A stretch of 23,470 nt of DNA from a virus. Of the stretch, positions 1 to 23,470 are shown piece by piece. Each line of letters opens with the position of its first letter. Within the stretch, counting starts at the first letter, position 1. The notes under the pieces are model-generated. The model saw only the letters and a program-made list of their open reading frames with translations, did not search any database and was not told the origin of the DNA. The position numbers and the translations under genes were made by a program. The stretch is taken from IMG/VR virus record IMGVR_UViG_3300046519_000281, positions 1 through 23,470 of that record, one strand, 5' to 3'.

Positions 1-1294
1 CCTGCAGCGCCACGACGTTCGTTTTGAGGCTGTCCGAGAGCTTTTTATTGTTCATCTGCATCATGCCCTTGGCGGCGGCCTGCGAATCCTTGCCGTAGAG
101 GTCATAGACCACGGCGCGAATTTTCGCCTCCACGTCGCCCACGTCATGCACGACTGAGACTTGCGCGTTGATCGTCACGGGCAGTTCGGTCGTCACGGCG
201 TTGACGAAATTGACCGAATACGAGTCGTCAGCGAGCTTGATGATGCGGCGGATTTCCGTCTGCAGCCATGTCGTGTCGACGCCGTCCATCAATACCGCGA
301 TGAACAGCTTGTTGATGTTCGCCACGCTCGCGCCGCGCACGGCCTCCTCGACCTGCTCATTCCAGACCGACAGGAAGCGCAGCGGAAAGAGGGTGCGGCG
401 GATCAGAAAATCGAAGTTGCCGAGATACACCGCGCTCGAATCGTAGGTGCTCGGATACTTCGCATACTCGCGCAGCGTGTCGATATCGAGCGGGTCCGCG
501 CCCGCGAACAGCACAGACGAGAGCGTTAGTGTTGCCTGCCGGTCCTCGCTCGATGCCGAGGTTTCAAAGGTGAAGGTCGCGCCCGACGAGAGCACGTTCG
601 CGCCGAATGTCTCCTCGATGGTGAAATTGATAACGGTGCCGTTCGAGGGCTGAACCCCGACGGTATTAGCCCATCCGAATTTCACCCACAGCCGGCGCTG
701 CTCGTCGGTTTCGAGCGAATAGCCCGCTTCGCCCGCGGCGAGGTTTTGAAACTCCGGCGTGTACGGGTAGGTCGTCGTGCCGATGGTCACGTAAATGCCG
801 CTGATGATCTGCTCAGTGTCATCGTTGGGCGGAATCTGCACGCCGTAGAAGGCGGTCGAATTCGCGACCGTATGCGTGAGCGTGCGCGTGGTGACCTGCT
901 TGGCGTTGACGATTGACGTAGCGCCCGCGGCGATGGCCGCCTGCGTTTCGGTCACATAAACGCGCCCGTTCTGGTCGATCAGGCGGCGGCCCACGGCGAT
1001 ATTAAGCGTGGTCGTCGCGCCGTTGGTGATCGACAAGGCCACGCGCGGCGGGCGTGCGAACGGCAGGATGCCTTTCATGCTGGCGTCGGCGAGCACGGTC
1101 GTGTCGCGCGCCTTGATGAACGGCTCCATGCTTTCCGTGTCGATTTGCTGCGACACCATCGCGAACATGGTCGCCATTGCATCGAGCGAGGCGAGCAGGC
1201 GCGGGTCGCCCGCCTGATAGGCGAGCGCAGCGGCCGGGTAGTTCGATACCTCCGCGGCAATGGCGGTGACGAAGTCATCGCGCGTGTACGACAT
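1..1294 (-). CDS. Baseplate J-like tail protein (partial, C-terminus off left edge)
   Basis: The reverse strand is open from an ATG at 1294 to the left edge, giving at least 431 residues with no stop; the C-terminus lies outside the window. The N-terminus (MSYTRDDFVTAIAAEV) is followed by a helical region, then a beta-rich middle with RLIDQNGRVYVTET near residues 105-118. The last visible part reads VSVVHDVGDVEAKIRAVVYD and then a segment about forming or ordering a subunit, which resembles the C-terminal region of baseplate J/gp47-type proteins. Such proteins form the baseplate wedge of contractile tails. Its start touches the stop of the gp25-like gene upstream (TAA at 1297-1295, ATG at 1294), the usual W-then-J order of myophages. 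The family call rests on motif style and gene order, so another baseplate or tail protein is possible. Confidence 0.6.
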   Translation of the reverse strand, partial: MSYTRDDFVTAIAAEVSNYPAAALAYQAGDPRLLASLDAMATMFAMVSQQIDTESMEPFIKARDTTVLADASMKGILPFARPPRVALSITNGATTTLNIAVGRRLIDQNGRVYVTETQAAIAAGATSIVNAKQVTTRTLTHTVANSTAFYGVQIPPNDDTEQIISGIYVTIGTTTYPYTPEFQNLAAGEAGYSLETDEQRRLWVKFGWANTVGVQPSNGTVINFTIEETFGANVLSSGATFTFETSASSEDRQATLTLSSVLFAGADPLDIDTLREYAKYPSTYDSSAVYLGNFDFLIRRTLFPLRFLSVWNEQVEEAVRGASVANINKLFIAVLMDGVDTTWLQTEIRRIIKLADDSYSVNFVNAVTTELPVTINAQVSVVHDVGDVEAKIRAVVYDLYGKDSQAAAKGMMQMNNKKLSDSLKTNVVALQ

Positions 1295-1588
1295 TTACTT
1301 GCCTCCGATATCGACTGTCGCGCCGGACAGGTCGATGAAATACCGGCGCTTGTCCGGCCCCATGTCTTGCGAATAAAGATTGACCGAGCCGCGCGGCATG
1401 GCCGCGAGCAGCGGCACGTCGGTTTTGAGCTTGGTGAGCACGGCGTCCGCGCCGCCCGTGCGCAAGGGCGACTGCAGCAGGTCTTTGATGTTCGAGCCGT
1501 AGTCCGAACCCAAATAGCCGTTCACTGGCGTCGCCAGCCAGTGCGACACCATCGCTTGTGCGTCAGCGGTCGTGATCTTCGTATCCAT
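1295..1588 (-). CDS. gp25/W-like baseplate wedge protein
   Basis: A 97-residue protein starting at ATG 1588. It contains YLGSDYGSNIKDLLQSPLR (about residues 25-43), a helix-forming stretch, and a C-terminal beta segment ending in LSGATVDIGGK. The pattern of a Gly-Ser containing N-terminal motif followed by a leucine-rich helix and strands, at about 100 residues, fits the GPW/gp25 family of baseplate wedge proteins. The gene sits immediately upstream of the J-like gene with no gap, which is the classical arrangement of contractile-tail phages and supports the call. It is the first gene of a leftward unit whose control region (1648-1698) contains the phage operator motif. The ribosome binding site is weak. 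Similarity is judged by eye, so the assignment is probable rather than certain. Confidence 0.6.
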   Translation of the reverse strand: MDTKITTADAQAMVSHWLATPVNGYLGSDYGSNIKDLLQSPLRTGGADAVLTKLKTDVPLLAAMPRGSVNLYSQDMGPDKRRYFIDLSGATVDIGGK

Positions 1589-1645
1589 GCGCCTGATGGT
1601 ATGTGGCGGCGCGCGAGATATAGGCGCTTCGTTTTCCTGCCCGCC

Positions 1646-1698
1646 TAAATATAGATTCTTCTATTGCGCTTAACGGCACGAGATATTAATATTTCGAT
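1646..1698. promoter_or_regulatory. Divergent promoter/operator region with ATAGA-N4-TCTAT palindrome
   Basis: An inverted repeat ATAGA-TTCT-TCTAT occupies 1651-1664. On the minus strand it reads AATAGAAGAATCTATAT, differing at one base from AATAGAAGTATCTATAT at the right end of the window (23270-23283 region). A weaker copy (ATTAA-TATT-TCGAT) lies at 1685-1698. A rightward promoter could use TTGCGC (1664-1669) and TAATAT (1687-1692) with 17-base spacing; a leftward -10 could be TATATT at 1653-1648. The palindrome would then overlap both promoters, so one repressor could control the leftward tail genes and the rightward early genes together. The promoter boxes are inferred by eye. Confidence 0.55.
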
Positions 1699-1726
1699 AT
1701 TCCAGAGTGAAACAAGGCATCGAACG

Positions 1727-1939
1727 ATGGCGGGTCAGCGGAAGTTCATATGTCGGAAGTGCGGCGCGATGCATGAGCGGCGCAATCAGGCCGTCGAATG
1801 CTGCATGGCGGGCGACGCGTTTTCGGCAGAGGAGCTAGAGGCCATCGGTCAGCGGCGGCTTTTCGATGACGGGCAGGCCGCGCCCACACTCGCGCCGCTG
1901 GAGTGCGAGCCGGGCGGCCCGCAACTTCGGCTTTTCTAA
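1727..1939 (+). CDS. Small zinc-binding phage protein with C-terminal beta-clamp-like motif
   Basis: A 70-residue protein. The ATG at 1727 is preferred over an upstream TTG at 1664, because it has an AAGG-type ribosome site about nine bases upstream and because the TTG lies inside the operator. Residues 9-26 contain CRKCGAMHERRNQAVECC, a CxxC...CC arrangement likely to bind zinc. The extreme C-terminus is QLRLF, which fits the QL(S/D)LF consensus by which bacterial proteins dock on the DNA polymerase sliding clamp. It is the first gene of the rightward unit beginning at the 1646-1698 control region. I do not recognise a named family; a clamp-binding role is inference from the terminal pentapeptide only. 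Confidence 0.65.
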   Translation: MAGQRKFICRKCGAMHERRNQAVECCMAGDAFSAEELEAIGQRRLFDDGQAAPTLAPLECEPGGPQLRLF

Positions 1940-1956
1940 GGGGAGGGCAATAACAC

Positions 1957-2169
1957 ATGGCGAAAAAGCCCACAGGCGGGCCGATACACCCGCGGATGAT
2001 TCGCACAGAGGACGGCGAGCGCTTTGTTCCGGGCGCGACGCTGCGCGACATGTTTGCAGCCGCGGCGCTCGTCGGAATCATCGCGAGCGGCAGCTACACG
2101 GCAGCCGCATCGGCGCGCGAGGCATGGATTCGTGCCGATGAAATGATTGCGGCGAGGGACGAACAATGA
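1957..2169 (+). CDS. Conserved small phage protein (LRDMFAA...ADEMIAARDEQ type)
   Basis: A 70-residue protein starting at ATG 1957 behind a strong site (AAGGGGAGGG, 1938-1947). The centre reads TLRDMFAAAALVGIIASGS and the end reads WIRADEMIAARDEQ. I recognise this layout from many small proteins of proteobacterial phages and prophages (typically TLRDYFA followed by a short helix and a YxxADAMLAAR-like tail); their function is unknown to me. The hydrophobic patch is too short and too alanine-rich to call a membrane segment with confidence. The stop overlaps the next start (ATGA at 2166-2169), so it is co-translated with its neighbour. Confidence 0.75.
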   Translation: MAKKPTGGPIHPRMIRTEDGERFVPGATLRDMFAAAALVGIIASGSYTAAASAREAWIRADEMIAARDEQ

Positions 2170-2867
2170 TCGACGACCTCGACACCGACACGCTCGCGCT
2201 GATGCCGTTCGAGCACGATGCGATGCGACCGCCGCGCGAGGGGCACATCGGCGAGAACGTATTCATCGCCGCATGGAAGGCCCTGCATGAAGCGCCCGCG
2301 CCCTCCGCATGGGATGACGACACGGAGAACTGGTTTCTGCGCACGGTCCTGAGCAGCGCACCCGGCGCACTCACACAGCGGCGCGCGACGGTCTGCGCCT
2401 CGATGGCGCAATGGCTCGGCACGAACGCGGGCCGCAGCTTTCTGTGGGAGGCACAGAAGGATGCCAAGCACAGCCTGACCGACACGCGCGCCTATCTCGG
2501 CGCGTGGGCGAACATCAACAAGCGCGTTCGATGGCTGAACTACGGCGTGCGCGCGCTTGAATTCACGCTGGCGAGCGCCGACGACTTCAGCGCCTTGCGC
2601 TGTTTCCTCGATCCCGGCCTGAGACGCCTGCCGGAACTATCCACCGACGACTACGAGACGGCCGAGCATTTTGTCGCGTGGCTCGCCGAGCCGGAGGGCA
2701 AAGCGTTCCTTACCCAGTGCGAGGACGAAGTCACCCGCCAGTATCGCGAGAAGCGCGCCGACGAGATTCGCCGCCACTGCGCCGACGTAGGCGACGACAC
2801 CCTGATGCGCGTAATGCGGATCGAACCGAAGCAACCACCCTCTACCAATAAGGAACAAGCAGCATGA
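2166..2867 (+). CDS. Hypothetical phage protein
   Basis: A 233-residue acidic protein, ATG at 2166 overlapping the previous stop by the ATGA pattern, with GAGGG a suitable distance upstream. The N-terminus is rich in Asp and Leu. The middle is tryptophan-rich (AAWKALHEAP, NWFLRT, YLGAWANINKRVRWLNYG). The C-terminal half contains a helical stretch (EDEVTRQYREKRADEIRRHCADV). I recognise no domain. It lies directly upstream of the dUTPase with a four-base overlap, so it probably belongs to the same early operon. No signal peptide or membrane segment is visible. The coding call is supported by the tight overlaps on both sides and by consistent codon use. Confidence 0.7.
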   Translation: MIDDLDTDTLALMPFEHDAMRPPREGHIGENVFIAAWKALHEAPAPSAWDDDTENWFLRTVLSSAPGALTQRRATVCASMAQWLGTNAGRSFLWEAQKDAKHSLTDTRAYLGAWANINKRVRWLNYGVRALEFTLASADDFSALRCFLDPGLRRLPELSTDDYETAEHFVAWLAEPEGKAFLTQCEDEVTRQYREKRADEIRRHCADVGDDTLMRVMRIEPKQPPSTNKEQAA

Positions 2868-3397
2868 CCACCCTCAAAATCAAACGCACGCACCCCGACG
2901 CCATCATTCCGCGCTACGCGACCGACGGCGCAATCTGTTTCGACCTGCACGCCATCGACACGCAGAATGTGCAGCCGCACCCGGCCGACCCTGAAGCGGC
3001 GATTTTCCGCACCGGCCTCGCGTTCGAAATTCCGCCCGGCTACGGCCTGAAGGTGCATAGCCGCAGCGGCCACGGCTTCAAGTACGCGGTGCGCCTGTCG
3101 AATTCGACGGGCCTCATTGATAGTGATTACCGCGGCGAGGTCATGGTTGCGCTGCGCGCGGACGGCAAGACGGCACTCGTCGTCGACAACGGCGACCGCA
3201 TCGCACAGGCCGAACTCGTGCAGGTTCACCGCGCGACGTTTGAGGTTGTCGAGGAGTTGAGCGAGACGGCGCGAGGCGAGGGCGGTTTCGGCTCGACTGG
3301 CGCGGGCGTGATGCCTTCGCCCGATACGGTCGACACGCAGCCCATCAAGCCGGCACGCAAGCGCCGCGCGCCCGCCAAAAAGACCGCATCCAAGTAA
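2864..3397 (+). CDS. dut: dUTPase (dUTP diphosphatase), phage type
   Basis: A 177-residue trimeric-type dUTPase, which hydrolyses dUTP to dUMP and pyrophosphate and keeps uracil out of phage DNA. All five family motifs can be read: motif I ATDGAICFDLHA (residues 19-30), motif II HSRSGHG (65-71), motif III around STGLIDSDYRG with catalytic D86 (81-91), motif IV GDRIAQ (110-115), and motif V RGEGGFGSTG (137-146). Motif II has the SRSGHGFK variant typical of phage enzymes. Residues 147-177 form an extra Lys/Arg/Pro/Ala-rich tail (PARKRRAPAKK) beyond the catalytic core, perhaps binding DNA; this is inference. ATG 2864 overlaps the preceding stop and follows an AAGGAA site. Confidence 0.95.
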   Translation: MTTLKIKRTHPDAIIPRYATDGAICFDLHAIDTQNVQPHPADPEAAIFRTGLAFEIPPGYGLKVHSRSGHGFKYAVRLSNSTGLIDSDYRGEVMVALRADGKTALVVDNGDRIAQAELVQVHRATFEVVEELSETARGEGGFGSTGAGVMPSPDTVDTQPIKPARKRRAPAKKTASK

Positions 3398-3404
3398 CGA
3401 CGCC

Positions 3405-3734
3405 ATGACCTCGAACCTCGATGCGCGACGCGCCGCCGTGCAGCAAGCCGAAGGTGTGATGATCGACGGCCCGCGCACGCCCGCGCCGGATGGCCGCATC
3501 CACGCCGCGGACCTGTTGCAGATGATGACCGACACGCTGCTCGCGACGAAAAACCCGCGACTGAACTCGCTCGTGCGCGCCGTGCGCGAGGCTCCAAGTC
3601 TCGACCTGATGATTGCGCTCACGCCGCTTGCCGCCGCCATCAACGTGCGCCAGTTGGGCGCGCACAAGGCCCGGCGCGAGCTTGCCGACCTCGACCGCGC
3701 GATTGCGGGAACTGACGCAGAAAACGACGCCTGA
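3405..3734 (+). CDS. Hypothetical phage protein
   Basis: A 109-residue protein beginning at ATG 3405, seven bases after the dUTPase stop and in the same direction. It is largely helical in appearance (ADLLQMMTDTLL, LNSLVRAVREAP, RELADLDRAIAG) with no cysteine cluster, signal peptide or membrane segment. No family is recognised. Its close spacing to the dUTPase places it in the same transcription unit. The 72-base gap after it (3735-3806) contains no obvious terminator, so transcription probably continues into the next gene. Confidence 0.65.
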   Translation: MTSNLDARRAAVQQAEGVMIDGPRTPAPDGRIHAADLLQMMTDTLLATKNPRLNSLVRAVREAPSLDLMIALTPLAAAINVRQLGAHKARRELADLDRAIAGTDAENDA

Positions 3735-3806
3735 TCGCGCTACTGAGCGATAAGGAAATCCATAAAATCGTGCGCTCGCACGCGCAACATTTACAAGCAG
3801 AAATCT

Positions 3807-4946
3807 ATGACAGACGATCAACGTCAGACCTTGGGCGAGGCACTTTCTAAGTGGTTCGGCGATATCGACTTTGAGGAAGATGAGAACGAGGAAGGGCAGC
3901 GGATGAACCGCTCGCGCGGCCTTATCAACATTTTCGACTACTGCGACTCGCGGAACATCGACGACCTGATTGACCGCATCATCCTGCCGAACGTCGGCGC
4001 GACGCGCGATAGCGCCGCCGAGCGCCCGCTTGCCGAGCGCCTCATTGCCGCTATCGAGGGCGAATGCGCCGGCCTCGCTATCACGAGCGAGCAGGCATCG
4101 AACATTCTTGCGTATCTCCAATACGGCGCGGCGATGGATGCGCCCGCGCAGGGCGGCGAATTCGTTTTCCCGCCGATGCCGCGTTCGGTCGTGACGCACG
4201 ACAAATTAGGCCCGATGTTTGACCGGCTGGCGATGCAGTTCTACGCGGACAAGTGTATGCAACTCGCCGCACGCCCGGTTCAAACCGGCGACCGCCTGAC
4301 GGAAGATCAACTTCGAGAAATGTACGCGCGAGCAAAGGCAATGACTGAGGGCGCGTGGATCGACATGATGGGGCGCGCCCTTCTCGCCGCCTCGACCGCG
4401 AGCGACAAGCAAGAGGCTGTGTTGGATAAGCCTGCGCAAGTGTCAGCGACGCGATTCGGCAAGGGCGTGAAGTGGGCGACGGTCATTGGCGCGGCACAGC
4501 GCTATTACGAGTTCATGCAGACGCCCGAGAAAGAGGCGCTGCGCATCGAGAACGCGCGGGCGTTTATCGAAGGACTCGCCGCCCCTCTCGCCACTCCGAG
4601 CGACAAGCAAGAGGCGGTGAGCACCGACACAGTGAGCCGCGCCGCGCGCATTCTCCGCTTGGTTGACGAATACGAGCACTGGCGGACAAAAGAAACGCGA
4701 GACGCCCTTCGCCACGCGCTGTATGACGAGCTTCGCGCTTGCCCGCCTGCCCAGTCCGCAGAGCAAGACAGGATTGATGCGGAGCGGTGGCGTGCCTTCA
4801 AGCGCTTCGCGCATCACAGCTATAACCAGAAGGTGACAAGCCACGCACACAGCGCGTCATTGATGAAAGAGCATTTCATCACCGTCCACGCTGCGTCATG
4901 GGATGAACTTGAATCGCATATTGACGCTGCCGGAGCGAGCAAATGA
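3807..4946 (+). CDS. Mosaic phage protein with possible effector-associated (death-like) N-terminal domain
   Basis: A 379-residue protein from ATG 3807 with only a weak ribosome site. Residues 1-65 show a pattern of leucine and phenylalanine helices (QTLGEALSKWFGDIDF, then LINIFDYCDSRNIDDLIDRI and PNVGA) resembling effector-associated/death-like adaptor domains described in bacterial conflict systems; this resemblance is tentative. The rest looks modular. SDKQEAV occurs twice (about residues 200 and 264), marking an internal duplication. The C-terminal part has ERWRAFKRFAHHS, reminiscent of the DAxRWRAL motif found in many phage accessory proteins. The stop overlaps the next start by ATGA. 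It is probably an accessory gene assembled from exchangeable phage modules rather than a structural one. Confidence 0.6.
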   Translation: MTDDQRQTLGEALSKWFGDIDFEEDENEEGQRMNRSRGLINIFDYCDSRNIDDLIDRIILPNVGATRDSAAERPLAERLIAAIEGECAGLAITSEQASNILAYLQYGAAMDAPAQGGEFVFPPMPRSVVTHDKLGPMFDRLAMQFYADKCMQLAARPVQTGDRLTEDQLREMYARAKAMTEGAWIDMMGRALLAASTASDKQEAVLDKPAQVSATRFGKGVKWATVIGAAQRYYEFMQTPEKEALRIENARAFIEGLAAPLATPSDKQEAVSTDTVSRAARILRLVDEYEHWRTKETRDALRHALYDELRACPPAQSAEQDRIDAERWRAFKRFAHHSYNQKVTSHAHSASLMKEHFITVHAASWDELESHIDAAGASK

Positions 4947-5581
4947 CCGACAAGATTCGATACTTCCTAGAAGCGTGGGAAATGAACGGGATCGGCAACA
5001 CGGTTGCCACGGTTCAGGATTCGCCCGGCACTGTCGTGACGATCACGGTCGATGACCTGAAAGCCGCCCTCGAATCCCGCGTATTGGCGGAGAGGAAGGA
5101 GTGGAACCCGCTGACCGATGAAGATCGCAAAGCCGCGTTCGAATCTCTGCCCGACATGCTCGAAGGCTTCCTCAAGAAATGGGGTTGGCTGAACTTCGCG
5201 AAGGAAATTGAGCGGCGCTGCAAGGAGAAGAACCCTCCTATCGCCCACCCCACGCCGGATGATGCAAGCCAAAACGCGAATTCGAGTTCTGTAGCGGAAT
5301 CAAACACTTGCGCTGCACAGGATGATGCGAGCACCGAACACAAGTTCGCGATCATCAAAGACCGCCATTACGACGGCGAAGGCTTGACGCTATGGGTGTG
5401 GGACGGGCGCTACGGGCGCTACTACTGCGGCACCGATGGAGACTGCTTGCTTGCGCACCCGGACGGCTCTCTCGACGGGTTCAATTGCGAGTGGCTGACG
5501 CACGATCAACTGGAGCAGCGACTGAACGCCGCCATCGACCGAGCAATGCAAGACAAGGAGAGCAGGGAGAATCAGGCGTGA
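4943..5581 (+). CDS. Hypothetical phage accessory protein
   Basis: A 212-residue protein starting at ATG 4943 with GGAG about eight bases upstream and an ATGA overlap with the previous gene. The N-terminal part (residues 1-100) contains VTITVDDLKAALESRVLAERKEW and LPDMLEGFLKKWGWLNFAKEI. A Ser/Asn/Ala-rich linker follows (about 105-130), then a second module with LTLWVWDGRYGRYYCGTDGDC and a helical C-terminus. Phage accessory proteins often show this two-module layout; no specific family or activity is recognised. It ends in a GTGA overlap with a very small exported protein. Confidence 0.65.
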   Translation: MTDKIRYFLEAWEMNGIGNTVATVQDSPGTVVTITVDDLKAALESRVLAERKEWNPLTDEDRKAAFESLPDMLEGFLKKWGWLNFAKEIERRCKEKNPPIAHPTPDDASQNANSSSVAESNTCAAQDDASTEHKFAIIKDRHYDGEGLTLWVWDGRYGRYYCGTDGDCLLAHPDGSLDGFNCEWLTHDQLEQRLNAAIDRAMQDKESRENQA

Positions 5582-5730
5582 GGCTCGTTGCCTTCGTTTT
5601 GCTGATGGCCGCCGCCGTCGAGTTTGTCGGCGCGGCCGAATTTGACCGCGTGATTACCGCCGAGGAGAGGTGCAATATCGACGACGCGACGGTATGCGCC
5701 GAGTCCCTTGGATGGCTTGATAGAGACTGA
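5578..5730 (+). CDS. Small exported protein, two cysteines
   Basis: A 50-residue reading frame starting at GTG 5578, which overlaps the previous stop as GTGA, with GGGAG a suitable distance upstream. The N-terminus MRLVAFVLLMAAAVEFVGAAEF is a typical short signal peptide with a possible cleavage after GAA (about residue 20). The mature part would be about 30 residues with two cysteines (RCNIDDATVCAESL) that could form a disulphide in the periplasm. The family is unknown. The size, the signal peptide and the translational coupling argue that it is a true gene although very short. It could be involved in envelope effects on the host, but nothing in the sequence shows this. Confidence 0.6.
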   Translation: MRLVAFVLLMAAAVEFVGAAEFDRVITAEERCNIDDATVCAESLGWLDRD

Positions 5731-5732
5731 GC

Positions 5733-6050
5733 ATGAGCACAAAAACCACCCCGGAAGTGAGCGAAACAGTCGCACCGAAAAGACCGACGTTGACCGTTGA
5801 GGCAGGCGAAGTAGCGTGCCAAGGCAAAGACGGCAGAACCATGTTTTCGTTCGAGAACGGCATCGCCGAAATTTACGACGGCGAACGCATGGTGGACGAT
5901 TTGGGCAGGCTCGAACCGACGTTGCATTTTTGGGTTGCCGACTCGGCAGACGACGACAGCGAGCAGGCCATGAGCTTTCACATTGACGGCAGGCGCAATC
6001 TCATGATGCTGCGCGCCTATATCGACATGGTTCTGAGCGAGTACCGCTGA
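5733..6050 (+). CDS. Hypothetical phage protein
   Basis: A 105-residue acidic protein, ATG 5733, three bases after the stop of the exported peptide. The middle contains strand-like repeats (GKDGRTMFSFENGIAEIYDGERMVDD) and LHFWVADSADDDSEQAMSFHI, and the C-terminus is a helix (LMMLRAYIDMVLSEYR). No membrane segment or metal site is seen and no family is recognised. The last base of its TGA is the first base of the next ATG, indicating coupled translation. It belongs to the rightward operon that starts at 1727. Confidence 0.65.
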   Translation: MSTKTTPEVSETVAPKRPTLTVEAGEVACQGKDGRTMFSFENGIAEIYDGERMVDDLGRLEPTLHFWVADSADDDSEQAMSFHIDGRRNLMMLRAYIDMVLSEYR

Positions 6051-6736
6051 TGGAAACGATTGAAACCAACATGCCAGAGACGGCCGCGCCGTCGTTGCCC
6101 AAGTTGCCGGGCATCCCGCTTGATGCGGTCGGCGACTATGCCAAGGGCCTCGCCGAGCGCGCGGCGGCGCGCGCAGGCTACGCCGTGACGGGCCTCGTGC
6201 TCACGCAAAAAACGCGCGGCGCGAAGTGCATCGTCGATGGCGACGCGGCCGCATGGCTTGCCGCCGACGCGGCGAAAAGCCTGCTGCGGTGGAAAGAGCC
6301 GAAGCAAGAGGCCGCGCCCGAGGGTTTCGAGGAGGAGGCCACGCCCGACACAGCGCCGCCGCCCGTTGTCATCGCAGCCCCGGCCGCTCGCCCAGTCCTG
6401 ACCGCGCCGCCGTCGGCGCGCCTGCTTGAATCGACTGAGGAGGCGCTTGGCGTGCTTGCGCGCGAGCTTGGATGCGTCTGGAATGAGACTGTGCCGCATA
6501 ACGCCGGCTGGTTTGTGCCGGGCAAGGCAACGGCGCACGCAAGCGCGATGGACGCCATCAAGGGGCTGTTTGCGAGCCTGAGCAACGGCGGCACCATCTA
6601 CGTGCCGAAGGCCGCCGTCGAGCCGCCTCGCGCGCCTGCCGACCTGTTCGGCGAGACGCCGCCCGCGAAGCCCGCGCCGAAAATGAAAACGGCCCCGCAA
6701 GTTGCAGAGCCGCCCGCCCAAATTGGGCTGTTCTGA
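6050..6736 (+). CDS. Hypothetical phage protein with C-terminal clamp-like motif QIGLF
   Basis: A 228-residue protein from ATG 6050. Residues 15-80 form an alanine-rich helical domain (DYAKGLAERAAARAGYAVTG, CIVDGDAAAWLAADAAKSLLRW). A Pro/Ala/Glu-rich linker follows (about 85-125), then a second folded part (EEALGVLARELGCVWNETV to SNGGTIYVP, about 130-190). A Pro/Lys/Ala tail ends in QIGLF. This final pentapeptide fits the beta-sliding-clamp-binding pattern QxxLF, and the gene at 1727 also ends this way. The long flexible tail would present the motif well. A link to replication or repair is inference. It is the last gene before the hairpin-rich non-coding stretch at 6737-7190. Confidence 0.65.
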   Translation: METIETNMPETAAPSLPKLPGIPLDAVGDYAKGLAERAAARAGYAVTGLVLTQKTRGAKCIVDGDAAAWLAADAAKSLLRWKEPKQEAAPEGFEEEATPDTAPPPVVIAAPAARPVLTAPPSARLLESTEEALGVLARELGCVWNETVPHNAGWFVPGKATAHASAMDAIKGLFASLSNGGTIYVPKAAVEPPRAPADLFGETPPAKPAPKMKTAPQVAEPPAQIGLF

Positions 6737-7190
6737 GTCGATGACTCACTAGCAGGGAGTCGATACAGGCGGCGCGCCCTGAAGGGGGAACCAAGGAGCG
6801 CGCAGAGGAACGCCTTGGCCGAGCTTACCGCCGCGAGACTGTGCCGGGAGTGAGCCATCGCCTAAGTGGATTCAGCGGTCCGAGTCTGCTTAGGCGATGC
6901 CTCAATCTCGTTAGGATTCCTAGCTGATTTAACATAATCAAACTTATCAACTTCAGCCGAAACCCTTGTGAGATAAGGGATAGCGCGAAATGCCGCGCCG
7001 AGCTTATAGCTCGGAGGGTGCGACCAACACCATCGAAGTGCCCGTAAGAATCAACGAAGAACCGTGCCCCTCGACTTTCGCGCCGCGGTATGGAAGCCAC
7101 GCATGAGACGGCTCCACTGTAGCGGGCGGCGCGCCCGGCCTGCTGTTGTTGTTTTCCAAACGCGCGCGATTTTTTCGTTCTGCCCCCTTG
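6737..7190 (+). ncRNA. Hairpin-rich non-coding stretch, candidate structured RNA
   Basis: About 450 bases with no credible gene on either strand; open frames here read as low-quality, Arg/Ser-rich translations. Perfect or near-perfect stems occur in series: GACTC/GAGTC (6743-6761), CCAAGG/CCTTGG (6791-6818), an 11-base-pair stem CATCGCCTAAG/CTTAGGCGATG (6856-6866 with 6889-6899), CCCTT/AAGGG (6963-6979), CCGAGCT-TAT-AGCTCGG (6998-7014), and GGGCG-GCG-CGCCC (7124-7136) followed by a T-rich stretch. GAGTCGAT occurs twice (6735-6742, 6757-6764), so the first hairpin has an alternative partner. No separate promoter is obvious, so it may be transcribed from the upstream operon. It could instead be a long untranslated or processing region; the RNA gene call is moderate. 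Confidence 0.45.
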
Positions 7191-7216
7191 TATTAATTTG
7201 TGTGAGCGCATACAGT
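7188..7216 (+). promoter_or_regulatory. Putative promoter of the 7248-12512 operon
   Basis: TTGTAT (7188-7193) and TACAGT (7211-7216) are separated by 17 bases in an unusually AT-rich stretch after the hairpin-rich region. Initiation near 7223 would leave a leader of about 25 bases before the ATG at 7248, which has a strong AGGAG. Both boxes deviate from consensus (three and four of six matches), and the ATAGA/TCTAT operator motif is absent here, so this operon may be controlled differently from the others. The call is by eye only. Confidence 0.4.
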
Positions 7217-7247
7217 AATAACTCAACGGCAACGAGCTAGGAGAAAC

Positions 7248-7382
7248 ATGGCACCACGCCACTGGATAATAAGACCCGCTCCGGCGTCTTTACGGACGTG
7301 CGGAGCGGAAACCGGCAGCACTGGCAGGACAACGAACCGGCCGCGCCTCATACGCTACGAGCAACGCATTCCAGATATATGA
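7248..7382 (+). CDS. Possible 44-residue leader peptide or small protein
   Basis: ATG 7248 follows a near-ideal ribosome site (TAGGAGA, five bases upstream of the ATG) and is open for 44 codons to TGA 7380-7382, which overlaps the next ATG as ATGA. The overlap is the same coupling used throughout this phage and argues for translation. Against a conventional gene, the peptide (MAPRHWIIRPAPASL...) has rare codons unlike its neighbours (three ATA in the first and last parts, AGA, AGG, TTA) and contains a perfect RNA hairpin at 7276-7308. It could be a regulatory leader peptide whose translation opens the hairpin. The call is uncertain. Confidence 0.35.
   Translation: MAPRHWIIRPAPASLRTCGAETGSTGRTTNRPRLIRYEQRIPDI
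7276..7308 (+). other. Strong RNA hairpin in the leader of the operon
   Basis: CCGCTCCG (7276-7283) pairs perfectly with CGGAGCGG (7301-7308). An inner stem CGTC/GACG (7285-7288 with 7295-7298) closes the loop TTTACG. There is no following run of T, so it is not a terminator. It lies within the 44-codon frame, 28 bases after its start, where it could slow ribosomes or serve as a protein or RNase site. Confidence 0.55.
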
Positions 7383-7606
7383 CGGGGTTGACGATGCAGG
7401 AGCAAGCAAACGAGTTGATCGAGAGCGCAAAAAGCTGCTCGCTCGCGAGGACGCCGACGGCGCTGCAAGTGCAACGCCTTTCGGAGGCTTTTGCGGAGTA
7501 CCTCGCTTGCCTGCTTGGCGGACCCGTCACGGTGGGATTGCCCGGAGGATTCAGCATCCGGCGCGACGAGGCGGAAGCACAAACCAAGGCCGCATTGCGG
7601 CGATAA
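7379..7606 (+). CDS. Hypothetical small phage protein
   Basis: A 75-residue protein if started at ATG 7379, which overlaps the preceding TGA; the alternative ATG at 7394 has GGGG about eight bases upstream and would give 70 residues (MQEQANELIESAK...). The sequence is helical in the first half (ANELIESAKSC, LQVQRLSEAFAEYLACLL) and ends with a glycine-containing turn (GGPVTVGLPGGF) and a charged tail. No known family. Translation coupling to the upstream small frame, or its own weak site, cannot be distinguished. The next gene starts 14 bases after its stop. Confidence 0.6.
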   Translation: MTGLTMQEQANELIESAKSCSLARTPTALQVQRLSEAFAEYLACLLGGPVTVGLPGGFSIRRDEAEAQTKAALRR

Positions 7607-7619
7607 CGAGGGCCACGCT

Positions 7620-7841
7620 ATGAAGGGGAATCAAGGGCATTCGCCCGTCCGGATAATACCGAGCGAGCCGCGCATCGAAGCGCGCCGCGCAATGGGGCCG
7701 CAAGGCGGCATGATTAAGTGGGCTGTCTACATTGACGGCGTCATCCTGCGCGAGCACGGCAGCGTTATTAAACGCAGCACGCAGCGCGAAGCACTCGAAT
7801 ACGGCCGCGGCTATGCATCGCGGAACGCTCAACAGAAGTGA
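7620..7841 (+). CDS. Hypothetical small phage protein
   Basis: A 73-residue basic protein from ATG 7620 with CGAGGG at a suitable distance. The frame is open further upstream, but those codons overlap the previous gene and lack a site. The centre (MIKWAVYIDGVILREHGSVIKRSTQREALEYGRGYA) looks like a small alpha/beta fold of two or three strands followed by a helix. I do not recognise a family. Its stop at 7839-7841 overlaps a GTG at 7838 that could start the following lipoprotein. Confidence 0.65.
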   Translation: MKGNQGHSPVRIIPSEPRIEARRAMGPQGGMIKWAVYIDGVILREHGSVIKRSTQREALEYGRGYASRNAQQK

Positions 7842-7858
7842 ATCAATCACTCGACAAC

Positions 7859-8140
7859 ATGAAAAAGACCATCATCGTGACGCTGATAGCGTCTCTTACG
7901 GGGTGCGCCAGTTGGTGCGATAACAGCGATGACTACCAGAAGTGCTTGAGCCGCGTGCATACGGCGCAAGCGGTCGGCGCGGCTATCGTTCTCGTCGGCG
8001 CGGTTGCGGTGGCGGCGCGCGCTGCGCACGGCAGCGGAACGAGCGACTATCCCGGTAACTGCCAGTATTCGTGGCAAACGGCGGCCGATGGCTCGCGCTG
8101 CGGTGATCGCGCCGCATCGGTCCGGCCGGGCGGCTATTGA
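7859..8140 (+). CDS. Predicted lipoprotein
   Basis: ATG 7859 gives a 93-residue protein whose N-terminus, MKKTIIVTLIASLTGC, is a textbook lipoprotein signal with lipobox LTGC and modified cysteine at residue 16. A GTG at 7838 would add seven residues and overlaps the previous stop; it is possible but would put residues before the KK pair. A second hydrophobic stretch (AVGAAIVLVGAVAVAARAA) follows around residues 40-58, and the end reads CQYSWQTAADGSRCGDRAASVRPGGY. This Cys-DGSxCGxRAA-Arg-Pro-Gly-Gly ending recurs in short exported proteins of proteobacteria. It would be anchored in the membrane facing the periplasm. The role in infection is unknown. Confidence 0.65.
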   Translation: MKKTIIVTLIASLTGCASWCDNSDDYQKCLSRVHTAQAVGAAIVLVGAVAVAARAAHGSGTSDYPGNCQYSWQTAADGSRCGDRAASVRPGGY

Positions 8141-8160
8141 TTCGAGAGGATTTACACACC

Positions 8161-8634
8161 ATGACGACGAAAAAAGACATACCCGCGGCCGAGCCGCACA
8201 TCGAACTGTTGCGCGAGCTTGTCACCTACGGGCTTTCAACGAGCCTCACGCAGCGCGCACGCGCCGCGGTTGCCGCGTTCGATGCCGCGCCGAGCGACGC
8301 CAAGCCGGTTCTCCGGATCAAAAAGAACGGCCCGTACATCGAGACTGAGCCGACGCAAGAGGCGTTCGACCTGCCGAGCGGCGAGTACGAGCTTTTCACG
8401 CGCCCTGCCCTGCCTGCATGGCGGCCAATTGCGACCGCGCCGCGCGACAACACGATCATCCTCGTTCGATTCGGGCAAGACGGCGTTGCGCAGGCGCGCC
8501 ATAGCGGGCGAACTGACGTGCGTACACCGTGGGAGTTCATCGACGTTCAAGAGGGATGCTTGACCGTCAATTATGCCGTTGACGGACCGGGCGGCCCCTC
8601 GCACTGGATGCCGATGCCGGGAGTCGAAGCGTGA
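8161..8634 (+). CDS. DUF551-domain phage protein
   Basis: A 157-residue protein from ATG 8161 behind GAGAGGA; the frame is open further upstream only from non-ATG codons. The N-terminal half is helical (IELLRELVTYGL, LTQRARAAVAAFDAA). The C-terminal half reads AWRPIATAPRDNTIILVRFG and ends with PSHWMPMPG, the signature of DUF551: a W-P-I/V start, a strand, and a terminal HWMPLP. The domain is common in phage accessory proteins and has no established function that I know of. The stop overlaps a GTG start of the next gene (GTGA). The family call is firm, the role unknown. Confidence 0.75.
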   Translation: MTTKKDIPAAEPHIELLRELVTYGLSTSLTQRARAAVAAFDAAPSDAKPVLRIKKNGPYIETEPTQEAFDLPSGEYELFTRPALPAWRPIATAPRDNTIILVRFGQDGVAQARHSGRTDVRTPWEFIDVQEGCLTVNYAVDGPGGPSHWMPMPGVEA

Positions 8635-9407
8635 GCATCGACCGCCCTTTGTCTGGCGTGGAGGCCGAAATCGCGGCCGTTGTGCCGCTCGTCGTTCGGC
8701 ACAGCGCGCGCATGCCGGGCGTGGACTTCGCCGAGTTGCTTGCGTTCGCGGCAACGGTACACCGCGAGGCGTTGAAACCCGCCGCGCCGACGTGCGCGCA
8801 TCGCCTAGTTGATGCGCGAAACGAGGTCATCAAATCCGGTTATCTGTGTCTCGATTGTGGCGCGGTTTTTGCCGCGGCTGACCATGACGAGCGCCGCACG
8901 CGCGCGACTGAGCAGCAATTGCGCTACGCGCGCAATGCGTTCGAGCGCATCGCCGACGGTCGCGAGCCGGACGCGCCGAAGTTCGCCAAGGTTGCGCTCG
9001 CGCATATCTTTGGGCCGACGCCGACGCCGATGGATGCGAGCGTGATGAAGCGAATCACGACGCCGCTTGAGCCGAGCACGCCCGCCGCCGAATGCTGGTG
9101 CGAGAAGTGCCGCCCGAATACCATCGGGTACATGCGGATGATTGTCTGCCCGGAATGCGGCAACAAGCGCTGTCCAAAAGCGACGAATCACGAGAACGCC
9201 TGTACCGGCTCGAATGAGGTCGGACAGAAAGGCTCGTCATGGGAGCACGTCAAATCGGCAGGCGCGCCGCCCGCACAGCGCGAGGCCATCATCCGGCGTG
9301 CTGTCGGCGCATGGAATCGCGCATGGCCCGCGCAGCTTGAGAGCGGCGTCATGTTCTATGAGGGCGAGCGCATCACACGCGCGGAGTTCGAGAGGTGGGC
9401 GCAATGA
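8631..9407 (+). CDS. Zinc-finger phage protein (CPECGNKRCPKATNH type)
   Basis: A 258-residue protein starting at GTG 8631, which overlaps the previous stop. Two zinc sites are visible: C55-x-H57 with C73-x2-C76 (YLCLDCG), and a larger cluster with C154, C156, C159, C172, C175, C180, H186 and C190. The second cluster contains CPECGNKRCPKATNHENAC followed by TGSNEVGQ, a block I recognise from many phage and prophage hypothetical proteins, usually at their C-terminal half. Between the two lies a helical region (RATEQQLRYARNAFERIADG). A nucleic-acid or protein-binding role is likely but unproven. The stop overlaps ATG 9404 of the next gene. Confidence 0.75.
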   Translation: MSIDRPLSGVEAEIAAVVPLVVRHSARMPGVDFAELLAFAATVHREALKPAAPTCAHRLVDARNEVIKSGYLCLDCGAVFAAADHDERRTRATEQQLRYARNAFERIADGREPDAPKFAKVALAHIFGPTPTPMDASVMKRITTPLEPSTPAAECWCEKCRPNTIGYMRMIVCPECGNKRCPKATNHENACTGSNEVGQKGSSWEHVKSAGAPPAQREAIIRRAVGAWNRAWPAQLESGVMFYEGERITRAEFERWAQ

Positions 9408-9745
9408 GCAAGACACACGTTTTCGAGCGGTTCGACGTGCGCGGCTGCGCGTGCGACGAATGCTTTACCGGCGTCACGGCGCAAGCCGAGTTCGACGGCG
9501 ACTGGGTCAAGGCGCAAGACGCCATCAACCGCGAGGCCGTATTGCAGGCGCAGATTCGCACGCTGGAAGTGCAGTTGAAGGATGCGCGCGCGGCGCACGC
9601 GGCGGACAAAGCCCGGCTCGATTCGCGCTGCATCATGACGACCGGCTATGACGAGTTCGGCGACAAGACGGTAACGGAATGGCGCGGCATCGACCTGCGC
9701 GCCTCCATTGATGCCGCGATGGAAGCGGCGAAGGATCGAGCATGA
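9404..9745 (+). CDS. Coiled-coil hypothetical protein
   Basis: A 113-residue protein from ATG 9404 with an AGGTGG-type site and ATGA overlap with the gene upstream. The N-terminus has a Cys cluster (RGCACDECF, residues 14-21) that may bind metal. The middle (residues 40-75, REAVLQAQIRTLEVQLKD...) is a strong coiled-coil candidate. The C-terminal part contains an aromatic strand segment (TVTEWRGIDLRASIDAAMEAA). No family is recognised. It is followed by the alarmone hydrolase with the usual four-base overlap. Confidence 0.65.
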   Translation: MSKTHVFERFDVRGCACDECFTGVTAQAEFDGDWVKAQDAINREAVLQAQIRTLEVQLKDARAAHAADKARLDSRCIMTTGYDEFGDKTVTEWRGIDLRASIDAAMEAAKDRA

Positions 9746-10272
9746 CCGGATTGGCATACAAGGCGATGATGTTTGCGCGCGCCGCGCACGCGAACCAGAA
9801 GCGCAAATACACAGGGAACCCCTACGCTGACCATCTGGCGGAAGTGGCGGGCATCGTCGCGACTGTAACGAGCGGCCAAACGTTCGTGTCTGCCGAAACC
9901 ATGATCGCAGTCGCATGGCTGCACGACACGGTCGAGGACACCGAGACGAGCGGCGGAGACATTCTCGAACACTTCGGCAGCATGGTATGGCAAGGCGTCA
10001 TGCTGCTGTCGGACCTCGAAACGGAAGGCAACCGGGCGGCGCGCAAAGCGGCGGCGCGCGAGCGCCTTGCGGCGGCCCCGGATTGGGTTCAAACCATCAA
10101 GTGCGCGGACCTGATTAGCAACACGTCGAGCATCGTGCAGCACGATCCGAAATTCGCGGTCGTGTACCTCGAAGAAAAACGGCTGCTGCTCGACGTGCTC
10201 ACGCGTGCGGATCGCGACTTGCATGCGCTCGCAAGCAAGCAATCGGCCATCGACTCAGGGAGCCTGCTGTGA
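9742..10272 (+). CDS. SpoT/MESH1-like HD-domain alarmone hydrolase
   Basis: A 176-residue single-domain HD phosphohydrolase starting at ATG 9742 behind GAAGGAT. The N-terminus AHANQKRKYTGNPYADHL (16-32) matches the RelA/SpoT hydrolase opening, with H31 as first ligand. WLHDTVEDT (59-67) carries the HD pair H61-D62 and the catalytic E65-D66. KCADLISN (120-127) supplies the last metal ligand D123. Full-length RelA/SpoT synthetase and TGS regions are absent, so this is a small alarmone hydrolase of MESH1 type, expected to remove the 3'-pyrophosphate of (p)ppGpp with Mn2+. Lowering the host stringent response during infection is a plausible role; this is inference. The LISN in place of the usual RLHN in the fourth motif is a divergence. 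Confidence 0.85.
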   Translation: MTGLAYKAMMFARAAHANQKRKYTGNPYADHLAEVAGIVATVTSGQTFVSAETMIAVAWLHDTVEDTETSGGDILEHFGSMVWQGVMLLSDLETEGNRAARKAAARERLAAAPDWVQTIKCADLISNTSSIVQHDPKFAVVYLEEKRLLLDVLTRADRDLHALASKQSAIDSGSLL

Positions 10273-10571
10273 CTCAGACATTTGATGAATGGCTCGCGGA
10301 GTTGACCGAATCGGACAAGGCCGAAATGCTGCGCGCGTTTTGGGAGTCGAGCGGCAACGAGGGCGAGGCTGCCATGCAGGCGGCGGCGCGCGACCTGCCC
10401 GAGGAATACGTGCTGCAAATCGAACTCGAACGCGGATCGGGATGGGTGAAATTCCGTGACGCGGACGGCGAGGAGCACGACGGCGATAACAATGCAGATA
10501 CGATGACCGGGCGCATCCGTAGCGCGACCGCTGACGCTATCGAGCACGCAAAGGAGCATGGCAATGGTTGA
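10269..10571 (+). CDS. Acidic hypothetical phage protein
   Basis: A 100-residue very acidic protein from GTG 10269, overlapping the previous stop as GTGA with AGGGAG upstream. The N-terminus (FDEWLAELTESDKAEMLRAFW) and C-terminus (ATADAIEHAKEH) look helical; the middle is strand-like (EYVLQIELERGSGWVKFRDADGE, split by glycines). Nothing is recognised. The strong negative charge is reminiscent of DNA mimics or small inhibitor proteins, but that is speculation. The next gene begins inside its last codons. Confidence 0.65.
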   Translation: MTQTFDEWLAELTESDKAEMLRAFWESSGNEGEAAMQAAARDLPEEYVLQIELERGSGWVKFRDADGEEHDGDNNADTMTGRIRSATADAIEHAKEHGNG

Positions 10572-10866
10572 GATTCATGTCGTGTTTGCCGATACCAACT
10601 ATGACAGCAATCGGCCCCTGAAAGCCTTCGGGAGCGATGAACCGGCGCAAGCATTCGCGCAGCAGTGTCGCGAGTATGACGAGACGTACCATTGGTTCGG
10701 CGACCTGCCGGGCGAAGAGTACGGCGAGTACGAGAAATGGGAAGCGGCTTGGATCGCGGCGCATCCTGCCCTTGCGCACAGCCGCGCGGAAACCTATACG
10801 CGGCCGGATTCGTATAGCGTTGTTCGTGTGCCCTTCGTGCCGAGCACGACAAAGGAGCGGACGTGA
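10564..10866 (+). CDS. Hypothetical phage protein
   Basis: A 100-residue protein. Two ATGs are available; 10564 is preferred because AAAGGAG lies about eight bases before it, whereas it is too close to the ATG at 10558. The N-terminal strand MVEIHVVFADTNYDSN and the helix EPAQAFAQQCREYDE are followed by an aromatic acidic segment (YHWFGDLPGEEYGEYEKWEAAW). No known family. The gene overlaps both neighbours and ends in a GTGA junction with the DUF1643 gene. Confidence 0.65.
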   Translation: MVEIHVVFADTNYDSNRPLKAFGSDEPAQAFAQQCREYDETYHWFGDLPGEEYGEYEKWEAAWIAAHPALAHSRAETYTRPDSYSVVRVPFVPSTTKERT

Positions 10867-11351
10867 GCGCCATCCTGAGCACATGCGGCACGTACCGCTA
10901 TCGCCTCGAACGTGCCATCGAGAACGCGCCTCTGCCGCGCTGCGTGGTGTATATCGGCGTCAATCCGTCCACGGCGGATGCGACGCTCGACGATGCGACC
11001 GTGCGCCGCTGGCGAGGCTTCACGACCCGTTACGGCGGCTCGCGCTTCGTCGTCGGCAACCTGTTCGCATTCCGCGCAACCGACGTGCGCGAGCTTGCGG
11101 CGGCGCGCGATCCGGTCGGGCCTGAGAATGACGAGCACTTGCGCGGCATCATCGAGCAGGCGGATATCGTTGTGCCGTGTTGGGGTCCGCGCGGGAAGGT
11201 TCCGCGCACGCTGCGCTATCGCTATGACGAGGTCGAAAGCCTGCTGCGCGCGTGCGGTAAGCCGGTAAAGGCGTTCGGATTCTCGAAAGACGGCGACCCG
11301 CTGCATCCGCTGATGCTGGCGAACAGCACGCCTTTTGTGGACTGGAAATGA
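10863..11351 (+). CDS. DUF1643-family protein
   Basis: A 162-residue protein from GTG 10863 with AAAGGAG upstream. Family hallmarks are clear: YIGVNPSTADATLDDATVRRW (split around residues 30-50), a following FVVGNLFAFRATD (about 62-74), DPVGPENDEHL (82-92) and a later Rossmann-like strand IVVPCWGPRG. DUF1643 proteins are found in phages and bacteria, about 150-170 residues long; the conserved VNPSTAD loop suggests a nucleotide- or base-handling site, but I know of no established reaction. It is complete in length and in its motifs. The stop overlaps the start of a 56-residue gene. Confidence 0.85.
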   Translation: MSAILSTCGTYRYRLERAIENAPLPRCVVYIGVNPSTADATLDDATVRRWRGFTTRYGGSRFVVGNLFAFRATDVRELAAARDPVGPENDEHLRGIIEQADIVVPCWGPRGKVPRTLRYRYDEVESLLRACGKPVKAFGFSKDGDPLHPLMLANSTPFVDWK

Positions 11352-11518
11352 CGCGCGAGCCGGTCGTCAAAAACGGAAAGGTCGTCGGCCATAACGTGAC
11401 GACTGAGCCGGTCTATATCCGCGTGCGTGACGACCGCGGGTATGAGTCCATCATCCAGATTCATCCGCGCGAGACACGGTTTGAGCCTGCCGCGCGGCAA
11501 GGGAGTTTGATCGAATGA
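11348..11518 (+). CDS. Small hypothetical protein (56 residues)
   Basis: ATG 11348 overlaps the DUF1643 stop (ATGA) and runs 56 codons to TGA 11516-11518, which itself overlaps the ATG of the NinX gene. The product starts MTREPVVKNGKVVGHN and continues as an all-beta-looking, charged peptide (PVYIRVRDDRGYESIIQIHPRETRF). Four-base overlaps at both ends, the unbroken operon and normal codon use make it a convincing gene despite its size. No family is recognised. It lacks its own ribosome site, so translation probably depends on coupling. Confidence 0.65.
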   Translation: MTREPVVKNGKVVGHNVTTEPVYIRVRDDRGYESIIQIHPRETRFEPAARQGSLIE

Positions 11519-11901
11519 AGGTATCTGAACTGACGGGCGAAGCGCTCGATTACTGGGTTGCGCGCGCCGCGAATATCGCCATCAAGCGCCGCGCCGATGG
11601 TTTCCTCTACACAGACGAGGATCATCCGAAGCTGTGGCAACCGTCGAATTTTTGGGACACGGCCGGGCCGATCATCGAGCGCGAGCGCATCGGCATTTTC
11701 GAGGGCGCGCAATGGCCTGAGCCGGGCACGCCGCCCGCGCAGTGGGTCTGGTATGCGTGCGTCGATGGAGCGCCCAACTACGGAACGAATCTCGAATCAT
11801 ACGACCACCCGACAGTGAGCGGTCCGACGCCGCGCATCGCCGCGATGCGGGCATTTGTTGCATCAAAGTTCGGCGAGGAGGTTCCCGATGAAAGTCTCTG
11901 A
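11515..11901 (+). CDS. NinX-like protein (DUF2591), copy 1
   Basis: A 128-residue protein from ATG 11515 with AAGGGAG upstream. It begins MKVSELTGEALDYWVARA, has AGPIIERERIGIF in the middle and ends TPRIAAMRAFVASKFGEEVPDE. These three blocks define the DUF2591/NinX family of lambdoid phage nin regions and of many other phages. The usual size is about 100-140 residues, so this is a complete member. The function is unknown. The downstream copy shares all three blocks and starts within the last five codons of this gene. Confidence 0.85.
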   Translation: MKVSELTGEALDYWVARAANIAIKRRADGFLYTDEDHPKLWQPSNFWDTAGPIIERERIGIFEGAQWPEPGTPPAQWVWYACVDGAPNYGTNLESYDHPTVSGPTPRIAAMRAFVASKFGEEVPDESL

Positions 11902-12229
11902 ACTGAGCGGCGCGCTGCTCGACTACTGGGTCGCGCGGGCGAACGGATGGACACGCAAGGCGGGCGCATGGGTTGATTCGCAGGGCGTCGAGCAGTACGC
12001 ACCCGCGGTTTGCTACGATCCTTCGCACGCTTGGGAGCTTGCCGGACCGATCATCGAGCGCGAGAGCATTGACCTCGTCGCATGGGATGCGCAAATGGAT
12101 ATGGCGTGGTGCGGGGCGCGAAAAGTCGGCGACCGAACGATCAAGACGTTCGGCCCGACGCCGCGCATCGCCGCCATGCGCTCCTTTGTCGCCAGCAAAT
12201 TCGGCGATACAGTACCGGACGAACAATAA
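11888..12229 (+). CDS. NinX-like protein (DUF2591), copy 2
   Basis: A 113-residue protein from ATG 11888, preceded by GGAGG and overlapping the end of copy 1 by 14 bases. MKVSELSGALLDYWVARANG, LAGPIIERESIDLV and TPRIAAMRSFVASKFGDTVPDEQ repeat the family blocks. The two copies differ in the variable centre: this one has WTRKAGAWVDSQGVEQYAP, the other a different insert. It therefore looks like an old tandem duplication that has diverged rather than a recent copy. An ATG further upstream at 11855 is inside copy 1 and lacks support. Confidence 0.85.
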   Translation: MKVSELSGALLDYWVARANGWTRKAGAWVDSQGVEQYAPAVCYDPSHAWELAGPIIERESIDLVAWDAQMDMAWCGARKVGDRTIKTFGPTPRIAAMRSFVASKFGDTVPDEQ

Positions 12230-12260
12230 CCGCCCGAAAGGGCATCACGAGGGACCAACC

Positions 12261-12512
12261 ATGAAAAGAACCATCATCGCCGCCCTGCTCGCCGCCACGC
12301 TGGCCGCGTGTGCATCACAGCCGGATATCGACTACATGAGCCGGCAGGAAGTGTCCTCCGCCATCAGCGATTGCGAGAATGCCGGGCAGCGCGCGACCGT
12401 GACCTACACGAAGGCCGATTGGCGCGGCAAAAAAGTTGTGTTGCCGGTCGACGTGCAATGCGCACCGCGCGGGCCGGGCAACTATCGAGTCGGGCTGCAG
12501 CGCGACGAGTAA
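12261..12512 (+). CDS. Predicted small lipoprotein
   Basis: An 83-residue protein from ATG 12261 behind GAGGGA. The N-terminus MKRTIIAALLAATLAAC is a lipoprotein signal peptide with lipobox LAAC and modified Cys17. The mature part is about 67 residues with two more cysteines (SDCENAGQ and DVQCAP), probably disulphide-linked, and strand-like segments (RATVTYTKADW, KKVVLPVDV). It is the last gene of the long rightward operon and is followed directly by a terminator. Phage lipoproteins of this size include superinfection-exclusion factors and outer-membrane spanins; no Rz-type partner is visible here, so the role is open. Confidence 0.7.
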   Translation: MKRTIIAALLAATLAACASQPDIDYMSRQEVSSAISDCENAGQRATVTYTKADWRGKKVVLPVDVQCAPRGPGNYRVGLQRDE

Positions 12513-12536
12513 CGCGCCGCCACGGCATAGCCTTCC

Positions 12537-12575
12537 GGGCGCTCCCCTGCATAAGGGCAGCGCCCGTTTTCATTC
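12537..12575 (+). terminator. Intrinsic terminator of the 7248-12512 operon
   Basis: GGGCGCT (12537-12543) pairs perfectly with AGCGCCC (12559-12565), followed by GTTTTC. It lies 25 bases after the lipoprotein stop and between convergent genes. The T-run is on the plus strand, so it mainly ends rightward transcription. Confidence 0.75.
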
Positions 12576-12758
12576 CAGCGCGGTTTTCATGAGCACGGCA
12601 AGGCGCAGGTATTCGCCGACCCACTTAGGGAAGCGCGAGCGCCGCACCCATCGGCTTACTGTGGTCGGATCGACGCCAAGGCGGCGCGCGAACTCAGCTT
12701 GCGACCATCCGAGTGCCGCGAGCGAGTGAGAGAAATCGGACGTTTTCATGCCGGCCAT
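12570..12758 (-). CDS. Miniature Cro/XRE-type repressor
   Basis: A 62-residue protein if started at ATG 12758 (MAGMKTS); ATG 12749 would give 59 residues. Nearly the whole protein is a helix-turn-helix: LGWSQAEFARRLGVDPTTVSRWVRRSRFP, with the two HTH helices at about residues 18-25 and 29-38, followed by one more helix. This size and layout match Cro-like phage repressors. No good ribosome site precedes either ATG. A -10-like TATTTT at 12770-12765 would place the transcript start at the ATG of 12758, so a leaderless mRNA is possible. The gene faces away from the large RNA at 12828 and its upstream region holds two operator-like palindromes. Autoregulation and control of the RNA are therefore likely inferences. 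Confidence 0.75.
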   Translation of the reverse strand: MAGMKTSDFSHSLAALGWSQAEFARRLGVDPTTVSRWVRRSRFPKWVGEYLRLAVLMKTALE

Positions 12759-12764
12759 CTTAGC

Positions 12765-12821
12765 AAAATACAAACATTTCTATCGGCCGATATAGGCATT
12801 TGAATATTCCGGCGTTATACT
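12765..12821. promoter_or_regulatory. Divergent operator pair and promoter of the large RNA
   Basis: Two related imperfect palindromes, both with spacer CATT, lie two helical turns apart: ACAAA-CATT-TCTAT (12770-12783) and ATAGG-CATT-TGAAT (12792-12805). Both resemble the ATAGA-N4-TCTAT operator at 1651 and 23270. A rightward promoter TAGGCA (12793-12798), 17 bases, TATACT (12816-12821) overlaps the second palindrome and predicts a start at about 12828, the first base of the first long stem of the RNA. The leftward regulator gene would be served from the same region. Confidence 0.6.
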
Positions 12822-12942
12822 GGCCTCGCTTTCAGACAAGGCGCTCAGTCGCACGTAAGCGGCGAGGCTTCGGACCGCTATCCGAGGTTCTCAACCAGAG
12901 TCCGTCGAGTCGGAAACGATGCCACGCGATGCGCGTCTGAAA

Positions 12943-13067
12943 GCACTCTCACGCCAAGGCGTTCGGCGGTGGTCGGTGGGCGCGGCCACAAACGACACTT
13001 AACTGCGCGATTCCTTGTGAACTACGCTGCCATATGCGAGCGTTGAGCGCCTTGGACGTGAGAGTGC
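12943..13067 (+). repeat. RNA domain A (first of two homologous stem domains)
   Basis: The outer stem GCACTCTCACG (12943-12953) pairs with CGTGAGAGTGC (13057-13067). It continues, after one unpaired A at 13056, as CCAAGGCGTTC (12954-12964) with GAGCGCCTTGG (13045-13055). The interior holds TTCGGCGGTGGTC and, near the 3' side, GCTGCCATATGCGAGCG, both shared with domain B. The total helix is 22 base pairs with one T-G wobble. Confidence 0.8.
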
Positions 13068-13198
13068 TATCGAACCCGAAAGGGTCTAGGAGCCAACGGC
13101 GGGGTTTGCGTCCCGCCCACTCTCTACGGGCTATGTGTCGCAGCGTAGCCGCCAGTGGTAACGCAGTGATGCGCCCCTGACAGCCCGGAAAGCACGGG

Positions 13199-13302
13199 CA
13201 TCCTCACGCCGAGGCATTCGGCGGCGGTCCGTGGGCGGGGCCGCGTAGACAAATTCCGGACGCTGCCATATGCGAGCGCTGAATGTCTCGGACGTGAGGG
13301 TG
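13199..13302 (+). repeat. RNA domain B (second homologous stem domain)
   Basis: CATCCTCACG (13199-13208) pairs with CGTGAGGGTG (13293-13302), and CCGAGGCATTC (13209-13219) with GAATGTCTCGG (13281-13291), again with a single unpaired A (13292) at the same place as in domain A. The interior blocks TTCGGCGGCGGTC and GCTGCCATATGCGAGCG match domain A, while the apical part is about 20 bases shorter. Base changes relative to A keep all pairs. Confidence 0.8.
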
Positions 13303-13709
13303 ATCGGATAGTGGAAAGCGCAGGCGTAACAGCCGTCTAGCAGGGTTCGATACCGTGCCCTTTCACTCTCAACAGCGGATGGAACCTATAGCGCATATGG
13401 TGGACGGGTCGGGCGGTTGCGCTGATGCCCGGCACGTTCATCCATCCGCCCACGAATGCACCTGAAGCCGCGCTCGAAAGACCGGAACTGAGGGGTAAGC
13501 GGCAGGTCTCGGAGCCGTGGAGTCCGGTGGAAACCCGGCAAGAATTCGAAATCCCCGAAATTTGGGGGTTTGAACCGTCTGCCAGCGCTTGAACGCCGTG
13601 TGAGCGAAGTACCGGGTAGTCCGACGTATGAGCGGATCGAACGGAAACGCAAGAGTCGCGGATACTCCAAGTGAGCGCAGGGCGCGAATGGGCAAGCCAC
13701 TGGCCCGGT

Positions 13710-13743
13710 AAGGCCCGGCCTCAAAACCGGGCCTTTTCCTTTT
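13710..13743 (+). terminator. Intrinsic terminator of the large RNA
   Basis: AAGGCCCGG (13710-13718), loop CCTCAAAA, CCGGGCCTT (13727-13735), then TTCCTTTTTCC. The perfect nine-pair stem with a T-rich tail on the plus strand ends about 20 bases before the next rightward ATG (13762), so that gene may depend on read-through or on an unseen promoter. Confidence 0.85.
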
Positions 13744-13761
13744 CCACCACGACAATCCACC

Positions 13762-14139
13762 ATGACGATCTACAGCACGGCAACACTCACGATTCACGCG
13801 CAGCCGAGCGCGGCCGAACTGGCAGAAGTGCGCGCGGAAATGGCTGAACAGGTGCGCCGCGACTTTCAGGCGGGCTTTGACATGATGCTTCGGCAGCACA
13901 ACGAGGCGCTTTATCCGCGCGCCCGGCCGATGCCGACCTATGAGGAAATGACGGCGGCCCTACATCGCGCCGCCAATCCGACGCCTGCCGACCGTGCGGC
14001 AGAGATTTTGAACGGCCGCCCCGCGAGCCTGCCGACGCTCTCGCTTGACCGATGGCCGCACGATGAAATGGGATGGTGGAAAGCCAAAAGCGCCGTGCGC
14101 AACGTGAAGCGCACCGCGCGGCCCTACGTTTTGTCGTGA
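13762..14139 (+). CDS. Hypothetical phage protein
   Basis: A 125-residue protein from ATG 13762 with no clear ribosome site. The N-terminal third is a helical segment (SAAELAEVRAEMAEQVRRDFQ) and the centre contains RPMPTYEEMTAALHRAA; the C-terminus is tryptophan-rich and basic (DRWPHDEMGWWKAKSAVRNVKRTARPY). Family unknown. It lies just downstream of the large RNA terminator and converges with the leftward operon, overlapping the end of the 14124-14321 gene by 16 bases. Reading on the opposite strand across the RNA gives longer frames, but these are not protein-like. This is the only protein gene on the RNA's downstream side, so it could be co-expressed by read-through. Confidence 0.6.
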   Translation: MTIYSTATLTIHAQPSAAELAEVRAEMAEQVRRDFQAGFDMMLRQHNEALYPRARPMPTYEEMTAALHRAANPTPADRAAEILNGRPASLPTLSLDRWPHDEMGWWKAKSAVRNVKRTARPYVLS

Positions 14140-14321
14140 GGCGGAAGCGGCATTTTTACGATGCACTTGTACGTCTGCGAGCTATCGGGCCGTCGCCACG
14201 TAATCAGCACATTGCCGTCCGCCCGGAGCGCCGCGGTCAAGTCCGTTATGTCGTCGTTATCAAATTCGGGCCGCTCTCGCACGATCCGCAATGCCGCGAT
14301 GACTTTCTCGAATGCATGCAT
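14124..14321 (-). CDS. Hypothetical small phage protein
   Basis: A 65-residue protein from ATG 14321 behind a GGAGAGGAG site. The first half is a helix (MHAFEKVIAALRIVRERPEF) followed by DNDDITDLTAALRADGN, and the second half is strand-like (VLITWRRPDSSQTYKCIVKMP). No known family. It is the last gene of the long leftward unit and converges with 13762-14139. No intrinsic terminator is visible between the two converging genes, so antisense overlap of transcripts is expected. Confidence 0.65.
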   Translation of the reverse strand: MHAFEKVIAALRIVRERPEFDNDDITDLTAALRADGNVLITWRRPDSSQTYKCIVKMPLPPHDKT

Positions 14322-14364
14322 GGCGGCGCTCCTCTCCTAGTGGCCTGTCGCCATTGTGCGGCAA

Positions 14365-14649
14365 TTACGCGCGCCCGCCTCGCTTCTGCGCCTTGATGCG
14401 CGCGTTTATCATCGCGCGCGCCTGCTTCTCTCTCCATCTGTTCTCACGCCGCAAGCGCCCGACCTCGTAATCGAGCGCGTAGTCCTGCGCCTTTTCCGGA
14501 GCGACGTGAAGCGGATAGCCGCGCGATGGTGACGCGCCGTACAGGCTATCGTCGCACGTCACGATGCGCGAGCCATCGCCGAGCGCTTGCGCGACGACGC
14601 CCACGAGCGAACCCGCGCCGAGCAGGATCAAAACACGGTCGCGGCGCAT
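14365..14649 (-). CDS. Hypothetical basic phage protein
   Basis: A 94-residue protein from ATG 14649, one base after the stop of the gene upstream. Longer frames upstream are open only inside that neighbour. The N-terminus RDRVLILLGAGSLVGVVAQALGDG is a glycine-rich hydrophobic stretch that could be a Rossmann-like strand-turn-helix or a short membrane segment. The C-terminal third is strongly basic and helical (VGRLRRENRWREKQARAMINARIKAQKRGG). No family is recognised. Translation is probably coupled to the Gp49-like gene. Confidence 0.6.
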   Translation of the reverse strand: MRRDRVLILLGAGSLVGVVAQALGDGSRIVTCDDSLYGASPSRGYPLHVAPEKAQDYALDYEVGRLRRENRWREKQARAMINARIKAQKRGGRA

Positions 14650-14650
14650 G

Positions 14651-15295
14651 TCAGTAATGCACGCACATGGGTTCGCCGCACGAGCACGAGCGGAACGCGG
14701 GCGAGGACTGATTGATGGCGCGAGTCGTTGCCTCGATGCCCGCGCGCTCCGCCTGCATGACACGCGCTTGGCGGGCCTGCTGCGCCTCGCGCAATGTCTC
14801 GACGCCATAAATCGCGCATAACGCCTTTACGCCCTTGCCGGTCGCGCCGTAGCGGTATTCGCCGCCGATATCGACTACCTGCGCGGCGAGGCCCTTTGCG
14901 AGCAGTTCATTGCGCCCGGCTTTCGACGGGATATGGTCAGGCAACAGCGGGCCGAAGTCGATCATTTTCACGAGCACGTCGAGCGCCGCGCCGCGCTCGC
15001 GCAGCCAGTCACGCAGCGCGGCCGGCTTGCTGGCGGCCTCCTCGCGGGCGGCGCGGTAGACGTTCTCTCGCGCCAAGAATGCGAACTCGCGCACGAGTTG
15101 GTCGAGCGCTTCGGCACGCGCAAGGCGCCTGCCCTCCTCCGCGGTGAAATCGGCATGGTGAGCGCACGTCGATTCGCCGCGCACATTCCAGTCGTTGTCG
15201 AGCGTCAGTTCGCATAGCGTCGTGCGGCCGTCGGGGCGCAGTTCGTATGTCTCGCCGATGATGCGGTCCTCGATGGCTCGGATATTGATGCTCAT
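14651..15295 (-). CDS. Gp49/Sf6 gene 66-like protein with extra C-terminal domain
   Basis: A 214-residue protein from ATG 15295. Residues 1-75 read TTLCELTLDNDWNVRGESTC, then FTAEEGRRLARAEALDQLV. This matches the phage N4 Gp49/Sf6 gene 66 family (typical T-x-C-x-L-x-NG-x-V-GESAC-x-FD-E-G-x-x-A pattern), normally a stand-alone protein of about 80-100 residues. Here it continues into a second part with a winged-helix-like segment (NELLAKGLAAQVVDIGGEYRYGATGKG, about 128-155), a helical region and a cysteine-rich end (SCSCGEPMCVHY). The extra part may add nucleic-acid or metal binding; that is inference. The start forms ATGA with the preceding small frame. Confidence 0.7.
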   Translation of the reverse strand: MSINIRAIEDRIIGETYELRPDGRTTLCELTLDNDWNVRGESTCAHHADFTAEEGRRLARAEALDQLVREFAFLARENVYRAAREEAASKPAALRDWLRERGAALDVLVKMIDFGPLLPDHIPSKAGRNELLAKGLAAQVVDIGGEYRYGATGKGVKALCAIYGVETLREAQQARQARVMQAERAGIEATTRAINQSSPAFRSCSCGEPMCVHY

Positions 15296-15399
15296 TCTTT
15301 ATTTTCCGGTAGCGGTTTTTGTGCGGGGAAGGGATTGAGGCAGGCCCACACGATGACCTGCCAGTACATCGACATTGCGAGGAAGGGACTCAGGCCCAT
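15292..15399 (-). CDS. Possible 35-residue membrane peptide
   Basis: ATG 15399 opens a frame of 35 codons (MGLSPFLAMSMYWQVIVWACLNPFP...) ending at TGA 15294-15292, which overlaps the next start as ATGA. The start lies within the last codons of the DUF3307 gene. The peptide has one hydrophobic stretch of about 17 residues (residues 5-21), long enough to sit in the membrane. There is no strong ribosome site. The overlaps at both ends and the position after two membrane proteins support it, but at this size chance cannot be excluded. Confidence 0.4.
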   Translation of the reverse strand: MGLSPFLAMSMYWQVIVWACLNPFPAQKPLPENKE

Positions 15400-15737
15400 A
15401 CGACACCCGCAAAGAACGCCCATACGAGCTTGCAGAACAGATGCACGCCTTGATCGCCGTTGAGCGTGATTTTCTTCTGGCACTTCAGATGGTCGGTGAG
15501 CGCGTGAATGACCGCCTCGAACAGCGCGAGCACGATAGAGCCGGTGAAAAGCGCCACGAACGCGGCGTGAATCATCGCGTGCGCCGTGAGCGCGTGACGC
15601 CAGAACAGCGCGCCGACGGCCGTATTGCGGTCCTTTGCGGTCGCGAGGAAGTCGCCTTGCATCGGATAGTCGGCGATGAAATGCCCGACGACGAGCCAGA
15701 ACAGCATCGCGCCGAAAGACAGGTGCAGGTCGATCAC
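15390..15737 (-). CDS. DUF3307 membrane protein
   Basis: A 115-residue protein from GTG 15737, which overlaps the preceding stop (GTGA) and has GGAGG eight bases upstream. It carries the DUF3307 signature: GHFIADYPMQGDFLATAKD near residues 18-36 (family form GHxxxDFxxQ), a conserved histidine in ALTAHAMIHAAFVAL, and EAVIHALTDHLKC (about 73-85) with a terminal hydrophobic helix. Three or four membrane segments are expected. The family is common in bacteria and phages; its function is not established. The conserved His/Asp residues sit near membrane borders, which suggests a catalytic or metal site, but this is inference. Confidence 0.8.
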   Translation of the reverse strand: MIDLHLSFGAMLFWLVVGHFIADYPMQGDFLATAKDRNTAVGALFWRHALTAHAMIHAAFVALFTGSIVLALFEAVIHALTDHLKCQKKITLNGDQGVHLFCKLVWAFFAGVVWA

Positions 15738-16327
15738 GATTGCGCCTCCACTTGTGCGGGCAGCGCGAGGCGGCGCGAGTAGTGGCCAATGAGAGCCGCG
15801 GTCAGGATGACGCCGGCAGCGAGCGCGCCAACGACGAGCAGGATCACGAGCACCACGACCGCGCCGCCGCTCTCGTCTTTGCTGTCCGACTTGAACATGT
15901 CGCCGACGGCTCCGAACGCGTCGCCGATGCCGCTGAAAGCACTCGCCATGTTGTGAACCTGCGCGAGCGTGTTGTATGCCGCCGCGCCCATGTCGAGAAT
16001 GCGCCGCGTGCGAAACGCGACAATCCATGACTGGATCGTGAGCACGAGGCCCGTTCCGAGCGCCGGGACAATGACGATCAGATACCAAAGCGAGGCCGCC
16101 GCGCGCGCCGCCGCCATCGGCAGATGCCCGGTCGCGTACAGCGCATAGCCGACAACGAAGCCGATCACGCTGCTAAAGCCGATGGCAGACTGGGCCGCCG
16201 CGCACCATGCGACGACGCGAATCCAGCCGCCGAGGGCTTTCGACTCGCGCCAGATACCTCCGACAGACCAACAGTTGAGCCAGCTAACGCCGAAGTTCAG
16301 CGCGAGGATCAGGACAGTCATCATCAT
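15734..16327 (-). CDS. Four-pass membrane protein
   Basis: A 197-residue protein from ATG 16327 (three ATG codons in a row; AAGGAAAA upstream supports the first or second). Four hydrophobic stretches are visible: residues 3-22, 38-65, 75-107 and 154-180. A soluble loop lies between the third and fourth (RTRRILDMGAAAYNTLAQVHNMASAF and GDMFKSDSKDESGG). No family is recognised. It is coupled to DUF3307 downstream by GTGA and to the 157-residue gene upstream by ATGA, so the three probably act together at the inner membrane. Holin-like function is not indicated by the length or the motif pattern. Confidence 0.65.
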   Translation of the reverse strand: MMMTVLILALNFGVSWLNCWSVGGIWRESKALGGWIRVVAWCAAAQSAIGFSSVIGFVVGYALYATGHLPMAAARAAASLWYLIVIVPALGTGLVLTIQSWIVAFRTRRILDMGAAAYNTLAQVHNMASAFSGIGDAFGAVGDMFKSDSKDESGGAVVVLVILLVVGALAAGVILTAALIGHYSRRLALPAQVEAQS

Positions 16328-16797
16328 TTCGTTTTTTCCTTATGGGCGGATTCGTGTTTAGCGATGTGCTCGGCATCGATCCGGTCGATGAACTTCTTGG
16401 CGGCGCGGTATTCGCCGATGGTCACGGTGCCGCCGCTCAGGGTGCCGCGCCGCCGTGTGTCGGACCATGACGGATCGACGCCCTCGACCTCGCGCACGAG
16501 GTTGCGCAGATGCGCGAGGGCGGCGGCCCTTTCCGCGTCGAGCGCGGCGCTCTGCCGGGCCTCGCGAATCTCGCCCACGCGCCCACGAAGCGCGCGCACG
16601 CCGAGGCCATTGACGGCGGCAAAAAAGCCGTCGTCGCCCGCCAAGCGGCGCAGGTTATTGAGCGTCACGACGATGGCCTCGTCGTCGAGCCATTCCACGT
16701 ATCGGGCGGTCAGTTCGCGGTATTGACGCAGCGCAACGGCATCGCGTCGCGCGCGCTCGCGCCGGGCGCTCAGTGCATAAAGGATGCGGCGGATCAT
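16324..16797 (-). CDS. Helical hypothetical protein
   Basis: A 157-residue, strongly charged and mostly helical protein from ATG 16797 behind GGGGGTG. The N-terminus is basic (MIRRILYALSARRERARRD). The middle contains IVVTLNNLRRLAGDDGFFAAVNGLG and a long Ala/Arg/Glu helix (VGEIREARQSAALDAERAAALAHLRNLV, broken in two). The end is Lys-rich (HESAHKEKTK). Coiled coils are likely between residues 75 and 105. No family is recognised. Four-base overlaps on both sides place it in the leftward operon. Confidence 0.65.
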   Translation of the reverse strand: MIRRILYALSARRERARRDAVALRQYRELTARYVEWLDDEAIVVTLNNLRRLAGDDGFFAAVNGLGVRALRGRVGEIREARQSAALDAERAAALAHLRNLVREVEGVDPSWSDTRRRGTLSGGTVTIGEYRAAKKFIDRIDAEHIAKHESAHKEKTK

Positions 16798-17687
16798 TCC
16801 GACACCCCCGCCGCCTTCAGGATCGCCATGCGCGCCGCGCGTGCGCCGAATGCCGCGAGGATGGCGTCGCCGTGGTCGCCCGGTTGCACGCCCGCGAGGA
16901 TCGTCGCGGCCTCCTCGCGCATCGCGTAGTACAGGTCGAGATAGTCTTTCGCCGTGACCGCATCGCCGACTTTCACAGACAGCGCGAGCGCGTCTACCTG
17001 CGCGGGCAGCAGCGCGATATGTCCGAGCGGTTCGAGTTCGGTCGGGAGCAGCGCGCTCGCCGGTTTATCGCGCGCCGCCGCGAGGCGCAGCTTGAGCGCG
17101 GCGAGTTCGTCGGCATCGAGCGGGACCGGTACGGCAAGCGCTTCAACGTCGGCAAGGGTCGCGCCGACGAGCACAGCCGGTGCCGAGCTTCCCGCCTCGA
17201 CAGCCGTCAATTCGCCCTGTTCGTCGCTACCCGTATGCACATGGTCACGAAACGCGACGCACGCCTGCGGCCAATAGCGTCCGATGGCGGCGTTCTCGAT
17301 GGCTTGGCGCGTGACGCCGACAAGGCGCTCTGCCTCGGCCATATCCACGGGCACCGCGAGCAGCGGGCCGTCCTCGCCAAGCGGCGTGGTAGCCGGCGCG
17401 CCGACCGGATCGCACGACGGCGGCATGTCCACCTCGATAACCGCCATGTCGCCTTCAGTCCACGATTCCTGCATATCGCACGGGTCAGCCTCTTTGACCT
17501 GCCGCGCGTGCTCGCGCACGTCCGACCAGTTCATGTCGTTTTTCGCCCAGTCGAGCAGTTCGTCCTCGTCGAGTTCCTCGTTTTCCGCGAACGTCTCGCC
17601 GTAGTGCGCCGCCCACGACGCCTGAACGATGGCGGCCGGGATATACCACTTCGACCCGTCGAGGGCTTCCAGTTCGATGACTCTCAT
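16794..17687 (-). CDS. Hypothetical phage protein
   Basis: A 297-residue acidic protein from ATG 17687 with GGAGA upstream. The N-terminal 60 residues (MRVIELEALDGSKWYIPA...ELDEDELLDWAKNDMNWSDV) look like a small alpha/beta domain with an acidic loop. A Pro/Ala/Glu region follows. The second half is helical, with several Ala/Leu/Asp-rich segments (ADELAALKLRLAAARDK, AKDYLDLYYAMREEAATIL). No catalytic motif, metal site or membrane segment is visible. The reverse complement also contains a long open frame, but that one is Arg-rich and in antisense. Function unknown. Confidence 0.65.
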   Translation of the reverse strand: MRVIELEALDGSKWYIPAAIVQASWAAHYGETFAENEELDEDELLDWAKNDMNWSDVREHARQVKEADPCDMQESWTEGDMAVIEVDMPPSCDPVGAPATTPLGEDGPLLAVPVDMAEAERLVGVTRQAIENAAIGRYWPQACVAFRDHVHTGSDEQGELTAVEAGSSAPAVLVGATLADVEALAVPVPLDADELAALKLRLAAARDKPASALLPTELEPLGHIALLPAQVDALALSVKVGDAVTAKDYLDLYYAMREEAATILAGVQPGDHGDAILAAFGARAARMAILKAAGVSE

Positions 17688-18061
17688 GCTGCGTTCTCCG
17701 TTGCGTGGTTAGATGCTGCTTTTTTGGCCGCGCGGTTGTCGCGCATCCGTTTCTTGATGGCCTCCGCGTTCTCCGCGTAGTGCCGCTTTTTCTTCGCCTT
17801 GATGGCCTCGCTATGCCGCTGGTAGTGCAGCCTCACAGAAGCCGCCACGGCGGCGCGGTGCCCTTGCGGGTCCGTTTCCATGCGCTTCTTTCTGCGCGCC
17901 GCCAAGTGCTTTCGTGCGCACTCCATGCACGCGCGGCTTTTCGTGTTGCGCTCCGCGATGTGCCCGGCCTTGCATGGCTTGCCGGTGAAGTAGCGCGTCA
18001 GTCCCTGCTCTTTCGCCTGCTCACGAGTGATTGTCGAGGGCGTTTCCTGCACCGAATTCAT
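17684..18061 (-). CDS. Zinc-motif protein related to phage HNH/endonuclease N-termini
   Basis: A 125-residue basic protein from ATG 18061 behind AGGAAA. Residues 22-50 read RYFTGKPCKAGHIAERNTKSRACMEC, a C-x2-GH...C-x2-C zinc site. I know this module as the front part of many phage HNH and endonuclease VII-like proteins. The downstream nuclease core is not seen; instead there is a long Lys/Arg/Ala/His-rich helix (RRKKRMETDPQGHRAAV, then KAKKKRHYAENAEAIKKRM). It is either a truncated relative or a stand-alone DNA-binding protein. It sits directly after TerL, where HNH proteins often assist packaging in other phages; this role is inference. Confidence 0.6.
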   Translation of the reverse strand: MNSVQETPSTITREQAKEQGLTRYFTGKPCKAGHIAERNTKSRACMECARKHLAARRKKRMETDPQGHRAAVAASVRLHYQRHSEAIKAKKKRHYAENAEAIKKRMRDNRAAKKAASNHATENAA

Positions 18062-18070
18062 TGCGTTTTC

Positions 18071-19603
18071 CTAAGCTGTAAGCCCCATTGATTCGAGCAG
18101 TGCGGCGCGGGCCGCTTCTTTCTCGCTCCCTGCATCGGCCACGATTTCATCGGCAAGGCTGTAATGCGCGTCCTCCAGAAAGGCGAACGAAACCGCGTCG
18201 AACACGTCAGGCGATGGCAGGTTCTCTTTCTCGCGCATGTCCTCCTTGCTCATGATCTGGCGGCGCGCCTTTTCGTCCCAAAAGTACGGAATGCGCGAGC
18301 CTTGTTTCACGAGTTTTTTGATGAACGATTTCGGCACGTCCGGATTGATGCCGAACCGGCCTTCCTGCATGGCGCGCGCAAAGCCGCACGACGCCTGCGC
18401 GCGCTGATTGACGTATCGATCCTTGTATTCCTTGGCGAAATTCGGATTGCCCCAGTTGACCTTTCGGTACTGAGAGAACCCGTGCAGGTCGAGTTGCTTG
18501 CACACGATCAGGCCCATGCCGCCCGCGTCGATGACCGCGGTCGCATTGCTGCGCTCGCGCGCGGCCTGCGTGATGACGCCGTGAAGCTGCGCCGGGTCTT
18601 GCGTGTTGGAGTGCAGCGGCACAGAGATAAGCTGCGCGCGGCGCGCGTCCGGCCCGTACTCGTTGCGGCCGATGACGTGCAGCGCCGGCATAACCGTTTC
18701 GTCGCGCCATCCGCCGCCGCCCACGTCGACCGGCAGCAGCCAGCCCCACGGCTCGCCCGGCTTGATGACAGTGCGCCCGATGCACGACTCGATGGCTTGC
18801 GAGCCAATGAGGTACTTCGACGAGTTCTGAGGGAACAGGCCGCGCACCTTAATGTCGTATTCCTCCTCCGTGTACTGCGCTTTCTTTTCGGCGATGAACT
18901 TCGCCGACACGATGGGCGAGAACTCGGAATTGAATACGAGGTTGTTCCAGACGCCGCCCTCCTCGCGCGAGAGCGTGTGATGCGTCTCGTAAAAGAACCC
19001 GCTTGAGCGCGTCGGCTGTGACGCGAGGCACATGCGGTTGCGCTCGTCGGTCAGCGAGCCGGTGATAACGCCAAAGTTATCGTCTGGAATGCCCGATGCC
19101 TCGTCTGCGAGCCATAGCAGCCAGTCCCGGTGCGCGCCCGCGAGGTTTTCAGGTGCGCCACGCGGCGCGGATTTCGCGATGATGAACCAGTTGAGTTTGA
19201 AGCCGCGCACATAGACGCGCTCCGACTCAATGGTGAAGTAGTCCCATATCCAGCCCTGCGCGCCCGTCTGAATCTTGGCGGACAAGTCGGCGAACTCTTT
19301 CCATACACCATCCGAAACGGTCGTCAGTTTCGGCGCGGTGAGGATCGTATTGGAGAGGAAATAGCAGAGCAGGTGCCACAGCGCGATGATGGCGAAACCG
19401 CTCGTCTTGCCTGTACCGTGACCGGACGAAACCGACGTGCGCGAGCCGGGCTGACTGACGCTGTTAAACATCTGTATCTGATGATGCGTCGGCGCTTTCA
19501 GCCCGCATACCTCGATGGCAAACCGCGTGCAATCGAACGCGTACCGGTCGACAAAGCCGAGCCAGCGAGGATCGTCACGCAGCGTGCGCTTGTTCGCAGC
19601 CAT
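18071..19603 (-). CDS. terL: Terminase large subunit
   Basis: A 510-residue DNA-packaging motor from ATG 19603, GGAG upstream, sharing one base with the TerS stop. The ATPase part has Walker A SGHGTGKT (60-67), Walker B LLWLADE (162-168) and a coupling motif ASQPT (194-198). The C-terminal nuclease shows VDVGGGG with D293, VIDAGGMG with D359 and a final acidic block PDVFDAVSFAF in the last 45 residues. It pumps genome DNA into the prohead and cuts it, together with TerS and the portal protein. No portal gene appears downstream within the window; the next leftward genes are small and membrane-related, so the head genes must lie elsewhere. Confidence 0.93.
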   Translation of the reverse strand: MAANKRTLRDDPRWLGFVDRYAFDCTRFAIEVCGLKAPTHHQIQMFNSVSQPGSRTSVSSGHGTGKTSGFAIIALWHLLCYFLSNTILTAPKLTTVSDGVWKEFADLSAKIQTGAQGWIWDYFTIESERVYVRGFKLNWFIIAKSAPRGAPENLAGAHRDWLLWLADEASGIPDDNFGVITGSLTDERNRMCLASQPTRSSGFFYETHHTLSREEGGVWNNLVFNSEFSPIVSAKFIAEKKAQYTEEEYDIKVRGLFPQNSSKYLIGSQAIESCIGRTVIKPGEPWGWLLPVDVGGGGWRDETVMPALHVIGRNEYGPDARRAQLISVPLHSNTQDPAQLHGVITQAARERSNATAVIDAGGMGLIVCKQLDLHGFSQYRKVNWGNPNFAKEYKDRYVNQRAQASCGFARAMQEGRFGINPDVPKSFIKKLVKQGSRIPYFWDEKARRQIMSKEDMREKENLPSPDVFDAVSFAFLEDAHYSLADEIVADAGSEKEAARAALLESMGLTA

Positions 19604-20532
19604 TACGCGCCCGCTCCGCCGTTCTCCATACCCTCGATACCAGAGGCGGCGGCGCGGGCCTTCGCCTCCTCCTCCGCACGCTTGGCTGCCTCGATGCCTT
19701 TCTGATAAATCGCGTCGAGGTCGTCGGTGCTTGTGGTCGTGACGTTCGCCTCGATGGTCTGCTCGACTTGGTCGCGCCAGCCAATCAGATTCTTCGTCGC
19801 GAGCGAGGCAAAGCGCGAGTCATATACACCCGCAATGCCGCCCTCAATCAGCAAACTTTCCTGCAGGTCTTTGGCTCGCGCGTAGGCGTAAGAAAAGTCC
19901 GGGTGCTTCAGGCGGGGGCCATCCGGTGTATCGACCGTCGCCGTCGCCCAATCGTGCAGCGTTTGGCGGGTCACGTCGATGCTGTCGGCAAAGCGGGTCA
20001 GGGTCGGGAAGGTGTTGACGACTTTGACCATTTCGGTACGCGTGCCGCCCTCGGCCTTGGCATCGGGCACGACGACCGCCTCAGTGCGCTCTACCTCGAT
20101 GCGGAAGTACTGGATAAGGCGTTGGCAATACTCGTCGCGGTAGACAGTTGGGCGGCCGAACGGCTTTTCTTCTGGCGTGGCGCTCGTTGCCGGCTCTACA
20201 GGCGGCTTGTCTGCCTTGGGTGCGGCCTTACCCTTGGGCGGGGTCTTGGCGGCCTTTTTGGCGGGCGGCGTGGCCGTGCGCGCGCCTTTCGGTGCGAGCT
20301 TGTCGGTGACAGCCTTGCGCGCGGGTTTAGCGGCGGGCTTGCGCGACTCTTTGCGCGCGGGCTTGCCCGGCTCGTGAATCGTCACCCCGTCAGCGGAATG
20401 AACCACAACCGTCTTGCCCTCTTTGCGCGCGCGCTCGATGGCCTGATGTTGTGCGGTCGTTTTGCCTGCGCGCCGCCCGGATTGAGTGACGGTTTCCGGC
20501 CCGGTTGCGGGCGCTTTCTTGCGTGTTGCCAT
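19603..20532 (-). CDS. terS: Terminase small subunit-like protein with basic N-terminal tail
   Basis: A 309-residue protein from ATG 20532 with GAGG just upstream. Residues 122-245 contain FGRPTVYRDEYCQRLIQYF, TLTRFADSIDVTRQTLHDWAT (a helix-turn-helix), SYAYARAKDLQESLLIEGG and NLIGWRDQVEQ. This is the layout of phage small-terminase proteins that select packaging DNA. It is placed immediately upstream of TerL. Unusually, the first 120 residues are a Lys/Ala/Pro-rich, histone H1-like segment (PARKAVTDKLAPKG, PAKKAAKTPPKGKAAPK), making it about twice the usual length. The tail may bind DNA non-specifically. The end is an acidic/alanine helix. The TerS call is from motif and position. Confidence 0.8.
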   Translation of the reverse strand: MATRKKAPATGPETVTQSGRRAGKTTAQHQAIERARKEGKTVVVHSADGVTIHEPGKPARKESRKPAAKPARKAVTDKLAPKGARTATPPAKKAAKTPPKGKAAPKADKPPVEPATSATPEEKPFGRPTVYRDEYCQRLIQYFRIEVERTEAVVVPDAKAEGGTRTEMVKVVNTFPTLTRFADSIDVTRQTLHDWATATVDTPDGPRLKHPDFSYAYARAKDLQESLLIEGGIAGVYDSRFASLATKNLIGWRDQVEQTIEANVTTTSTDDLDAIYQKGIEAAKRAEEEAKARAAASGIEGMENGGAGA

Positions 20533-20553
20533 TTCCTCGTTTCCCGGTTGGGG

Positions 20554-21303
20554 TTAGAAAGCCATCTTTTGCTGTGCGTGGCGCTCAGAGAGGTACGGGA
20601 TAGAGGGCATGCGGCCCGCTTTCACGTCCTCGATGTACGCCTCGACGGATTGGAAGTGCCGCAACTTGTCGCGGATCGGCTCGGACAGTGCGGATAGCTG
20701 CTCTACGGCGGCGAGGACCGGGGCGCTGCCCTGCAGGTCGTCGAATCCGAATTTCTCGCGCATCACGGCGATGGCGGAGTCCACGCGCTCAACGGCAGTG
20801 AGCATGCGTTTGTATTCGCTCGCGACCGGGTGCGCCTGTTCGGTGTATTTCACGATGGCAGTCGTCAGAATCGAGGCGATGCCCTGCCCTATGTCCTCGA
20901 TGCCGCGCGCCATTGCGTGCTCGTGCGCGACGCGTGCGTTCTCGTCGATGTGCGGCGAGAGGCCAAGCAGGAAGTCGACCGAGCAGCGATAGGCGCGCGC
21001 GCAATCCATCAGGAACCGGTAATCGTCGGGCGTCTTGCGCTTGCCGGATTCGATCAGGCATAGCTGCGTGCTGTTCGCGTAACCCATCTTTTGCGCGGCC
21101 TCGACGGCAGTCAGCCCGGCCATCACGCGCGCGGCAATCAGGTTGTAGCGCAGGCGTTCGAGATCTTCCGGCTTGCGCGGGTCACGCTTGAAGCGCTGCA
21201 GTGCCTCGCGCACGAGCTTGTCGCGCTGGCCGTCCGTCATTTCCGGTTTCGCGCGGCGCGCGCTCGTGCCGTATCCCTTGGGGAGGTTTTTCGAAACTTT
21301 CAT
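20554..21303 (-). CDS. XRE-family transcriptional regulator
   Basis: A 249-residue protein from ATG 21303, whose ATG overlaps the preceding stop as ATGA; longer versions upstream would run through the DUF1367 gene in another frame and look like noise. Residues 55-115 form an XRE-type helix-turn-helix (RVMAGLTAVEAAQKMGYAN, STQLCLIESGKRKTPD) followed by ARAYRCSVDFLLGLSP, the typical end of the domain. The C-terminal 130 residues are helical (IASILTTAIVKYTEQAHPVA, RMLTAVERVDSAIAVM) with no LexA-type protease signature, so it is not an SOS-cleavable CI. It may regulate packaging or late genes, or bind the ATAGA/TCTAT operators; this cannot be decided here. Confidence 0.8.
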   Translation of the reverse strand: MKVSKNLPKGYGTSARRAKPEMTDGQRDKLVREALQRFKRDPRKPEDLERLRYNLIAARVMAGLTAVEAAQKMGYANSTQLCLIESGKRKTPDDYRFLMDCARAYRCSVDFLLGLSPHIDENARVAHEHAMARGIEDIGQGIASILTTAIVKYTEQAHPVASEYKRMLTAVERVDSAIAVMREKFGFDDLQGSAPVLAAVEQLSALSEPIRDKLRHFQSVEAYIEDVKAGRMPSIPYLSERHAQQKMAF

Positions 21304-21761
21304 GAGCAGAATCCCAATACTCGGTTGATGACTTGGTCGAGGTCCGCGCGCGTGTAGCGCGTGAGCACGTTTTGCAGGAGCACGTTCGCGACGCTGCTGT
21401 AAAGCCGCTCGAACTCGTCTTGCTTCATGGAGGAAAAGCTGATGCTTTTGGCGCGCAGGCGTACCGTGCCGTGCAGGTTGGTCGTGACGACGTAATGCCC
21501 CGCGGCGATGGTCACGTCCTCGCGAAAGTGCTCGAAATCCTTTTGAACCTCGAAGCCCTTGTATTCCTGCACGGCCGGCTCCCATGCCTCAAAGCCGAGC
21601 GTGAGCAGCGCGAAAAACTTGCGGTGAAAGCGCGGATTGCGCACCTGCTTGACCTCGCAGCGCAGCAGCGAATCGGTCGCGTAGCGCTTGAGCAGGTCCG
21701 CCTGTGCCTCGTCGAGCGGGCGCAGCGTGCCGTCGACGGCTTTCGTGAGCAGGATTTCCAT
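21300..21761 (-). CDS. DUF1367 family phage protein
   Basis: A 153-residue protein from ATG 21761. The hallmark of DUF1367, RNPRFHRKFFALLTLGF (residues 41-57), is intact, preceded by LTKAVDGTLRPLDEAQADLLKR and followed by a strand-rich part (AAGHYVVTTNLHGTVRLRAKS) and a C-terminal helix. This family is found in recombination or early regions of many lambdoid and related phages; a DNA-related role is generally supposed, but no activity is established to my knowledge. It lies between a DUF1064 nuclease-like gene and the XRE regulator and shares the leftward transcription of both. Confidence 0.8.
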   Translation of the reverse strand: MEILLTKAVDGTLRPLDEAQADLLKRYATDSLLRCEVKQVRNPRFHRKFFALLTLGFEAWEPAVQEYKGFEVQKDFEHFREDVTIAAGHYVVTTNLHGTVRLRAKSISFSSMKQDEFERLYSSVANVLLQNVLTRYTRADLDQVINRVLGFCS

Positions 21762-21774
21762 TGCGTGATGGCTT

Positions 21775-22251
21775 TTAGCTTTCTTGAATGACGACGCCGT
21801 ACTTGTCGGCGACCCAATGCTTTTTCAGGCGGTACTCGCGCGTCTGGAACCCCTTGCAGTCCTCGACGATCTTTTTCCCGGTTGCGACCTCGACATAGAC
21901 GAAGTCGGCGACGTACTTCTTTGCGCGCGTCTTGCGCTTCTCACCAAGGTCCGCGGCCTCAGCGAGCACAAACGGCACTTGCAATTGCAGGTCGCGGATC
22001 ACGCCCGCGTGTTCCATGCGGCGCAGTTCCTGATAGCGCGCCGCCTCGCGCTTGCTGTCGAACTTGATCGTTCCGACGTAGGTCGGCTCGTTGTTGTATT
22101 TGCCGCGGCGCTTAGGGACCGCATCGTGCGCGGGCGCGGGCGTTGCGTCGCCCTTTAGCGCGCCGCCCTTGTTCGCCAGATAGGCCGAAAGCTGCGCCTC
22201 ACTCCAGCGCACGACGTTTTTCGAACCGCCCTTTTTGCCGCCGCGCTTCAT
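21775..22251 (-). CDS. DUF1064 PD-(D/E)XK-like nuclease
   Basis: A 158-residue protein from ATG 22251, overlapping the BRO gene stop. After a basic N-terminus it shows the DUF1064 pattern: GKYNNEPTYVGTIKFDSKREAARYQEL (50-76, with the conserved FDSKxEAxRYxEL), LQLQVPF (88-94), YVADFVYVE (113-121) and KIVEDCKG (127-134). D116 and the E130/D131...K133 group resemble the D...(D/E)xK catalytic core of restriction-like nucleases, and the family is commonly described as an endonuclease or resolvase-like phage protein. It is complete. A role in recombination or resolving branched DNA before packaging is plausible, as inference. Confidence 0.8.
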   Translation of the reverse strand: MKRGGKKGGSKNVVRWSEAQLSAYLANKGGALKGDATPAPAHDAVPKRRGKYNNEPTYVGTIKFDSKREAARYQELRRMEHAGVIRDLQLQVPFVLAEAADLGEKRKTRAKKYVADFVYVEVATGKKIVEDCKGFQTREYRLKKHWVADKYGVVIQES

Positions 22252-22994
22252 TGCGCCGCCGCGTATCGACGCTGCAGGAACACTTGTCCGCGGCCGGTCA
22301 CGCGCGTCGTGAAGGTCGGGCTTACGGTGCCGTCGGTGCGCTCGCGCGTGCCCTCGATGACCTTGAAATAGCCGCGATCCATGTACGCCTGATACGGCAG
22401 GTTGTTGTCCATCAGAATGGAGTCGTCGCGCAGGCGCGCCATTAGGCGATTGCGGCCCCACTTGAGCAGGCGGGCCATCGCGCCGAAGTCGATGGCCTCA
22501 GTCATGTCGCGCACGGTGCGCGCGAACTCGACGGCCGGCGCTTGTTGCTCGATGACGGCCGCCTGCTCTTTCACCTCGCCTTCGAGCGCAAGGCGCTTCT
22601 CGAACTGATCGGCCCATGCGCGCGCCGCCTCCGCAGGGTTCGAAAAGTCAGGCAGCGCGGGCGCGGCCGGCGCGGTGCTGTATGCGCCCGTCTTGCGGAT
22701 CGCCGGCAGCACTTCGCCGACCACCCATTCCTCGAACCGCTCGGCGGCCGGCAGCTTGGAGCGCATCACGAGGCGGTACACGTCGCGCTCAGGAATGAGC
22801 GTCATTTCCTGCTCGCCGCCCGGCGTAGGGAGGTAACGTTTCGTTATCCCCTTGCAGTGGTCAGAAATGGCCTTGCTCGTGTTGCTATAGCCGAGCGTGG
22901 CGGCCACATCGCGCGCCACAAACCACGGCTCGCCCTCGATGGCGACTACGCGCACGGATTCCATGCCAAACGAAAACGGGACTATCTGCGTCAT
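22248..22994 (-). CDS. BRO-N / ANT (KilA-C) phage antirepressor-like protein
   Basis: A 248-residue protein from ATG 22994 (GGGTG upstream). Residues 1-105 are a BRO-N domain: IVPFSFGMESVRVVAIEGEPWFVARDVAATLGYSN (split by strands), then ISDHCKG, LIPERDVYRLVMRSKLPAAERFEEWV and VLPAIRKTGAY. A linker with a coiled helix (FEKRLALEGEVKEQAAVIEQQ) leads to a C-terminal ANT/KilA-C domain (DFGAMARLLKWGRNRLMARLRDD, then NLPYQAYMDRGYFKV and RVTGRGQVFLQRRY). Such two-domain proteins act as antirepressors or DNA-binding regulators in temperate phages. It is placed early in the leftward operon and could oppose the XRE or Cro-like repressors. The domain call is strong, the target unknown. Confidence 0.88.
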   Translation of the reverse strand: MTQIVPFSFGMESVRVVAIEGEPWFVARDVAATLGYSNTSKAISDHCKGITKRYLPTPGGEQEMTLIPERDVYRLVMRSKLPAAERFEEWVVGEVLPAIRKTGAYSTAPAAPALPDFSNPAEAARAWADQFEKRLALEGEVKEQAAVIEQQAPAVEFARTVRDMTEAIDFGAMARLLKWGRNRLMARLRDDSILMDNNLPYQAYMDRGYFKVIEGTRERTDGTVSPTFTTRVTGRGQVFLQRRYAAAQ

Positions 22995-23224
22995 TCGAGC
23001 ACCCAAGGTTTGATCCAGTAGGTCCAGACGCCGAAGACCCATGCGCCCGTGTAGAACACGGACAGCGCCAACATGCCCCATTGGCTTTTCAGGTAGGTCG
23101 CGCGCAACCAGAACGGTTGACCCAGTAGCCCGACGATGCAGGCCCACTTTTGCGCGACCACACTGCCCATTTGCGTCAGCCAGATAGCGAGCGCGCCCGA
23201 TATCAAGATCACCGCCTGAGTCAT
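22991..23224 (-). CDS. Small membrane protein
   Basis: A 77-residue protein from ATG 23224, with GGGG in the stretch upstream; a TTG six bases earlier would add two residues. Two or three hydrophobic stretches are visible: ILISGALAIWLTQMGSVV (about 5-22), KWACIVGLLGQPFWL (about 26-40) and LALSVFYTGAWVFGVWTYW (about 52-70), with several tryptophans. The family is unknown to me but similar small tryptophan-rich membrane proteins occur in phages. It is the first gene of the leftward unit behind the operator at 23239-23283, and its stop overlaps the BRO gene start. Confidence 0.7.
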   Translation of the reverse strand: MTQAVILISGALAIWLTQMGSVVAQKWACIVGLLGQPFWLRATYLKSQWGMLALSVFYTGAWVFGVWTYWIKPWVLE

Positions 23225-23238
23225 TCGCAAGTCCCCGA

Positions 23239-23283
23239 AAAGAAACGTCTATTTCCTGTCGGGGATTATATAGATACTTCTAT
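23239..23283 (-). promoter_or_regulatory. Promoter with two operators in front of the leftward operon
   Basis: ATAGA-TACT-TCTAT (23270-23283) is a perfect five-base palindrome with four-base spacer. A second, AAAGA-AACG-TCTAT (23239-23252), lies 31 bases away, three helical turns. On the minus strand a consensus -10 TATAAT (23270-23265) abuts the first operator, while no good -35 is seen. The second operator lies inside a larger inverted repeat CCCCGA/TCGGGG (23233-23238 with 23259-23264). A repressor bound here would block initiation of the operon that starts at 23224. Confidence 0.65.
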
Positions 23284-23284
23284 T

Positions 23285-23470
23285 TCAAAGGGCGAATTTT
23301 TTGCTTAGGAGAATGAGAATTTCAGCGCCCCGTGTTGTAGAAACGCCGCTTTTGGCGAGCACCATTGCCGCGTCGTCTTTCGGATGCGAGCAGAGCACGT
23401 CAGTCAGCGCAGACTCAAGCGCAGCAAGGCGTTTGCGCTGTTCGTCGGCAGCATTGGTATTGAGCAAACG
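23285..23470 (-). CDS. Partial hypothetical protein (start beyond right edge)
   Basis: The reverse strand is open from the right edge to TGA 23287-23285, giving at least 60 residues. The visible part is helical (DEQRKRLAALESALTDVLCSH) followed by DDAAMVLAKSGVSTTRGAEILILLSKKFAL. A TTG at 23467 is in frame, but the frame is still open upstream, so the true start is probably outside the window. No family is recognised. The gene ends two bases before the operator at 23270-23283, which makes that operator the border between two leftward units. Confidence 0.45.
   Translation of the reverse strand, partial: RLLNTNAADEQRKRLAALESALTDVLCSHPKDDAAMVLAKSGVSTTRGAEILILLSKKFAL

Follow-up and report, generated by a model that had tools for sequence, protein, structure and literature searches.

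What does a phage encode in a gene-sized stretch of about 0.9 kb in which no credible protein can be read? The question arose for positions 12828–13743 of a 23,470-nt viral sequence, the whole of the 23.5-kb IMG/VR record IMGVR_UViG_3300046519_000281 (hereafter, the window). The initial annotation had proposed a large structured RNA flanked by a dedicated promoter and terminator, similar in size and phage context to the GOLLD and ROOL RNAs and possibly of a new class. Our analysis showed that the window RNA is an autonomous gene of a P1-like phage (or phage-plasmid) of the Burkholderia group, built of exchangeable structured modules. The identity of 12828–13743 as a gene for a structured noncoding RNA is nearly certain, and its place in a new modular class of large phage RNAs, absent from Rfam 15, is well supported. 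The gene was resolved into the following parts.

12793–12821, plus strand: sigma-70 promoter TAGGCA-17-TATACT, with its -10 element kept in relatives
12828–12944, plus strand: domain 1, closed by GCTTTCAGAC/GTCTGAAAGC (12828–12837/12935–12944); homolog in L147 78% identical
12943–13067, plus strand: helix S/S', GCACTCTCACG (12943–12953) with CGTGAGAGTGC (13057–13067), 11 bp, closing module A copy 1
12955–13054, plus strand: module A copy 1, with P1, P2 (GTGGGCG loop) and P3 (GCCATATGCG loop); 87.3 bits with covariance model R1
13060–13124, plus strand: C-slot 1, with the GNRA hairpin ACCC-GAAA-GGGT (13074–13085) and a hairpin at 13098–13117
13199–13302, plus strand: helix S/S', CATCCTCACG (13199–13208) with CGTGAGGGTG (13293–13302), closing module A copy 2
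13210–13290, plus strand: module A copy 2; 80.8 bits with R1
13295–13371, plus strand: C-slot 2, holding module C2 with a T-loop hairpin (13340–13358); 83 nt 97.6% identical in L234
13375–13449, plus strand: module Z, closed by GCGGATGGA/TCCATCCGC; 76% identical to the domain that opens the pBVIE05 RNA
13456–13541, plus strand: module E; 95% identical in L017
13710–13743, plus strand: intrinsic terminator AAGGCCCGG-loop-CCGGGCCTT, 9 pairs (13710–13735), then a T-rich tail

The borders of the gene were found where they had been proposed. The promoter was the only sigma-70-like match in 2.5 kb, compared with 0.8 in shuffled sequences, so its consensus alone is not above chance, but the -10 element and the start are kept in relatives: the window and four to five others (pBVIE05, L147, L036, L234, and L048) have a TANACT -10 element (TATACT, TAAACT, TAGACT, TACACT, and TAGACT in the start alignment) at equal spacing to a GCTTTC start. 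The predicted start, 12828, is indeed the first base of the first long stem, which is complementary at 10 of 10 positions and is kept in L147. The terminator is as strong as had been claimed, and the GNRA and T-loop hairpins are both there in the sequence, the T-loop itself being GTTCGATAC (13345–13353). The minimum free energy of the RNA was -415 kcal/mol (z = -4.5), a value equaled by none of 20 shuffled sequences. A search of 12828–13743 against Rfam, with the GOLLD and ROOL models included, yielded no family at the gathering score and only weak, chance-level matches up to E = 10. Searches for tRNA and tmRNA (ARAGORN, Rfam) were likewise negative, and a complete cloverleaf was absent from the entire 23-kb window. 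An internal duplication that the initial annotation had missed (12943–13066 resembling 13198–13302, in two blocks at 84–86% identity) corresponds to the part of the gene that contains both copies of module A.

The fold of module A was proven by covariation. Across 12 diverged copies, 97.1% of alignment cells were paired and 16 of 23 pairs showed double changes; none of 500 shuffles did as well, and controls in which the alignment was slid reached at most 41% pairing. Most of this covariation was carried by the remaining copies, not by the pair in the window. The loops of P2 (GTGGGCG) and P3 (GCCATATGCG) were nearly invariant. Model R1 matched the window exactly twice, at the two copies listed above, both of which were in its training set. 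It also matched 46 of 61 Burkholderia genomes, with up to seven copies per genome, often in clusters of four to seven, which identifies the two window copies as copies of an RNA element of the host genus. Approximately 30 Burkholderia prophages carry a lone form of module A shortly upstream of an ORF, and this form was also found in the named phages Bcep176 and Shewanella phage vB_Sb_QDWS. The chromosomal element has no Rfam name (e.g., L055, L056, L061, and L068; G053:C8:79290-140337), and in some Burkholderia genomes several copies lie within ~100 kb. Two copies (L060 and L068) are located upstream of putative foldase genes; among the few loci looked at, no gene was common to the downstream side of chromosomal module A.

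Within the window RNA, covariation was shown for module A and for the terminal hairpin of module E (CCGG-UGGAAAC-CCGG, 13524–13538), a module also present in seven other loci (L017, L396, L411, L412, L417, L418, and L200). Homologs thus keep the stems by compensatory changes rather than breaking them at the rate expected by chance. These covarying stems ruled out coding or decayed coding sequence at 12828–13743, a reading to which we give almost no credence. It could draw on stop-free stretches of 101–127 codons on the minus strand; however, a GC content of 62% commonly yields stretches of this kind, every frame of the region has 5–11 stops, and relatives differ by insertions and deletions of entire modules. 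The ORFs inside the RNA had no match in Pfam or PHROG, and no protein homolog was found, in agreement with the original view of the region as free of credible coding.

The organization of the RNA became apparent when signatures were mapped along each sequence: S strands (ACTCTCA-like) and S' strands (TGAGAGT-like) alternate, with the modules between them, and the modules are closed by repeated helices of 7–11 bp (ACTCTCA/TGAGAGT). The slots between these strands are filled differently in different RNAs, with A–C in L017, A–C2 in the window, B–C2 in L234, B–C in L147, and T–C in pBVIE05. Because C2 is 97.6% identical between the window and L234, and E 95% identical between the window and L017, while their neighbors have changed, we conclude that modules recombine as units. 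In all 13 B–C loci, S' pairs with 7–9 bp upstream and with 5–9 bp downstream through overlapping bases, and its match to the partners in the same locus is better than to those elsewhere. The same layout is repeated in the window, with A as the upstream module in both instances (11 and 7 bp; 10 and 9 bp); taken by themselves, however, the downstream helices of the window did not reach significance (shuffle frequencies of 0.16 and 0.07). In C-slot 1, the S' strand at 13060–13066 can alternatively pair with CACTCTC at 13118–13124, around both hairpins; in C-slot 2, TGAGGGTGA (13295–13303) can pair with TCACTCTCA (13363–13371).

Several further features of the window RNA were recorded. Behind the GNRA hairpin of C-slot 1, a frame resembling a tmRNA tag (GCC AAC ... 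GCA GCG TAG, ANGGVCVPPTLYGLCVAA followed by a stop) spans 13092–13148; it was recognized post hoc, has no conserved counterpart in relatives, and may be due to chance, and it was set aside. In module Z, CGCATATGG (13392–13400) perfectly complements CCATATGCG, the loop found in each A copy (13030–13038 and 13266–13274), but it was absent from other A-bearing RNAs and was set aside as a kissing partner. CGCCCAC, the complement of the other A loop, is present twice and is not conserved in relatives.

The phage of origin was characterized via its terminase, which shared 89% identity with its counterpart on the Burkholderia vietnamiensis plasmid pBVIE05 and 68–75% with those of four viral contigs (56–94 kb) with related RNAs. 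The nearest annotated relatives (35–41% identity) were the terminases of Xanthomonas phage Rb1 (41%) and D6, and P1 PacB. Given the sizes of its relatives, the window is probably a fragment of a P1-like phage of ~90 kb. Phage Rb1 contained no convincing module A or C.

Homologs of the RNA were hard to reach by direct alignment: a blastn search with the whole RNA region yielded nothing in INPHARED and, among plasmids, only the promoter/HTH part of pBVIE05. The pBVIE05 homolog was recognized via the 850-nt unannotated gap after this match, behind the same HTH gene and promoter, with a tRNA-like module inside. The RNAs of L036 (identical to L045, Paraburkholderia sp. C35), L017, L147, L234, and L048 were found via loop and module patterns and then confirmed by blastn; L147 came from a scan of IMG/VR with the promoter-start pattern, which was otherwise largely noise. 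The same kind of RNA was found in five related Burkholderia-group phages or phage-plasmids. L017 and the window have module E, the terminator and the downstream gene in common. The T modules of pBVIE05, L036, and L234 are tRNA-like, with D and T arms, and match Rfam tRNA, and in L048 a true tRNA-Gly follows directly after module A.

The usual follower of module A is module C, whose slot in the window holds other modules instead. Its canonical motif, GAATGCGC-AGGCTGAT-GCGC plus GCCGG-AGATCAGCA-CCGGC with a kissing loop, folds into a helix around a D-like and a T-like hairpin with mutually complementary loops. In an alignment of 25 sequences, from which the variable insert had been removed beforehand, 93.4% of cells paired and 14 of 23 pairs showed double changes. 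Independent compensatory variants of the loops (GCTGAT/ATCAGC; GGTGAT/ATCACC in L235, L329, and L396; GCTCA/TGAGC in L200) support a predicted kissing interaction. The canonical module was found in L017, L147, L036, and pBVIE05 but not in the window, where model R2 scored 8.0 bits (13057–13127, not significant) and 6.0 bits at the C slots. The module C core was present in 102 INPHARED records and in at least ~100 IMG/VR contigs.

Module C was enriched near tRNA genes. Of 93 C loci, 12 had tRNAs at a distance of up to 1.5 kb, compared with 19 of 915 control points (~six times more often), and all 21 of these tRNAs were on the same strand as the module. T-arm hairpins were detected in seven of 97 C inserts, where 0.16 were expected. 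Module C precedes tRNA genes in CASP1, ST4, and KlebP_265. In Gamaleyavirus IME11, it is located in a 2-kb unannotated gap; this unannotated stretch (L387, 466–2552) also includes two or more tRNAs that lack annotation, together with several hairpins that resemble tRNA. In Aeromonas phage ST4, a sub-threshold match to the sRNA STnc100 (39 of 47 bits; L392, 943–1051) lies upstream of module C and a tRNA cluster. In Pseudomonas phage PAJU2 (L388, 1385–1650), module C is placed between antiterminator Q and the lysis genes, the position at which lambdoid phages begin their late transcript.

Phages of the enterobacterial type carry an additional module, composed of a pseudoknot-like hairpin, a frame beginning with GCAAACGA, and then an apparent pseudoknot. 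It was detected in L279, L295, L310, L327, L333, L349, L357, L358, L362, and L364, as well as in L387 (IME11), L389 (Bas77), and L394 (KlebP_265), upstream of module C in most of the full set. The frames encode tags of the tmRNA type (ANDDVVLMAA, ANDDLMMVAA, ANDDLMLMAA, ANDEQFLAVA, and ANEEMYLAVA), and the match to Rfam tmRNA_permuted was below threshold (33 of 47 bits). The module is possibly an undescribed phage tmRNA-like RNA. In this module these relatives resemble standard or permuted tmRNA, whereas the window has no tmRNA match.

How does the class relate to known large phage RNAs? We know of no function for the T4 RNAs rnaC and rnaD (stable RNAs 1 and 2), small stable phage RNAs within a tRNA cluster, the first with a T-arm-like GGGTTCGAATCCC. 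At 139 and 119 nt only, they differ from the window RNA, and neither R1 nor R2 matched the T4 locus. GOLLD and ROOL, large RNAs that phages encode near tRNA islands, assemble into cages via kissing loops and A-minor contacts (PMC12286853). The likeness to both is confined to context and scale. On the side of likeness, GOLLD is a phage or prophage noncoding RNA of at least about 800 nt, often found near tRNA islands, that has a constant and a variable part, sometimes with a tRNA in the linker (PMC12286853), and ROOL is likewise a large phage RNA, located close to tRNAs and containing pseudoknots as well as kissing loops (PMC12286853). The window family differs from GOLLD in that it combines modules freely between repeated closing strands and is hosted by proteobacteria. 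Neither covariance model had a gathering-score match in the window or its relatives, or any match up to E = 10 in the region; with ROOL, there is accordingly no recognizable module in common. As to the tRNA context, the 23-kb window lacks tRNAs, and the wider module C class is enriched near them. The earlier suggestion of a new class stands in that the RNA is unlike any Rfam family; it is not monolithic, though, but a mosaic of modules shared with many phages. The openly licensed literature contained no description of this class by context or sequence words.

A function as a sponge or scaffold is suggested by the two copies of a host element, the T-loop modules, and the exchange of modules without a fixed overall shape. 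The transcript would display several independent binding modules on one molecule and act during infection. As module A is present twice and is a stand-alone element of the host genus, each copy would probably capture the host factor that normally recognizes the chromosomal element, although the chromosomal copies may be cis-regulatory rather than protein targets. Modules with T-loops and tRNA-like folds would make tRNA or the translation machinery a further target. Since each S' strand complements both neighbors, the closing helices of adjacent modules would compete, and the chain might change its pairing while it is transcribed or exchange strands with other molecules. Taken jointly, the modular class and the multivalent sponge or scaffold function appear to us about evenly poised between right and wrong; the mechanism by itself, read from sequence and predicted folds, is a tentative proposal that we rate somewhat below that. 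Similarly tentative, if conceivable, is a broader reading as an RNA gene of an altogether new kind, in which proteobacterial phages would assemble giant RNAs combinatorially, like LEGO, from interchangeable modules set between strands able to pair with the neighbor on either side. The modules would be elements resembling host RNAs, tRNA-like folds, kissing-loop modules and, for certain phages, the tmRNA-like tag module, and the RNA would act on host translation or RNA machinery in infection.

Three other readings were weighed against the sponge or scaffold. The S/S' strands and kissing loops could join copies into a homo-oligomer or cage resembling those of GOLLD and ROOL. Phage origin, a size of ~0.9 kb, the tRNA association of the wider class, and the compensatory variants of the C kissing loop, an interaction used in GOLLD and ROOL cages together with A-minor contacts (PMC12286853), would all fit, and strand sharing would permit domain swaps. 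We nevertheless consider self-assembly unlikely: the GOLLD and ROOL models did not match, the C kissing loop can be intramolecular and canonical C is missing from the window, and module order and number vary freely among relatives, a freedom not expected of a closed symmetric cage.

Still less probable is a tRNA-related decoy in counter-defense, whose tRNA-like modules would absorb host nucleases that cut tRNA in infection. The T modules with both arms, the tRNA-Gly directly behind A in L048, the excess of T-arm hairpins in C inserts, and the T-loop of window C2 are consistent with it, but a complete tRNA-like fold is missing from the window RNA and the most conserved modules (A, the C core, and E) are not tRNA-like. 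On a par with the decoy, we place a cotranscriptional strand-exchange switch, in which the upstream module would close on S' first and the downstream S would then compete, with A or B as sensor and C as output for neighboring genes. The double complementarity of S' in 13 of 13 B–C loci, with its own partners fitting better, the repetition of the layout in the window, and the lone A shortly upstream of phage ORFs would agree with such a switch; against it, the strong terminator ends the window transcript before the next gene, and the genes downstream of C vary between phages.

So far, giant phage RNAs have comprised a small number of distinct families, GOLLD and ROOL among them. The window RNA adds a further class, whose modules, the same or related ones, occur uncatalogued in Burkholderia chromosomes and in considerably more than a hundred other phages. 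Some of the large gaps left without annotation in phage genomes, among them the 2 kb in IME11, are explained in part by this class. Its mosaic of modules amounts to a set of domain swaps made by nature, and the phages' copies of an RNA element from Burkholderia chromosomes provide a testable link to a host partner. As members of the class occur in phages available in culture (Gamaleyavirus IME11, BASEL coliphages, and Pseudomonas phage PAJU2), genetics is possible in laboratory strains.
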